In this document: one piece after another, positions 1 to 64,000 of the stretch
Layout of the letters: each line of letters begins with the position of its first letter
Position numbering within the stretch: the stretch's first letter is position 1
From: Sandaracinaceae bacterium
GTDB taxonomy: Bacteria; Myxococcota_A; Polyangia; Polyangiales; Sandaracinaceae
Assembly (NCBI GenBank): GCA_040218145.1
Contig: JAVJQK010000135.1
Span: forward strand, 1-64,000
Direction: 5' to 3'
Length of the DNA: 64,000 nt
Notes under the pieces: model-generated
What the model was told of the DNA's origin: nothing
Databases searched by the model: none
What the model saw: only the letters and a program-made list of their open reading frames with translations
Position numbers and translations under genes: made by a program

Positions 1-191
1 CCTCCCGACTACGGCGCGTCGCGCGCTCCGCGCGCTTTGGCGCCGACCCCAGCGGCGGGGCGCGGGGGCCCCAGCGGCGCGCGCTTTGGCGGCGGGCAAG
101 CTGGCCGCCGGGTGTTGTTGGTGGGGGGGGGGGGGCCCCCCGGGGCGCCCCCCCCAGGGGGGGGCGGGCCGGCGTTCAGCCCCTCCAGAAA
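1..191. other. GC-homopolymer intergenic stretch
   Basis: No convincing gene. The stretch holds a run of 13 G (123-135), then C6, G4 and an 8-C/8-G inverted pair (148-155 and 157-164). It lies just past the stop of the minus-strand glycosyltransferase. It could form a strong hairpin, or it could be a place where sequencing or assembly is unreliable. Any open frame here is arginine/glycine-rich translation of the base composition. Confidence 0.6.
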
Positions 192-1610
192 CTACAGCCC
201 CCCGTAGAGCCGCTCGTAGAGGTAGGCCGAGCGCTCCCAGCCGTGGTCCGCGCGGAGGGCGCGCTCGCGGGCCTTCTCGAAGGCGCCGTGGTGCGCGAAG
301 CCGCCGATCGCGCGCTGGAGGGCGCCGAGGAGGTGCTCGTCGCTCGCCTCGTCGAAGAGGAAGCCGTTGCCGGTCGTGAGCTCTGCGTCGCAGTCGACCA
401 CGGTGTCGGCCACGCCGTCCGCCCGGAGGCCGATCGGGAGCGCGCCGTAGCGGTGCGCGCGGAGCTGGAGGTTGCCGCCGGGGGCCTGCTGCGGCGGCAC
501 GAGCACGCAGTCGGCGCCGCCGAGCGCGCGGTGGACCTGCGCGCTGTCCACGTCGTCCCGGATCGCGAGGCGGTCGGGCCAGCGCTTGGCGTGCTCCTCG
601 AGCACCTCGAGCAGCTTCCGGTCGCCCTCGCCTTCGCCGAAGATCGCGATCTGCACGTCGTTCCGCATCAGGCGGCTGACCACACGGGCGAGGCTGTCGA
701 GGCCCGAGCGCGCCTTCACCTCGCCGATCACGGCGATGAGCGCGACGTCGTCACGGATGGGCAGCTCGAGCGCGGACTGGAGCGCGACCTTGCAGCGACG
801 CTTGCCGGCGCGATCCATCGGGTCGAAGCGCGCCTCGAGGTAGGCGTCGGTGGTGGGGTTCCAGACCGCCACGTCCACGCCGAACGCGATGCCGGTCAGC
901 TCGCTCCCGCGCTGGGAGAAGACGCCCTCGAGGCCAGCGCCGTCGCGGGTGATCTCCTTGGCGTAGGTCGGTGAGACCGTGGTGACGCGGTCGGACTCGA
1001 GCACGCCGCCCTTCAGGAAGCTGACCTTGCCGTGGAACTCGAGGCCCTCGATGTTCCAGAGCCGCTCCGGGAGGCCGAGCGCGGCGAGGATCTCGCGGTC
1101 GAAGAGGCCCTGCTTCGCGACGTCGTAGACGGTCTGCACGGTGCCGATCTCGAGCTCGAGGAGGTCGACGAGCACCGGGACGAGCGCGGTCTGCCAGCCG
1201 TGGCAGTGCACCACGTCGAAGCCCTTCTCGTCGTTCTTGAGCACCTCGATCGCGCCCTTGCAGAACGCGCCGAAGCGGCGGCCGTCGCCCAGATCCTGGC
1301 TCTCGGTCGGGACCTCTCGCACCTGCGAGAACATCTCCTCGTGACCGAGGAAGAGCAGGTCCACGCCAGCCGCGGTGCGGCCGTCGAAGACCTGGAAGGC
1401 GGTCTTCTCGCCGGCCAGATCGACCTCGACCTTCCGCAGTCGGCGGGCGAGCCCGCGGCCTGCGGCGTCGACGAAGCCGTAGAGCGGCGAGAGCACGACG
1501 ACTTCGTGCCCTCGGCCCTTGAGCGCCTTGGCGAGCGCGGCGCACGCGTCGCCGGTCGGCGTGGTGCCGGAGTGGGGAGAGACCTCGGGGGTGACGAACA
1601 ATAGGCGCAT
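192..1610 (-). CDS. GlgA-like (GT5) starch/glycogen synthase homologue, divergent active site
   Basis: About 472 residues with the two Rossmann-like halves of a GT5 glycogen/starch synthase, the usual length of GlgA. The N-terminus (MRLLFVTPEVSPHSG) is the typical opening strand, so I prefer the ATG at 1610 over an in-frame ATG at 1625. Two family hallmarks are altered. The KxGGL donor-binding motif after the first strand reads SGTTPTGDA. The C-terminal EPCGL-type motif reads QQAPGGNLQL, although the following RYGALPIGLRADGVADTV keeps the family pattern. Known GlgA adds glucose from ADP-glucose to glycogen in the cytoplasm. Here the fold is clear but donor or catalysis may differ. No other glycogen gene is adjacent; the next gene (1763) is divergent. 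Confidence 0.75.
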   Translation of the reverse strand: MRLLFVTPEVSPHSGTTPTGDACAALAKALKGRGHEVVVLSPLYGFVDAAGRGLARRLRKVEVDLAGEKTAFQVFDGRTAAGVDLLFLGHEEMFSQVREVPTESQDLGDGRRFGAFCKGAIEVLKNDEKGFDVVHCHGWQTALVPVLVDLLELEIGTVQTVYDVAKQGLFDREILAALGLPERLWNIEGLEFHGKVSFLKGGVLESDRVTTVSPTYAKEITRDGAGLEGVFSQRGSELTGIAFGVDVAVWNPTTDAYLEARFDPMDRAGKRRCKVALQSALELPIRDDVALIAVIGEVKARSGLDSLARVVSRLMRNDVQIAIFGEGEGDRKLLEVLEEHAKRWPDRLAIRDDVDSAQVHRALGGADCVLVPPQQAPGGNLQLRAHRYGALPIGLRADGVADTVVDCDAELTTGNGFLFDEASDEHLLGALQRAIGGFAHHGAFEKARERALRADHGWERSAYLYERLYGGL

Positions 1611-1762
1611 CGGACGGGCGAACATACGCGGAGTGAGGGGTCGGCGCCAGGTCAGCGCGGCCGAAGGTCGAACCGCCTCTCTTCTGCCCGTCGAGGAGCC
1701 CGGATCCGGGCCGTCGTGCTCCGGGATCCTTCGCGCTCGCTGCCTGCTATGCTCCGCGCCCC

Positions 1763-2479
1763 ATGAGCTCCCGCGCCCGCGTCTGGACCGTCCTCGGCCT
1801 CACCGTCGCCCTCGTCGGTGGCGCGTTCTGGTGGATCCAGGCCAGCGAGCAGGAGGAGATCACCGCGGCGGCCCAGGCCCGCGAGGCCCGGCGTCGCGAG
1901 CGCGAGGCGGAGGAGCAGGAGCAGTGGGGCCGGGTGGCCGACGAGAGCGACGCGCTCGTCCCCCCGATGCTCGAGGGGATCCAGCTCGGCATGAGCATCG
2001 ATCGGGCGCGCCGCGCGCGGCCCGCGATGGAGCCGAACGTCGTGCAGCGCGACCCCGACGAGCCGGACCTGGTCCACTACGAGGAGCGCTTCGAGAACGG
2101 CGCGCGCGCGGTCTACGTCTTCGAGCAGGACCCCGACCGGCTGCAGCGCATCCAGGTGCTGAGCATGCTCCCGAGCGGCGACGCCATCGCGCCACACCTG
2201 ATGGCGATGAACGAGCAGTACGGCACACCCACCGGCGTGTGGGACTGCCCGCAGACGGGCGGCGTGCCCACCCGGCGCTTCACCTGGCGGCACGGGCAGG
2301 TGACGGTGGTGGACATCTTCCTCGTCTACGGCGGGCGCGTCTCGCAGACCCTGTACATCGCTCCGACCCCCGTCATCGGCAGGAGCCTGGTCCGATCGCG
2401 CTGTCACCCCGTGCCCGCGGATCAGATCGCGACGTTCCCCGCCGCCGATCCCTCCCAGCTCCAGCCCGACGGCCCGTAG
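1763..2479 (+). CDS. membrane-anchored hypothetical protein
   Basis: 238 residues, not recognised. The N-terminus has one hydrophobic segment (about residues 6-24, ending VGGAFWWIQ). A short charged, helical, probably coiled-coil stretch rich in Glu/Arg/Gln follows (about 28-55). The rest is a soluble domain with a mixed alpha/beta look and a Gly-Met-Ser motif (IQLGMSIDRAR) common in bacterial proteins that start a small repeat after an anchor. Topology suggests an inner-membrane protein with its bulk in the periplasm. It is transcribed divergently from the GlgA-like gene across about 150 bp and is followed 38 bp later by a lipoprotein, so the two may be co-transcribed. Confidence 0.6.
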   Translation: MSSRARVWTVLGLTVALVGGAFWWIQASEQEEITAAAQAREARRREREAEEQEQWGRVADESDALVPPMLEGIQLGMSIDRARRARPAMEPNVVQRDPDEPDLVHYEERFENGARAVYVFEQDPDRLQRIQVLSMLPSGDAIAPHLMAMNEQYGTPTGVWDCPQTGGVPTRRFTWRHGQVTVVDIFLVYGGRVSQTLYIAPTPVIGRSLVRSRCHPVPADQIATFPAADPSQLQPDGP

Positions 2480-2517
2480 CGCTTGCGAAACCGCACGGCG
2501 GCGTCACCCTGCGCGCC

Positions 2518-3105
2518 GTGCATCGCCTGACCGTCTTGGCTTGTGCGCTCCTCGTCGGCTGCACCGCCTCCCATCCACTCGACCATCCGATCGACGTGGA
2601 CGCGGCCCCGCACGACTCCGCGGGAGTGTGCGCCGTGCCGTGCGCGCGCGGCTCGGACTGCGACGTGGAGGAGGCCTGTCACGCCGGGGCGTGCGAGTGG
2701 GTCGGCTGCGCCACCGACGCCGACTGCCCCAGCGGTCACGGCTGCGACGCGCCTTCGCGCCATTGCATGCCGACTTGCTCCGACGCGGTGCCTTGCCCCA
2801 CGGACGCGGGCGCCGAGGGGCCCGTGGTGTGCCTGGACGGCCTGTGCCGTCACCGCGGCTGCCCGTCCGACGCCTGGTGCCGCGAGCAGATGGACGAGGG
2901 CCCGCACGCGCGCTTCCGCTGCCAGCGCCACGCGCGCGACGAGGTGAAGCGCTGCGACCGCGTCTGCGTCAGCGACGCCGACTGTCACTCCAGCGACAAC
3001 CGCCACCCCGCCCACTGCCGCTACGGCTACTGCGTCTTCGAGGCCTGCGCCGCCGACGCCGAGTGCGCCGAGTGGCACGACGCGCGCTTCACCTGCGTGC
3101 GCTGA
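2518..3105 (+). CDS. Cys-rich secreted lipoprotein
   Basis: About 195 residues from a GTG start that gives a clean lipoprotein signal (HRLTVLACALLVGC, lipobox LVGC). The mature part is dominated by repeated Cys modules of the type C-x3-C-x5-6-C-x4-C (for example CARGSDCDVEEACHAGAC and CATDADCPSGHGCD). These resemble the EGF/dickkopf-like Cys repeats frequent in myxobacterial surface lipoproteins. Disulfides imply an extracytoplasmic location. No enzymatic motif is visible; a structural or binding role is only inference. The frame stays open upstream, but nothing before 2518 looks like protein. The neighbour at 3140-3640 is convergent, 34 bp away. Confidence 0.65.
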   Translation: MHRLTVLACALLVGCTASHPLDHPIDVDAAPHDSAGVCAVPCARGSDCDVEEACHAGACEWVGCATDADCPSGHGCDAPSRHCMPTCSDAVPCPTDAGAEGPVVCLDGLCRHRGCPSDAWCREQMDEGPHARFRCQRHARDEVKRCDRVCVSDADCHSSDNRHPAHCRYGYCVFEACAADAECAEWHDARFTCVR

Positions 3106-3139
3106 CCCGAGAGCGCATCCGGCGCGCCTCGAGCTGCGT

Positions 3140-3640
3140 TCAGTCCTGGCTCGCGGCGCCGAAGGTGTGACTCAGCAGCATCTCTCGCTCGAGCGGTCGC
3201 GAGCGAGCTCGGAGAAGGATGTGGCCCACGCAAATGCGGTCATCCCCCTCGAGGGCGGGCTGGAAGTGGACGGGGGAGCCTACCCGGCCGTCGGTCTTGA
3301 AGCGCACGCGAACGGTCAGGCGCGGCGTGTCTGGGATACATCGCATCACGTCGTCCTCCAGTAGAGACAGCGCCTCGCGCGCGGCCGCGATCTCTCGCGC
3401 CAGCAGTTCGCTGGGGCGCGCACCGGGGAGGGGATCGCAGAGCCGGTCCCGGCAGCGATAGACGGCGTGCTCTCCGCAGGTCAGCACCTCGTACTCGGCG
3501 CGCCGCGCTTGCACGATCGACAGCTCCACCTCTTCGCAGCCTCTGGCGTACGCGATCTGCTGCGCGGCGTCGAGCATGGAGAAGCGTCCGCAGCCGGCGA
3601 GTAGCAGCGCAGTGGCAAGCAAGACAAGCGAGCGAGACAT
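3140..3640 (-). CDS. putative lipoprotein of unknown function
   Basis: About 166 residues starting at the ATG at 3640, which gives a lipoprotein signal (MSRSLVLLATALLLAGC) behind an AGGA ribosome-binding site. An in-frame ATG at 3709 would add 23 residues with no signal character. The mature part has paired cysteines (CEEVELSIVQAR...LTCGEHAVYRCRDRLCDPLP) and a C-terminal stretch (RLTVRVRFKTDGRVGSPVHF) reminiscent of the small TonB_C/AgmX-type beta domain of myxobacterial envelope proteins. I do not recognise the family. It is probably outer-membrane-attached. Confidence 0.6.
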   Translation of the reverse strand: MSRSLVLLATALLLAGCGRFSMLDAAQQIAYARGCEEVELSIVQARRAEYEVLTCGEHAVYRCRDRLCDPLPGARPSELLAREIAAAREALSLLEDDVMRCIPDTPRLTVRVRFKTDGRVGSPVHFQPALEGDDRICVGHILLRARSRPLEREMLLSHTFGAASQD

Positions 3641-3936
3641 GCGTGGTCCTACCGCGAACCCGAGGTGAGAATCAACGACACCGGGTGAGCCTGCCGCCTC
3701 CGGGGGCATTCACGGCGCGGCCGGCAGCGGAGCGCCCACGCTCACGACCGTGAGAGGGCGTCCTGGACGCGATGGATCTCCCCGAAAGAAGTACGCCCTC
3801 GATGCCCTCGCGTGGTCGGCGAAGCAGGCGCGCCACGCGACCGCGATGACCAGGTCGCTGTCGATGAGGACGGGCCGAATCGGCGACTGAGGGGGGCGCT
3901 TCTCGCGTCGATCATACGACGGTACGTTGTCTCGTC
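3641..3936. other. intergenic region, slightly lower GC
   Basis: No gene that I can support. A minus-strand frame here (ending near 3710) reads as plausible protein for about 60 codons but has no start of its own. It runs into the antisense of the desulfurase gene, so it may be a gene remnant or chance. Confidence 0.4.
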
Positions 3937-5049
3937 TCACCCCGCGCTCGCTCGGCGCCAGGCGGCGATGAGCATTCGGGCCGCGTCCTGGACGGCCTCG
4001 GGCGTGGTCCCGCGTCCGAGGGAGAGGCGGACGGTGCCGAGGGCGGCGCGTGGGTCGACGCCCATGGCGGTGATGACGGCCGAGGGGGTCTCGTCTCCCT
4101 CGTGGCAGGCGGAGCCGGCGGAGGCGGCGAGGCCGGGCACGCTGGCGAGGAGCGACGCGCCCGAGACGCCGGGGAATCGCACGCTCGCGGTGTTGGGGAG
4201 GCGGGGCACGCGCTCTCCGTGCACCGCGAGGTCCGGGACGCCGGCGCGGAGGCGTGAGACGAGCGCGTCTCGGAGGCCGGCCACGCGCTCGGCCTCTCGC
4301 GCGAGGTCGGCGCGCGCGACGCGACACGCCGCGCCGAGCCCGGCCGCGCCGACGACGTTCTCCGTCCCGGGCCGGAGGCCGCGCTCGTGACCGGCGCCGA
4401 CGGTGAAGGGGGCGAGCGTCACGCCGCGGCGCACGAAGAGCGCGCCGACCCCCTTCGGGCCGTAGAGCTTGTGGGCGGCGACCGAGAGCAGGTCGACGCC
4501 GAGGGCCTCCACGTCGACCGGGACCTTGCCCACCGACTGCGCGGCGTCGCTGTGCATCAGGGCGCCCGCCGCGTGCGCCGCCGCCGCGAGCTCGGCGATC
4601 GGCTGGAGCACGCCGGTCTCGTTGTTGGCGTGCATGACGCTGACGAGCGCGGCGGCGTCGAGCGAGGTGAGGCGCGTTCGGCCGTCCGCGTCGATGGGGA
4701 GCACGCGAACTTCCCGGCCCTCGTCGCGGAGCCGCTCGGCGGGGGCGCGCGTGGCGGGGTGCTCGACGGCGGAGATCACAAGGGCGCCGCGGCGCGCGCG
4801 GAGCACGCCGTGCAGGGCGAGGTTGTTCGCCTCGGTGCCGCCGGAGGTGAAGACGATCTCGTCGGGTTGCGCGCCGAGGAGCGCCGCGACCTCGCCCCGC
4901 GCGCGCTCGAGCTCGGCGCGGGCGCGCTGGCCGTAGACGTGCCCGCTCGAGGGGTTCCCCCACGCGTCCATCGCCTCGATCATCGCCGCGCGGACCTCCG
5001 CGTGGAGCGGGGTTGTGGCGTTGTGATCCAGGTAGATCGGGTCAGTCAC
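3937..5049 (-). CDS. cysteine desulfurase (NifS/IscS family)
   Basis: 370 residues, a class V aminotransferase-fold PLP enzyme that removes sulfur from L-cysteine to give alanine and an enzyme-bound persulfide for Fe-S clusters, thiolated tRNA and other acceptors. The start YLDHNATTP is diagnostic. The PLP lysine is K194 in AAHKLYGPKG. The persulfide cysteine is C315 in SAGSACHEGDETPS. The start is GTG and overlaps the upstream MFS gene by 8 bp, so translation is probably coupled. It is the last gene of an operon led by an ArsR-rhodanese fusion, so its sulfur may feed that rhodanese domain rather than, or as well as, general cluster assembly. No iscU/sufU lies nearby. Confidence 0.93.
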   Translation of the reverse strand: MTDPIYLDHNATTPLHAEVRAAMIEAMDAWGNPSSGHVYGQRARAELERARGEVAALLGAQPDEIVFTSGGTEANNLALHGVLRARRGALVISAVEHPATRAPAERLRDEGREVRVLPIDADGRTRLTSLDAAALVSVMHANNETGVLQPIAELAAAAHAAGALMHSDAAQSVGKVPVDVEALGVDLLSVAAHKLYGPKGVGALFVRRGVTLAPFTVGAGHERGLRPGTENVVGAAGLGAACRVARADLAREAERVAGLRDALVSRLRAGVPDLAVHGERVPRLPNTASVRFPGVSGASLLASVPGLAASAGSACHEGDETPSAVITAMGVDPRAALGTVRLSLGRGTTPEAVQDAARMLIAAWRRASAG

Positions 5050-6277
5050 GGCGGTGAGTCTCGCGCATCCGGATCGCCACGACCACGCCCGAGGCGAAGG
5101 TCAGCGCGGCGATGGCCCAGAGCGACGCGTGGAGGCCGAGCGAGTCGGCGATCACACCCGCGACGAGCGCGCCGAACGCGTAGCCGAGGTCGCGCCAGAG
5201 CCGATAGACGCCGACGGACGAGGCGCGCCACGCGGGGTGCGCGACGTCGCCGATCGCCGCGAGCAACGTCGGGTAGACCATCGCCGTGCCCGCCCCGAGG
5301 AGCGCGGCGCCGGCCGCGAAGCCCCAGAAGCCGTCCGACAGGGTGATCACCACGATGCCGATGGCCTGGGTCCACATGCCGAGCACGATGAGGCCCTTGC
5401 GCCCGACGCGGTCCGAGAGCGCGCCCGTGAACAGCTGCCCGATGCCCCAGACGCCCGGGTAGATCGCCGCGAGCCAGCCGATCTGCGCGAGGCTCATGTC
5501 GGCCGCGGCGAAGAAGAGCGGGAACAGCCCCCACGCCATGCCGTCGTTGAGGTTGTTGACCAGGCCCGCCTGGCTCACCGAGGAGAGGTCCGGGTCGAAC
5601 AGTGAGGTCCGGAAGAAGACCTGACGCTGCGACGGCAGCCCCTCGGGGGGCACGCCGCCTGCGAGCGAGGCCTCCGTGTCCACGTGCCCGCGCGTCTCCC
5701 GCACCAGCGTCGCCGAGAGCGCGAGCCCGATGAGCGCGCAGCCGACGCCGAGATAGAAGGGCTCGGGCCGGAGGCTCCAGTGACTCGCGATGTACCCGGT
5801 CGCGAGCGCGGCGCCCGCGACCGCGAAGTAGCCGGCGAACTCGTTGAGGCCCATCGCGAGGCCGCGGTTCTTGGGGCCCGCGAGGTCGATCTTCATGATC
5901 ACCGTCGTCGACCACGTCAGGCCCTGGCTGATCCCGAGCAGGGCGTTGGCGAAGAGCACCCAGCTCCAGGTCGGGGCCCACATGAGCAGCCACGGCACGG
6001 GGAGCGCGACGAGCCAGCCGGCGATGAGCACGATCTTGCGGCCGTACGCGTCGGAGAGCCGGCCCGCGAAGTAGTTCGTCAGCGCCTTGGTGACGCCGAA
6101 GACGACGATGAACGAGAGCACCGCGGTCCGCGCCGCGAGCAGGAACTCCTCCTCCGCGATCGACGGCAGGATGCTCCGCTCCATGCCCACCATCGCGCCG
6201 ACGAAGGCGTTGACGAGCACGAGCAGCGAGAACTGCGCGAGGTTCTCCCGCAGGCCGAGCGCGGGCCTCTCGCTCAC
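5042..6277 (-). CDS. MFS transporter
   Basis: 411 residues with about 12 hydrophobic segments and the loop signatures of the major facilitator superfamily, for example GRLSDAYGRKIVL after the second helix and GALSDRVGRKGLI at the matching place in the second half. It is an inner-membrane secondary carrier; the substrate cannot be read from sequence. The GTG start at 6277 shares 4 bp with the stop of the ArsR-rhodanese gene (GTGA), and its own end overlaps the desulfurase start, so all three are one operon. The regulator type suggests export of a toxic metal/metalloid or a sulfur species, which is inference. A longer frame reaching upstream to 7795 is antisense noise. Confidence 0.88.
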   Translation of the reverse strand: MSERPALGLRENLAQFSLLVLVNAFVGAMVGMERSILPSIAEEEFLLAARTAVLSFIVVFGVTKALTNYFAGRLSDAYGRKIVLIAGWLVALPVPWLLMWAPTWSWVLFANALLGISQGLTWSTTVIMKIDLAGPKNRGLAMGLNEFAGYFAVAGAALATGYIASHWSLRPEPFYLGVGCALIGLALSATLVRETRGHVDTEASLAGGVPPEGLPSQRQVFFRTSLFDPDLSSVSQAGLVNNLNDGMAWGLFPLFFAAADMSLAQIGWLAAIYPGVWGIGQLFTGALSDRVGRKGLIVLGMWTQAIGIVVITLSDGFWGFAAGAALLGAGTAMVYPTLLAAIGDVAHPAWRASSVGVYRLWRDLGYAFGALVAGVIADSLGLHASLWAIAALTFASGVVVAIRMRETHRRD

Positions 6278-6957
6278 GCGCTCACCTGGGCGCCTTCGAC
6301 GGGCAGCCCCCGCGCCGTCCACTCGCGCACGCCGTCCTCGAGGCGCCGCGCTCTGCGACCCGACGCGCGCAGCCGGCGCACCGCCTCGACCGCGAGCACG
6401 CAGTAGGGCCCGCGGCAGTAGGCGACGATCTCCTTGCGCTTCGGCAGCTTCGCGAGCCGCGCCTCGAGCGCTCCGAGCGGAACGCTGAGCGCCCCCGGCA
6501 GATGCGCCGCCTCGAACTCCTCGAGCGGGCGCACGTCGATGACCACGGTGGATCCGTCCCGCATGCGCGCGTGCAGGGCGGCCGCGTCGATGGGCTCGTC
6601 GGTCCCGTCGTCGAGGAAGCGCCGCGTCGCCTGCTCCACCTCGGCCAGGTGACGCGCCGCCACGCGCCGCAGCGACGCGTAGAGCTCCACCACGTCGTCC
6701 GACGCGAGCTGATAGCGGACGTGGAGCCCCAGCTTCTCGCGCGTCACCAGCCCCGCGCGCCAGAGGGTCTGCAGATGCTGCGACGTGCTCGCGACGCTCG
6801 CGCCGCACGCGTGGGCCAGCGCGTCGACGGTGCGCGGAGCCTGCGCGAGAAGATCGAGCAGCTCGAGGCGGGTGGGGTGACCCAGCGCCTTGCCCACGCG
6901 CGCGAAGGCGCCGAAGAAGAGCGGTTTGTGTCCGCCGGTGTCTGCTCTGTTGTTCAA
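6274..6957 (-). CDS. ArsR-family regulator fused to a rhodanese domain
   Basis: About 227 residues. Residues ~10-95 form an ArsR/SmtB winged helix (KALGHPTRLELLDLL, then CGASVASTSQHLQTLWRAGL as the recognition region). Residues ~115-225 form a rhodanese domain whose active loop is CRGPYC (C181, C186). Such fusions are known; the rhodanese part can carry a persulfide, and related ArsR proteins sense metals or reactive sulfur. I chose the TTG at 6957 because it directly precedes conserved sequence and no ATG/GTG fits. The start sits inside an inverted repeat likely to be its own operator. It heads the operon with the MFS transporter and cysteine desulfurase. Confidence 0.85.
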   Translation of the reverse strand: MNNRADTGGHKPLFFGAFARVGKALGHPTRLELLDLLAQAPRTVDALAHACGASVASTSQHLQTLWRAGLVTREKLGLHVRYQLASDDVVELYASLRRVAARHLAEVEQATRRFLDDGTDEPIDAAALHARMRDGSTVVIDVRPLEEFEAAHLPGALSVPLGALEARLAKLPKRKEIVAYCRGPYCVLAVEAVRRLRASGRRARRLEDGVREWTARGLPVEGAQVSA

Positions 6958-6972
6958 TGGAATCGTTGAATA
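6951..6972. promoter_or_regulatory. probable ArsR-type operator (inverted repeat)
   Basis: Imperfect palindrome with half-sites TGTTCAA (6951-6957) and TTGAATA (6966-6972) separated by 8 bp. TTCAA-N-TTGAA arms match the general form of ArsR/SmtB operators. It overlaps the proposed TTG start of the regulator and lies in the 262-bp divergent space before the methyltransferase, so it could control both directions. Confidence 0.6.
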
Positions 6973-7219
6973 CTGTGGCCACGCCTTCGCCGCAACCTCG
7001 GTTCGTCGACACCCGGATCTGCGCGACGACGCCCGCCTGCAGGCGGCGCGGGCGTGCGTGCAGGGGCGCTCGCCGACGCGAGGATCTGTTCCGCGGCCCC
7101 CTCCCGCGGTAGGTGGTGCGCTCCCGCTCCGGAGCGTCACGAGATTGCACCGACATGGACGCCGCGCCTCGTGCGTAGGGTCGGTGGCGCGACGGAAGCG
7201 CGAGGAGGAAGCAGAGACG

Positions 7220-7873
7220 ATGGCCGCTGACGCACGATTCTGGGACGACATCGCGGAGAAGTACGCCGCCAAGCCGGTGGAGAACGTGCCCGCGTACCAC
7301 CGCAAGCTCGAGATCACGAAGGCGCGGCTGCGTCGCGACCAGACCCTCCTCGACGTCGGGTGCGGCACCGGGTCGCTCGCGCTCGAGCTCGCGCCGCACG
7401 TCGAGCACGTGCACGCGGTCGACATCTCGGGCGAGATGATCCGCATCGCGCGGCAGAGGGCTGACGCGGCGAACGCGCGGAACGTCACGTTCCACCAGAC
7501 CTCGCTCGCCGCGCTCCCGCCCTTCGAGCCGGGGGGCTTCGACGGGGTCTGCGCCTACAACATCCTGCACCTGGTGGACGACCGCGCCGGCAAGCTGAAG
7601 GCGCTCTACGAGCTGCTCGCGCCGGGCGGCTTCTTGATCTCGTCCACCGTGTGCCTCGGCGACTCCTACAAGCCCTACGGCCTGATCCTCACCGTGATGC
7701 GGTGGCTCGGCCGCGCCCCCAAAGTGCACATCGTCCGCGGCGAGGCGCTCATGGCCGAGATGCGTGAAGCGGGCTTCGTCGACGTCGCCGCGCACGAGAT
7801 CGACGCGGCCGAGATCACCTCGTTCGTCGTCGCCCGCAAGCCGCTCGAGGTCGAGTCGATCAGGGAAGCGTGA
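7220..7873 (+). CDS. class I SAM-dependent methyltransferase
   Basis: 217 residues. Motif I is LLDVGCGTGSLALEL, followed by the acidic end of strand 2 (VHAVDISGEMIRIAR), the motif IV region (FDGVCAYNILHLV) and LAPGGFLISS. This is the Methyltransf_11/25 type (UbiE-like small-molecule methyltransferase). The ATG at 7220 is preceded by a strong GAGGAGGAAG site, which decides the start. It is divergent from the ArsR-rhodanese gene and shares its regulatory region, so methylation of a toxic element or thiol compound is a reasonable but unproven idea. Its 3' end overlaps the convergent lipoprotein gene by 14 bp. Confidence 0.88.
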   Translation: MAADARFWDDIAEKYAAKPVENVPAYHRKLEITKARLRRDQTLLDVGCGTGSLALELAPHVEHVHAVDISGEMIRIARQRADAANARNVTFHQTSLAALPPFEPGGFDGVCAYNILHLVDDRAGKLKALYELLAPGGFLISSTVCLGDSYKPYGLILTVMRWLGRAPKVHIVRGEALMAEMREAGFVDVAAHEIDAAEITSFVVARKPLEVESIREA

Positions 7874-9434
7874 ACGTCACGATGAGCGGCGGTCGGTCGT
7901 AATCGCCGACCTGACCCGCGCCGCCGAGGGCGACGTAGAGGACGCGCTCCTCGGCGTCGAGGGTGGCGCCGACGATCAGGTGCGACGCGCCGGGCGCGAA
8001 GGGCACCTCCCACACGCCGTAGTCGTACGGCCGCGGGTCGTGTGCGTTCTCGGCCGCGAGGAGGTCCTCGACGTCGAAGAGCCAGTAGTAGTTGTAGCGG
8101 TCGTCGACGCCGTAGGGGCACGGGCCGCCGCAGGTGTGGCCGTCCTCCTGTACCGCCTTGTAGCCGATCCCCGTCTCGAGCCCGGCCGTCGAGCCCACGA
8201 CCACGAAGGTGCGCGTCCCGGGGGCGAAGAAGCCGTACATCCCGCGCGAGAGCGCGTTCCAGACCGGCGAGGCGGGCGGGAACGGCCCCGGCGTCCCCTG
8301 CGCCGCGTATTCGGTGCCGCGCTCGTCGAGCATGCGGTCCGGGAAGGGGAAGCTCATGTGCGGGGTCGCGTCCACGGCCGGGCTCGCCGCCGCGTCTCCC
8401 GCGATGAGGTCGCCCGGCGCGAACGACCAGAGCGAGGGCCCGATGCTGTAGCGCGAGATGATCGAGTAGACCGACGACCACCCCGTGTAGTGGGTCGCGC
8501 CGAACGCCTCCTGCCAGGGCATCGGGATCGCGCCCATGTAGCCCGCGCTCCGAGCTGCGCCGCTCAGCTCGAACCAGCCGCCTCGCGCGCCCGCGAGGTC
8601 GTCCGCGTCCCCGATGACGACGGTGGTGTCCTCGTTGTCGCCGGGCGCGTCGTACCACTGCTCGGCGTTGATCAGGAGCGCGCCATCGACCCACAGCATG
8701 CCCGTGACGCGGTCGAGCGACTCCGGGTTGCCGGCCGTGCTCAGCACGTCGACGAACGGCTGGATCGGGTCGTCGGTCACCGGCAGCTCCGCGACCTCGG
8801 TCTGCATGCCCGGCTCGACGAGCGGGAACTCCGCGACCGCGGACTGGTGGGCATGCCCGACCACGAAGAGGGAGCGGTTCTCCGGGTTGAAGGCGAGGGT
8901 GCCGACCGCGTAGTCGAGCCGTGAGACCCCGAACATGCCGTTGCGCAGGCGAAAGGCGCCGGCGTACGTCAGCGCGTCCATCGACAGCCGCGGCGCGCGG
9001 TCCGGAGCGGCGGTGGAGAACTGCCAGGTGTGTTGCGCGGCGAGGGCTCGGCCGTCCACGTCGGCCACGGACGCCTCGACCGCGGCGGTGTAGGTGGCGC
9101 TGTCGAGCAGCGGCGCGCTCGGCGTGAGCGTGGCCGTGTCCCCGTCCACGCTGACGGCGGCGTCCACCAGCGCTCCGTCGAGGCTGAGCGTGAAGCTCTC
9201 CGCCGTCACCGTGCTCGGCTCGCACGGCGCGCTGAACGTCACCCGGATCGAGGCCTCCACCGCCACATCCGCCGCGCCGTCCTCGGGCGACGTCGAGACC
9301 ACCGTGAACGTCGCGTCCTCACCACCGTCGACGGCGTCCGATGGGCCGCCATCGCACCCCGCGAGCAGGAGGACCGAGGCGAGAACTGCGCAACTCGAGG
9401 TGCGCAACGAGGAACGAGTCGAGGGACGGGGCAT
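7860..9434 (-). CDS. large secreted lipoprotein with N-terminal Big_5-like domain
   Basis: 524 residues. Lipoprotein signal ends LASVLLLAGC (~residue 27). Residues ~45-145 (VVSTSPEDGAADVAVEASI... to HTWQFST) look like an SbsA/Big_5 Ig-like domain. The remaining ~375 residues contain repeated strands with phrases such as LAFNPENRSLFVVGHAH and GATLDAEERVLYVALGG. These look like a beta-propeller that tracks stored values, but no named family is certain. A Cys pair (CGGPCPYG) could form a disulfide. Likely on the outer membrane or cell surface. No catalytic motif seen. It is 67 bp downstream of the OmpA-like gene on the same strand and may be co-transcribed with it. Confidence 0.7.
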   Translation of the reverse strand: MPRPSTRSSLRTSSCAVLASVLLLAGCDGGPSDAVDGGEDATFTVVSTSPEDGAADVAVEASIRVTFSAPCEPSTVTAESFTLSLDGALVDAAVSVDGDTATLTPSAPLLDSATYTAAVEASVADVDGRALAAQHTWQFSTAAPDRAPRLSMDALTYAGAFRLRNGMFGVSRLDYAVGTLAFNPENRSLFVVGHAHQSAVAEFPLVEPGMQTEVAELPVTDDPIQPFVDVLSTAGNPESLDRVTGMLWVDGALLINAEQWYDAPGDNEDTTVVIGDADDLAGARGGWFELSGAARSAGYMGAIPMPWQEAFGATHYTGWSSVYSIISRYSIGPSLWSFAPGDLIAGDAAASPAVDATPHMSFPFPDRMLDERGTEYAAQGTPGPFPPASPVWNALSRGMYGFFAPGTRTFVVVGSTAGLETGIGYKAVQEDGHTCGGPCPYGVDDRYNYYWLFDVEDLLAAENAHDPRPYDYGVWEVPFAPGASHLIVGATLDAEERVLYVALGGAGQVGDYDRPPLIVTFTLP

Positions 9435-9501
9435 GGTGCAGCTCGGGCAGGTGTGGGGGTGACGGTTCGGACGAGACCCGATAGGCCGGCTGGCGGGTCT
9501 A

Positions 9502-10410
9502 TCAGAGCTCGGTGGCCTCGATGCGGCGGTTCTGCGCGCGGCCCTCTTCGGTGTCGTTCGACGCGATGGGCAGCTGGTCTCCGAAGCCCTCCGCCTCGAT
9601 GCGGCTGCCGTCGATGCCGTGCTCGATCAAGTAGGTGCGGACGGCCTGCGCCCGCGCCTCGGAGAGCGCCTGGTTCCGCGCCGGGTTGCCGACGTTGTCG
9701 GTGTGCCCCGCGACCAGGATCCGCGCGCTCGGGCGGTGCGTCATGTACTCCACCACGCGATCGAGGCGCGGGTAGGACTCGGCCTGGATGGTGGCCGCGC
9801 CGCTGTCGAAGAGGATCCCCTCGAGCACGAAGCCCTCCTGGCGGGGCGCCTCGGGCGCGTCGGGCCTGGCGGGCGCGGGGGGCAGCGGCGCGGGGCGCCG
9901 GCGCCGGTAGCGCATCGTCAGGCGGATGTCCTGGTTGGGCCCCTCGGGCACCTCGACGTTCGCGCGCGTGGCCTCTCGCCCGAGGCTCAGGTAGGTCATC
10001 CGGTAGCGTCGGCCCACGGGCACGAGCACCTCGGCGTAGCCGTGCGAGTCGGTCTCGCCCGTGTAGAACTGGCGGCCGTCAGGGTCGGTCAGCTTGATCA
10101 CGATCCCCTCGATCGGCCCCTCCTCCGGGTCGACCACGAAGAGCCGCATCGCCGCGTGCGTCCGGGTCGCCTCGATCTCCGACGGGCGCTCGCCGTGCGC
10201 CTGGTCGGCGGTGTCGGAGTCGTTCAGCTGGAACTCGTCGCTCGCCGCGGCCGCGCCTCCCCCAGCCGTCCCGCCGCCCTCCTCGGAGCCCGATGACTCG
10301 TCACCGGAGCCGGAGCCGGAGCCTGAGCCCGAGGCCCCGCCGCTCGGCGCGCTCGAGCCGCAGCCGGTCGCGAGGGACAACGCGAGAACGATGAGTGGTA
10401 GACGACGCAC
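9502..10410 (-). CDS. OmpA-family lipoprotein with carboxypeptidase-regulatory-like domain
   Basis: 302 residues from a GTG start. Lipoprotein signal (LIVLALSLATGC), then a Gly/Ser/Glu low-complexity linker (~20-55). A small beta-sandwich of the CarboxypepD_reg/Cna-B kind follows (~85-165, TDPDGRQFYTGETDSHGYAEV), then a short proline linker and a C-terminal OmpA domain (~195-302). The OmpA part keeps the peptidoglycan-binding signature GHTDNVGNPARNQALSEARA and ends QNRRIEATEL. It should tether the outer membrane to peptidoglycan in the periplasm. The Gly-Ser linker is encoded by short GC-rich repeats near 10300-10340. Confidence 0.85.
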   Translation of the reverse strand: MRRLPLIVLALSLATGCGSSAPSGGASGSGSGSGSGDESSGSEEGGGTAGGGAAAASDEFQLNDSDTADQAHGERPSEIEATRTHAAMRLFVVDPEEGPIEGIVIKLTDPDGRQFYTGETDSHGYAEVLVPVGRRYRMTYLSLGREATRANVEVPEGPNQDIRLTMRYRRRRPAPLPPAPARPDAPEAPRQEGFVLEGILFDSGAATIQAESYPRLDRVVEYMTHRPSARILVAGHTDNVGNPARNQALSEARAQAVRTYLIEHGIDGSRIEAEGFGDQLPIASNDTEEGRAQNRRIEATEL

Positions 10411-10461
10411 GGAGCTCCTCCTGGTGTGGAACGAAACCGCGCCAGGCTATCACGCGCGCCG

Positions 10462-11463
10462 TCAGTGCACCGTCATCGCCTGGCGCATGCGCTCGGGCGA
10501 GTCCCCCGTCCACTCCTGGAACGCGCGGAAGAAGGAGTTGGGCTCGTCGTACCCGAGCAAGAACGAGATCTCGCTGCAGGGCAGCTGCGTCTTGGCCAGG
10601 TAGTGCTTCGCGAGGCGCTCGCGCGTGCGCGCGAGGATCCGCTGGTAGCTCGAGTCCTCGCTCCGGAGGCGCCGCTGGAGCGTCCGCTTGCTCACGCCCA
10701 GGCGTCGCGCCACCTCCTCCATCGAGACCTGCCCGGCCGGCAGCGACTCCAGCAGCACCGCTCCCACGCGTTCCGTCATCGACGCGCGCTCGTCGAGCTC
10801 CGACAGGCGCCGCCGCAGCTCCGGCTCGAAGACCGTCCACATCGCCTCGTTCGCGGTGAGGAACGGGCGCCGCGCGTCGTCGAGCGAGAACGTCACCGAG
10901 AACGCCTCGCCCGCGCTGACCCGGGTCCCGAAGAACGCCTCGAGCTCCGCACGCGGTCGCGCCGACGCCGGCATCGTGACCTGGCGCGGACGGATCCGCT
11001 CGCGCGTCGCCATGCGGCCGAGCTGCACGAGGAGCGCGAGCTCCGTCGCGACGAGCGACGACGGCGCCGGCGTGGCGGCATCGAGGAAACGAAACCCCGC
11101 GTGGATCGCGTCATCGTCGCGCGCCACGTCCAGTCGCATGGGCGCGAGCAGGCGCTTGTGGAGCGAGAGCCGCTCGAGCGCGACCTCGAGGTCCGGCGCG
11201 CAGAGCGCCGCGAACAGCGGCGGCGAGAACCCCTCGGCCGTGATCGCCTCCGCGATGCGCACGGGCAGCGTCGGGTCGTCGATCTCCGCGTCGATCGCTT
11301 CCCAGAGCCGAAAGTACGCCGCGGTGTCCAGCGTCGTGTCGGGGCGCGCGAAGAGATCCTGCGGCAGCTCCGCGCGCCGCAGCACGTCGGCCACGTTCAC
11401 GCCGAGGTCCTGCAGCAGCATCCGCCAGCCTCCATCCACCCTGAACTCGCGCGCTCGTGTCAT
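10462..11463 (-). CDS. AraC-family transcriptional regulator
   Basis: 333 residues. Residues ~15-195 match the Arabinose_bd-like N-terminal domain (PF12625) of the OruR/ArgR-like AraC subgroup (LLQDLGVNVADVLRRAELP, then FRLWEAIDAEIDDPTLPVRIA). Residues ~235-330 are the two AraC helix-turn-helices (VARRLGVSKRTLQRRLRSE and SEISFLLGYDEPNSFFRAFQEWTGDSPERMR shown in part), well conserved. It is a cytoplasmic DNA-binding protein whose effector is unknown. It lies 51 bp upstream of the OmpA-like gene on the same strand and is divergent from the lectin lipoprotein at 11626. Confidence 0.9.
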   Translation of the reverse strand: MTRAREFRVDGGWRMLLQDLGVNVADVLRRAELPQDLFARPDTTLDTAAYFRLWEAIDAEIDDPTLPVRIAEAITAEGFSPPLFAALCAPDLEVALERLSLHKRLLAPMRLDVARDDDAIHAGFRFLDAATPAPSSLVATELALLVQLGRMATRERIRPRQVTMPASARPRAELEAFFGTRVSAGEAFSVTFSLDDARRPFLTANEAMWTVFEPELRRRLSELDERASMTERVGAVLLESLPAGQVSMEEVARRLGVSKRTLQRRLRSEDSSYQRILARTRERLAKHYLAKTQLPCSEISFLLGYDEPNSFFRAFQEWTGDSPERMRQAMTVH

Positions 11464-11565
11464 CGAAGGCCTCCACCCTCGGCCCCGATCCTAGCAGTAT
11501 CCGGCAAAGATGACTGCGCGCGCCTCGCCGGCGGGACAGCGCGCCCAGCGCGCCAGTCGCTCCTC

Positions 11566-11585
11566 CGAAATGCTTCAGCATTTCG
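11566..11585. promoter_or_regulatory. perfect inverted repeat between divergent genes
   Basis: CGAAATGC (11566-11573), loop TTCA, GCATTTCG (11578-11585). It sits in the 162-bp space between the AraC gene (minus) and the lectin lipoprotein (plus), 41 bp before the latter's start. It has no T-tract, so operator or 5'-UTR hairpin is more likely than terminator. Confidence 0.4.
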
Positions 11586-11625
11586 TCGTCGGCCCGGCGC
11601 GCTGGACACGCCGTCGCGCTCGGCG

Positions 11626-12465
11626 ATGCATCGCGCGCATCTGCTAGGGCTCTTGATCGCGCTCCCATTCCTGTGTGGATGGCTCTGTGGCTGCGCGCTG
11701 GATCGCTCCGGTCTCCGCGCTCCCGGCGCCGACGCCGACGTCCCACCGGACCCTCCCTCGGTCGACGCCGGCCGGCGAGACGCGCGGGTCCCGGACGCGG
11801 CGCCGCCCGTCGACGCGCGGCCGCCGCCCGTGGACTCCGGGCCCGATTGCGTGCCCAGCGACGAGGTGTGTGACGCCGCGGGCGCCGACGAAGACTGCGA
11901 TGGCATGGTCGACGAGGGGTGTGATTGCACCAACGGCGCCAGCCGCGAGTGCGCTCCCGCGGTGGGCTGCGCCGGCCGACAGGTGTGCGCCGCGGGCGCC
12001 TGGGGCACGTGCATCGCGGAGGTGACCCCATCCACGTGCAACGGGATGGACGACGACTGCGACGGTCTCGTGGACGAGGGCTCCATGTGCGAGGCGGCGA
12101 CCGGCTGTCAGACCCACCGCTACGGCGGCCACGCCTACCTCTTCTGCACCGGCCCGCGGAGCTTCCGGGACGCGGAGACGTACTGCGCGAGGTTCGGCTA
12201 CCACCTCGCGACCGTGAACGACTCGGCCGAGGACATGGAGCTCATCAGCGAGCTGCGCGGCCGCACGGGGCTGCGCCAGCGCTTCTGGATCGGCTACGAG
12301 GACCAGAACGACGACGGCGTGTTCCGGTGGGTGTTCGGCACGTCGACCTACGAGAACGGCAACACCGCCAGCCAGGGCGAGTGCACCCTCCTCGACGCGA
12401 ACAACCGCGACTGGGGCGGCGAGCCCTGCACCAACACCGAGCGCTTCATCTGCGAATCCCCCTGA
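11626..12465 (+). CDS. lipoprotein with MopE-type Asp repeats and C-type lectin domain
   Basis: 279 residues. Signal ends FLCGWLCGC (lipobox). A Pro/Asp/Arg linker follows (~25-70). Two MopE-type repeats come next: VCDAAGADEDCDGMVDEGC and STCNGMDDDCDGLVDEG, matching the PF11617 putative metal-binding motif DxDxDGxxDE. Residues ~165-279 are a C-type lectin-like domain: YLFCTGPRSFRDAETYCAR, then WIGYEDQNDDGVFRW, ending GGEPCTNTERFICE with four conserved cysteines. It is probably surface-exposed and Ca-dependent, binding glycan or protein. Upstream in-frame sequence is antisense to the AraC gene. Homologous lectin lipoproteins are common in myxobacteria. Confidence 0.85.
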   Translation: MHRAHLLGLLIALPFLCGWLCGCALDRSGLRAPGADADVPPDPPSVDAGRRDARVPDAAPPVDARPPPVDSGPDCVPSDEVCDAAGADEDCDGMVDEGCDCTNGASRECAPAVGCAGRQVCAAGAWGTCIAEVTPSTCNGMDDDCDGLVDEGSMCEAATGCQTHRYGGHAYLFCTGPRSFRDAETYCARFGYHLATVNDSAEDMELISELRGRTGLRQRFWIGYEDQNDDGVFRWVFGTSTYENGNTASQGECTLLDANNRDWGGEPCTNTERFICESP

Positions 12466-12505
12466 GCGGTTTTCAAGCCCGACGGGGCCCTGCTATGACG
12501 GCGCC

Positions 12506-13336
<831 letters not shown>

Positions 13337-13386
13337 GAGGGCGTGAGTTTGCGCGGGTGGGCTGCGCGCCGCATCCTGCGCGCGCC

Positions 13387-14523
13387 GTGTCGCCACGTCC
13401 CGAGTTGCCCGAGCCGAAGGGCCCCATCGAGCGCCTCCCCGAAGAGTGGGAGGCGTTGCTTTCGTCGTGGGGCGAGCCGAAGTTCCGCGCGAAGCAGGTC
13501 TTCGGGTGGATCCACGGCAAGGGCGTCTGCGATCCCGAGCAGATGACCAACCTCCCCAAGCGCCTGCGCGCCAAGCTGGTGGAGGACGGGCTGGCGCCGC
13601 CGCTCGAGGTCGCCTCCGAGCACCTCAGCGAGGACGGCACGCGCAAGCTCCTGCTCCGCATGCACGACGGCCGCACGGTGGAGTCGGTCTTGATCCCCCA
13701 GGGCTCGAGCGGGGCCGAGGATCCGATCGGCGGCGAGGAGCCCGAAGACGGCCGGCCGGTCACGCAGTGCATCTCCAGCCAGGTCGGCTGCGCGATGGCC
13801 TGCGTCTTCTGCGCGTCCGGCATGGCCGGCCTCAAGCGCAACATGACCGCGGGCGAGATCATCGCGCAGCTCCTGCTCGGGCGCGACCGGGTGGCGGAGG
13901 GCGACCGGCTGCGGAACGTCGTCCTGATGGGCATGGGCGAGCCGCTCCACAACTACGGCGCGGTCGCGCGCGCGCTCACGCTCATGTTCCACGCCGACGG
14001 GCTGGGCTTCGGCACGCGCCGGGTCACGCTCTCGACGAGCGGGCTCGTGCCCGAGATCGACAAGCTCGGCGAGGACTTCGGCGGCAAGATCCAGCTCGCG
14101 ATCTCGCTCCACGTGCCCGACGACGAGCGGCGCAGCGCGCTGATGCCCATCAACCGGAAGTACCCGCTGGGCGCGCTCATGGAGGCGGTCCGCCGCTACC
14201 CGCTGCCGCCGCGGCGCCGGATCACCATCGAGTACACCCTGGTCCGCGGCTACAACGACGAGTTGGAGGACGCGGGCCGGCTGGCGAAGCTGCTCGAGGG
14301 GCTGCGGGTGAAGGTGAACCTGATCCCGATGAACCCCGTGCCCGACAACCCCCTCGGCCCGCCGAGCTGGGAGGTCGTCGAGGCGTTCCATGATCGGCTC
14401 TGGGACGCGGGCGTGCCGACCTTCATCCGCCGACGCAAGGGCGACGACATCGCGGCCGCGTGTGGGCAGCTCGCGCTGGCGGGCGAGAAGAAGAAGGTCC
14501 GGGTTCCGCTGCCCACCGTTTGA
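13387..14523 (+). CDS. rlmN: dual-specificity RNA methyltransferase RlmN
   Basis: About 378 residues. Radical SAM enzyme that methylates C2 of A2503 in 23S rRNA and A37 in some tRNAs. The radical SAM cysteines are C135, C139 and C142 (GCAMACVFC). The two methyl-relay cysteines are C128 (TQCISSQ) and C359 (DDIAAACGQLA). MGMGEP and the ISLHVPDDE stretch are typical. The GTG at 13387 leaves a usual-length N-terminus (ELPEPKGPIERLPEEWEALL); a GTG at 13357 in frame would add ten Ala/Arg/Pro residues. An unusual small insert, SSGAEDPIGGEEPEDG, precedes C128. Confidence 0.95.
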   Translation: MSPRPELPEPKGPIERLPEEWEALLSSWGEPKFRAKQVFGWIHGKGVCDPEQMTNLPKRLRAKLVEDGLAPPLEVASEHLSEDGTRKLLLRMHDGRTVESVLIPQGSSGAEDPIGGEEPEDGRPVTQCISSQVGCAMACVFCASGMAGLKRNMTAGEIIAQLLLGRDRVAEGDRLRNVVLMGMGEPLHNYGAVARALTLMFHADGLGFGTRRVTLSTSGLVPEIDKLGEDFGGKIQLAISLHVPDDERRSALMPINRKYPLGALMEAVRRYPLPPRRRITIEYTLVRGYNDELEDAGRLAKLLEGLRVKVNLIPMNPVPDNPLGPPSWEVVEAFHDRLWDAGVPTFIRRRKGDDIAAACGQLALAGEKKKVRVPLPTV

Positions 14524-14555
14524 AGACGACCGCGCTGCGCGTACCTTCGGCCGGG

Positions 14556-15989
14556 ATGTCGCCTCACCCCAACGGCCGTCGCTCGTTCCTCACCACCGTC
14601 GGCTCCGCCTCGCTCCTCGCCGGATGCGGAGGCGCGGGGAGGATGATCCCCGAGTGCCGCGATCCCTCGGACGAGGCGCTCGTGGCGCGGACGCGGGTGG
14701 GGGTCGCCGCGATCGACGCCGACGTCGTCGCGCTGCCCGCGAGCGAGGCCTTCCCGCTGGGGGTGGCCTCGGGGGACGCGACGGCCGAGGGGATCGTGCT
14801 CTGGACGCGCTACGACGGGCGCGCACGGCTCGGGCTGATGGTCTGGCGTGAGGACGGAGACGCGGTGGCTGCGTTTCGCGTGGTCCCCGCCGACGGAGGC
14901 TTCGCGCACGTGTTCGTCGACGACCTCGAGCCGGGAGAGCGCTACCGCTACGCCTGGCTGGAGCTCGACGGAGGCGAGGCCCGCGCGCGCAGCGACGTGG
15001 GGCGGTTCCGCACCGCTCTCCCCGAGAACGCGCGGACGCCTCTCCAGCTCGCCGCGTTCTCCTGCGTCAGCTGGAAGCGCGAGCACGACGCGCTCGCCCG
15101 CGCGGGGCGGGAGGGAGAGCAGGATCTGTTGCTGCTCCTCGGCGACACCTCGTACAACGACGGCGCCGAGACGCTCTGCGAGTACCGGCACACCTGGGGC
15201 CAGACTTTGTCGTCGGAGGGGTGGCGTCTGGTGCGCGCTCGCTCGAGCTTGCTCGCCACGTGGGACGACCACGAGGTCGCGAACGACTTCTGCGGTCCCG
15301 ACGTGAGCCGGGCGCAGATCGCGGCCGGGCGTCGGGCGTTCTTCGAGCACCAACCGGTGCGGCGCTTCCGGAACGCGCCCGACCGGATCTGGCGGAGCCG
15401 ACGCTGGGGCCGGACGGCGGAGATCTTCGTGCTCGACTGCCGCGGCGAGCGCGTCTGCCGCACACGCGGCCGACCCGACGCGACCATGATCTCCGAGACG
15501 CAGCGGGCGTGGCTGCAGCGCGGTCTCGCCGAGAGCCCGTGCGCGTTCAAGATCGTCATGACCTCGGTGCCGATCGCGGATGTGCCCGTGTTCTTCGAGA
15601 CGAAGGCGCACGACCGCTGGGAGGCGTGGGCGACCCAGCGCCGGGCTCTGCTGCGCTTCGTGGAGCGAGAGCGCATCGATGGGGTGTTCTGGATCGGCGG
15701 CGACCTGCACATCGCGTCTGCGGGCCGGGTGGGCGCGCGTCCCGATGATCCCGGCTGGGGGCAGCTCGAGGTGCTCGCGGGTCCGGGCGCGCAACAGGGC
15801 TCGCCGTTCACCGAGTGGATGGGGCCGCCGCAGTACGACTTCGCCGACCCGCGCAGCAACGTCACGACCTTCGATCTCGATCCGGAGACGCTGCAGGTCA
15901 GGGTGCGCTTCGTGCTCGCGACCGGCGAGGCGATGGCGGACTTGACCTATGACCTGTCGGGACCCGTCCATCTCGTCCGGCGTCGCTGA
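14556..15989 (+). CDS. PhoD-like alkaline phosphatase, Tat-type lipoprotein signal
   Basis: 477 residues. N-terminus NGRRSFLTTVGSASLLAGC combines a twin-arginine motif with a lipobox, so the folded protein is likely exported by Tat and lipidated. The short N-terminal Ig-like PhoD_N domain (FPLGVASGDATAEGIVLWTR) precedes the metallophosphatase domain: LGDTSYND, TWDDHEVANDF and FWIGGDLHIAS supply metal ligands. PhoD enzymes are Ca/Fe-dependent phosphodiesterases/monoesterases active on phosphate esters outside the inner membrane. The start follows a short gap after rlmN; upstream in-frame sequence lacks a signal. No pho box was identified. Confidence 0.9.
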   Translation: MSPHPNGRRSFLTTVGSASLLAGCGGAGRMIPECRDPSDEALVARTRVGVAAIDADVVALPASEAFPLGVASGDATAEGIVLWTRYDGRARLGLMVWREDGDAVAAFRVVPADGGFAHVFVDDLEPGERYRYAWLELDGGEARARSDVGRFRTALPENARTPLQLAAFSCVSWKREHDALARAGREGEQDLLLLLGDTSYNDGAETLCEYRHTWGQTLSSEGWRLVRARSSLLATWDDHEVANDFCGPDVSRAQIAAGRRAFFEHQPVRRFRNAPDRIWRSRRWGRTAEIFVLDCRGERVCRTRGRPDATMISETQRAWLQRGLAESPCAFKIVMTSVPIADVPVFFETKAHDRWEAWATQRRALLRFVERERIDGVFWIGGDLHIASAGRVGARPDDPGWGQLEVLAGPGAQQGSPFTEWMGPPQYDFADPRSNVTTFDLDPETLQVRVRFVLATGEAMADLTYDLSGPVHLVRRR

Positions 15990-16026
15990 CTTGCGCGCCC
16001 GCAACTGGTGAGCACCTCGTCCGGTT

Positions 16027-17427
16027 GTGAGGGCCTACCTGTTCGCAACGCTCGTCGCGCTCGCCGCGATGGCGCCAGGGGCATCGTTCGCGCAGGTCGG
16101 CGCCGAGGCGTCCTCGGCGGGGGTGGAGGCGCAGGCGCCTCGACCGGCGACGGAGCGCCGCGCGGTGCCAGACTACGACGGCCGGCCCGACGCCGGGCCG
16201 AGCGCGGAAGACGTCTTGATCTGGATCCCGCGCATCCTGCTCGGGCCCGTGCACCTGGTGCTCGAGTACCTCGTGCGCGCGCCGCTCGGCGCGCTCTTCA
16301 CGGCGATGGAGCGTGAGGAGTGGCACGTGCTGCTGGCCGACTTCTTCACGTGGGACGAGCGGCACGCGGGCCTCGTGCCGACCGCGTTCTACGACTTCGG
16401 CTTCGCGCCCAGCGTGGGGCTCTACTTCTTCTGGAACGACGTGGGCGCGCCGGGGCACCAGCTCCGCGTCAGCGGGAGCTTCGGCGGGATCGACTTCCTG
16501 CGCGCCAGCGTCTGGGACCGGGTGCTCCTGTCGCGCGCGGGGCAGGTGGAGTGGACCACTCGGGTGGAGGCGAGCACGCGCCCGGACCGGGTGTTCCAGG
16601 GGCTCGGCGCGCTGAGCCGCCAGGAGGATCGGGCCCGCTTCGAGCACTCCTTCGTCGAGGGGCTGGTCCGCCTCGACATCCACCCCTGGCGAGGCAGCCG
16701 GCTCGGCGTGCAGGCGGGCGTCGGCTGGCAGTCGTACGACCCTGACGGATACGCGCCGGTGAGCGACGACCCCTCGCTGGCGACCGCGGTGCAACAGGGG
16801 CACATCTCGGGCCTGCCGCCGGGCTTCGGCGGCTACGTCGCGTATCGGCAGCGGCTCGAGCTGCGGCTCGACACCCGGGAGGTGCCGCCCGCCCCGCGGC
16901 ACGGGATCAAGATCGACGCGCTGGTCGAGCAGGGCGTCGATCTCACCTCCGTCGTCGACCGCCGCTGGATCCGCTACGGCGGCGTGGCGAGCGCCTTCGT
17001 CGACGTGGGGAACGAGCGCGTCTTCTCGCTGCACGTGGTGGCGGAGCTCGCCGATCCGCTCGGCGAGGCCGACGTGCCGTTCCTCGAGCAGGCCACGCTC
17101 GGCGGCTCCATGCTGCGGCTGCCGGGCTTCCTGCAGAACCAGCTCATCGGGCGGAGCGCCACCGTGGCCACGCTCCGCTACACCTACCCGGTCTGGGTCT
17201 ATCTCGACGCGAGTCTGTTCGTGTCGGCCGGCAACGTCTTCGACGCCCACTTCTCGGACTTCGATCCGGAGCGGCTGCGCCTCGCCTGGGGCTTCGGGCT
17301 CGCCTCGATCGGAGATCGCGACCACGGCTTCGAGCTGACGCTCGCCTTCGGGACCACCCCCTTCGTGCTCGGCGCGACCGTCGAGTCGGTGCGGTTGATG
17401 GTCGGTGGGCAGGCGGGTGTCTTCTGA
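16027..17427 (+). CDS. BamA/TamA-type outer membrane beta-barrel protein without POTRA domains
   Basis: 466 residues from a GTG start. Signal peptide to ASFAQ (~residue 22). An unusual conserved-looking stretch (~50-100) follows with hydrophobic helical text (IWIPRILLGPVHLVLEYLV, then EREEWHVLLADFFTW). The rest is a chain of alternating beta-strands of the Bac_surface_Ag type (RLELRLDTREVPPAPRHGIK is the usual penultimate region), ending in the aromatic Phe expected of an outer-membrane barrel. No POTRA repeats precede the barrel, unlike BamA/TamA. The next gene begins 25 bp later behind a GAGGAG site, so barrel and kinase-like lipoprotein are almost certainly one operon. Confidence 0.8.
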   Translation: MRAYLFATLVALAAMAPGASFAQVGAEASSAGVEAQAPRPATERRAVPDYDGRPDAGPSAEDVLIWIPRILLGPVHLVLEYLVRAPLGALFTAMEREEWHVLLADFFTWDERHAGLVPTAFYDFGFAPSVGLYFFWNDVGAPGHQLRVSGSFGGIDFLRASVWDRVLLSRAGQVEWTTRVEASTRPDRVFQGLGALSRQEDRARFEHSFVEGLVRLDIHPWRGSRLGVQAGVGWQSYDPDGYAPVSDDPSLATAVQQGHISGLPPGFGGYVAYRQRLELRLDTREVPPAPRHGIKIDALVEQGVDLTSVVDRRWIRYGGVASAFVDVGNERVFSLHVVAELADPLGEADVPFLEQATLGGSMLRLPGFLQNQLIGRSATVATLRYTYPVWVYLDASLFVSAGNVFDAHFSDFDPERLRLAWGFGLASIGDRDHGFELTLAFGTTPFVLGATVESVRLMVGGQAGVF

Positions 17428-17452
17428 GGATGGCTTCCCGAGGAGATCGATC

Positions 17453-19090
17453 ATGCACAGGTTCTTCATCGCGCTCACGCTCGCCCTAGCCACCGCCTGC
17501 GGCGGCGGGGTCCGACAGTTCGCGCTCCAGGAGCCGCTCTGGCAGGACGATGACCGGCAGCCGTTCACGCCGCGTCCTCCGCAGGCGCGCTACGCCCCGT
17601 ACTTCTGGGACGCGATGGACAACATGATCTTCCGTCGCGCGTCCGAGGCCTTCACCTTCGAGCTCTCTCAGGAGGCCATCGACGTCAACGCGCTCGACGA
17701 GGTGCCGGACAGCAGCTGGTTCCACAACCGCATCGGGCGGTGGGGCATGGCCCCCGCGGAGCTCGCGCGCGGCGCCTGTGGTGAGGAGACGGGCCCACCG
17801 CCTGGCCCGTGGCGCGTCGTCGGCGGCAAGCCGGACGGCGCCACGCCGGGCTTCCTCATCGAGTCGGCGGACGGTACGCGCTACCTGCTCAAGACGGACC
17901 GCGCGGGGCAGCGCGAGCAGGCGACGGCGGCCGACGCCATCGCGGCCGCGGCCTACCACGCGGCGGGGTATCACGTGCCTTGCAATCGTGTAGTGTTCTT
18001 CCGGCCCGACGTGCTCGAGCTCGCGCCCGACGCCGAGGTGAGCGGCTCCGATCGACCCCTGACGGAGGAGGACGTGCGAACGGTGCTGGAGGGGGCGACC
18101 GAGGGGCCCGACGGGACGCGGCGCGCGGTGCTCAGCCGGTTCATCGAGGGCACGCCGCTCGGACCCTGGAGCTACACGGGCACGTGGGACCTCGACGCGA
18201 ACGATGTGGTGCCCCACGAGCGTCGGCGCGAGCTGCGCGGCATCTACGTCCTGAACGCCTGGCTGGATCACTGGGACTCGCGTCAGCACAACACGCTCGC
18301 GGCGTGGATCGAGGCGCCCGGCGGCGGCGGGCACGTGCGGCATTACCTGATCGACTTCGGCGAGTGCATGGGCATGGTCGAGGCGCCGCATCGCCGCGGT
18401 CCGCGCATGGGGCACAGCGTGTGGCTCGACTTCGGGCACGTGGTCGAGGACACGCTGGGGCTCGGCATCGTCCAGCGCGCCTGGGATGGCCGGGAGCGAC
18501 ACCCGGTGCTCGGCTACTACGGCGTCGCGCACTTCGACCCCGACGGCTGGACCCCGCAGTACTGGAACGGCGCGCTCGACCGGCGCACGGCCCGGGACGA
18601 GGCGTGGGGCGCGCGTATCCTCGCGCGGTTCCGCGATCCGCACATCCGCGCGATGGTGTCCCTCGGTCACTTCTCCGATCCGGAGGTCGCCGAGCGCCTC
18701 GAGGGCATCCTGCGCAGTCGCCGCGACCGGGCGCTCGAGCGCTACCTGATGGCGCTCTCGCCGCTCACGGAGCCCGCGCTGCGTCAGAACGACGAGGGGA
18801 GGGCGGAGCTCTGCCTGACCGACCTCGCGGTCCACGCGGGGCTCCGGACGCGGCGTCTCTACACCGCCCGGCTCCTGCACGCGGGGGCCACGCGGTCGCT
18901 CGAGACGCGTCGCCAGGAGGAGGGCGTCTGCGTCGCGTTCCCCTCGATCGACGGGGAGGGCGGCTCCACCGACTACGCGATCGTCGAGGTCGACGCGGCC
19001 AGCCCGGGGCGCGACGAGTCGCGGCGGCTCTCACTCCACTTCTACGTCACCGGTCCCGACCGTCTCCGGCTGGTCGGCCTCGAGCGCTGA
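17453..19090 (+). CDS. lipoprotein with protein-kinase-like catalytic residues
   Basis: 545 residues. Lipoprotein signal (MHRFFIALTLALATAC). The middle of the protein shows the spacing of a kinase-like fold: RYLLKTD (K147, beta-3 lysine), LDHWDSRQHN (D275 and N280, catalytic-loop Dx4N) and YLIDFGE (D301-F-G, metal-binding). Such sets occur in HipA, FAM20C/CotH-like and PI3/4-kinase-like families. I do not recognise the exact family. ORFs around it carry no cytoplasmic targeting, so the domain would sit outside the inner membrane, where ATP is scarce. It follows the barrel gene by 25 bp. Its last 60 bp overlap the convergent porin gene. Function as a kinase, AMPylase or pseudo-enzyme is open. 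Confidence 0.7.
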   Translation: MHRFFIALTLALATACGGGVRQFALQEPLWQDDDRQPFTPRPPQARYAPYFWDAMDNMIFRRASEAFTFELSQEAIDVNALDEVPDSSWFHNRIGRWGMAPAELARGACGEETGPPPGPWRVVGGKPDGATPGFLIESADGTRYLLKTDRAGQREQATAADAIAAAAYHAAGYHVPCNRVVFFRPDVLELAPDAEVSGSDRPLTEEDVRTVLEGATEGPDGTRRAVLSRFIEGTPLGPWSYTGTWDLDANDVVPHERRRELRGIYVLNAWLDHWDSRQHNTLAAWIEAPGGGGHVRHYLIDFGECMGMVEAPHRRGPRMGHSVWLDFGHVVEDTLGLGIVQRAWDGRERHPVLGYYGVAHFDPDGWTPQYWNGALDRRTARDEAWGARILARFRDPHIRAMVSLGHFSDPEVAERLEGILRSRRDRALERYLMALSPLTEPALRQNDEGRAELCLTDLAVHAGLRTRRLYTARLLHAGATRSLETRRQEEGVCVAFPSIDGEGGSTDYAIVEVDAASPGRDESRRLSLHFYVTGPDRLRLVGLER

Positions 19091-20764
19091 GGGCGCGTCG
19101 CTGGAAGCCTCGGGCTCCTCCTCGAGGAGGTGGAGGTAGTCCTCGGGCTGCTCGTCGGTCGGCGCCTCCGCCTCGTCTTCGGTCTCCAGCGAGTCGAGGA
19201 TCCACCTAGGCAGGTCCTCGAGCTGCTGGGCCTGCGGGGTCTCGTGCTCGGCCGCGCGGCGCTCCTCCAGCTCTTCCTCCGTGTGCAGCTCGTCGACGTG
19301 GTCGAGCGCGTCCTCGGAGACCTCCTCGTGCTGCTCGAAGCCGCTCCCCGTCACCGCGCGATAGGTGTCGAGGGCGAGCTGCGTGGCCGCGCCGGTCACC
19401 CCGCTGAAGAAGATGTGGATCTCGTGGCTCTGGACGTCGGTGCGCACGTAGCCGGGGCCGAACGGATCGACCGGGCGGAACCCGGTGCCGAAGCCGTGCA
19501 CGTAGCCGAGCCCGAGGCCGAAGTCGTAGCGGTCTCCCTGCACGCCGAAGCCCGCGCTGACGCCGAGCCGGTCCACGCGGTCGGGCAGGTACCGGGTGCG
19601 CTCCCCGACCATCTGCGCCGGCAGGCCGCTCAGCTCGAAGAAGGTCCCGAAGCGGAGCGGGATCTCCTCGGTGATCTGGATCTCCGCTCCGATCGCCGCG
19701 TCGAAGATGACGTCGGTCCAGTAGCTGTCCGGGAAGTACGTGGCCGCGGGGCGGTCGCCGTCGAGCGGGACGGGCTGCCCGAGCGGGAACACGGGGTCGT
19801 TGGGGCTCCCCTCCGAGCCGGTCAGGCCGAGGTCGAGCCCGACGCCGAGGCGCGGGTCGAGGCGAAAGTAGCTGCCGACGCGGAGCTCCCACGGGAGGGT
19901 GGCCTGCACGTCGAGCTGCTCGTCGTTGACGCGGAAGAAGCCGGACCCCTCCGGCATGCTCGCGTCCGCCGTCACGCGCTGGAAGAACGCGCGCCCGCTG
20001 TCGAAGAGCTCGATGCCGGGCGCCTGGAACATCACCGAGAGCTGCACCCACTCGTCCGGGCGCCACGAGGCGCCGAAGCGGAGCGCGAGGCTCGTCGCGC
20101 TCACGTCCACGCGCACGTCTCGCGCGACGAGCGTGCCCATGGTGCCGCCGTTCGTCAGGCCGATGGCCTGGGACCAGTTCTCGCGGTATTCGCGGTCGTA
20201 GATCGACAGCGCCGCGGTGACGCCGAGCGAGACCTGGTTGCTCGGCCGGAACGCGTACGCCACGTAGAACCAGCGCACCTCCTGGGTGTCGCGGACCTCG
20301 AGCGTGCTGGCGATGCCCCGCCCCAGATCCGCGTCGTCATCGAGGAGCTCGCGGTCCACCGACTGGGTGATCGCGCTGCCCGCCGCGAGCGCGTGCTGGC
20401 GGACGTTCGTCGCGTCGCGAGGCCCGAACTTGAGCACCGCGCCCAGGAAGACGGGCACCGAGAGCAGCCCGCTGTCGGTCAGGTCGCTGAGCCCGAGCAC
20501 GCTGTTGTACCCGTCGACCAGGGTGTAGCTCCGGAACGTGCGCAGCGAGAGGCTCGCGCCCGCCGCGGTGCCGGGCGTGTCCGCGAGGCCGGCCGGGTTG
20601 TAGTAGGCGGCGGAGGGGCCCGCGGCCGACGCGACGACCGCCCCGCCCAGGCCGAAGGCGCGCTCGCTCAGGAGTGGGTTTCGCTGCCCGCGTTGCCCCG
20701 CGGCGCCCGCCGGAACGGCGAGCATCGCGAGCATCAGAGGGATCACCGTTTGGGAGGCTCTCAC
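19031..20764 (-). CDS. FadL/OMPP1-like outer membrane protein with long acidic tail
   Basis: About 577 residues from the GTG at 20764, which gives a signal peptide (VIPLMLAMLAVPAGAAGQ). The early AYYNPAGLADTPGT is the classic N-terminal motif of FadL/TodX hydrophobic-solute porins, and amphipathic strands follow to about residue 460. The last ~110 residues are a highly acidic, low-complexity tail (EEELEERRAAEHE, EEEPEASSDAPSALEAD). That is odd because outer-membrane barrels normally end in an aromatic strand, so the tail probably projects into the periplasm or outside. Divergent from the gene at 20850 across 85 bp; 60 bp of its 3' end overlap the convergent kinase-like gene. Confidence 0.78.
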   Translation of the reverse strand: MRASQTVIPLMLAMLAVPAGAAGQRGQRNPLLSERAFGLGGAVVASAAGPSAAYYNPAGLADTPGTAAGASLSLRTFRSYTLVDGYNSVLGLSDLTDSGLLSVPVFLGAVLKFGPRDATNVRQHALAAGSAITQSVDRELLDDDADLGRGIASTLEVRDTQEVRWFYVAYAFRPSNQVSLGVTAALSIYDREYRENWSQAIGLTNGGTMGTLVARDVRVDVSATSLALRFGASWRPDEWVQLSVMFQAPGIELFDSGRAFFQRVTADASMPEGSGFFRVNDEQLDVQATLPWELRVGSYFRLDPRLGVGLDLGLTGSEGSPNDPVFPLGQPVPLDGDRPAATYFPDSYWTDVIFDAAIGAEIQITEEIPLRFGTFFELSGLPAQMVGERTRYLPDRVDRLGVSAGFGVQGDRYDFGLGLGYVHGFGTGFRPVDPFGPGYVRTDVQSHEIHIFFSGVTGAATQLALDTYRAVTGSGFEQHEEVSEDALDHVDELHTEEELEERRAAEHETPQAQQLEDLPRWILDSLETEDEAEAPTDEQPEDYLHLLEEEPEASSDAPSALEADQPETVGTGDVEVE

Positions 20765-20849
20765 GTCCGGCACGTACGCACGGCGCAGGTCCGGGCGAAC
20801 ATCTCGCGGCCTCCGGCGTCGAAGACCCCGTGATAGCGTCGGGAGCAAC

Positions 20850-22736
20850 ATGATTCGTGGGTCGTCCATGGCAATCGCCGCCCTCGCCTCGCTCGCGCTG
20901 CCCGCGGGCGCGGCGGCGCAGGCGGCGGGCATCCGGGTCGTCGAGGTGGACTCCGTGCGGGTCGATGGCAGCCTCGGTGACTGGCGCGGGGCGCGCTTCA
21001 CGCCGGTCGGGCAGGGCACCGACGCGTCGATGCGGTTCGCGCTCGGCCACGACGACGAGGGGCTCTACGTCGCGGCGATGGTCTTCGACGAGCGCCTCGT
21101 GCGCACATCCAGCCCGGGGGCCCGCGAGGACGCGGTGATCCTCACGCTCTCGATGCCGCAGCGGCGGGGGCGACGGGCGGTGGACCTCTTCCTCTTCGCG
21201 GGCGTGTCGGGTCGCGGCGCGGCGAGCGCCGGGCTGGGCGCGTTCGGGCGCAGGCCTCGCCCGCTGAGCGGCGTCCGGATCGTGGAGGGCCCGCTGCGCC
21301 GCGGCAGAGGCTACGTGCTCGAGGCCTTCGTCCCGTTCTCGGTCCTGCCTGGCGGCGAGCGCTGGGAGGAGGCTCGCGCGAACATCCGCTATCGCGACGT
21401 CGACCAGGAGGCGCGGCCCGAGGTCGAGTCCGAGCCCGCGCTCATCGATGGCGTGGACGCGCGGCACCTCGACCGCCTGGTGCCCCTCATGGCCACGGGA
21501 GGCGCGAGCGGCGCGCTCGGCGAGTTCCTGAACGCGCGCGGCCTCGGCGCCGCGCGACCGAGCCACGATCTGCGCGGCGACGTGGCCGAGGATGGCCGCC
21601 CCGAGCGCGTCTTCGTGGTCGATCGCTTCCTGGTGATCACAGGCCCCGGCTACCGCGGCGGCAGCGGCTACGGCTATCACCAGCTCCCCATCGAGCAAGC
21701 CTCGGACGTGCGAGACGCGGAGCTGCGCGACCTGACGGGCGACGGCCAGCGAGAGCTCGTCATCGTGCTGCGTCAGCGCAACGCCCAGGGCGAGCGCGAT
21801 CTCTGGCAGGTCATGGATCTGAGCGGCGACTCCCCGCGCGCGATCTTCGGCCTGGAGATCCGCAAGGCGGTGACCGGCTCGGGCTCGGTCGAGGCGCGGG
21901 TCCGCGTGCTGCGCGCGCGCCGCGGCGCCCCGGAGATCGAGGTCCGGGCGCACCGCGCGAGCGGGCTCGACGCGGAGAGCTACCAGGAGGCGCCGGCGGC
22001 CGACGTCGAGCCGATCCTGTTGCCCTGGGGCCCCATCCGCGCGCGACGCTATCGCTGGAGCGGTCGGGGCTTCGAGCAGACGACCGAGCAGGCGAACCCT
22101 CGCTATCGCCCCCCGGCGCCCGAGCGCGCGACGCGAGAGGCGGCTCCCACCGAGCCGGCCGCGCCCACCGAAGAGCAGCTCCTCGCCGCCTTTCGCCGAG
22201 AGGCGCGGATCCGTCGCGGCGCGCGCCCGCGCTTCCGCATGCAGGCCAACTTCGCGGGCGACCGGGCGCAGGAGACGGGCCTCGTCTACGGCCGCCAGCT
22301 CGTCATCGTCGGGCCGGGCATCCAGGGGGGCCGCAGCTTCCTGACGTACTCCATCCCCGCGCCGACCGACGACGACCTGCTCGACGTCAGCGCGGCCGAC
22401 GTCACGGGCGACGGCCGGGCCGAGCTCCTCTTCCGCGTCCGCCAGCGCTTCGGCGAGGTCGAGCGCGAGGTGCTCGCCGTGCACCAGGTGACCGAGCGCG
22501 GCTTCCCTCGGCTCCTCGAGGTCGAGGTGAAGCGGACGCAGGGCGATCGCGTCATCGAGAACCAGGTGGTCGCGCGGCGCGGTCGCCTCGAGATCCGGCC
22601 AGGGCGCGCCGTCGGATGGGACGCCAGCAGCTGGACCTTCACGCGGAGCGAGCAGGACTCGGCCGAGCCGCTGCTGCTGCCCTGGCAGGACCGCGCGGTC
22701 CGCTACCGCCTCCGCGGCGGGCGGCTCGCGCGCTAG
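20850..22736 (+). CDS. secreted CBM9-like domain protein with FG-GAP-like repeats
   Basis: 628 residues. Signal peptide to PAGAAAQ (~residue 24). Residues ~30-190 resemble the DOMON/CBM9-like fold found at the start of outer-membrane and carbohydrate-binding proteins (VDGSLGDWRGARFTPVG, then DEGLYVAAMVFDERLV). The remainder holds two similar blocks (~220-400 and ~430-620), each with LTGDGQRELVIVLRQR or VTGDGRAELLFRVRQR, the calcium-loop style of FG-GAP/VCBS repeats, and each ending in LLPWG or LLPWQ. The two blocks therefore look like an internal duplication. Likely periplasmic or surface. Divergent from the porin-like gene, sharing an 85-bp control region. Confidence 0.7.
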   Translation: MIRGSSMAIAALASLALPAGAAAQAAGIRVVEVDSVRVDGSLGDWRGARFTPVGQGTDASMRFALGHDDEGLYVAAMVFDERLVRTSSPGAREDAVILTLSMPQRRGRRAVDLFLFAGVSGRGAASAGLGAFGRRPRPLSGVRIVEGPLRRGRGYVLEAFVPFSVLPGGERWEEARANIRYRDVDQEARPEVESEPALIDGVDARHLDRLVPLMATGGASGALGEFLNARGLGAARPSHDLRGDVAEDGRPERVFVVDRFLVITGPGYRGGSGYGYHQLPIEQASDVRDAELRDLTGDGQRELVIVLRQRNAQGERDLWQVMDLSGDSPRAIFGLEIRKAVTGSGSVEARVRVLRARRGAPEIEVRAHRASGLDAESYQEAPAADVEPILLPWGPIRARRYRWSGRGFEQTTEQANPRYRPPAPERATREAAPTEPAAPTEEQLLAAFRREARIRRGARPRFRMQANFAGDRAQETGLVYGRQLVIVGPGIQGGRSFLTYSIPAPTDDDLLDVSAADVTGDGRAELLFRVRQRFGEVEREVLAVHQVTERGFPRLLEVEVKRTQGDRVIENQVVARRGRLEIRPGRAVGWDASSWTFTRSEQDSAEPLLLPWQDRAVRYRLRGGRLAR

Positions 22737-23935
22737 CGCGCCGCGTTGCCTTCGAGGCTGGGCGTGCGCTCGTGCCGGACGCCGGGGCCGCACCGGAGCC
22801 GGAAGGTGCGCAGCACGGGCGGCTCCTGCGCGTCGCTCTGCCGCTCGCCGACCGCGACGAGCAGCGCTCCGTCCACGCACGCGCCGACCGCCTGCGGGAA
22901 GCGCGCGTGGTACTCGTAGATCTGCTGCTCGGCCTCGACCGGGGACAGGTCGGCGTCGAGGCGGCGGAGGTTCACCATCGTCACCTCGCGGCTCGAGCGG
23001 CGCGCCATCACCGCGAACACGTGCTCGCCGCAGGGCACGAGCATCGGCGTGATGTCCTCGCCGTCGGCGCGTCCCGGGCTCTCGAGCGCGTCCTCTCGCA
23101 GGCGCAGCCGCTCGTCGAGTCGGCCGACGAACGCGCGGTGACGGCTGCTCCGCAGGTCGCGCACCGTCACCATCGGCCCCGCCTCGTCCGCGACGAGGTG
23201 TACGCGCGCGCCCAGCTCGCGCACGGCCAGCGACGGCCGGGGCGGCTCCTGCCCGCGCTGCACCAGCAGATGTCCGCCTTGCCGACCGCGCTCGAGCCAG
23301 CTCTCCGTCCAGGCCACCACGCGCGCGTCATCCGCGGCGGCGAGGTGCAGGCTGGGCGCGCTGGCGATGGTCTCCGACGTCGAGATGGGGAAGCCGGGAG
23401 GCAGGTCGCCCAGCGGCCCGTCGGCGACGAACGCGCGCGCGGCGAAGGTGTCCGCGCTGCGCCACCCGACGACGGCGCGCTCGCCCCGCACGACGAGGTC
23501 CACGCCGTGGCTGTCGGGCCCGACCGGGCCGGTGCGCGACGTGAGGACCGCGCTCGGCGTGCCCTCGCCGACGCGCACGCCGAACAGCGCGACGTAGCCG
23601 TCTCGGCCGCGGTCCGCGTCGCCGGGGCGGACGCAGGCCACGTGCAGCGCGCCGCCGTCGGCGTCGAGGGCCACGCCGCCGGGGCAAGGCGCGCCGACCC
23701 GCACGGGCTCGCCGCGCGGCGCCCCGCGCGCGTCCAGCCGCCGCACGAAGAGGCCTCCGCGCTCGGACCACGCCAGCGCGGCGCCGCTCTCGTGGGGCAC
23801 CAGATCGATCCCGTCGAAGCGCGCGCTCTCGGCCCGCGCGTGCTCGACGGTCTCCTCGAACCCGCACCCGACGGGCTTCGGTCGCTCGTCGTCGCACGCG
23901 CCGCAGAGGATCGCGAGCAGCGCGACGAGGATCAG
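22733..23935 (-). CDS. putative lipoprotein, probable beta-propeller
   Basis: About 400 residues. The reading frame clearly begins with a lipoprotein signal (LILVALLAILCGAC), but no ATG, GTG or TTG lies at a sensible place. The CTG at 23935, which overlaps the stop of the upstream uridylyltransferase, is the best candidate. The coordinate is therefore provisional, and coupled or re-initiated translation is likely. The mature part has repeating strand patterns (VRRLDARGAPRGEPVRVG, VGWRSADTFAARAFVADG, VAWTESWLERGRQGG) typical of seven-bladed propeller lipoproteins of myxobacteria. No catalytic residues recognised. Its end abuts the convergent CBM9-like gene (4-bp overlap). Confidence 0.6.
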   Translation of the reverse strand: MILVALLAILCGACDDERPKPVGCGFEETVEHARAESARFDGIDLVPHESGAALAWSERGGLFVRRLDARGAPRGEPVRVGAPCPGGVALDADGGALHVACVRPGDADRGRDGYVALFGVRVGEGTPSAVLTSRTGPVGPDSHGVDLVVRGERAVVGWRSADTFAARAFVADGPLGDLPPGFPISTSETIASAPSLHLAAADDARVVAWTESWLERGRQGGHLLVQRGQEPPRPSLAVRELGARVHLVADEAGPMVTVRDLRSSRHRAFVGRLDERLRLREDALESPGRADGEDITPMLVPCGEHVFAVMARRSSREVTMVNLRRLDADLSPVEAEQQIYEYHARFPQAVGACVDGALLVAVGERQSDAQEPPVLRTFRLRCGPGVRHERTPSLEGNAAR

Positions 23936-25071
23936 AGCACGCCGCGGGCCTTCAGCAGCGCGCGGATCTCGGGCCGCCGCGCCTCCAGCTCCGCGGGATC
24001 CTTGACCGGCTGGAAGCGCCCGTCCGCCCCGCTGCGCGCGACCTTCACGAACGCGCTCGGCAGGAACGCGGTGAGCTGACCGACGAGATGCTCGAACTGC
24101 ACCGCCTCGCGCCCGTCGACCTTCTTGCGTACCGCGAACCACGTCAGGGGGAAGTCCCGATCCAGCGCCTCGGCGTCGAGGACGAAGGAGTTGGTGTTGA
24201 AGACGCCGATGGTGTCCTGATCGAAGTCATCGGGGAAGCGGAAGGCTTCCACGATCTGCAGGTCGCCGTCGACGCGCGCGGGCGCGCCGCCCTTGTCGCC
24301 GGGCTCCTTGGCCACCACCTCGGCCGTGATCTTCGCGCCCGACGCTTCGTTCGCCTCGAGGTGCGCGCCGATGATCGCGGGGTCGAGCGTGGCGCCGAGG
24401 TTGTCCACGTTGGACATGTAGAGCAGCTCGCCGCCGCTCTCGCGGAACGCCTTCAAGGCGCCCGAGCGCCGCAGCGCGTCGGGCAGGTCGCCGTGCCCGG
24501 GCGCGTAGGGGGAGGCCGCGCCGTCCTCGTCCGTGAAGAGCGCGCCGTCGCTCGTGAGGCGCAGCGAGATGAACTGCGCGAAGGTCGTGACGGGCGCGCG
24601 CGCGGTGCTCATCTCGGCCCCGAGTCGCTCCACCTCGTCGTGCGTGGCGAAGCTCGTCATCGCGAACATGGGGATCGTCGCGTCCAGGGTCTCCGCGAGC
24701 CGACGCGCGTCCTGGAGCTTCAGCGCGAGGAAGCTCTGCCCGTCCACGGCGTCGACCGACGCCTTGACCACCCCGCCGAAGCGGGTCGCCATGCCGCCGG
24801 CGAGCACGACGATGCCGACCTTGCCGGCCGCCATCGCGGCGCGCCCCTTCGCGGTCAGCCGCTCGCGATCGGCGCTGCCGAGCTCGGGGAGGGCGCGCAC
24901 GTCGTCGTCCTCGGGAGGGCGGACCGCGCCTTCGATGCGGTTGGCGTCATCGCCCGCCTCGCCGCGGTCCAGGCGCGCTCGGAGGGAGGCGAAGGTCTCG
25001 CCGTCGAAGCCGTAGCGTTGAAGAAGCGCCGTCGTCTCGGCGTCTAGTTCGAGGTCGTGGGGGGAGCTCAT
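23932..25071 (-). CDS. UDPGP-family uridylyltransferase (UDP-glucose/UDP-GlcNAc pyrophosphorylase type)
   Basis: 379 residues of the PF01704 UTP:sugar-1-phosphate uridylyltransferase family. The nucleotide-binding loop is VVLAGGMATRFGGVVK (~residue 87). Later landmarks are the strand LLYMSNVDNLGA carrying the metal-binding Asp, and IGVFNTNSFVLD, QFEHLVGQL. Bacterial members make UDP-glucose or UDP-N-acetylhexosamine for glycans. The eukaryote-like type 1 fold is less common in bacteria than GalU but frequent in myxobacteria. ATG at 25071. A probable lipoprotein gene overlaps its stop. It is divergent from the WXXGXW lipoprotein across 141 bp. Confidence 0.88.
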   Translation of the reverse strand: MSSPHDLELDAETTALLQRYGFDGETFASLRARLDRGEAGDDANRIEGAVRPPEDDDVRALPELGSADRERLTAKGRAAMAAGKVGIVVLAGGMATRFGGVVKASVDAVDGQSFLALKLQDARRLAETLDATIPMFAMTSFATHDEVERLGAEMSTARAPVTTFAQFISLRLTSDGALFTDEDGAASPYAPGHGDLPDALRRSGALKAFRESGGELLYMSNVDNLGATLDPAIIGAHLEANEASGAKITAEVVAKEPGDKGGAPARVDGDLQIVEAFRFPDDFDQDTIGVFNTNSFVLDAEALDRDFPLTWFAVRKKVDGREAVQFEHLVGQLTAFLPSAFVKVARSGADGRFQPVKDPAELEARRPEIRALLKARGVL

Positions 25072-25164
25072 GTCGGGCGCACCTCTATCCCATTCCGGAC
25101 GGGTCTCGCAAATGGATGGAATCGTTGTTGCAGAGTCGTTTGGGTCGAACAGTTTTGACGGGTC

Positions 25165-25190
25165 GTGTGCCGCGGTGGTCCGTGGCACAC
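25165..25190 (+). promoter_or_regulatory. strong 5'-UTR hairpin before WXXGXW lipoprotein
   Basis: Arms 25165-25175 and 25180-25190 pair over 11 bp (one G-U) around a TGGT loop, 22 bases before the ATG at 25213. No T-run follows, so attenuation, translational control or an operator palindrome are all possible. Confidence 0.45.
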
Positions 25191-25212
25191 TGAGCCGGGA
25201 GGTAGACACGGA

Positions 25213-25893
25213 ATGAAGAGCCCCGAGCGTTGGATTCGAGCCTTGCTGCTGGTGGGTCTGGGAGCGCTCGCGCTCGCGGCCACCGGTTGCGCCACCCGCG
25301 TGTATGCGCGCCCCGCCTCCGGCGCCGTCTACGGGACGAGCTCCGTCGCGGTGTACCAGGCCCCGCCGCCCCGTCAGACCGTGGCCGTTCGCCCGGCCGC
25401 TCCGTACGGCAACGCGGTGTGGGTCGAGGGCCACTGGCAGTGGAACGGCGGCCAGTACGTCTGGGTGGACGGCTACTACGTGCAGCAGCGTCCCGGCTAC
25501 ACGTTCCAGCAGCCCCGCTGGGTGCAGCAGGGCGGCCGCTACGTCTACGTCCAGGGCGGCTGGGCCCAGGGCGGCCGTGTCGTCCACCACGTCCGGCCTG
25601 CGCCGCGCGTGCGCGCCCGGACGGTCGTACGTCAGCCTCGCCGTGGGCGCGTCGTGGTGCAGCCGCGCCGCGGCCCCGTGGTGCGGCAGCGGACGGTGGT
25701 TGGCCCCCGCGGGGGTAGCCGAACCGTCGTCCAGGGGCGGCGCGGAGGCAGCGTCACCGTGCGGCAGAGCCCGCGCGGGCGGACCACCGTACGGCGTCGT
25801 CCCCCGGCGCGTGGCCGCGGCGTGACCGTGCGCGCCCGCGGCGGACGCGGCGGAGGCCAGCGGGGCGGCAGCGTCACCGTGCGGCCGCGCTGA
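25213..25893 (+). CDS. lipoprotein with WXXGXW repeats and Arg-rich tail
   Basis: 226 residues. Lipoprotein signal ends ALALAATGC. The central part has WXXGXW-type repeats (PF12779): VWVEGHWQWNGGQYVWVDGY and RWVQQGGRYVYVQGGWAQ. From residue ~125 to the end the chain is an arginine-, valine- and glycine-rich tail with quasi-repeats such as RTVVRQPRRGRVVVQPRRG and a repeated GGSVTVR, strongly basic (pI very high by eye). WXXGXW proteins are envelope lipoproteins of unclear role. A basic tail may bind DNA, polysaccharide or the acidic LPS surface (inference). A strong hairpin precedes the start, and a terminator follows at 25916. Confidence 0.78.
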   Translation: MKSPERWIRALLLVGLGALALAATGCATRVYARPASGAVYGTSSVAVYQAPPPRQTVAVRPAAPYGNAVWVEGHWQWNGGQYVWVDGYYVQQRPGYTFQQPRWVQQGGRYVYVQGGWAQGGRVVHHVRPAPRVRARTVVRQPRRGRVVVQPRRGPVVRQRTVVGPRGGSRTVVQGRRGGSVTVRQSPRGRTTVRRRPPARGRGVTVRARGGRGGGQRGGSVTVRPR

Positions 25894-25915
25894 GCCCGCT
25901 CGAGCAGCTCGTCTG

Positions 25916-25945
25916 GAGCCCGCGTGCCAACCGGCCCGCGGGCTC
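25916..25945 (+). terminator. probable intrinsic terminator-like hairpin
   Basis: GAGCCCGCG (25916-25924), 12-base loop, CGCGGGCTC (25937-25945), a perfect 9-bp stem 23 bp after the WXXGXW gene's stop. The T-tract is weak (TGCTGT), as is usual at this GC content. Confidence 0.55.
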
Positions 25946-26108
25946 TGCTGTATCCGTCCGTTCGCGCCGGAAGCGTGAACGGCGGTTCCATCTGGGACCA
26001 CGGCTCCTAGGGAAACCGACACTGGCGCCCGGGTGAGAATGCCTGAGGATGTGCTTGAATGAGGGCTGCTTTGTCCCGGCACTCGAAGACACGTGAGGCA
26101 CCCCCGCC

Positions 26109-27884
26109 GTGAGCGGGAGAAGCTCGGCGGGGCTGCTGCTGCCTCCGGCCGTCGTCCTGGCGGCCGCGGTGGTGTTTTCCGTCGGCTTGCACGTGCCCGC
26201 CTATGTCGGGCTGGGCATGCTGAAGGTCCTGCTCGAGGAGGCCCCGGCTCCGGCCGCGCCGATGGAGGTGGAGATCGTCGACTCCCGGCCGGTGCCGCCC
26301 ACCGCCGACGAGCCGTCGGACGATCCCGCGCCGATCGACGAGCGAGACGATGAGGAGCCCGAGCGACCGCGCCTGGCGCGCGCCGAGCCCGAGCCCGAGC
26401 CGGAGCCGCAGCGCGCGGAGCCGGAGCCCGAGCCGGAGCCCGTGGAGGCCGACCAGGTCGAGATGCCGCAGCTGCGTCCGCCGCCGCCGCCGCCCGAGGA
26501 GCGGGAGCTGGTCCGGGTGGAGCAGCACGCCCAGAACCCCGACGAGCCGCCGCCCGAGGACGCGCAGCACGCCGCCGAGCAGAACAACCGCGTCGAGGAA
26601 GAGACGTTGGCGCGGATCCGCAACCCCAACATGAACGACCCGGAGCCGCAGGCGGCGACGCCGACCGAGGCCCTGCCGCCGGCCGAGGACGAAGGGGACT
26701 CGGCCGAGGAGGAGGTCGCGGAGCTGCAGGAGGTCGAGGGCAGCGACGAGCGCGACCCGACGCGCGAGGAGATCCGCACGCCGCCTCCGCCGCGCCCCAC
26801 GCGAGCCCCGTCGCGCTCGCGCACGCCTGCCGTCGCGGAGGCCGCGCGCGGCGACGGTCGACGCGGCGCGTCCGAGGGAGACGGGCGCCCGCAGGAGGCG
26901 GCCGGAGGCGGACGCACCGCGCGCGGCGGGGGCGAGAGCGTGCCCACCCGCGAGGTCGTCGTCTCGGATGGGCTCGGCACCTGGCGCATGCGCGTCCCCG
27001 ACCCGGACGCGGTCGCGGGCGAGGGCGAAGGCGAGGGCGGTGGCCCGGCCATCGCGGGGCGAGGCACGGGCACCGAGGGCGAAGGCAGCGGCGCAGGTCG
27101 CGCCGGCCGCTCGCGCCGCCGCGCGCGGGGCGGCTCCGCCGGCGGCCGCGGCGCGCCCAACCTCCGCATGAGCTGGACGCAGTTCGCGAGCGTCTACGGC
27201 GAGGAGGAGCTCGAGCGCGAGCGGGAGCTGCGCCTCGAGCAGCGGCGGAGCGAGAGCCGCGGAGCCGCGCGTCAACGACACTGGCAGCAGTTCCGCGCGG
27301 CGATGGAGCATCACGACGTCCGCGTCCGACCCGGGAACCAGACCGCGCTCAACGCGCGCATGGACCCCTTCGCGACGTACATCGCGCGCATGCACAACGC
27401 GCGGATCCACCCGCGCTTCGCGGGCGACTACCTCCATCACGTCCCGCCGTCGGTCGCCCAGACCTTCCAGGCGAACCCGAACATGCACACCAAGCTCGAG
27501 ATCGGCATCGACGCCGAGGGCCGGGTGGCGCACATCAGCGTGATCGGCACGAGCGGCGACCTCATGTTCGACCTCGGCGCCTTCGAGGCGATCATGCGCT
27601 CGCAGCCCTTCGAGGCCACGCCCGCGAACATCCGCTCGCCCGACGGCCTCGTCTACCTGCACTGGAGCTTCTACCGGAACCAGCGCCAGTGCGGCACGTT
27701 CAACGCCCGCGGCTTCATCCTCTCGACGGCCCCGGACCGCGACCGCGGCGACGACGCGGACCCCGTCATGGATCGCTCGACGGTCTTCGGAGGCCGAGAG
27801 CCCGAGCCGGCGCCGCCCGAAGATTCGGCAGGGGACGACGACACCGCCGCGCCCCCGCCCGAGGCCATCGACGGCCCCGAGTGA
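26109..27884 (+). CDS. TonB/AgmX-like energy-transducer protein
   Basis: 591 residues from a GTG start. One N-terminal membrane helix (~residues 10-38, LPPAVVLAAAVVFSVGLHVP). A very long Glu/Pro-rich periplasmic region follows (~45-260, PEPEPEP repeats), then a Gly/Arg linker and a C-terminal TonB_C-type domain (~430-560: ARIHPRFAGDYLHHV, LEIGIDAEGRVAHISVIGTS). This is the plan of TonB: anchored in the inner membrane, spanning the periplasm, touching outer-membrane partners. No ExbB/ExbD lies nearby, and myxobacterial relatives (AgmX/GltJ-like) also act in motility. The tail ends in a further acidic-proline stretch. A hairpin terminator separates it from the preceding gene. Confidence 0.75.
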   Translation: MSGRSSAGLLLPPAVVLAAAVVFSVGLHVPAYVGLGMLKVLLEEAPAPAAPMEVEIVDSRPVPPTADEPSDDPAPIDERDDEEPERPRLARAEPEPEPEPQRAEPEPEPEPVEADQVEMPQLRPPPPPPEERELVRVEQHAQNPDEPPPEDAQHAAEQNNRVEEETLARIRNPNMNDPEPQAATPTEALPPAEDEGDSAEEEVAELQEVEGSDERDPTREEIRTPPPPRPTRAPSRSRTPAVAEAARGDGRRGASEGDGRPQEAAGGGRTARGGGESVPTREVVVSDGLGTWRMRVPDPDAVAGEGEGEGGGPAIAGRGTGTEGEGSGAGRAGRSRRRARGGSAGGRGAPNLRMSWTQFASVYGEEELERERELRLEQRRSESRGAARQRHWQQFRAAMEHHDVRVRPGNQTALNARMDPFATYIARMHNARIHPRFAGDYLHHVPPSVAQTFQANPNMHTKLEIGIDAEGRVAHISVIGTSGDLMFDLGAFEAIMRSQPFEATPANIRSPDGLVYLHWSFYRNQRQCGTFNARGFILSTAPDRDRGDDADPVMDRSTVFGGREPEPAPPEDSAGDDDTAAPPPEAIDGPE

Positions 27885-27960
27885 GGCGCGGTCCCTCGCA
27901 AGTCGAGGTGCGTTGATACGACGTTGGGTGAGGTGCTAGGCTCGGTCGCCTGGAGGGGTG

Positions 27961-28719
27961 ATGAGGCTTGCTTGCAACTTGGTCTTCGCGGCTGCGCTCG
28001 TGTCCACGCTCGGCGCGCCGCGGCTCGCCGCCGCGCAGGATGATCTCGAAGAGGCGCGGAGCCGCTTCGAGCTCGCGGAGGGACACTTCCGGGACGGCGA
28101 CTTCGCGCTCGCGCTGACGGAGTTCGAGCGCGTCCACGCGCTGATGAGCGCGAGCGGCCACCCGAACGCCATCTACGTCGTCTACAACATCGCGGTCACC
28201 AACGAGCAGCTCGGCCGCGACCGCGCCGCCATCGAGACCTACGAGCGCTTCCTCCGCGAGTCGGCCCCGGACGCGCCCAACCGCGCGGACGCCGAGAGCC
28301 GGCTCCGGGAGCTCCGCGAGCGCATGAGGCTCGCCGAGCAGGACGCGGCCAGCGAAGCCGACGTCGAGCCCGCCCCGGCGGCGACGGGCGGAGGCGGCGT
28401 CTCGCCCGTGGGCGTCATCGTCGCCGCGGTGGGCGGCGCGGCGCTGGTAGCGGGCGCGGTGGTCGGAGGGCTCGCGCTGTCGGACAGCGACGCCGCGCGG
28501 GCGGACTGCGTCGACGGCGTGTGCCCGTCCAGCGCACGCGACGGCATCGCCGGCGCGCAGACGATGGCGAACGTCGCGGACGGCCTCCTCTTCGGAGGTG
28601 CCGCGGTCGCGGCGACCGGCGTCGTGCTGATGCTCGTGCTGAGCGACGACGAGGCGCCGCCGGTCTCTGCCGCGTGTAGCGCGACGGGATGCCACGCGGT
28701 CGTCCGGGGGACGTTCTGA
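27961..28719 (+). CDS. TPR-containing envelope protein
   Basis: 252 residues. Signal peptide to LAAAQ (~23). TPR-like helices (~26-130): EEARSRFELAEGHFRDGDF, then VVYNIAVTNEQLGRDRAAIETYERFL. A linker and two C-terminal hydrophobic segments follow (VGVIVAAVGGAALVAGAVVGG and VADGLLFGGAAVAATGVVLML, written here in pieces), separated by CVDGVCPSSARDG. It is therefore membrane-anchored, with the TPR repeats in the periplasm. GTGATG occurs at 27958; I use the ATG at 27961 behind a GGAGGGG site. The stop and the next start share one base (TGATG), so it is coupled to the RCC1 lipoprotein. Confidence 0.78.
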   Translation: MRLACNLVFAAALVSTLGAPRLAAAQDDLEEARSRFELAEGHFRDGDFALALTEFERVHALMSASGHPNAIYVVYNIAVTNEQLGRDRAAIETYERFLRESAPDAPNRADAESRLRELRERMRLAEQDAASEADVEPAPAATGGGGVSPVGVIVAAVGGAALVAGAVVGGLALSDSDAARADCVDGVCPSSARDGIAGAQTMANVADGLLFGGAAVAATGVVLMLVLSDDEAPPVSAACSATGCHAVVRGTF

Positions 28720-30086
28720 TGCGGCGGCTCTCCACGGTCTCGCTGCCGGTCGCGCTTCTATTCGCGGGCTGCTCTCTCATCGTCCCCGGCCCGGACTCGT
28801 TCGAGTTTGCGGGAGCGGATGGGGGGACACCGCGCGATGGCTCCGTCGACGCGAATCAGCCCGACGCGACGATCATCGAAGACGGCAGTGTTTCTTGCGA
28901 GGGCGAGACGGTTGCGTGTGATGGGGACTGCGTGGACCTCGACGATGACCCTCGGCACTGCGGCGACTGTGGAGCTGCGTGCAGCGACGGCGCCGAGTGT
29001 GTAGCGGGCAGCTGCACCAACCCGATCGTTCAGGTCACCGCCGGGCTCGGCCATGCTTGTGCGCGGCAAGCGGCGGGCGAGGTCTGGTGCTGGGGGAACA
29101 ATACGAACGGGGAGCTCGGAGACGGCACGACGCTCAATCGCGTGTTTCCTGTCCGAGCCACCGCCGCGGGTAGCGCTTCGTCGGTCCAGGCCGGTGGCCT
29201 GATCATCCGGTATCCCGGCGGAGGATTGTCTTTTCAGGGCTTCACCTGCGCGACGGATGATGCGGATCGACTCCGATGTTGGGGTGGGAACGAGGCGGGC
29301 CAGCTCGGGGACGGGACGGTCGAGGCCCGGACCGCGGCGGCCGATGTCGTCGGCGTGGGGCGCGTGTCCCGCTTCGTGCTGGGAGGGCTGGGCGTCGCCG
29401 TCACGGCCGATGGGCGCGTTCTGAGGTGGGGCGGCGTGGATGGGAGTGGGACTCCGTTGGCCGCTGCCGAGGTCCGCCCAAGCGGGGTGGTCGGGCCCTG
29501 GGTAGACGCGGTGAGCTCCGGAGCGTCTCACTGGTGCGCGGTCGGTCCCGCTGGTTCGACGTACTGCTGGGGGAGAAACACGAGCGGAGCGTTGGGTCTC
29601 GGCGCGATGGAGGACGCGCCGGCCCCCGCGCGCGTGACGGATCTCGACGAAGCTTCGGCGGTCTCAACCACGCTCGTCTCCTCCTGTTCGCGGCTGACCT
29701 CCGGGACGGTGATGTGCTGGGGTCGGGCGGACAGTCTCGGTGCGGGCCTGTCGACCGCGGACCCGCACCCCGAGCCCATCGCGGTGACCGGTCTCAGTGA
29801 CGTCTCGACAGTCGCGGGAGCCGCGTGGGGGGCGACTACCTGCGCGATTCACGGCGCGGAGGGGCGCGTGAGCTGCTGGGGATCGGACGCACCGACCCCC
29901 GAGCCGGTGTCGGGTCTGGGCAACGTCCGCGAGGTTTCGCCGGGGGGCGTGTCGAGCGCGTTCTTCGGCTGTGCCCTTTCGGAGGAGGGCGCCGTCATGT
30001 GCTGGGGGAGCAACTCGGCGGGCCAGCTCGGAGATGGCACCACGACCGACCGTCCCGCACCGGTTCCCGTCGAAGGGCTACCGTAG
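28719..30086 (+). CDS. RCC1-repeat lipoprotein
   Basis: 455 residues. Signal ends LPVALLFAGC. A short Asp-rich linker and a Cys-rich knot follow (CDGDCVDLDDDPRHCGDCGAACSDGAEC, split here as two motifs: CDGDCVDLDDDPRHC and CGAACSDGAECVAGSC). From ~115 to the end there are about six RCC1-type blades: WCWGNNTNGELGDGTT, RCWGGNEAGQLGDGT, YCWGRNTSGALGLGA, MCWGRADSLGAG, MCWGSNSAGQLGDGTT. This should be a seven-bladed propeller on the cell surface. Such lipoproteins are frequent in myxobacteria; partners unknown. Translationally coupled to the TPR protein just upstream. Confidence 0.85.
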   Translation: MRRLSTVSLPVALLFAGCSLIVPGPDSFEFAGADGGTPRDGSVDANQPDATIIEDGSVSCEGETVACDGDCVDLDDDPRHCGDCGAACSDGAECVAGSCTNPIVQVTAGLGHACARQAAGEVWCWGNNTNGELGDGTTLNRVFPVRATAAGSASSVQAGGLIIRYPGGGLSFQGFTCATDDADRLRCWGGNEAGQLGDGTVEARTAAADVVGVGRVSRFVLGGLGVAVTADGRVLRWGGVDGSGTPLAAAEVRPSGVVGPWVDAVSSGASHWCAVGPAGSTYCWGRNTSGALGLGAMEDAPAPARVTDLDEASAVSTTLVSSCSRLTSGTVMCWGRADSLGAGLSTADPHPEPIAVTGLSDVSTVAGAAWGATTCAIHGAEGRVSCWGSDAPTPEPVSGLGNVREVSPGGVSSAFFGCALSEEGAVMCWGSNSAGQLGDGTTTDRPAPVPVEGLP

Positions 30087-30146
30087 GCTCGAGTGAAGCG
30101 CACTGCTCGCTCGTGATAGCTTGGACCTCCGAGAGGAGCTTACCCC

Positions 30147-31379
30147 ATGCGATACTTGCCCTTCGCCGCGACCATGGTCGCCCTCAGTCTGCTGCCGATC
30201 AACGCACTCGCTCAGCGCCGCGTTCAGTACGATACGGTCGCCGAGATGACGCCAGCCGCGGCGTCCTGTGGGTTCTGTGGCGGAGAGAAGTTCGGTGTGG
30301 TCTTCCGCGAGCTCTCCATGGGCCGGGGGCTCCGCGCCGACGAGTTCCCGCTCACGGTGATCAGTCTCGAGGTCGCTCTGGCGAGCGTGCGTATCGAGGA
30401 CTTCGGTGGCTTCGGGATCTGTCAGGGCTCCACGGAGGGTGGCAGCGTCGACACCGAGATCGCCATCTACACCGGCGCGACGGCGCCGACGGGACCCATC
30501 CTCGACAACCCCGTCACTGGGCCCTGGGCCGGGGAGACAGAGGTGTGGGCGGGAACCGTCCCCATCATGCGGAGCGTGGAGACGAGCGCTGGCTCCATGC
30601 AGTACAACTTGATGTTCAATACCGTGGATCTGCCCGGTGGTGGGGTTCGGGTCGAGAGCCCCAACACCTACCTGCGGGCCGTGATTACCATCCCGTCAGC
30701 GCCCGGAATGTCTTTCTGCACGTCCGGCGGCAACCCCGAGGCGGCCGGCGTCGGTGTGCGTGACAACGACGGCAGCCGCGTGGCCAACGAGGTCAACTTC
30801 ATCTACGCGGCGATGTCGTCGTCGCCCGGCGCGGTGCGCGAGGGCTGGCACTGGAACGAGTCTTCCGAGATCATGGATCCGATGACCGGGGCCTCCGGCA
30901 TCCAGGGCGATTGGGCGCTGCGTTTGAACATCCGGCCGGACCCGATGACGGATCCCGACTCCGGCGTGGCCATGCCCGACTCCGGGGTGATGGACCCCGA
31001 CTCGGGCATGTCGATGCCCATGGACTCGGGGACGACGACGCCGCCCGAGGACGGCGGCGGGACGCCGATGTGCGCGATGGATGCGGACTGCGCGGGCGGT
31101 GAGCGGTGCGTCGAGGGGATGTGCCGGCGCGTGACGTGCGCGGCGGCGAGCGACTGCGCGGGCGGCATGACGTGCGTCGAGGGCATGTGCCGGAACCTGT
31201 GCACCTCGAGCGCGGAGTGCATGGGCGGTGAGGTCTGCGACGACGCGGCGGGCTACTGCGTGCCCGTGGGTGAGGAGAGCGGCGGCGGCTGCGGCTGTCG
31301 CGTCGGCGCCACGCGCTCGGCCGGGCTGGCGCTCCTACTGCCCTTGTTCGGGCTCCTGCTCTTCCGCCGTCGCGGCTGA
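30147..31379 (+). CDS. secreted protein with MYXO-CTERM-like sorting tail
   Basis: 410 residues. Signal peptide to INALAQ (~24). A secreted domain of ~240 residues follows that I do not recognise, with two Cys clusters (SCGFCGGEKFG, and SFCTSGGNPEA). A Met/Pro/Asp/Ser-rich linker (DPDSGVAMPDSGVMDPDSG) precedes three Cys-rich modules (DADCAGGERCVEGMC and similar, ~310-375). The end is GGCGCRVGATRSAG, a hydrophobic run and RRR. That is the MYXO-CTERM pattern: Cys motif, transmembrane segment and basic end, recognised by a myxobacterial sorting system for surface anchoring. Its 3' end overlaps convergent queG by 45 bp. Confidence 0.82.
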   Translation: MRYLPFAATMVALSLLPINALAQRRVQYDTVAEMTPAAASCGFCGGEKFGVVFRELSMGRGLRADEFPLTVISLEVALASVRIEDFGGFGICQGSTEGGSVDTEIAIYTGATAPTGPILDNPVTGPWAGETEVWAGTVPIMRSVETSAGSMQYNLMFNTVDLPGGGVRVESPNTYLRAVITIPSAPGMSFCTSGGNPEAAGVGVRDNDGSRVANEVNFIYAAMSSSPGAVREGWHWNESSEIMDPMTGASGIQGDWALRLNIRPDPMTDPDSGVAMPDSGVMDPDSGMSMPMDSGTTTPPEDGGGTPMCAMDADCAGGERCVEGMCRRVTCAAASDCAGGMTCVEGMCRNLCTSSAECMGGEVCDDAAGYCVPVGEESGGGCGCRVGATRSAGLALLLPLFGLLLFRRRG

Positions 31380-32396
31380 GAGCCGCTCGAGGGCCCAGCG
31401 CGCCGCGCTCCGCACGGTCTCGCTCGGGTCCTCCTCCGCCGCCTCACGGAGCACCGGGAGGTGGCGGCGCGCGCCGCTGTTGCCGAGCACGATCGCGGCG
31501 TTGCGCGCCATGCCCTCGCGCCCTGGCCGGCGGAGCGGGCTGCCGTGCGCCCAGCTGCGGTGCGCGTCGTCGTCCATGCGCAGCACCCGCTCGAGCGGGA
31601 CGTCGAGGCGCGGGTCGGCGGCGAAGGCCTCGGTGTCGACCGCGTCGGGCGGCGCCGTTCGGTTGTAAGGACACACGTCCTGACAGATGTCGCAGCCGAA
31701 GAGCCGGCTCCCCATCTGCGCGCGCAGCGCCGGATCGATCGTGCCTCGGTGCTCGATGGTGAGGTAGGAGATGCACGCGTTGGCGTCGAGCACACGCGGG
31801 CCACGGAAGGCGTCGGTGGGGCACCCGTCGAGACACAGCCGGCAGCTCCCGCAGCGCTCGGCCATCGGCGCGTCCGGGGGCAGCTCGGCGTCGGTCACGA
31901 TCGTCGACAGCAGCACGTGCGAGCCGAGGCCGGGGACGATCAAGCACGCGTTCTTGCCGATGAACCCGATCCCGGCGCGCTGCGCCCAGGCGCGCTCGAG
32001 CACGGGCACGGAGTCGACGCTCATGCGCGCCTGATGGCCGGCCTCCTTCAGGATCCGGGTCAGCTTGCGCATGCGCTTGCCGATGACGTTGTGGTAGTCG
32101 CGGCCCCGGGCGTAGCGAGCGACGACGCCCGGTGAGGGCCCCACGGGGCCACCCTCGCGCGCGTAGGGCGTGGCGAACGCGATCACGCTCCGCGCGCCCG
32201 GGAGCATGCCGGGGTGGGTCGGGTCGAGGCGGACGTCCGCCGTGTCCGCCATCCACCCCATCGAGGCGTGCATCCCGTCGCGCAGCCACGCGGTCAGGGT
32301 CGCGGCTTCACGGTCCAGCGGCTCGACGCGCGCGACCCCGAGGCGGGCGAAGCCGAGCTCACGCGCGCGCGTCTCGAGGGCGGCCCGAAGATCCAT
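31335..32396 (-). CDS. queG: epoxyqueuosine reductase
   Basis: 353 residues. Iron-sulfur, cobalamin-dependent enzyme reducing epoxyqueuosine to queuosine in the anticodon wobble of certain tRNAs. The N-terminal DUF1730 region ([13 protein letters not shown]) is followed by two ferredoxin-like clusters: [13 protein letters not shown] and [12 protein letters not shown]-terminal HEAT-type helices are present ([19 protein letters not shown]). ATG at 32396 starts the usual [16 protein letters not shown]. No other queuosine gene is nearby. Upstream is an unusual hexamer-repeat region. Convergent 3' overlap with the MYXO-CTERM gene. Confidence 0.95.
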
Positions 32397-32503
32397 GACG
32401 CAGCATGACGCGGGGGTCGGGCGACGGCGAGGGGGCGTGATGGCTCGGTTGCCGGCGGATTCTCGGGCCACGCGCCGCGGTGATGGTCGCGGGAGTGCGG
32501 AGC

Positions 32504-32623
<120 letters not shown>

Positions 32624-32818
32624 TGCGGCGGGATCGGGTCCGTGCGGCGGGATCGGGTTCGTGCGGCGGGATCGGGTTCGTGCGGCGGCCGGCCGATGCG
32701 GTGGCGGACGCGGGAGCGGACGCGGTGTCGGTCGCGGTGGCGGACGCGGTGTCGGACGCGGTGTGGGTCGCGGTCGTGGGGCAACTCGCGGGCAAGGGCA
32801 GGGGCAAGGGCACGGGCA
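32624..32818. repeat. 19-bp direct repeat and degenerate hexamer tracts
   Basis: Three tandem copies of a 19-bp unit beginning TGCGGCGGGATCGGGT (32624-32680) are followed by degenerate GGACGCGGTGTC-type 12-mers (to ~32780). Then come GGGCAA/GGGCAC hexamers (~32788-32818), the same hexamer family seen at 57783-57812 and 57919-57950. Confidence 0.85.
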
Positions 32819-32865
32819 AGGTAGCGAGGGTGCCTCTGGCCCCCTCGCTCGCCTTTGGCCCCTCG

Positions 32866-37455
<4,590 letters not shown>

Positions 37456-37556
37456 GCCTGCGTCCTCGCGGCGGCGGTCCGTTTCGATCCTGCGCCGCGC
37501 CTGCGCGTAGCGGGTGAGGCGGGCGTCGATCCCGCTCACTTTGCTCGGCAAAGACG

Positions 37557-38516
<960 letters not shown>

Positions 38517-40277
38517 CTACGGCGCGCAGGTCCACGTGCTCGCGCTGCACGTCCCGGAGCAGCACTCGAGGTCGCTGCGGCACTCGGCGAGGCGGCACTC
38601 CGCGGCCGCGAACGATGGCGCCATGAGCTGCCCGCTGCCGCCGGGGAGGCGGAAGGGAGGGCTCGAGGGATCTTCGCCCGCGTCGAGGCGCGCGAGGTCG
38701 AGGGCGCTCAGCCAGAGGGCGCGCACCCCGCGGGCGTCGCGCGCGTAGTAGACGACCCAGGCCATCGCTTCGCCGTCGATCAGCGCCGGCCACGCGCTTC
38801 GGGTCTCGGACTCGGGCGGCACGCCGGCCGCGAGCCGGATCGGCGGGTCGCCCACGCGCGCGGCGTAGAGGGCGCTGGTCTCACCGTCAGTCAGGCGCGA
38901 GTGGGTGCCGTGGGCGAAGACGACGAGCGCGCCGTCGGCGCTCACGGAGGGGCGCGAGACGGTCTCGCCGCCTTCGGGCATGTCACGGAGCGTCTCACCG
39001 TCCGCGACGAGCGTCGGCGCGTCGAGCGCGGGCGGATCGAGCGAGGTGACCGCGGCGCGCATGAGGCGGGTCGGCGCGTCCGTGCCGCCAGGGTGATCGC
39101 TGCCGCCTTCGACGTAGAAGAGCGCGTCGGTCGAGAGCGCGGGGGACGCGGCGGCGCCCTCGGGCAGGCCGGTCGCGTCGAGCGGCGCGCCGTCGAGGCC
39201 GAGCCAGCTCAGGAGGCTCGGGGCCGGCGGGAGGCTCCCGGGCCACTCACGCGTCGACGCCACCAGCGAGCCGCCGCCGGGCGCGAAGCTCGCGGCGTCC
39301 AGGGGGCGTGAAGGGCTGAAGCCGTCTTGCACGTCGCCGGTGGCGAGATCCAGGAGGCGTGAGTCGCTCAGGTCGCGGGAGACGACGAGCCAGCCCTCGC
39401 CGCTCGCGTGGCAGCCGGTGCACTCGGCCTCGCCGAGCTCGGGGAGGGGAGCGACGGGGCGGTCGTCGATGGCGAGGCGGGTCAGGGTGGAGCGCGCGGG
39501 CTCGTCCTGCACCGCCCACGCGATCACGTCGCCGAAGATGGGCTCGGACGCGACGCGCAGTGAGCGGCTGCGGCCTGGAATCACGCCCGCCGCGCTCAGG
39601 CGATCGACGCGCGCGGTGAGGTCCGCGCCCGCGGCGTCCTCGAGCAGGCGCGCCCAGCTCTCCGCGTCGGGGCGGATGCGGCGCTCGATGCCGGCGTCGC
39701 TCCACTGGAGGAAGAGCTCCACCACCACCCGCTCGCTCTCGAGGCGGAGCCGGAAGTGATCGCCGACCTCGCCGCCGTCGAAGACGAAGTCGAGCGGCGC
39801 GACGTTCGCGGGCAGGGTGGCCCCCTCGATGGGGTGAGACAGCTGCGAGCCGTCGCCCTCCACCTCGTCCTCCGCGCGAAAACGGTCGAGCGCGTCGAAG
39901 CGGAGGCGGTTGACGAGCACCTCGCGGCGCACGCGCACGTCGAGCGTCAGGCTGGCCTCGACCGTCTCGCCCGCGTCGTCGTAGCGCGCGGCGAGCTGCA
40001 CGGTCTGCGCGCGCGCGGGCGCGCGCAGCACGCCGCCCTCCAGGGTGACGTTTCGCCCCTCGACCACTTCGATTGTGGAATCGACCTCCTCCTCGAGGCC
40101 GTCACGGACGAGGATGGCGGTGACGCGCGTCTCGGCCGGGCCGCCGTTGACGCTGACCAGGCCCCCGGCGCGCAGCTCGAGCGCGCCGGGGGCCGTGTCA
40201 CCGCATCCGAGGAGGAGGAGCCCGACCGCCAGGAGGGGGGCGAGGCGGTCGAGTCGAGGGGAGGGCGGATGCGTCAT
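38517..40277 (-). CDS. lipoprotein with c-type heme motif and PD40-type repeats
   Basis: 586 residues. Signal ends LLAVGLLLLGC. An Ig-like domain (~30-125, ELRAGGLVSVNGGPAETRV) comes first. A single CTGCH heme-attachment motif (C286, C289, H290) follows, then PD40/WD40-like repeats (~300-545: LVVSRDLSDSRLLDLATGD, VSADGALVVFAHGTHSRL). The end is a small Cys knot, ECRSDLECCSGTCSAS. Heme in the middle of a propeller protein suggests an extracytoplasmic redox or carrier role, if the heme is really attached. The ATG (40277) overlaps the stop of the upstream propeller gene (ATGA), so the pair is coupled. Confidence 0.75.
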   Translation of the reverse strand: MTHPPSPRLDRLAPLLAVGLLLLGCGDTAPGALELRAGGLVSVNGGPAETRVTAILVRDGLEEEVDSTIEVVEGRNVTLEGGVLRAPARAQTVQLAARYDDAGETVEASLTLDVRVRREVLVNRLRFDALDRFRAEDEVEGDGSQLSHPIEGATLPANVAPLDFVFDGGEVGDHFRLRLESERVVVELFLQWSDAGIERRIRPDAESWARLLEDAAGADLTARVDRLSAAGVIPGRSRSLRVASEPIFGDVIAWAVQDEPARSTLTRLAIDDRPVAPLPELGEAECTGCHASGEGWLVVSRDLSDSRLLDLATGDVQDGFSPSRPLDAASFAPGGGSLVASTREWPGSLPPAPSLLSWLGLDGAPLDATGLPEGAAASPALSTDALFYVEGGSDHPGGTDAPTRLMRAAVTSLDPPALDAPTLVADGETLRDMPEGGETVSRPSVSADGALVVFAHGTHSRLTDGETSALYAARVGDPPIRLAAGVPPESETRSAWPALIDGEAMAWVVYYARDARGVRALWLSALDLARLDAGEDPSSPPFRLPGGSGQLMAPSFAAAECRLAECRSDLECCSGTCSASTWTCAP

Positions 40278-42610
40278 GGCGTGAAGCGGTAGGAGGCGAC
40301 GCCGAGCGAGACGTGCTCGCCCGCGCCGGTGAAGAGGCCGCCCACCCAGAGGGCGCCGTCGTAGAGCAAGAGGTCTTCCACGAGATCGCTGGGCTCGCCG
40401 TCGAGCGCGGACCACGCGGTGCCGTCCCAGCGCGCCATGATCTGGCTGCCGAAGCCGCCGTCGAGGCGGTCGACGAGGCCGGCGACGAAGAGGTGGTCGC
40501 CCACCCACTCGATGTCGGTGACGACGATGCCGTCGAGCACGTCCAGCTCGTGGAACGCGGTGCCGTCCCAGCGGACGACGTTGCGCGCGTCGGCGCCGCT
40601 CGCGGTCGCGTCGAACCAGCCGGCGAGGTAGACGTCTCCGTCGCGGAAGGAGAGGTCGTGCACGGTCGCGTTCTCCTCGAGGCCGCCGCCGACGACGTTC
40701 CAGCTGGAGCCGTCCCAGGTGGCGAGCGCGCCGGTGAAGTAGCCGCCCGCGTAGAGGGTCCCGTCCGGGGCGAAGGCGACGACGCGGACGTCTCCGTCCA
40801 GTCCGTCGCCGAGCGGCGCCCAGCTCGACCCGTCCCATCGGGCGACGTGCGAGGCGCGGCTTCCGTCGCCGAGCGCGGTGAAGTCGCCGCCCGCGTACAG
40901 GTTGCCCGCGGCGTCGACCGCGAGGCTGTTGACCGCGGCGTCGAAGCCGCCGCCGACGGACGCCCAGCTGGCGCCGTTCCACACGGCGAGGTGCCCGAGG
41001 TCGCCGCTGACGTCCTCGCGCAGGCCGGCGAAGACGAGCGCGCCGCCCGGTCCGCCGAAGTCACCGAGCACGCCCTCGCTCGCGTCGGGGCCGCGCGCGA
41101 TCGTGACGAGCAGGGTGGTGATGGGGTCGGCGAGGCCGTCGCCGAGCGGCTCCCAGCCGTCGGCGGTGAGCTGCGCGATGTTCCGGGCGCTCACGTTGCC
41201 GGCGGAGGCGAACTGGCCGCCCACATAGAGGCCGCAGTCGCCGTAGGCGCCGAGCGCGTACACGGCGCCGTTCACGCCGCCGATGAAGCTGGGATCCGGC
41301 TCCTGGAGCGCGCGCCACATCGTTCCGTCCCAGCGCGCGACGCCGAGCGCGGTGACGCGGCCGGCCCGCGAGAACTGGCCCCCGAAGTAGACCGAGCCGT
41401 CCGCCGCGACCGCGTCCGCCACGTTGACGTTCTCGAGCCCGATCCCGAACGTCGTCTTCGGGAGGCCGCCGTCGAGCGCGCTCCAGCTGGTGCCGTCCCA
41501 GGCCGCGACGTCGACGGTCTCGACGGCGCCCGCGCGGATGAAGCGCCCGGCCACGAAGAGCTGCCCGGCGACGTTCACGATCGTCTCGACGTAGCCCGCG
41601 CCGATGGGCTGGCGGAGGCCGCCGCCCAGCTCGTCCCAGCCGGAGCCGTTCCAGCGCGCGATGCTCCCGGTGCCGTCGTCGTTGAAGTCGAAGTGGCCGC
41701 CCGCGATGAGCGCGCCGCCGTCGTCACGCGCGAGCGCCTTGACCATGAAGAACGGATCGGGGAGCCCGCGGGACTCCCAGACGCCGCCGACGCGGCACGC
41801 CACGGAGTTCGCCGCCACCGCGCCGACCATGGTGAAGTTCCCGCCCACGCAGAGCCCGGCGGCGTCGGCGAGGATCACCTCGATGCTGCCGTCGGGCACC
41901 TCGGCCGAGACGGCCTCGAAGGCGGCGCCGTTCCAGCGCGCGAGGTGGGAGGCGCCCGAGCCGCCGACGTCGGTGAAGGCGCCGCCGATCAGCAGCGCGC
42001 CCTCGGGATCGACCGCGAGCGTCAGGGCGGACTCGGTGGTGCGGTCGACCTCGGTCCAGGTCGGGTCGTCCCAGCGGTAGATCACGCTGGTCTGGCCCCC
42101 GGTGGTGAAGTCGAAGATCGGGAAGGACAGCCCCCAGATGGCGCCGCTTCCGTCCACGGCGAGGTCGCGCAGCGCGTGCGCGGTTCCGTCGCCCATCGCC
42201 TCGAACGCGGTCCCGGTCCAGCGCACGACGTTCGTCGCGGGGTCGGTGCCGGCCACGGTGAACTCGCCGCCGATGATGACGTGCCCGCCGGCCGTGCGCG
42301 CGAGCGCGTTCACGGGCCCGTTGATGCCGGCGAGGTAGTGCTCGGCGCTCCAGCTCCCGGTGGACGGGTCGCTCGGGGGCGGAGCGTCGTCCCCGCACGC
42401 GGCCATCGGGCCGGCGTCGGTCTCGATCGGGGGGCCGCTGTCGGTCCCGGAGTCCAGGTCGATCGGCGCGGCGTCGACCCCCGCGTCACCTGCGTCGGGA
42501 TGCGGGATGGTGCCGGCGTCGTCGTCGACGGAGGGCCCTCCGCAGGCGGAGAGGGCGGCGGCGAGGAGGAGTGCGAGGGGCAAGCTCGATGGCGTGGATG
42601 ACAAGCGCAT
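40274..42610 (-). CDS. large beta-propeller-like surface lipoprotein
   Basis: 778 residues. Signal ends LLLAAALSACGG (ATG at 42610; in-frame ATGs further up lack a signal). A Pro/Asp-rich linker (~25-65) is followed by about fourteen blocks of ~45 residues. They carry the recurring text WNG-x2-WxxLGxG and AGxF (WNGSGWDELGGGLRQPIG, FVAGRFIRAGAVE, WDGSSWNVVGGGL). These look like two stacked galactose-oxidase/delta-60-type propellers. A surface location is inferred from the lipoprotein signal. The next gene is translationally coupled. Upstream, 206 bp separate it from the IgGFc-binding-like gene on the other strand. Confidence 0.75.
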   Translation of the reverse strand: MRLSSTPSSLPLALLLAAALSACGGPSVDDDAGTIPHPDAGDAGVDAAPIDLDSGTDSGPPIETDAGPMAACGDDAPPPSDPSTGSWSAEHYLAGINGPVNALARTAGGHVIIGGEFTVAGTDPATNVVRWTGTAFEAMGDGTAHALRDLAVDGSGAIWGLSFPIFDFTTGGQTSVIYRWDDPTWTEVDRTTESALTLAVDPEGALLIGGAFTDVGGSGASHLARWNGAAFEAVSAEVPDGSIEVILADAAGLCVGGNFTMVGAVAANSVACRVGGVWESRGLPDPFFMVKALARDDGGALIAGGHFDFNDDGTGSIARWNGSGWDELGGGLRQPIGAGYVETIVNVAGQLFVAGRFIRAGAVETVDVAAWDGTSWSALDGGLPKTTFGIGLENVNVADAVAADGSVYFGGQFSRAGRVTALGVARWDGTMWRALQEPDPSFIGGVNGAVYALGAYGDCGLYVGGQFASAGNVSARNIAQLTADGWEPLGDGLADPITTLLVTIARGPDASEGVLGDFGGPGGALVFAGLREDVSGDLGHLAVWNGASWASVGGGFDAAVNSLAVDAAGNLYAGGDFTALGDGSRASHVARWDGSSWAPLGDGLDGDVRVVAFAPDGTLYAGGYFTGALATWDGSSWNVVGGGLEENATVHDLSFRDGDVYLAGWFDATASGADARNVVRWDGTAFHELDVLDGIVVTDIEWVGDHLFVAGLVDRLDGGFGSQIMARWDGTAWSALDGEPSDLVEDLLLYDGALWVGGLFTGAGEHVSLGVASYRFTP

Positions 42611-42816
42611 GATGAAGGGGTAGTGGCCGGGGCCGCTCCGATCCATGTCCGCCCTCATCCGACACCTTCCGATGGCGTCGAGGCTCAAGTGACTGAAAAT
42701 ACTGGATACAGGTGCGCGCCGATCTAGCGGTTCTGAACGCCGTTCGTGCAGTTCTGCCCGGCGGTTTCTGCGGGGGCCGCCTTGCTGTGGCCGGTCCAGG
42801 CAGCAGGTTCGGTCGT

Positions 42817-44592
42817 ATGACGCTTCGCTTCCTGGTGCTCCGGTCGATCCTCTGCCTGGTCTCTCTCTCGGCCTGCACCACCGGCGGCGGGCAGGAGGAC
42901 GGCGGCTCCCCACCTCCCCAAGACGCGGGCTGGCGCTGTGAGCCGGGGCGCGGACAGTGCGACGGCTTCACCCACTTCGTCTGCGGCGAAGACGGCGAGA
43001 GCCGCACCGAGGAGGAGCTCTGCGCGGGCCGCTGCACCGAAGACGGCTGCACCGTGTGCACGCCCGGTCAGTGGCGCTGCGACGGGGAGCTCTCGACCCG
43101 CTGCACGGCGCGCGGCGACTGGGAGGTGGTCCGGGACTGCGCGGCCGGCGGCGTGAGCTGCGGCCTGTCGGGGGCGTGCGAGGACGCGTGCGGAGAGGCC
43201 GAGCTCGAGGAGCGCAACGTCGGCTGCGAGTTCTTCGCCGCGCCGCTCGCCAACCTCGACGAGCTGTCGTTCCTGGTCTTCGATTTCCGCGTGGTGGTCG
43301 CCAACTCGGGCGACGCGCCGGCGCGCGTGCGGGCCTTCTCGGGGACGCGCCAGATCGCGTCGGTGGAGGTGGGCCCGGGGCGGCTCGAGGTGCTCTCGCT
43401 GCCCTGGGTGGAGGGGCAATCGGTCTGGAGCCGGCGCGACGGCCCGTTCGAGAGCTTCGCCACCGCGAGCGGCGCCTACCGCCTCGAGAGCGACGTGCCC
43501 GTGACCGTCTTCCAGTTCAACCCGTACGAGTACGAGACGGAGGGCCGCCTGTCCTTCTCCAACGACGCGACGCTGCTGCTGCCGACCCACGTGTTGACCG
43601 GCGACTACGTCGGCGTCTCGTACCTGCCCACCGCGCAGCAGCTGCCCGGCTACCTCGCGTTGATCGGGGTGCGGGACGGAACCGAGGTGGAGGTCACGCC
43701 GACCGCGCCGCTCGCGGCCGAGCGGGGCGGCCGCTTCGAGGCCAGCGCCGCGGGAGAGACCGTCCGCTTCACCCTCGACCGCGGCGAGGTCGTGCACCTG
43801 CTCCCGGCGCGGCCCCCGGAGTGCACGGCCGAGCGCGCCGCGCGCTGCGAGGGGGACGCCTGCTTCTGCGAGGACCGCGACCACGACCTGACCGGCACCC
43901 GCGTCTCGGCCGACCACGCGGTCTCGATGTTCGGCGGACACGTCTGCGCCTTCGTGCCCGGAGACGTCGGCGCGTGCGATCATCTGGAGGCGCAGCTGCC
44001 CCCGCTCGACACCTGGGGCAAGCGCTTCGTCGCGACGCCGCTCGCGCCGGACGGGGACGACCGCCGCTCCATCCTGCGCCTCGTCGCGGGGCAAGAGGGC
44101 GTGCTGGTGCGCGCCGATCCGCCGCTCGAGGGTGAGTCCGAGATCACGATCCCCGTCGGCGGGCACCGCGACTTCAGCATCCGGGAGGCGCACACGCTGA
44201 GCGCCTCGCGCCCCTTCCTGGCCGCGACCTTCATGGTGGGCCAGGTCGACCCTCCGATGACCGAGGTCGGCGACCCTTCGATGACGGTGCTGATCCCCCT
44301 CGAGCAGCTCGGCGACGATTACCTCTTCGTGGCCCCGAGCTCGTTCGGAGACTCGGGCTCGCACCTCGCGCTCGTGCGCCCGGCGGGGGTCGCGGTGCGG
44401 CTCGACGGCGCGCCCCTCGACGCGCGCTGGTCGCCGCTCGGGGAGCTCGAGGTCGCGCGGGTGCAGATCCCGTCGGGGCCCCACCGCCTCGGCGCGGACG
44501 AGCCGGTCTCGGCCATCAGCTTCGGCCTCGGGCGCTTCACCTCCTACGCCTACCCGAGCGGCATCCACCTCGCGCGCATCAACCTGTTCTAG
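42817..44592 (+). CDS. IgGFc-binding-like surface lipoprotein
   Basis: 591 residues. Signal ends LCLVSLSAC, then Cys-rich modules (CEPGRGQCDGFTHFVCGEDG and CTPGQWRCDGELSTRCTARG, ~35-150). The region ~150-590 matches the IgGFc-binding N-terminal fold (PF17517): VFQFNPYEYETEGRLSFSND, YLALIGVRDGTEVEVTP, SADHAVSMFGGHVCAFVP. The family name comes from a human mucus protein; bacterial members are surface proteins of unknown ligand. ATG at 42817, with lower-GC sequence upstream suggesting a promoter region. Divergent from the propeller gene. Confidence 0.8.
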   Translation: MTLRFLVLRSILCLVSLSACTTGGGQEDGGSPPPQDAGWRCEPGRGQCDGFTHFVCGEDGESRTEEELCAGRCTEDGCTVCTPGQWRCDGELSTRCTARGDWEVVRDCAAGGVSCGLSGACEDACGEAELEERNVGCEFFAAPLANLDELSFLVFDFRVVVANSGDAPARVRAFSGTRQIASVEVGPGRLEVLSLPWVEGQSVWSRRDGPFESFATASGAYRLESDVPVTVFQFNPYEYETEGRLSFSNDATLLLPTHVLTGDYVGVSYLPTAQQLPGYLALIGVRDGTEVEVTPTAPLAAERGGRFEASAAGETVRFTLDRGEVVHLLPARPPECTAERAARCEGDACFCEDRDHDLTGTRVSADHAVSMFGGHVCAFVPGDVGACDHLEAQLPPLDTWGKRFVATPLAPDGDDRRSILRLVAGQEGVLVRADPPLEGESEITIPVGGHRDFSIREAHTLSASRPFLAATFMVGQVDPPMTEVGDPSMTVLIPLEQLGDDYLFVAPSSFGDSGSHLALVRPAGVAVRLDGAPLDARWSPLGELEVARVQIPSGPHRLGADEPVSAISFGLGRFTSYAYPSGIHLARINLF

Positions 44593-44778
44593 TTTGACTT
44601 GAGCGGCGACTGTTCGTGAGTGGGGCGGGCGAGTCCATGCGGAGGCGTCGCGGACGAGGGCGTCGAGCTGGGTGAGCCCCTTGCGTGCGACGGCGGTGAA
44701 GCGGCCTTCCTGGCTTTGCCCGCCGGCGGCGATGTACGAGATGGAGCGGACCTCGGAGCGGCCTCCGACGATCCGTAG
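44593..44778 (-). other. possible gene remnant
   Basis: A minus-strand frame open from 44778 reads like real protein for about 45 codons (SISYIAAGGQSQEGRFTAVA, then LTQLDALVRDASAW). It has no good start codon and then continues as antisense of the preceding gene. I cannot name a family. Chance cannot be excluded. Confidence 0.25.
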
Positions 44779-44829
44779 TCACCCGTTCGCGCAGCAGGTC
44801 ACCCTCGCTCTTTGCGGTAGAGTCCGCCC

Positions 44830-45639
44830 GTGGCCTATCGCGAGGATCGCGAGGCGCTGGAGCGAGAGCGCGCCAGGCTCGTCCAGGGCGTCGAGGAGCT
44901 CGAGGCGCGGTGGACGGACACCTTCTGGCGCGAGGTCGCGCCCTCCCGCGAGGTCGCGCCGCCGCGCGCGGTCTCGCCGTCCGGCGGGCTCGAGGGGGAG
45001 GTCGAGCGGCTCACGGCGCGGCTCGAGGTCCTCAGCGCGCTCGAGCGGAGCGCGTCCCGGATCGTGGCCGACTGGGGGACGCCGCCGGCGCTCCCGGGGC
45101 CGCGCCTCGTCTTCGGCGGGCTGGGCGTCCGCCTCAACCCATGGCTCCGCCCCGCGGTCCAGCGGGCGGCGGCGAGCATGCTCGAGGTCGTCGAACGCGA
45201 CGATCCCGAGAGCTCGATCCGGGTCCGGGCGCGGGCGCACCGCTCGCAGCACGGCCTCCACCTCGTCGTCCAGCTCGAGACCACCGTCGCGCCAAGCGTC
45301 CCCGAGCTGCGCGTTCGGCACGAGGGGATGTTCGACGAGGTGCGCAAGCTCCTCGGGTCCGGGCACGACATCCAGATCGGCGTCGACGGCTTCGACGGCG
45401 TGTTCGCGATCGAGGGGGACGAGCCCACCGCGCGCGCGCTCCTCGACGCCGAGACCCGCGCCTCGCTCTTGCGCATGGGCGAGGGGGATCCGGTCGACGT
45501 CCGGGTGCGCGCCGGTGTCGCCACCGTCGGTCGGCGCACCGCCTCGTTCGGCGACGCCGACGCCCGATGGGTCCAGCGGGCCTGCCGCGTCGCCCGCGCG
45601 CTGCGCTCGATCCCCGCGCGCCCCCTGCGCGCGCAGTAG
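44830..45639 (+). CDS. hypothetical coiled-coil protein
   Basis: 269 residues from a GTG start. N-terminal charged heptads (~5-80) predict a coiled coil (REDREALERERARLVQGVEE, EVERLTARLEVLSALERSA). The rest is a soluble alpha/beta domain with no signal peptide or membrane segment, so it is probably cytoplasmic. I do not recognise a family. It sits between the IgGFc-like gene and a truncated cardiolipin synthase on the same strand. No regulatory feature seen. Confidence 0.6.
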   Translation: MAYREDREALERERARLVQGVEELEARWTDTFWREVAPSREVAPPRAVSPSGGLEGEVERLTARLEVLSALERSASRIVADWGTPPALPGPRLVFGGLGVRLNPWLRPAVQRAAASMLEVVERDDPESSIRVRARAHRSQHGLHLVVQLETTVAPSVPELRVRHEGMFDEVRKLLGSGHDIQIGVDGFDGVFAIEGDEPTARALLDAETRASLLRMGEGDPVDVRVRAGVATVGRRTASFGDADARWVQRACRVARALRSIPARPLRAQ

Positions 45640-45722
45640 CCCGCCCGTTGCTCGCGCCCTTCGGCGATCTTCGCAGCGATCGAGGTCGCGCGACGCGCTG
45701 AGACTTCGGGCAGTATCGCGGC

Positions 45723-46142
45723 GTGGACCCATGGACGATCCCCGCCTACGCCGTGCCTGCGCTCGAAGCCGTGTGGGTGATCGGCATCGCGGTCTACATC
45801 ATCCTGCAGCGCCGATCGGCGCCGGCGACGTTCGCGTGGGTGTTCGCGCTCGCCTTCCTACCGATCGTCGGGATCGCGGTCTACTTCTGGTTGGGCCCGC
45901 GCCGATACGAGCGCCGCAGGACGCGGCGACGACGCGCGGCTTCGGCGATCGAGCGCTCTGCGAAGATGGACCGCGACATCCTCGACGCGGCGCAACACGA
46001 CAGTCAGCTGGCGAAGATGATCTGCTCGACGGTCGGGATCGCGGGGGCGGTTCGCCACGCCGAGCTCACGATCTTTCTCGATGGCAAGTCGAAGTACGAC
46101 GCGCTCGAGGAGGCGATCGCGAACGCTGCTAAGGTGGAGTAA
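45723..46142 (+). pseudogene. truncated cardiolipin synthase (N-terminal fragment)
   Basis: 139 residues from a GTG start. The two membrane helices and following text (ILQRRSAPATFAWVFALAFL, YFWLGPRRYERRRTRRRR) are those of the PLDc_N part of cardiolipin synthase. The last segment (AELTIFLDGKSKYDALEEAI) is the usual lead-in to the first phospholipase-D domain. The frame then stops, before either HKD motif; full-length Cls is about 480 residues. It is therefore a non-catalytic remnant or, less likely, a stable small membrane protein. The next gene starts 46 bp later, with no remaining Cls sequence between. Confidence 0.75.
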
Positions 46143-46188
46143 GTCGAAGTCGGTGGGGGTGGACGCTCGAGCCAGGGCATCGTGGACC

Positions 46189-48510
46189 ATGGCTCATCGC
46201 CCGTATTCGCCCGTCACCCCTCGCGTCGTGGTGGCCCGTGCGCTCTTCGCGAGCCTTCTCGCCCTGTCGCTCGGAGCTGGATGCGACGCCCCCTCGGAAG
46301 GCGCCGACGGGGGAGGGCGGGGTGACGCGGATTCGCGCCCTGACGCGGGCCCGGGTCCGGCCGACGGCGCCGCGCGGGACGCGGCACCCGAGGGTGATGG
46401 CGGCGTGCTCGAGCGCGGCGAGCCCCACACCTTCACCACGGAGGAGCGCGAAGCCGCGCGCGCCGCGCTCGAGGCCCACGACGCGAGCCGCTTCGCCGCC
46501 GGCTTCGACCCCGAGACGCTCTACGCCGAGTTCTCCGAGTTCGCCCGGACCCACTTCGGCGCGGTCGAGCACCCGCTCGTGGTCGAGCACATGGGCGACG
46601 GACTCACCTTCGACCCGACGGGCGAGTGGATCCACGCCTCCCCTCACGCCGTGACGGTCGGCTTCTCGACGAGCCTCCCGGCCAAGTCTCACGTGGCGCT
46701 CGGCGTGATCGGCGACCCGCGCGACGCTCGGAGCGACGAGCCGGAGCGCTACTTCTACCGACACCTGCATCACCTGACCGGGCTCGAGCCCGGGACCACC
46801 TACGCGATCGAGCTCGTCGCGCGGGACGAGCGCGGGCGCGTGCTCCGCTCGGCCGCGCGAGAGGTCACTACCCCCGCCCTCGAGGGCGAGACGCTTCCCG
46901 GCGCGCACGGCGACCCGCCCTACCTGCTCGACCGGCCGGGAGCGACCTACGTCCTGACCGAGGACATCGTCGCCGACGGCACGGCCTTCGTGGTCACCGC
47001 CGACGACGTCACCCTCGACCTGAACGGGCACGAGGTCGTCTACTCCGCGGCCGCGCGCGCCGACATCTCGAACGCGAGCGCCGAGACGGCCCAGACCGGC
47101 GTCTACGCGCGAGGCGTCCGAGGGCTCCGCGTGCTCGCGGGCCAGCTGCGCGAGGGGCACGTGGGCAACCGGGCCGATCCTCGCGCTCGCGGGCTCCACG
47201 CGCTCTTCCTGGATGGGTGCGAGGACGTGGAGCTGGCCGGCCTGAGCCTCCTCTATCACGGCGCGCAGGTGTACGCGGTCCACGCCCCGAACGCCGCGGG
47301 CCGGCTGTGGGCGCACCACATGGAGTGGACCGACCGCGGCTGGGAGATCGTCGACCGACACGGCGCGGGGGGCTCGCGCTGCCTGTACCTGCCCAACACC
47401 GACGGGCCGAACGACTTCGAGATCGGTTTCAACCTCGCCGCGCGGACCCGCCACACTTGCTTCCACAACGCCGACTCCCTCCACGACAACGAGGTGTACG
47501 TCGACAGTTGGGCGACCAACGGCTTCGCCCTCGTCGGCCACTCCCGCCCGGGCGTCGATGGAGGCCTCCTCGAGCGCAACCAGGTGTTCCTCACCGGCTA
47601 CCACGCCATCGGCTTCGGCTGGGCGCACCAGGGCCTCGTCGTCCGGGACAACCTCGTCCACATGGAGTCCATCGAGACCGACATGCGACGTTGGTGGGAG
47701 TCCTACGGCGACCACGACTCGCTCAACGGGTTTCGCATCACCAACTACGGCAGCGGCGGACAGGTGCGGCACGGCCTCCGCTACGAGGACAACACCGTGA
47801 TCGCGCGCGGGCGCGCCGGCGGGCTGATCCGCGGTACCGAGTTCTTCACCGACCGGACGATCACCGACGTCGTGTACGCCGGCGGCACGATGAGCGTCGT
47901 GGCGGTCGACGACGAGACCCTCGACGTCGCCCCGATCGTCGCGCAGGGAGTGACCGGCCACCGCCGCGAAGCGGAGCCCCTCGTCCACCGAGGCGTCCAC
48001 CTCGTCTCCGACGTCGCCAACGTGCGCTTCGGCGACTCCTACGGGAAGGGAGACGCGCACCGGATCGAGGGGTGCACCCTGGAGCGCGTGGGCGAGCGCG
48101 CCGACTATCACACCTTCGTGTTCGACGGCGGCTACGACAGCCAACGACACGTCGTGCTCGACCCGATCTTCCTCGGCGGCGCTCGGTACGACGACGTGTG
48201 GTGGCGCCGCACCAGCGCGCGGAGCGCCTACACCGTCGCCTACACGCTGACCATCGAGGGCGCGGCCGGTGCGAGCGTGGAGGTCCGCGACGTCGGCGGA
48301 GAGGTCGTGGCCACGGAGACCCTCGACGCCGACGGGCGCGCGTCGATCCCGCTCGCGATGGCCACGATTCACCCCACCGAGTGGCCGGACTCGACCGGCA
48401 TGGTGGGCGCCACCACCGAGCACCAGGAGGTGCGCCACACGCCGCACACCGTGCGGGTCGGCGAGATGTCGTACGAGGTCGAGATGGCCGCGCCGGTCAC
48501 GATCCGATGA
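46189..48510 (+). CDS. secreted right-handed beta-helix lipoprotein
   Basis: 773 residues. Signal ends LLALSLGAGC (ATG 46189), then an Asp/Gly-rich linker. An Ig/fibronectin-like stretch (~160-245, SPHAVTVGFSTSLPAKSHVA, GLEPGTTYAIELVARDERG) precedes a long parallel beta-helix (~265-640, pectate-lyase/NosD-like): VVTADDVTLDLNGHEVVY, LFLDGCEDVELAGLSLLY, LLERNQVFLTGYHAIGFGW. A C-terminal small beta domain follows. Such proteins bind or cleave polysaccharides, but I see no firmly assignable catalytic set. Probably surface-exposed. Confidence 0.75.
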   Translation: MAHRPYSPVTPRVVVARALFASLLALSLGAGCDAPSEGADGGGRGDADSRPDAGPGPADGAARDAAPEGDGGVLERGEPHTFTTEEREAARAALEAHDASRFAAGFDPETLYAEFSEFARTHFGAVEHPLVVEHMGDGLTFDPTGEWIHASPHAVTVGFSTSLPAKSHVALGVIGDPRDARSDEPERYFYRHLHHLTGLEPGTTYAIELVARDERGRVLRSAAREVTTPALEGETLPGAHGDPPYLLDRPGATYVLTEDIVADGTAFVVTADDVTLDLNGHEVVYSAAARADISNASAETAQTGVYARGVRGLRVLAGQLREGHVGNRADPRARGLHALFLDGCEDVELAGLSLLYHGAQVYAVHAPNAAGRLWAHHMEWTDRGWEIVDRHGAGGSRCLYLPNTDGPNDFEIGFNLAARTRHTCFHNADSLHDNEVYVDSWATNGFALVGHSRPGVDGGLLERNQVFLTGYHAIGFGWAHQGLVVRDNLVHMESIETDMRRWWESYGDHDSLNGFRITNYGSGGQVRHGLRYEDNTVIARGRAGGLIRGTEFFTDRTITDVVYAGGTMSVVAVDDETLDVAPIVAQGVTGHRREAEPLVHRGVHLVSDVANVRFGDSYGKGDAHRIEGCTLERVGERADYHTFVFDGGYDSQRHVVLDPIFLGGARYDDVWWRRTSARSAYTVAYTLTIEGAAGASVEVRDVGGEVVATETLDADGRASIPLAMATIHPTEWPDSTGMVGATTEHQEVRHTPHTVRVGEMSYEVEMAAPVTIR

Positions 48511-48691
48511 GCGCGAGATGAGCGCCAGCGAGGCATCGTGGCCGGCCCCCCGCCCCGCAGGCTCGACACGCGATGTCCGCCCCGCCAGGCCGCCGCCGTC
48601 GAACGCACAGCCAGCGCAGCGCGGTCGGCCGGAGCGTCGACGCACTCCGTACTTGCCCTCCGCGCGCCCGTCCAGAGATGCTGAGCTCGCC

Positions 48692-50020
48692 GTGCCGCGC
48701 TCTCTCACTCGCTCCGCGCTGATGTTCGTCGCCGCGCTCATGGCTGGGTGCGGTCCGACAGACGCCTTGCTCCTCGTCACCCTGAAGAGCGACCTGACGC
48801 CCGGCGTCGAGGTCGCCCGGGCCGTGCTCAGCGTCGACGGCGTCGTGTCGCGGGAGCTCGCGCTCGAGTCCACCACGGACCTGCTCGTCGGCGTGCGCGT
48901 CGAGGAGACGGCCCCGCTGGGGGAGCGCATGCGGCTCGAAGCGCGCCTCCACGACGCGGCCGGCGATCTCGTCGTCGAGCGCGTCATGCTCGTCGAGCTG
49001 GACTCGGCGGCCCAGGCGGTCACGTTCGTGCTGGCCCGCGCGTGTCGAGAGGCTCGGTGTGGCGACGGCGAGACCTGCGTGGCCGGCCGATGCGTCTCGC
49101 AGTCGTGCTCGGAGCTGCGCCCCGACCTCTGCCCCGCGCCCGAGTGCGCGCAGAGCGCGGACTGCGCGCCGCCCTTCGCCGCATGCGGGGCGCCGCTCTG
49201 CGCGGACGGCGTCTGCCTCGAGGTGGCTGCGGAGCCCTGCGGAGAGGGGCTCTATTGCGATCCCACCGCGGGGTGCCGCCTCGCGGGGCGCCCCGACGCG
49301 TTCGCGCTCCCCGTCCCCGTCGACGCGCTCGGGGAGGCCGGCGACCCAGCGCTCAGCCGAGACCTCTTGGAGCTCCTCTGCGTCCGGCGCGAGGCCGGCG
49401 TCGATCGCCTCTTCCGCAGCCGTCGCGCCGCCCTGACCGAGCCCTGGGGCGCCCTCGAGCGCATCGACTCCCTGGGCGTCGAGCCGGTCCAGGGCCCCGA
49501 GCTCGCCGAAGAAGACCTGACCCTGTTCTTCACCGACGGCGGCGACCTCCACCGCGCGCGCAGAGCGAGCGCCGCGCAGCCCTGGAGCCGCGCAGAGCGG
49601 ATCGGGGAGCTGGAATCGGGGGCCGCACAGTTCAGCCCCACGCTGACCGGCGACGGCCTGGAGATGTACTTCACGTCGGAGGGCTCCATCAGCCGCACGA
49701 CGCGCGCCACGCGGTCCGACCCGTGGACCCGGGCGACGAGCGTCGAGGAGCTCGCCACGCCCGAGGTCGAAGGCTCTCCCGCCGTGAGCCCCGACGGCCT
49801 CACCCTCGCCTTCTCGCGGGCCCAGCCGACGGGCGAGCGAGCTCTCTACGTCACGCGTCGCGAGGGCCGCGCGGCCCCGTTCGACCCGCCTCGCATTCTC
49901 GAGGAGCTGACCGTCGAGGGCGCCTCGGACCTCAACCCGTGGATCTCCGACGGGGCCCGCCTCCTCTGCTTCGAGCGCCGCCTCGGAGGCGCTCGCTCCG
50001 TGCTCTGCACCCGTCGTTAG
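48692..50020 (+). CDS. Cys-rich lipoprotein with PD40-type repeats
   Basis: 442 residues from a GTG at 48692 that gives signal RSALMFVAALMAGC; an ATG at 48722 is an alternative. A short beta domain is followed by Cys-rich modules (~115-195; CGDGETCVAGRC, CAQSADCAPPFAACGAPLC). PD40-type repeats then run to the end: DLTLFFTDGGDLHRARR, LTGDGLEMYFTSEGSISR, VSPDGLTLAFSRAQP. Probably an outer-surface propeller. Inverted repeats lie downstream (50031-50085). Confidence 0.75.
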   Translation: MPRSLTRSALMFVAALMAGCGPTDALLLVTLKSDLTPGVEVARAVLSVDGVVSRELALESTTDLLVGVRVEETAPLGERMRLEARLHDAAGDLVVERVMLVELDSAAQAVTFVLARACREARCGDGETCVAGRCVSQSCSELRPDLCPAPECAQSADCAPPFAACGAPLCADGVCLEVAAEPCGEGLYCDPTAGCRLAGRPDAFALPVPVDALGEAGDPALSRDLLELLCVRREAGVDRLFRSRRAALTEPWGALERIDSLGVEPVQGPELAEEDLTLFFTDGGDLHRARRASAAQPWSRAERIGELESGAAQFSPTLTGDGLEMYFTSEGSISRTTRATRSDPWTRATSVEELATPEVEGSPAVSPDGLTLAFSRAQPTGERALYVTRREGRAAPFDPPRILEELTVEGASDLNPWISDGARLLCFERRLGGARSVLCTRR

Positions 50021-50030
50021 CGTCCGCTGA

Positions 50031-50085
50031 AGTACTGGCTGACGCGAGAGCCGGTACTGCCCGAAAGGCGGAACGGATTTCGGGC
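50031..50085. promoter_or_regulatory. two adjacent inverted repeats before a regulator gene
   Basis: IR1: AGTACTGGCT (50031-50040), 8-bp spacer, AGCCGGTACT (50049-50058), one mismatch. IR2: GCCCGAAA (50059-50066), 11-bp spacer, TTTCGGGC (50078-50085), perfect. A third AGTACTGG copy lies at ~50090. They lie 53-107 bases before the start of the TIGR02147-type protein. They may be its operators, a terminator for the gene before, or both. Confidence 0.45.
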
Positions 50086-50137
50086 CGCGAGTACTGGGAG
50101 TGCGACCCGCAGGAGAAGCTGCCACGATCCGGCTCGG

Positions 50138-51133
50138 ATGGACTTCGAGCGGCTGGCGAGCGAGCTCTTGCGCGCGCTGCGGGGCAAGCGCAGCCAGGTG
50201 GCGTTCAGCCGTCGGCTCGGCTTCAAGAGCAACGTGGCGTACGCGTGGGAGTCGGGGCGGCGCTTCCCTACGGCGGCGGAGGCGATGCACGCCGCGGTGC
50301 GCTGCGGTCACACGCTCGACGTCGCGCTGCTCCGCTATCGGCAGATCCACCTCGGGGGGCGGCCGCTGCCCGACCTCGAAGATCCGGACGACGTCGCCGC
50401 GTTCATGCGCCTCCTCTCGGGCAGCGCGCAGACCGCGGAGCTGGCGCGGCGCTGCGGCAAGAACCGCCACGCGGTGGCGCGCTGGCTCTCGGGCGAGACC
50501 CGGGTGCGGCTGCCCGACTTCCTGCGCTTCCTCCAGGCCGTCAACCGCAGCGCGCTGACGTTCATCGACGGGTTCGTCTCGCCGGCCACGCTGCCGAGCG
50601 CGCGCGAGCAGTGGGCGCGCGTCCAGGCGATGGGCTCGCTGCTCTTCGACCGGCCCGAGACCCTGCTCGTCTTCGTCGCGCTCGGCCTCGCGACCTACCG
50701 CGAGCTGCCGCGACATCGGGCCGGCTGGCTGGCCGCGCAGCTCGGGCTGACCCTCCCGCAGGAGCGCGCCGCCCTGAGCGCGCTGCGCGACGCCGGGGTC
50801 ATCGCCTGGACCGGTCGGCGCTGGCGCATCGACGACGCGTCGGAGCTCGACACGCGTCGCTATCCGCAAGTCGTGTTGGATATCAAGCGCTTCTTCGCCG
50901 AGCTCGGCGCGCAGCGCATCGGGGCGCGCGGGGAGGCGTTCAACTACGTCCTGCTCAGCGTCGAGGAGCACGAGCTCGAGGAGCTGCTCGACATGCAGCG
51001 GGAGCTCATCGGGCGCATCCGCGCGCTCGCGGTGCGGGATCGGAAGGCGACGCGCCCCGTGCTGGTGAACATCCAGGTGGCGCCGCTCGACGCACCCGAC
51101 GAAGGACGTTTGCGTAACGAAGAGGGGGGATAG
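50138..51133 (+). CDS. TIGR02147/DUF4423-family regulator-like protein
   Basis: 331 residues. The start (MDFERLASELLRALRGKRSQ) leads into a Cro/C1-like helix-turn-helix, and a second HTH-like segment follows (CGKNRHAVARWLSGETRVRL). The C-terminal ~150 residues (LPQERAALSALRDAGVIAWT; LLSVEEHELEELLDMQRELI) resemble the DUF4423 half of TIGR02147 proteins known in Fibrobacter, Bdellovibrio and myxobacteria. A cytoplasmic DNA-binding role is likely. The 117-bp upstream region holds two inverted repeats that could be its sites. The b561-like/diheme pair follows 56 bp later on the same strand and could be its target. Confidence 0.7.
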   Translation: MDFERLASELLRALRGKRSQVAFSRRLGFKSNVAYAWESGRRFPTAAEAMHAAVRCGHTLDVALLRYRQIHLGGRPLPDLEDPDDVAAFMRLLSGSAQTAELARRCGKNRHAVARWLSGETRVRLPDFLRFLQAVNRSALTFIDGFVSPATLPSAREQWARVQAMGSLLFDRPETLLVFVALGLATYRELPRHRAGWLAAQLGLTLPQERAALSALRDAGVIAWTGRRWRIDDASELDTRRYPQVVLDIKRFFAELGAQRIGARGEAFNYVLLSVEEHELEELLDMQRELIGRIRALAVRDRKATRPVLVNIQVAPLDAPDEGRLRNEEGG

Positions 51134-51189
51134 GAGGTCTCTTCGGAAGAGGCGTGGCCGGCTTGGTCCACGCCGTGGAAGGAGGACCC

Positions 51190-51852
51190 ATGTACGCCGG
51201 AGCGTTGCTCTATGGTGCGTCTCTGTTCGGCTTCGTGCTGACGCCGCCAGGAGGCGCGCCGCCGCCCCAGCTCAGCCCGACGCCGCAGCTGGTGCTCGAC
51301 CTCGAAGGCCTCGAGGAGCCCGAGTCCTCGGACGAGGCGGATCTGGCCGAGGCCATCGCCGAGCGCCGTCAGATGGCGGACATCCACCGCGCGTTCGGCA
51401 TCGCGACCTGGGCCTCGATGGCGGTCACCGCGGTGCTCGGCTTCCTGCAGCTCTACGACGAGTACGGGCTCTGGGAGGACGCCGCCAACACGCCGTGCGC
51501 GCGGAACGACGCGATCCTCGGGTTCTGCGGAGACGAGGTGCCATGGCCCCACGCGATCGCGGCCGGCACGACGGCCGCGCTCTACACGACGACGTTCATC
51601 CTGTCGTTCACCATGCCCGACCCGCTCGACCAGGCGTCGGCGAACACACCCGAGAGCGAGCGGCTGCGCATCCACAAGACCCTGCGCTGGTTCCACCTGG
51701 CGGGGGTCGTGGTCCTGGCCGCGCTCGGCGGCATCACGGCCAACATCGACGCCGACTACGAGGTCCGGCGCGGGTTGGCCTGGGCGCACTTCGGGACGGC
51801 GGTGGCGACGTTCGGCACGCTCACGGCGGCCGGGGCGCTGATGGTGTTTTGA
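51190..51852 (+). CDS. b561-like four-helix membrane protein
   Basis: 220 residues; ATG 51190 behind GGAGG. After an N-terminal hydrophobic stretch and a Pro/Asp linker, four helices carry conserved-looking histidines: DIHRAFGIATWAS, WPHAIAAGTTAAL, IHKTLRWFHLAG and AWAHFGTAV. The pattern of His in helices of a four-helix bundle suggests a b-type cytochrome, b561/DUF4405-like, but I cannot name the family with certainty. Its stop overlaps the diheme gene by one base (TGATG), so the two are coupled. Likely an inner-membrane electron-transfer pair. Confidence 0.65.
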   Translation: MYAGALLYGASLFGFVLTPPGGAPPPQLSPTPQLVLDLEGLEEPESSDEADLAEAIAERRQMADIHRAFGIATWASMAVTAVLGFLQLYDEYGLWEDAANTPCARNDAILGFCGDEVPWPHAIAAGTTAALYTTTFILSFTMPDPLDQASANTPESERLRIHKTLRWFHLAGVVVLAALGGITANIDADYEVRRGLAWAHFGTAVATFGTLTAAGALMVF

Positions 51853-52331
51853 TGCGAATTCCCCGTGTTTCATGGGCCACGGTGATGGTGGTCGGTAGCC
51901 TCATGGCCGCGTGTGGCGGCGCGCCTTCGAGCGCCGGTCCCTCGACGGCTCCGTCGGAGATCCCCTCGGACGAGCTCCCCGCGCCGCCGGTCGCGTGGGA
52001 GGAGATGGATGGGCAAGCGCGCGCGCAGTGGATGTACGCCGAGGTCGCGCCCCGCATGGCCGAGCGCTTCGAGGGCTTCGACGAGGCGCGCTTCTCGGAC
52101 GTCTCCTGCGAGACCTGTCACGGGCCGGACGCCGAGGCGCGCGACTTCGCCATGCCGAGCCCGACCTTGCCGCCGCTGCCCCCGCAGGGGTCGCCCGAGG
52201 CGCAGGCGCTGCACGAGGCCCAGCCGGAGATCATCGCCTTCATGTCCGGAGAGGTCGTGCCGACGATGCGCGCCCTGCTCGGCAAGGGCGACGACTTCAG
52301 CTGCGGCTCCTGTCACCCGCACGCGGAGTGA
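51852..52331 (+). CDS. diheme c-type cytochrome-like lipoprotein
   Basis: 159 residues. Signal ends VGSLMAAC (lipoprotein). Two heme-attachment motifs: CETCH (C86, C89, H90) and CGSCH (C151, C154, H155), separated by a Pro-rich, Met-containing middle with possible axial Met ligands. A small size and only two hemes suggest an electron carrier in the periplasm or on the outer membrane. Translationally coupled to the b561-like gene. Its last 35 bp overlap the convergent FHA gene. Confidence 0.8.
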   Translation: MRIPRVSWATVMVVGSLMAACGGAPSSAGPSTAPSEIPSDELPAPPVAWEEMDGQARAQWMYAEVAPRMAERFEGFDEARFSDVSCETCHGPDAEARDFAMPSPTLPPLPPQGSPEAQALHEAQPEIIAFMSGEVVPTMRALLGKGDDFSCGSCHPHAE

Positions 52332-53454
52332 CCCACTCGAGCGTGGCCCGGTGCTCGCCGAGCACGAGCGGGCCCTCGTCGAGGGCGATCACGCGGCGCG
52401 GCTGGCCGGGGCGCGAGGCCGGCGACGTGCCGCCCGTGCTCGCGGTGTCGATGGCCCACACCCGCTCGGCGACGCGCAGCAAGAGCACGTGCGCGCGGGA
52501 GACGTGCGCGTCGGTGAGCAGGTCGGCGCCCTCGCAGCGCGGGTAGCGGCCGACGAGCACTCCGCGGGCGAGGGCGGCGGCGCCGATCTCGTAGCGGCGC
52601 TGGCCCCGCTCGGTCGAGATGCGGAGCGTGCCGAGCGAGGGCTCGCCGTCCAGCCTCAGCCGGTCCTCGGCCCGCAGCACCCCCGGGATGGACGTGATGA
52701 GGGTCTGGCCGTCGCGCGTGCGGCGGGGCGCCGCGTGGGGCCCGCGCCGCCAGCGATCGGGCTCCGCGCTCCGCTCGGCCACGTAGACCCGCTCGGGCCA
52801 CATCGCCCACGCGTCCGTGGCCAGCTCCGGCCAGGCCGACGGATCGCCGGTGGGGAAGGCGAAGAGCGCGTGCCGCCCCGCACTGAAGAGCGCCGGGCCC
52901 TCGGCCACGATCGCCTCGAGCCGCCGCCCGCGCTCGTCCTCGAAGGCGCTCGCCGTGCGCAGATCGTGCACCGCGAAGCGCATGGCGCCGGGCTCCCAGC
53001 CGGTCGGCGGGTGGGAGACCAGCGCGAGGTGGCGGAGCGAGAGGCCGGGGTCCTCGACCATCAGATCCGCGCGGCTGTGGCGCCCGAAGATCAGCGCGGT
53101 CGGCTGCCCGGGCTTGGCCGCCACCCAGGCGCGGCCGGCCAGCGAGCAGGTGGGCACGTGCACCGCGACGAGGGCCACGCCGGGCTCCGTGACGTGCCGG
53201 CCTATCTCCCGCATCGCGCGGTAGTGCGCGAGGTAGAGCGCCTCGAAGGGGGCCTGCAGCGCGTCGAGCGACAGGACCATGGTGCGCGCGTCGACCGCGC
53301 CCTCGCGGCGCTGGCCCATGTCGAGGTGGATGAAGCGGCTGTCTCGCCCCCCGAGCCGCCCTGGACCGGTCCCCGGATCACTGCTGCTCACTTCGCCCAA
53401 CCGGACCTCCCCCTGCGGACTCTCACGCGCGCTCCCCGACGACTCACACCGCAC
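52297..53454 (-). CDS. FHA-domain protein
   Basis: Up to 385 residues from a GTG at 53454. A GTG at 53391, some 13 bases after a GGGAGGT site, is an alternative that removes a weak N-terminus. Residues ~70-160 hold alpha/beta sequence. The C-terminal ~110 residues are a good FHA domain (LVGRYPRCEGADLLTDAHVS, RAHVLLLRVAERVWAIDTAS). A mid-protein segment with GRHSRADLMVEDPGLSLRHLAL looks like a second FHA (~120-215). FHA domains bind phosphothreonine, linking this to Ser/Thr kinase signalling, common in myxobacteria. No kinase gene is adjacent. Convergent overlap with the diheme gene. Confidence 0.78.
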   Translation of the reverse strand: MRCESSGSARESPQGEVRLGEVSSSDPGTGPGRLGGRDSRFIHLDMGQRREGAVDARTMVLSLDALQAPFEALYLAHYRAMREIGRHVTEPGVALVAVHVPTCSLAGRAWVAAKPGQPTALIFGRHSRADLMVEDPGLSLRHLALVSHPPTGWEPGAMRFAVHDLRTASAFEDERGRRLEAIVAEGPALFSAGRHALFAFPTGDPSAWPELATDAWAMWPERVYVAERSAEPDRWRRGPHAAPRRTRDGQTLITSIPGVLRAEDRLRLDGEPSLGTLRISTERGQRRYEIGAAALARGVLVGRYPRCEGADLLTDAHVSRAHVLLLRVAERVWAIDTASTGGTSPASRPGQPRRVIALDEGPLVLGEHRATLEWVTPRAGDRSRS

Positions 53455-53583
53455 GACTCACACCGGGGAGACGCGTCTCATTCGATCCGTCTGACGGATC
53501 CCCTGTCGTTTGTTTGACGCTTCTCGAACGTGCGTGCTAACCGCCTGGACCAACCTGTGCGCATGCGCAGGTAGGGAGGACGC

Positions 53584-55863
53584 ATGCGACGAGCGCTTTT
53601 TCCGCTTCTTTTCGGGCTCGCCCTCGTGGCGTGCGGAGACTCCGACGAGGAGGCGGAGATCCGCCCCGAGGGCAACGATCGACCGGCCCAGGCCGCCGAC
53701 CTGGTGATGCAGCAAGACCTGCTCGAGCTGAGTCACCTCGCGGACATCGATCACCACGGCCTGTTCATGGACTTCGGCGGCCCGGCCCGCGCGAAGTACA
53801 CCGTGGGCAACTGGGGCTCCGGCTGGGGCAGCGACGGCGCGGACGGCGACGTCACCTACACGCACGTCAACGACACGGGCCGCATCTACTTCCCGGTGGA
53901 CGAGCCGGGCGCGCTGACCCTCCGCTTCCACATGAAGCCGGTCGGCAGCCGCCGCATGCAGCTCTTCCTCAACGGCGCGTCGCTCGAGGGCGTCGTGCTC
54001 GAGGAGGGGGAGCAGTTCCGCCACTACGACGTGACGGTGCCGGCCGAGCGCGTGCGCCGCGGTGACAACTACCTGCTCCTCCGCTTCGGCGGGACGAGCG
54101 TCGTCAACGGCGAGAACGTCGCGGTGGCGATGGCGTCGCTCCGCGTGATCGAGGGCACCCCGGCGGAGAACGAGCGCTTCGCGCCGCCGCAGTGGGACAC
54201 GCTCGTCAGCGCGGTGGAGCTCGGCGGGGTCGAGCGGCAGGCGCTCGCGTTCCGCGCGCCGACCACCCTCAGCTACCATCTCGAGGTGCCCGAGGGCGGC
54301 CGCCTCGTCTTCGGCGTCGGCGCCGAGGGCACGGGCGCGAACCTGATGGCGCGGGTGCGCGTCACCCCCGAGGGCGGCGCCCCGAACGAGATCTTCCACG
54401 CGCGCCCCGAGCGCCGCTGGAACGACCAGGCGCTGAGCCTCTCGAGCTTCGCGGGCCAGGTCGTGCGGCTCGACCTCGAGGTCTCGGGCAGCGGCGACGG
54501 CCGCGTAGCGTGGTCGGGGGCGGGCGTGATGGTCCCGCCGCCCGACGCGGCCCCCACGCCCGAGCCGGCGCGCAACGTCGTCGTGCTGCTCATCGACACG
54601 CTCCGCGCGAGCAAGCTCCGCCCCTACAACGCGGAGTCGCGCGTGCAGACGCCGGTCCTCGACCGGGTCGCGCGCGAAGGCGTGCTCTTCGAGGCGGCGC
54701 AGTCGCCCGAGAACTGGACCAAGCCGTCGTGCGCGTCGGTGCTGACCGGCCTGACCCCGATGACGCACGGCGCGAAGACCTCCGAGGCGCGCCTCTCGCA
54801 GAACGCCGAGATGGTGAGCGAGGTCTTCGACCAGGCCGGCTTCGCGACGGGGAGCTTCATCGCGAACGGCTACGTCTCGGATCACTTCGGCTTCGACCAG
54901 GGCTGGGACAGCTACACGAACTTCATCCGCGACGGCGGCAGCACCGAGGCGGAGAACGTCTTCGACTCGGCGGGCGACTTCATCGAGCAGCACCGGGACG
55001 AGCGCTTCTTCGTCTACGTGCAGACCATCGACCCGCACGTGCCGTACGACCCGCCGGCCGACTACCTGCGCCGCTACGACGACCGCGAGTACACGGGCCA
55101 GGTGCAGCCGCGCCGCACGCCGGAGCTGCTCGAGGACGCCAAGCAGGGTCGCGTGAGCTTCAACGCCTCGGACCGGCGCCGCCTCGAGGCGCTTCACGAC
55201 GCGGAGATCAGCTACCACGACTACCACCTCGGGCAGTTCCTGCAGCGGCTCGAGTCGCTCGGCGTGGCCGACGACACGCTCTTCGTGATCACCTCGGACC
55301 ACGGCGAGGAGTTCCTCGATCATGGCTCCTACGGGCACGGGCACAGCATCTTCCAGGAGCTGCTCGGCGTGCCGCTCATCTTCCACCACCCCGGTCGGCT
55401 CCCGCAGGGGCGGCGCGTGTCGCACGCGGTCAGCACGATGAACATCGCGCCGACCATCCTGGCGCTCACCGGCGTCAACGGGCTGAGCCGCGCGGAGGGC
55501 CGCAGCCTCGTGCCGGACCTGCTCGGTCAGGTCGTCCCGGGCCCGCAGGTGGCGTTCAGCGACTTCCAGGACATCCGCCGGGTGGCGCGGGCCGGCCGCT
55601 ACAAGCTGGTCGTGCGCGCCAACCTGAGCAGCGTCATGTTCGATCTGGAGGCCGATCCCGGCGAGACCCAGGAGCGAGACGTGTCCGACTTCCCCGTGGC
55701 GGGGCGATATGCCCGCGTGATGCTCGGCCAGTTCCTGGGCGCGCAGAACCGCGGCCAGTGGCTGCGTGCCCGTCAAGACGAGGTGCAGTCGCTCGAGGCC
55801 GGTGAGGCGGAGATGGACGAGGTCACGCGCGCGCAGCTCCGGGCGCTCGGCTATGTTCAGTGA
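53584..55863 (+). CDS. sulfatase-superfamily lipoprotein with Thr at the nucleophile position
   Basis: 759 residues; ATG behind GGGAGG. Lipoprotein signal ends GLALVAC. The N-terminal ~300 residues are beta-sandwich-like (LTLRFHMKPVGSRRMQLFLN). The C-terminal part is an alkaline-phosphatase/sulfatase fold: D338 in LIDTLRASKLRPY, T379 in NWTKPSCASVLTG, D572/H573 in TSDHGEEFLDHGS. True sulfatases carry C/S-x-P-x-R at this place. Here it reads T-K-P-S-C, as in Thr-nucleophile members (LTA synthase, phosphoethanolamine transferase, phosphodiesterase relatives). So a phospho-transfer or phosphodiesterase role is at least as likely. The PHP gene follows 9 bp later. Confidence 0.85.
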   Translation: MRRALFPLLFGLALVACGDSDEEAEIRPEGNDRPAQAADLVMQQDLLELSHLADIDHHGLFMDFGGPARAKYTVGNWGSGWGSDGADGDVTYTHVNDTGRIYFPVDEPGALTLRFHMKPVGSRRMQLFLNGASLEGVVLEEGEQFRHYDVTVPAERVRRGDNYLLLRFGGTSVVNGENVAVAMASLRVIEGTPAENERFAPPQWDTLVSAVELGGVERQALAFRAPTTLSYHLEVPEGGRLVFGVGAEGTGANLMARVRVTPEGGAPNEIFHARPERRWNDQALSLSSFAGQVVRLDLEVSGSGDGRVAWSGAGVMVPPPDAAPTPEPARNVVVLLIDTLRASKLRPYNAESRVQTPVLDRVAREGVLFEAAQSPENWTKPSCASVLTGLTPMTHGAKTSEARLSQNAEMVSEVFDQAGFATGSFIANGYVSDHFGFDQGWDSYTNFIRDGGSTEAENVFDSAGDFIEQHRDERFFVYVQTIDPHVPYDPPADYLRRYDDREYTGQVQPRRTPELLEDAKQGRVSFNASDRRRLEALHDAEISYHDYHLGQFLQRLESLGVADDTLFVITSDHGEEFLDHGSYGHGHSIFQELLGVPLIFHHPGRLPQGRRVSHAVSTMNIAPTILALTGVNGLSRAEGRSLVPDLLGQVVPGPQVAFSDFQDIRRVARAGRYKLVVRANLSSVMFDLEADPGETQERDVSDFPVAGRYARVMLGQFLGAQNRGQWLRARQDEVQSLEAGEAEMDEVTRAQLRALGYVQ

Positions 55864-55872
55864 GCGCATGCA

Positions 55873-57750
55873 GTGACGCTCCTCGCGCATGAGAAGGCTC
55901 GCTACCTCCGGACGCCGACGCTGGCGGCGGGGGAGGGCGGCCCCGAGCTGCGCGTCATCGCCTGCGGCCCCGAAGGGGAGTCCCTGCTCGCGTTCCCGCT
56001 CGAGGGGGAGGCGCTCGGCGCGCCGCGTGAGCTCGCGCGACAGGACGTCATCGTCGCGCTCGGTCGGGGCGAGCAGCCGCTTCCGGTCGCGCTCGATCCG
56101 AGCGAGGCGCACTCCAGGGGCGGGTGGCGCGTGTGGATCACGCGGGGTGACGGCCGCACGACCGTGTGGGCGTCCGACGGCGCGCGAGACACGCGGGTCT
56201 GGGAGGCGTGGGGGACCGCCGCCGCGCCGTACGTCGCGCCGGCCGAGGGCGGCGCGTGGGTCGCGTTCCATCACAACGTGCGCGAGGACACCGGCGAGCC
56301 CGACCTGAGCAAGTGGGTCGCGCTCCGCTTCGTCACCGACGCGGGCGACGTGAAGGCGCCGTCCGCGCCGATGACGGATCGCGATCGAGACCGCGAAGGC
56401 GAAGAGCAGGGCTGGGAGCTGCCCACGCTCGTGGTCGGAGACGACGGCGCGGTGGCGATCTGGGGCCGCGGCAGCCACGCGTTCTTCCGCCAGGATCTGA
56501 CAGCCGACGGCTTCTCGGCCCGCGCGCCCATCGGCTCGACCGGCTGGGGATGCCGGGGGCGATGGGTCAGCGCGCTGCGCGACGGAGCGCGGGTGATCAC
56601 CGCGCGTCGCGAGAAGCCGGGCGTCGAGATCGCGTTCGAGGCGCTCCCCGCGGGAGGCCCGCCCGCGCTCGAGCCGGCCGAGGTGCAGCTGCCCGAGCGC
56701 CCGCACCGCGACGTGCCCGCGCGCCCCACCGGCCCCGACCCGGCGGCGAAGGACGGCCGCCGCACGCTCTTCGGCGACATCCACCAGCACTCCGCGCACT
56801 CGGACGGCTGCGGTACCGCGGACGAGCCCTACCTGCGCGCGCGGTACGTCTACGGCGACGACTTCTGCGCGCTGACGGATCACGAGAGCTTCATCGGCAA
56901 GCGCATCGGCGAGGGCGAGTGGGCGTACCTGCAGGAGATCGCCAACCGTCACGACGAGCCGGGCACCTTCGCCACGCTGCTCGCGTACGAGTGGACGGGC
57001 CGCATGTACCCGGGCCCTGGGCACAAGGTCGTCTACTTGCCCCCCGACGGCGGGCCGATCGTGAGCCGCGACGACGTGCCCGAGGGCAAGGAGCTGGTCG
57101 CGCGCGTCAAGGCGCTCGGCGGCTTCGCGGTCCCGCACCACGTCGGATGGACGGGGGCCGACGAGGAGGCGCACGACGAGGAGGGGCAGCCGGTCTGGGA
57201 GATATGCTCCTGCCACGGCTGCTATCTGACCGCGGACCACCCGCTGGGCGGGCGCGGCGACCTGCGCGATCAGATGGTCGACGCGGTGATGCGGCGCGGC
57301 AAGCGCTTCGGCTTCATCGCCTGCAGCGACGGCCACGGCCTGCTCTATCACCACGGCGTAGGGCGCAAGCGCGACCCGTTCCGATGCGGGCTCACCGCGG
57401 TCCAGGCCGAGGACTGCACGCGGGAGGCGATCCTGTCGGCCATCCGCGAGCGGCGCTGCTACGCGACCAGCGGCGTGCCGATCCTGCTCGACCTGCGGGC
57501 GGGCCCGGAGGAGGCGCCGATGGGCTCCGCGCTCGAGGTCGACGGTCCCGTCGACGTGCGGGCCGAGGTCCGCTGCGCGACGGAGCTGGAGAGCCTCTCG
57601 CTCGAAGGCCCGGACGGTCCCATCGCGACGGTGTCGGGGCAGGGTCGCACGCACGCGGTGCTCGAGGCGCGGGTCGAGCCGGGCTGGGTCTACGCGCGCG
57701 CCGAGCAGCGCGACGGCGAGATGGCCTGGTCTTCGCCGATCTTTCTGTAG
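55873..57750 (+). CDS. PHP/DUF3604-type putative metal-dependent hydrolase
   Basis: 625 residues from a GTG start. The N-terminal ~280 residues are a beta-rich domain. A PHP-like metal centre follows: GDIHQHSAHSDG (H304, H306), CALTDHESF, VPHHVGW and ACSDGHGLLYH. DUF3604 proteins carry this PHP-like histidine set; reactions on phosphoesters or related substrates are assumed. No signal peptide is visible, unlike its lipoprotein neighbour. It lies 9 bp behind the sulfatase-like gene. A strong hairpin directly at its stop (57751-57782) ends the operon. Confidence 0.85.
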   Translation: MTLLAHEKARYLRTPTLAAGEGGPELRVIACGPEGESLLAFPLEGEALGAPRELARQDVIVALGRGEQPLPVALDPSEAHSRGGWRVWITRGDGRTTVWASDGARDTRVWEAWGTAAAPYVAPAEGGAWVAFHHNVREDTGEPDLSKWVALRFVTDAGDVKAPSAPMTDRDRDREGEEQGWELPTLVVGDDGAVAIWGRGSHAFFRQDLTADGFSARAPIGSTGWGCRGRWVSALRDGARVITARREKPGVEIAFEALPAGGPPALEPAEVQLPERPHRDVPARPTGPDPAAKDGRRTLFGDIHQHSAHSDGCGTADEPYLRARYVYGDDFCALTDHESFIGKRIGEGEWAYLQEIANRHDEPGTFATLLAYEWTGRMYPGPGHKVVYLPPDGGPIVSRDDVPEGKELVARVKALGGFAVPHHVGWTGADEEAHDEEGQPVWEICSCHGCYLTADHPLGGRGDLRDQMVDAVMRRGKRFGFIACSDGHGLLYHHGVGRKRDPFRCGLTAVQAEDCTREAILSAIRERRCYATSGVPILLDLRAGPEEAPMGSALEVDGPVDVRAEVRCATELESLSLEGPDGPIATVSGQGRTHAVLEARVEPGWVYARAEQRDGEMAWSSPIFL

Positions 57751-57782
57751 CAGGCACGAGAACGCGAGCGTTCTCATGCCTG
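57751..57782 (+). terminator. terminator hairpin after PHP gene
   Basis: CAGGCA (57751-57756) pairs with TGCCTG (57777-57782) and GAGAACG (57758-57764) with CGTTCTC (57769-57775), with one C/A mismatch and a CGAG loop. It begins directly after the TAG. No T-tract follows. Confidence 0.7.
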
Positions 57783-57970
57783 CCCCTTGCCCTTGCCCCT
57801 GCCCTTGCCCGCGAATGACCGGTCGCAGCGCTCGATCAGCGCGACGGCATCGAGCTGGCCGAGCGCCGTCTGCAAGAGGCGCGCTGCGGGCGCACGTGGA
57901 CGTTCCGCGACTTCGCGGGCACGGGCGAGGGCAAGGGCACGGGCAGGGGATCAGGCTGCTGAAGCAGCCT
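57783..57970. repeat. 160-bp element, copy 1, flanked by inverted GGGCAA hexamers
   Basis: The core 57811-57970 is nearly identical to copy 2 (57983-58140). Before it lie TTGCCC/CTGCCC hexamers (57783-57812); inside its end lie GGGCAA/GGGCAC hexamers (57919-57950), which are the complementary strand of the first, so the copy can fold into a long stem. It ends in a perfect hairpin (57953-57970). No gene assigned. Translation of the core gives no recognised domain. Confidence 0.85.
57953..57970. terminator. palindromic hairpin, copy 1
   Basis: AGGCTGC (57953-57959), loop TGAA, GCAGCCT (57964-57970). It acts equally on either strand and lies between convergent transcription units, so a bidirectional terminator is plausible. 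Confidence 0.5.
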
Positions 57971-57982
57971 GCTGACTTGACC

Positions 57983-58140
57983 GCGAATGACCGGTCGCCG
58001 TGCTCGATCAGCGCGACGGCATCGAGCTGGCCGAGCGCCGTCTGCAGAGCCGCGCGCGGGCGCACGTGGACGTTCCGCGACTTCGCGGGCACGGGCACGG
58101 GCAAGGGCACGGGCAGGGGATCAGGCTGCTGAAGCAGCCT
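57983..58140. repeat. 160-bp element, copy 2
   Basis: Direct repeat of the core at 57811-57970, in the same orientation with a short spacer (57971-57982); a few base changes and a small indel separate the copies. It has the same GGGCAC/GGGCAA hexamers near its end. It finishes 10 bases before the stop of the downstream minus-strand kinase. Confidence 0.9.
58123..58140. terminator. palindromic hairpin, copy 2
   Basis: AGGCTGC (58123-58129), TGAA loop, GCAGCCT (58134-58140), identical to copy 1, 9 bases past the kinase stop on the minus strand. Likely terminator for the minus-strand kinase operon. Confidence 0.6.
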
Positions 58141-58149
58141 GATGGCCCG

Positions 58150-59616
58150 TCAGGAGGTAGGCGGCGCGATCGAGGAGCGGTCGCGCGGCACGAGGAAGCT
58201 GACCATCGTGCCCTGACCGTGGCGTGACTCGAGGCTCACCGAGCCGCCGTGCGCGCGCGCCACGCGGTCGACGATGGCGAGGCCGAGGCCGGTGCCCGTC
58301 TGTCGGGTGGTGAAGAAGGGATCGCGGGCGCGCGAGCGCACGATGGTGTCCATGCCCTCGCCCGTGTCGTGGAACTCCACCGCGACGCACGGGCGGCCCT
58401 CCACCTCGGTGTCGCGGCACGAGACCGTGAGGGTGCCGCCGAGCGGCATCGCCTGGAGCGCGTTGTCGACGATGTTGATCAGCGCGTGCCGCAGCAGCGC
58501 CTCGTCGCCCTCCACCTCGGCCACCTCGTTCTCGAGCTCCAGCTCGATCTCGATGTGGGAGATGTCGCGGCTGCCGCCCGCGGCGAGCTCCACCGCGTGC
58601 ATGACCAGCCGCCGCATGTCGACGGGCTCCCCGTGCTCGGGGCTGATGGGGCGGGCGTAAGCGAGCAGATCGTTGATGAGCCGGTTGAGCCGGTCGGTCT
58701 CCTCGTCGAGGATGGCGAGCAGCGTCTCGCCGTCGTCGGGGCGCAGCTCCTTTCGCCTCAGACCGCTGACCGCGTTCTTGATGATCGCGAGCGGGTTGCG
58801 CACCTCGTGCGCGATGACGGCGCTCAGCTCGCCCACCGCCGCGAGCTGCTCCTTCTTCACCAGCGCCTGCTGCGTGACGCGGAGGTAGTCGTAGCTCCGC
58901 GCGAGCTCCTGGGTGCGATCCTCGAGCTGGCGGTCGACCTGGGTGAAGCGCCCCACGAGCACGTAGCTGAAGCCGAGCACGGGCAGGAGCGCGCCGTGGC
59001 TCGAGAAGTTGATCGGCGTGACGTCGAGCAGCCGCGCGAGCACGTCCCACGCCCCGCCCGCGAGCGCGATGCCCGTCATGACCGCCGCGCCGCGCAGATC
59101 CCGTCGGCCGCGCGCGGCGTTGAAGAGGATCACGACGCCATAGAACGCGAAGCTCACGCCGACGCCCACGAAGGCCATGCCCACGGCCGACATGTCCGCG
59201 ATGGCGCGGTTGGTCAGCTCCCCGTGGCTCCAGTCGTACGTGGGCTCGGCCACGCCCGCGTCGAAGAACAGGCCCGCGAGCACCGCGCAGACCCCGAGCG
59301 CCGCGTTGATCATGGCCGCGGCCCGCACGCGCGGGTGCGCCTCGTCGGTGAGGCGGAGCACGAAGTCCACGAAGAACGCGGTCGCCGGCATGACGCCGAG
59401 GTGCTGCAGGTTCTGCGCGAAGACCGCCTCGGCGGGGCTCTGGCTGTCGACCGTGAAGGCCGTCGCCAGCGCGTACAGGAAGAGCCCGCCGCAGAGCCCC
59501 GCGAAGGAGATGTACTCGGGGTTCTGACGGCGCATCAGGTGGAGCGCGCCGTAGTAGATCCCGGCGAAGCCGAAGATCCCCGACCAGGCGACCAGCGCGG
59601 TGGCGGTCCAGGACAT
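58150..59616 (-). CDS. membrane-bound sensor histidine kinase
   Basis: 488 residues. N-terminal half: about seven hydrophobic helices (~5-235) that form a membrane sensor rather than a periplasmic domain. A coiled linker (LEDRTQELARSYDYLRVTQQ) follows, then a HisKA with H270 in VIAHEVRNPLAIIK. The HATPase has N-box NIVDNALQA, G1 DTGEGM and G2 GTGLGLAIVDRVARAHGG. All key residues are present. It is a near-paralogue of the next gene, and their ends overlap by one base. No response regulator is adjacent, so the partner is elsewhere. Autophosphorylation at H270 is expected. Confidence 0.95.
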   Translation of the reverse strand: MSWTATALVAWSGIFGFAGIYYGALHLMRRQNPEYISFAGLCGGLFLYALATAFTVDSQSPAEAVFAQNLQHLGVMPATAFFVDFVLRLTDEAHPRVRAAAMINAALGVCAVLAGLFFDAGVAEPTYDWSHGELTNRAIADMSAVGMAFVGVGVSFAFYGVVILFNAARGRRDLRGAAVMTGIALAGGAWDVLARLLDVTPINFSSHGALLPVLGFSYVLVGRFTQVDRQLEDRTQELARSYDYLRVTQQALVKKEQLAAVGELSAVIAHEVRNPLAIIKNAVSGLRRKELRPDDGETLLAILDEETDRLNRLINDLLAYARPISPEHGEPVDMRRLVMHAVELAAGGSRDISHIEIELELENEVAEVEGDEALLRHALINIVDNALQAMPLGGTLTVSCRDTEVEGRPCVAVEFHDTGEGMDTIVRSRARDPFFTTRQTGTGLGLAIVDRVARAHGGSVSLESRHGQGTMVSFLVPRDRSSIAPPTS

Positions 59617-61076
59617 CAGAGCCCCTCCGGCGGCGGGGGCACGCTGCTCGGGCGTTCGCGCGGCAGCGTGATGCGCACGGTGGTGCCGACCTTCGCCTCG
59701 CTCTCGATGCTCACCTCGCCGCCGTGGTTGCGGACCACGCGGTCGACGATGGCGAGCCCGAGGCCCGTACCCGCGGGGCGTGTGGTGAAGAAGGGGTCGA
59801 GCGCCTTGGCGCGGACCAGCGCGTCCATGCCGGCGCCCGTGTCCTGGAACTCGAGGATCACGCTGGGTACGCGACCGGAGCGCGGCCGGAGCCGAACCCG
59901 CAGCGCTCCGCCGTCCGGCATCGCCTGCGCGGCGTTGTCGGCGATGTTGGTGAGCGCTTGCCGCAGCAGGTCCGGATCGCCGTGCATGTCCGTCGGTCCG
60001 TCGGCGTCGATCTGGACCTCGATCGCGTCGGGCCTCGGGTGGCTGGACAGCGCCTTGTCGATCGCCTCGCGCGCGATCGTGACGAGATCGACGGCCCGGC
60101 CCTTCGGCTCGACCGGCCGCGCGTACGCGAGCAGGTCCCGCACGAGCCGGTTGAGGCGATCCACCTCCTCGTCGAGGATGCCGAGGAGCACGCCGCGATC
60201 GGCGTCGCGCAGGGAAGGGCGGCGCAGGCTCGAGACCGCGTTCTTGATGATGGCGAGCGGGTTGCGGACCTCGTGCGCGATCACCGCGCTCAGCTCACCG
60301 ACCGCGGCGAGCTGCTCCTTGCGGACGAGCTCCTCCTGCACGACGCGCAGCTCGGAGTAGGAGCGGCGCAGCTCGTCGGTGCGCTCTCCGAGCTGATCGG
60401 CCGCGCGCACGAAACGCCGCAGCAGCACCCACACCACCGTCAGGATCGGCAGGAGCGCGACATGCTCGAGCAGAAACGGGCCGTCTCCGCCGGTGAAGCG
60501 CAGAAGGCTGTCGTAGACGGCGGCGCCGACCGCGACCGCGGCCGCCCACACGACGACGCGCAGATCCGGGTGCTCCTCGCGGCCGCGCGCGAGCGTCCAG
60601 ACCGACCACGCCGCGAAGAAGAGCGCGCCCGCGACGAGCACCGCGCCGGGCAGCGTGAAGACGGGCTCGGCGTACCCGGAGAGGTCGCGCAGGCCGCCCG
60701 AGAAGCGCGCCGACGGCACCAGCAGGAAGCCGCTCGCGGTCGCGACGAGGCCCACGTAGCCGAAGGCGTAGGCGGCTCGCACGAGCCGCGGCGCCTCCCG
60801 ACCGACGAGCTGCGTCGCGAAGTCGACGAAATAGACGACGGTCACGAAGCCGCCGATGTACTCGATCTGGATCGCGCCGCTCAGCACGCTCGGGTCGCGC
60901 GCGTCGGAGCCGATGGCCGCGCCCGCGCTCCACGTCGCCAGCCCGAAGCACAGCAGGCCGAAGCCGAGGTACTCCCGGTGGGTGGGGCGCCGGGCGTGCA
61001 GCATGCAGAAGTACACGCCGGCGTAGCTGTAGACCGCCGCCCAGGTGAAGAGCAGGGTCGCCAAGGGCGACAACAT
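59616..61076 (-). CDS. membrane-bound sensor histidine kinase, paralogue of the downstream gene
   Basis: 486 residues with the same plan as its neighbour: about seven membrane helices (~5-235), a coiled linker (LGERTDELRRSYSELRVVQE), HisKA H268 in VIAHEVRNPLAIIK, N-box NIADNAAQA, G1 DTGAGM and G2 GTGLGLAIVDRVVRNHGG. The kinase halves are far more alike than the membrane halves, as expected of a duplication whose sensing has diverged. First gene of the pair; ATG at 61076. Its stop overlaps the following start by one base, so they are made together and may form heterodimers (inference). Divergent from the small periplasmic protein at 61160. Confidence 0.95.
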   Translation of the reverse strand: MLSPLATLLFTWAAVYSYAGVYFCMLHARRPTHREYLGFGLLCFGLATWSAGAAIGSDARDPSVLSGAIQIEYIGGFVTVVYFVDFATQLVGREAPRLVRAAYAFGYVGLVATASGFLLVPSARFSGGLRDLSGYAEPVFTLPGAVLVAGALFFAAWSVWTLARGREEHPDLRVVVWAAAVAVGAAVYDSLLRFTGGDGPFLLEHVALLPILTVVWVLLRRFVRAADQLGERTDELRRSYSELRVVQEELVRKEQLAAVGELSAVIAHEVRNPLAIIKNAVSSLRRPSLRDADRGVLLGILDEEVDRLNRLVRDLLAYARPVEPKGRAVDLVTIAREAIDKALSSHPRPDAIEVQIDADGPTDMHGDPDLLRQALTNIADNAAQAMPDGGALRVRLRPRSGRVPSVILEFQDTGAGMDALVRAKALDPFFTTRPAGTGLGLAIVDRVVRNHGGEVSIESEAKVGTTVRITLPRERPSSVPPPPEGL

Positions 61077-61159
61077 GGGCGGCGACGATATCTCGGATCG
61101 GCCCCGGGCTCACGCGTCGCTTCTTTGCCGCCCCTCCGGCGCGTACGTACGATCGGATC

Positions 61160-61855
61160 GTGCGACCTCTGCCCATCCTCGTGCTCACCTCGATGTCCCT
61201 GATCGCGCCGTCCCTGGCCGGAGCGCAGGACGCGCCCCGCGCCGAGGTCGCGCCGGCCGCCACGCCGCGTCCCGTAGGGGTCTACGCGGGCGTCGAGCCG
61301 GGAGAGGCGCAGCCGCCGCCGGCCTACCGGCGCGCGATCCGACGCGCGCGGCGCGGGGGGCGCGACGTGATCCTCACGTGGCCCGGCTTCACGCCGCTCG
61401 GCGACGGAGGCTCGCGCTTCTTCGTGCAGACGACCCAGGCGCAGGTCCCCGAGCTGCGCGTGGAGGAGGGCCGCGTCGTGCTGCTCTTCCGCAACTGCGG
61501 CATCCACGTCCGCAACAGCGCCCGCTGGCTCGAGACGCGCTTCTTCAACACGCCCGTGCTCCGCGCCCGGCTCGAGCGGCGTCGACGCGACATGGCGCTC
61601 GTGCTGCAGATGCGTCCCGGCGTGACGGCGCAGCCCCGCGTGACCACCGCCGCGGCGCCCGGCGGCAACTTCCACTACGTCTACGTCGACTTCTCGCCGG
61701 GCGACTACGCGCCGGTGATCACGCCCGCCCCCGCGCAGGTCCGGCCGGCGCCCGGTCAGCCAGGACAGGGCCAGCCGCCCGCGGCTCCGGCTCGCGAGGT
61801 CGACCCGTCCCTCGACGCGATGGACGACGAGCGCCCGCCCGCCTTCCAGGACTGA
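61160..61855 (+). CDS. secreted protein of unknown family
   Basis: 231 residues, GTG start. Signal peptide to LAGAQ (~22). Central region ~50-190 has regular short strands (VILTWPGFTPLGDGGSRFFV; VVLLFRNCGIHVRNSARW), recalling AMIN-like domains that bind peptidoglycan, but only weakly. C-terminal Pro/Ala/Glu linker and acidic end. Divergent from the histidine kinase pair across 83 bp, so it could be a target or a sensory partner. Function unknown. Confidence 0.6.
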   Translation: MRPLPILVLTSMSLIAPSLAGAQDAPRAEVAPAATPRPVGVYAGVEPGEAQPPPAYRRAIRRARRGGRDVILTWPGFTPLGDGGSRFFVQTTQAQVPELRVEEGRVVLLFRNCGIHVRNSARWLETRFFNTPVLRARLERRRRDMALVLQMRPGVTAQPRVTTAAAPGGNFHYVYVDFSPGDYAPVITPAPAQVRPAPGQPGQGQPPAAPAREVDPSLDAMDDERPPAFQD

Positions 61856-61885
61856 CCCCCGAACCGAACACGCGGGCCGCGGGGC

Positions 61886-62149
61886 TCAGGACATCGGCGC
61901 GAGGCGCCAGCACGCGGCGACGGCCGCCAGCGTGATCGCGGATCCGAGCACCGCCCCGATGAGAACCAGCTTCCACGCGGCGAGGCGAGGGCTCGATGGC
62001 GCGGCTGCGTGCAGCTCCGGCACCCGCTTGGCTTCACTGACCGGGACGCTCAGGGCTCCCAGCGTGACCATGCGAATGGTGGGTCCGCCGCCCGGCGTGA
62101 GCGCTCGCCGGGGCGTCGTGTCTTCGTTCTCGTCTGTCACTCCAGCCAT
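61886..62149 (-). CDS. small tail-anchored membrane protein
   Basis: 87 residues from ATG 62149, which is preceded by GAGG. The N-terminal ~60 residues are soluble and Thr/Pro/Arg-rich (TDENEDTTPRRALTPGGGPT). One C-terminal hydrophobic helix (VLIGAVLGSAITLAAVAACW) ends near the C-terminus, so it looks tail-anchored with its bulk in the cytoplasm. No recognised family. It lies 52 bp downstream of the repeat protein on the same strand. Confidence 0.55.
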   Translation of the reverse strand: MAGVTDENEDTTPRRALTPGGGPTIRMVTLGALSVPVSEAKRVPELHAAAPSSPRLAAWKLVLIGAVLGSAITLAAVAACWRLAPMS

Positions 62150-62201
62150 CCGACCTCGAAACCGCGGGGTGGGGGGCGACGCTACCACGCCCGCCGCGGG
62201 T

Positions 62202-64000
62202 TCAGTCTCGGTTGTCGGGCTGGAGCGTCGGGCCGTCGGTCTGGAACGGGATGTACGCGAGGGTCGTGATCCCGTACGGGCCGCGGCGCTCGTAGCCGGC
62301 GAGGCCGTAGAAGATCTTCCACCAGTGCCCGCCGGTGCTGTACTCGCCGTAGCTGAAGAACGGGAAGACGTGGAACTCCCACTCCGAGCTGCCGTCGGTG
62401 CGCGTGCGCTCGCGGTGGTAGACGTTGAGCACGAGCGTGCTCGTCGTGTTGCCCTCGCGGAAGCGCCAGAAGAACGGGAAGAGCACCGTGTAGCGGTTGC
62501 GGTCGCCTTCGAAGCTCTCGAAGTCCCACCAGAAGGGCGCCAGCACCGAGTGCTGATGGCTGGGGACGCTCTCGTAGTACCAGATGGGGTGGATGTTGAC
62601 GGCGTCGCCGTCGTGCCACTGCGAGATCTGGATGGTGGGCAGGACCCACGTCGTCTCGTCGCCCAGCTCCCGGTTCACGTGCCGCGCGACCACGGGCGTG
62701 ATCCAGGTCTCCTGCCGCCCTCGCTCCTCGAAGCGCGCGAAGAACGGGAAGACGATGGTGTTCGCCTGCGTCGGGTCCTCCCAGTGGAAGACCAGCGGGG
62801 GCACCGCGAGCGTGCTCGAGTCGGTGCGCGGGTCGCGGATCCAGAAGAAGAAGGGAGCGACGGCGTCCATCTCGGTGGCGCCGCGGAAGCGCTGGTAGAG
62901 CGGCGTGACGATGGTCTCGTCGGCGTGGTCGCGCCACCACCAGAAGAGCCCGCCGAGCGTGAGCCGGAAATGATCCGGGTCCTCGGAGTAGTGGCTCAGG
63001 AGCGGGAAGATCGTGGTCGACGAGTAGTCGGTCCCCGAGCTGTGATGGAAGAGCGGCGGGATTCCGTAGTACGAGCCGTTCGGCTCGTCGCGGTGATAGA
63101 AGGCCAGCGGCGGGATCACGGTCAGCGCGGTGTTCTCCTCCCGGTCCTCGAAGCGGAGGAAGAAGGGTGGCGCGATCGTGTAGGACGTGGTCTCCGCGTT
63201 CTCGACCCAGAGGAACGGGAAGACGCCCCAGTGCTCCACGCGCGGCTCCTGGACGCGCCAGAAGAGGGTCGCGAACGTGAAGCGCTCCTCCTCGCTGCCC
63301 CAGTCGATCGTGAGGAGCGGGGGGATGATGGTGTAGTGGTTGGCGCCGTGCCGCCCCGTCATCACCAGGGGGGCGATCCCGAAGTCGTGGCCGTCGGGCG
63401 CGCTGTGGGACCACACCGGCGGGATGGCCCAGGTGTGGTGGCCCTCGCCGCGGTACCAGAAGAAGAGCGGGAAGAGCACGTCCCAGTTCTCGGGGCCGCG
63501 CATGGCGTAGTAGGGCGGGATGGCGAGCTCGGTCGTCTCGGTTTCGCCGTCCTCGCGGAGGTAGAAGAGCGGGAAGACCGCGGTCGTCGAGACCTGGCCC
63601 TGGCGCTGGTAGAGCAGCGGCGGGATCACGAGCTGGAAGTCCGAGTCTCCCGCCTCGGGGAGCTCGGGGCGCCAGCGGATCGGAGGACGCGCGTCGAGCA
63701 GGCCCTCCTGCTGACCTTCGACCTCCTCGTCGTCCTCGCCCATCGCCGAGTCTTCGACGGTCGCTTCCTCGTCGCCCTCCTCGTCGCCCTCTTCGTCGTC
63801 CTCGTCCTCGCCGTCTTCATCACCGGGCTCTTCGGACGCCGCCTCTTCCGGCTCGTCCTCTTCCCAGTCGTCGGCGTCTTCGTCTTCCCAGTCGTCCTCG
63901 TCGCCCTCGGCCCAGTCCTCGTCCTCTTCGGTCCACTCGGGATCGTCGGACGGATCGTCTTCACCGTCCGGGGCGGCGTCCGGCGCGCCCGCGTCGGGGC
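62202..64000 (-). CDS. aromatic-proline repeat protein with acidic N-terminal region (partial)
   Basis: The frame is open to the end of the window; the start lies beyond 64000. An ATG exists at 63743, but the ~85 codons before it read as in-frame acidic sequence (WTEEDEDWAEGDEDDWEDED), so that ATG is probably internal. From ~63640 on, about 26 units of ~18 residues follow: IPPLLYQRQ, FPLFYLRED, IPPVWSHS, APPFFLRFED, IPPLAFYHRDE, FPFFARFEE, APFWWDFES, FPFFWRFRE. The consensus is hydrophobic-Pro-[PLF]-[LF]-[FWY]-x-[RH]-x-[ED]. The alternating aromatic and polar residues suggest beta-strands, perhaps an outer-membrane barrel or a beta-solenoid. No lipobox visible within the window. I do not recognise a family. 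Confidence 0.75.
   Translation of the reverse strand, partial: PDAGAPDAAPDGEDDPSDDPEWTEEDEDWAEGDEDDWEDEDADDWEEDEPEEAASEEPGDEDGEDEDDEEGDEEGDEEATVEDSAMGEDDEEVEGQQEGLLDARPPIRWRPELPEAGDSDFQLVIPPLLYQRQGQVSTTAVFPLFYLREDGETETTELAIPPYYAMRGPENWDVLFPLFFWYRGEGHHTWAIPPVWSHSAPDGHDFGIAPLVMTGRHGANHYTIIPPLLTIDWGSEEERFTFATLFWRVQEPRVEHWGVFPFLWVENAETTSYTIAPPFFLRFEDREENTALTVIPPLAFYHRDEPNGSYYGIPPLFHHSSGTDYSSTTIFPLLSHYSEDPDHFRLTLGGLFWWWRDHADETIVTPLYQRFRGATEMDAVAPFFFWIRDPRTDSSTLAVPPLVFHWEDPTQANTIVFPFFARFEERGRQETWITPVVARHVNRELGDETTWVLPTIQISQWHDGDAVNIHPIWYYESVPSHQHSVLAPFWWDFESFEGDRNRYTVLFPFFWRFREGNTTSTLVLNVYHRERTRTDGSSEWEFHVFPFFSYGEYSTGGHWWKIFYGLAGYERRGPYGITTLAYIPFQTDGPTLQPDNRD

Follow-up and report, generated by a model that had tools for sequence, protein, structure and literature searches.

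A putative envelope phosphorylation system combining a kinase-like lipoprotein, a POTRA-less Omp85 barrel and ATP/ADP carriers

Introduction

Processes in the periplasm and at the outer membrane are generally taken to run without ATP. A 64,000-nucleotide stretch of DNA from a Sandaracinaceae bacterium (positions 1 to 64,000 of contig JAVJQK010000135.1), referred to here as the window, carries two adjacent genes that may put this view in question, the first for an outer-membrane barrel and the second for a lipoprotein with kinase-like catalytic residues. Is the lipoprotein a kinase, does it reside outside the cytoplasm, is the barrel its partner, and what would supply it with ATP? We address these questions by comparing both proteins with their homologues, with known folds and with known systems.

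Results

The two-gene locus

The original prediction was that the lipoprotein gene follows a BamA/TamA-type barrel gene by 25 bp, and this arrangement is confirmed in the window: the gap is 25 bp, both open reading frames lie on the plus strand, and the residues K147, D275, N280 and D301-F-G are correctly numbered when counted from the ATG at 17453. The features of the locus are as follows.

16027..17427, plus strand: POTRA-less Omp85-superfamily barrel gene, 466 amino acids, GTG start, Sec-type signal sequence
17440..17445, plus strand: GAGGAG, likely ribosome-binding site of the lipoprotein gene, read directly
17453..19090, plus strand: kinase-like lipoprotein gene, 545 amino acids, ATG start
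17498..17500, plus strand: lipobox cysteine C16 of the lipoprotein, outer-membrane-type sorting signal
17891..17893, plus strand: K147, predicted ATP-binding lysine, in 100/101 homologues and aligned to the HipA_2 lysine
18194..18238, plus strand: signature D248-x2-D251-x3-H255-x2-R258-R259-x2-R262, just N-terminal of the catalytic loop
18275..18277, plus strand: D275, predicted catalytic-loop aspartate, in 100/101 homologues and aligned to the HipA_2 aspartate
18290..18292, plus strand: N280, predicted metal-binding asparagine of D-x4-N, in 100/101 homologues
18353..18355, plus strand: D301 of the DFG motif, predicted metal-binding aspartate, in 99/101 homologues and aligned to the HipA_2 aspartate

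The barrel protein comprises a signal peptide (residues ∼1–23), a set of conserved hydrophobic or amphipathic helices (60–107) and a 16-strand barrel (114–462). The lipoprotein begins with the lipobox Cys16 and a conserved N-terminal segment, followed by a kinase-like domain (∼112–435) and a C-terminal β-sandwich (∼436–545).

The lipoprotein is predicted to adopt a kinase-like fold

Using a 31-sequence alignment as input, the AlphaFold2 model of the lipoprotein had a pLDDT of 90.2 and a pTM of 0.91. Structure comparison of this model with VIA-align gave CtkA as the best match (Z = 15.1 over 234 residues, within the range 113–442), with further matches to Fam20 kinases (Fam20C, Z = 13.6), PI4K-IIα (12.8), HipT (11.5) and HipA (∼10). 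These kinases rank above most other matches and cover residues ∼112–435, in keeping with the kinase-like fold first proposed for the protein. A profile of 101 homologues matched HipA_2 proteins with pairwise E-values of ∼1e-5, placing K147, D275, N280 and D301 on equivalent residues. The fold assignment rests on these two comparisons because the kinase profile, when compared by sequence with solved structures, found no real relative, and Foldseek gave weak and mixed matches to the model (best E = 2.7e-3). No member of the family reached any Pfam or NCBIfam cut-off; among 31 members, none scored above the curated cut-off of HipA_2 (PF20613), with one at E = 0.18, and none matched the Pfam families Fam20C, HipA_C, PI3_PI4_kinase or CotH up to an E-value of 1.

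Conservation of the putative catalytic residues, on which the original prediction depended, proved near-invariant, with K147, D275, N280 and D301 all intact in 99 of the 101 homologues. Only 30 of the 511 alignment columns are at least 98% conserved, and the chance of all four named columns falling among them is ∼1e-5. The signature residues D248, D251, H255, R259 and R262 are invariant, and R258 is present in 100/101 homologues. The candidate for the α-C glutamate, E155, is 69% conserved, which is too low for assignment. Two features of the protein kinase-like (PKL) superfamily are found here, namely a two-lobed fold (in the model) and a conserved lysine, catalytic aspartate, asparagine and DFG aspartate. 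Model and alignment together support the kinase reading, and we infer that the lipoprotein probably transfers phosphate by catalysis, with ATP as the likely donor.

The same fold could instead serve AMPylation or another transfer, or could catalyse nothing and regulate the barrel as an ATP-sensing scaffold; kinase-fold families do include AMPylases and glutamylases (PMC10870513). Two homologues depart from the catalytic set: L130, which carries D301G, and L028, in which all four residues are lost (to E, S, S and H) and the barrel partner is nonetheless retained, as a scaffold would allow. However, the catalytic-loop aspartate and the D-x4-N spacing fit phosphotransferases, and the full set is lost in just 1/101 homologues, making this explanation quite unlikely. 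L028 (genome G040, C1:1769003-1770460) provides a natural pseudokinase control, and the carrier described below (NTT) was not found in its genome.

A different kinase-like family, uncharacterised and with a weak HipA_2 match, was also observed in L154, L155, L160 and the window's own genome (L156, contig C37, near 56799–56963), with motifs like GNWDRFSGGN...RDHNVAF. In what follows, ‘kinase’ is shorthand for the putative kinase lipoprotein of the window and its homologues.

The lipoprotein is predicted to reside at the outer membrane

A residue other than aspartate at position +2, directly after the lipid cysteine, is the usual outer-membrane sorting signal. The lipobox of the window lipoprotein reads LATAC16, the cysteine is present in 90/100 homologues, and the residue following it is chiefly alanine, glycine or serine across the family and aspartate in none. 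By sequence, then, the protein has a signal peptide, a lipobox and no aspartate at +2, as is characteristic of outer-membrane lipoproteins. Two further pairs of cysteines are informative: Cys109 and Cys177 are both present in 86 homologues, both missing in 15 and single in none, while Cys454 and Cys493 are both present in 88, both missing in 12 and single in 1. Being kept or lost as units, these pairs are likely to form disulfides, which points to an oxidising compartment and fits the proposed location outside the cytoplasm. The best reading of these features is that the lipoprotein is anchored in the outer membrane and disulfide-bonded, and probably faces the periplasm or the cell surface.

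The barrel partner is an Omp85-type protein without POTRA domains

The barrel open reading frame matches Pfam Omp85 with an E-value of 4.6e-8 (33.4 bits against a cut-off of 24), and its AlphaFold2 model (pLDDT 89) shows helices at 60–107 followed by 16 strands from 114 to 462. The model aligns to BamA residues 423–810 (Z = 23), and the barrels of BamA, TamA and Sam50 match it at Z = 21–23 over residues 113–464; with a Pfam match above cut-off and a BamA-type 16-strand barrel, the protein belongs to the Omp85 superfamily. No POTRA domain was found in it, since residues 24–112, upstream of the strands, hold only a linker and the helices, and the barrel model thus agrees with the POTRA-less architecture originally described. 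The L6 RG(F/Y) motif, like the POTRA domains a mark of the BamA and TamA subfamilies of Omp85, is absent from the window barrel, which has LPGF, and arginine occupies that column in 39/64 homologues. The helices at 60–107 are conserved at least as strongly as the barrel part. Both the missing L6 arginine in many members and the conservation of the helices make it doubtful, on sequence grounds, that the barrel is an ordinary insertase.

Kinase and barrel genes are paired across phyla

The window's genome contains the kinase six times and matches to the barrel five times, the latter including one short remnant; four of the kinase copies adjoin a full-length barrel (barrel first in two, kinase first in two). 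Among 57 related genomes, a barrel lies within 2 kb of 34/38 kinase copies, in either gene order. Co-occurrence of the two genes, proposed at the outset as a check, is strong in this set: the barrel (E < 1e-25) is present in 18/18 kinase genomes and in only one other (Fisher p = 6e-14). A recognisable barrel also sits beside the kinase in 64 of the 80 named loci, which come from Myxococcota, Acidobacteriota and Calditrichota. The pairing of kinase and barrel is real and recurs across phyla.

Several individual loci depart from the simple pair. Three barrel-less kinases (G014:C140, G037:C97 and G052:C9) are each in a genome that has an equally unpaired barrel elsewhere. L109 has a tandem barrel-kinase-barrel-kinase arrangement, and L134 has two kinase genes behind one barrel. 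Behind one kinase paralogue of the window's genome (contig C1, L207:3042-3452) is a 137-residue frame that matches the N-terminal helices of the barrel protein, and may be what is left of a barrel gene or else a helix domain that stands alone. A candidate barrel-kinase fusion in one frame (L092:670-3603) was rejected, as the internal lipoprotein signal peptide is kept and the end of the barrel is lost, making an assembly or frameshift error likelier than a fusion.

A predicted ATP/ADP carrier is linked to the pair

Clustering of neighbouring genes revealed, outside the window, a gene for an NTT/Tlc-type ATP/ADP carrier in many kinase loci. The linked carriers exceed the Pfam TLC cut-off (up to 1e-15), and their profile matches solved ADP,ATP carriers over the full length (9j3n, E = 9e-40; 9j3j, 1.3e-33). 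An NTT lies within ∼6 kb in 34/80 loci, rising to 20/33 among loci with full flanks. In the 57 related genomes, 13/38 kinases have an NTT within 10 kb against 0.37 expected, with shared ancestry ignored. An independent, phylum-wide sample gave a similar picture, where an NTT is within 3 kb of the kinase in 7/10 further kinase genomes (G061, G081, G091, G124, G132, G149 and G157), and NTTs occur in 14/16 kinase genomes and 25/126 kinase-less genomes (p = 1.5e-7, again ignoring shared ancestry). The latter figure indicates that NTTs have other roles too.

The order of the three genes varies (T-B-K, B-K-T and K-B-T, where T is NTT, B barrel and K kinase), and this variation over several phyla is better explained by function than by inherited order alone. 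In the culturable, non-pathogenic Sorangium cellulosum So0157-2 (L102), kinase, barrel and NTT are side by side. No NTT was found near the window locus; the window's genome has three NTT genes elsewhere, none of them near any kinase. No NTT was found in genome G037, whose kinase is intact, or, at an E-value cut-off of 1e-60, in the kinase-bearing genome G153. Two NTTs, one single-domain and one long (∼740–1095 amino acid open frame), lie near the pair in L074, L080, L087, L095 and L104, and the same arrangement was seen in L112, L113, L121 and L133.

These linkages bear on whether the two genes could simply be a surface-lipoprotein export pair, in which a barrel of the SLAM/Type XI or BamA-RcsF type exports a lipoprotein cargo that is kinase-active outside the cell, the link to NTT being incidental. 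The one-to-one, adjacent pairing in either order would suit such a function, the conserved segment that directly follows the lipid cysteine might direct export, and a BamA-RcsF structure is among the structural matches of the barrel. Yet the NTT linkage is far above chance, the barrel is of the Omp85 type and not DUF560, and an enzyme outside the cell would be without ATP, so that we consider an export pair rather unlikely.

Phosphatase genes among the other neighbours

A long PAP2-superfamily phosphatase (∼410–480 amino acids) is encoded near the kinase in ∼14/80 loci, for example L095, L103, L122, L123, L125 and L130. These counts include only hits scoring above ∼180 outside the kinase gene, other frames of which were also caught by the profile, and three of the neighbours were confirmed by Pfam. 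Metallophosphatase genes neighbour the pair in three loci. The PAP2 genes are a hint, from gene neighbourhood, that the substrate may be a lipid phosphate or similar. Ser/Thr kinase genes, one of the groups obtained by clustering the neighbours, lie near 16 loci; such genes are abundant in myxobacteria.

Phosphatase neighbours would also suit the scavenging of nucleotides or phosphate, with the lipoprotein binding extracellular nucleotides, the barrel serving as the outer-membrane route and the NTT importing them. Many of the relatives belong to the myxobacteria, which are known as predators. Against this, the full catalytic set in 99/101 homologues exceeds the needs of a binding protein, and we know of no nutrient pores among Omp85 barrels. 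Although the NTTs of intracellular bacteria do import nucleotides (PMC5381601), scavenging seems to us quite unlikely.

Discussion

Taken together, we consider it probable, if by no wide margin, that these genes form an envelope phosphorylation system, in which a kinase lipoprotein at the outer membrane acts with a barrel and receives ATP by way of an NTT. The lipoprotein would be a HipA/CtkA-like kinase using periplasmic ATP, and the POTRA-less barrel would be its dedicated outer-membrane partner, which may hold the kinase, present it or let its substrate through. An NTT, encoded beside the pair in many genomes and elsewhere in that of the window, would move ATP out of the cytoplasm through the inner membrane in exchange for ADP, and such a supply of periplasmic ATP would account for the fuel of a kinase outside the inner membrane. 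Its target may be a lipid or a surface glycan or protein, a guess prompted by the PAP2 neighbours. Both the direction of NTT transport and the role of the barrel are what we infer from these associations. The fuller statement, that in a free-living lineage NTTs export ATP to the periplasm and that targets in the envelope or on the surface are modified by an outer-membrane kinase paired with an Omp85 barrel of its own, is made more tentatively, at somewhat less than an even chance.

If true, some bacteria would bring ATP to the periplasm on purpose, breaking the rule of an ATP-free periplasm. It would also give a function to the NTTs that free-living bacteria carry and to their HEAT fusions, and a role to a POTRA-less Omp85 barrel.

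Comparison with known systems

A search of the open literature, a body from which subscription journals and preprints are mostly absent, found nothing on an outer-membrane kinase with an NTT or barrel, or on HipA-like lipoprotein kinases in myxobacteria; for periplasmic phosphorylation it returned mainly work on the lipid A enzyme LpxT and unrelated papers.

HipA and HipT are cytoplasmic. HipA_2 (PF20613), HipA and HipT share the kinase-like fold with our protein, and the lysine, D-x4-N and second aspartate align, whereas ours is a predicted exported lipoprotein with a C-terminal β-sandwich, two cysteine pairs and the D-x2-D-x3-H-x2-RR-x2-R signature. CtkA and PI4K-IIα are among the best fold matches at an identity of ∼10–12% to our lipoprotein, and to our knowledge neither has a lipobox or a barrel partner. 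Fam20C acts outside the cytoplasm, with ATP delivered by transporters. This secretory-pathway kinase has the fold in common with our protein, but is eukaryotic, ∼10% identical and without a barrel.

Characterised NTTs come from intracellular parasites and plastids, and those of parasites import ATP. NTTs and NTT-HEAT fusions in free-living bacteria have been reported with function unknown (PMC5381601); our linked genes likewise match solved carriers over the full length and occur in single-domain and long forms, whereas no link to an outer-membrane kinase was found in the passages of that paper considered here. PMC4104836 lists POTRA-less ‘noNterm’ Omp85 proteins and suggests that they act as insertases; they have the same 16-strand BamA/TamA-like barrel. 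Ours differs from them in its extra conserved N-terminal helices, its link to a kinase and, in many members including that of the window, the missing L6 RG(F/Y) arginine. SLAM/Type XI secretion (PMC9100927) also pairs a barrel with a lipoprotein cargo, but its barrel belongs to the DUF560 family, and ours is Omp85.

Judged by Pfam, NCBIfam and solved structures, each of the parts appears to belong to a new or little-known family with a familiar fold. The combination of kinase, barrel and NTT appears to be undescribed as a system, and its novelty lies at the level of that system and not in the folds from which it is built.
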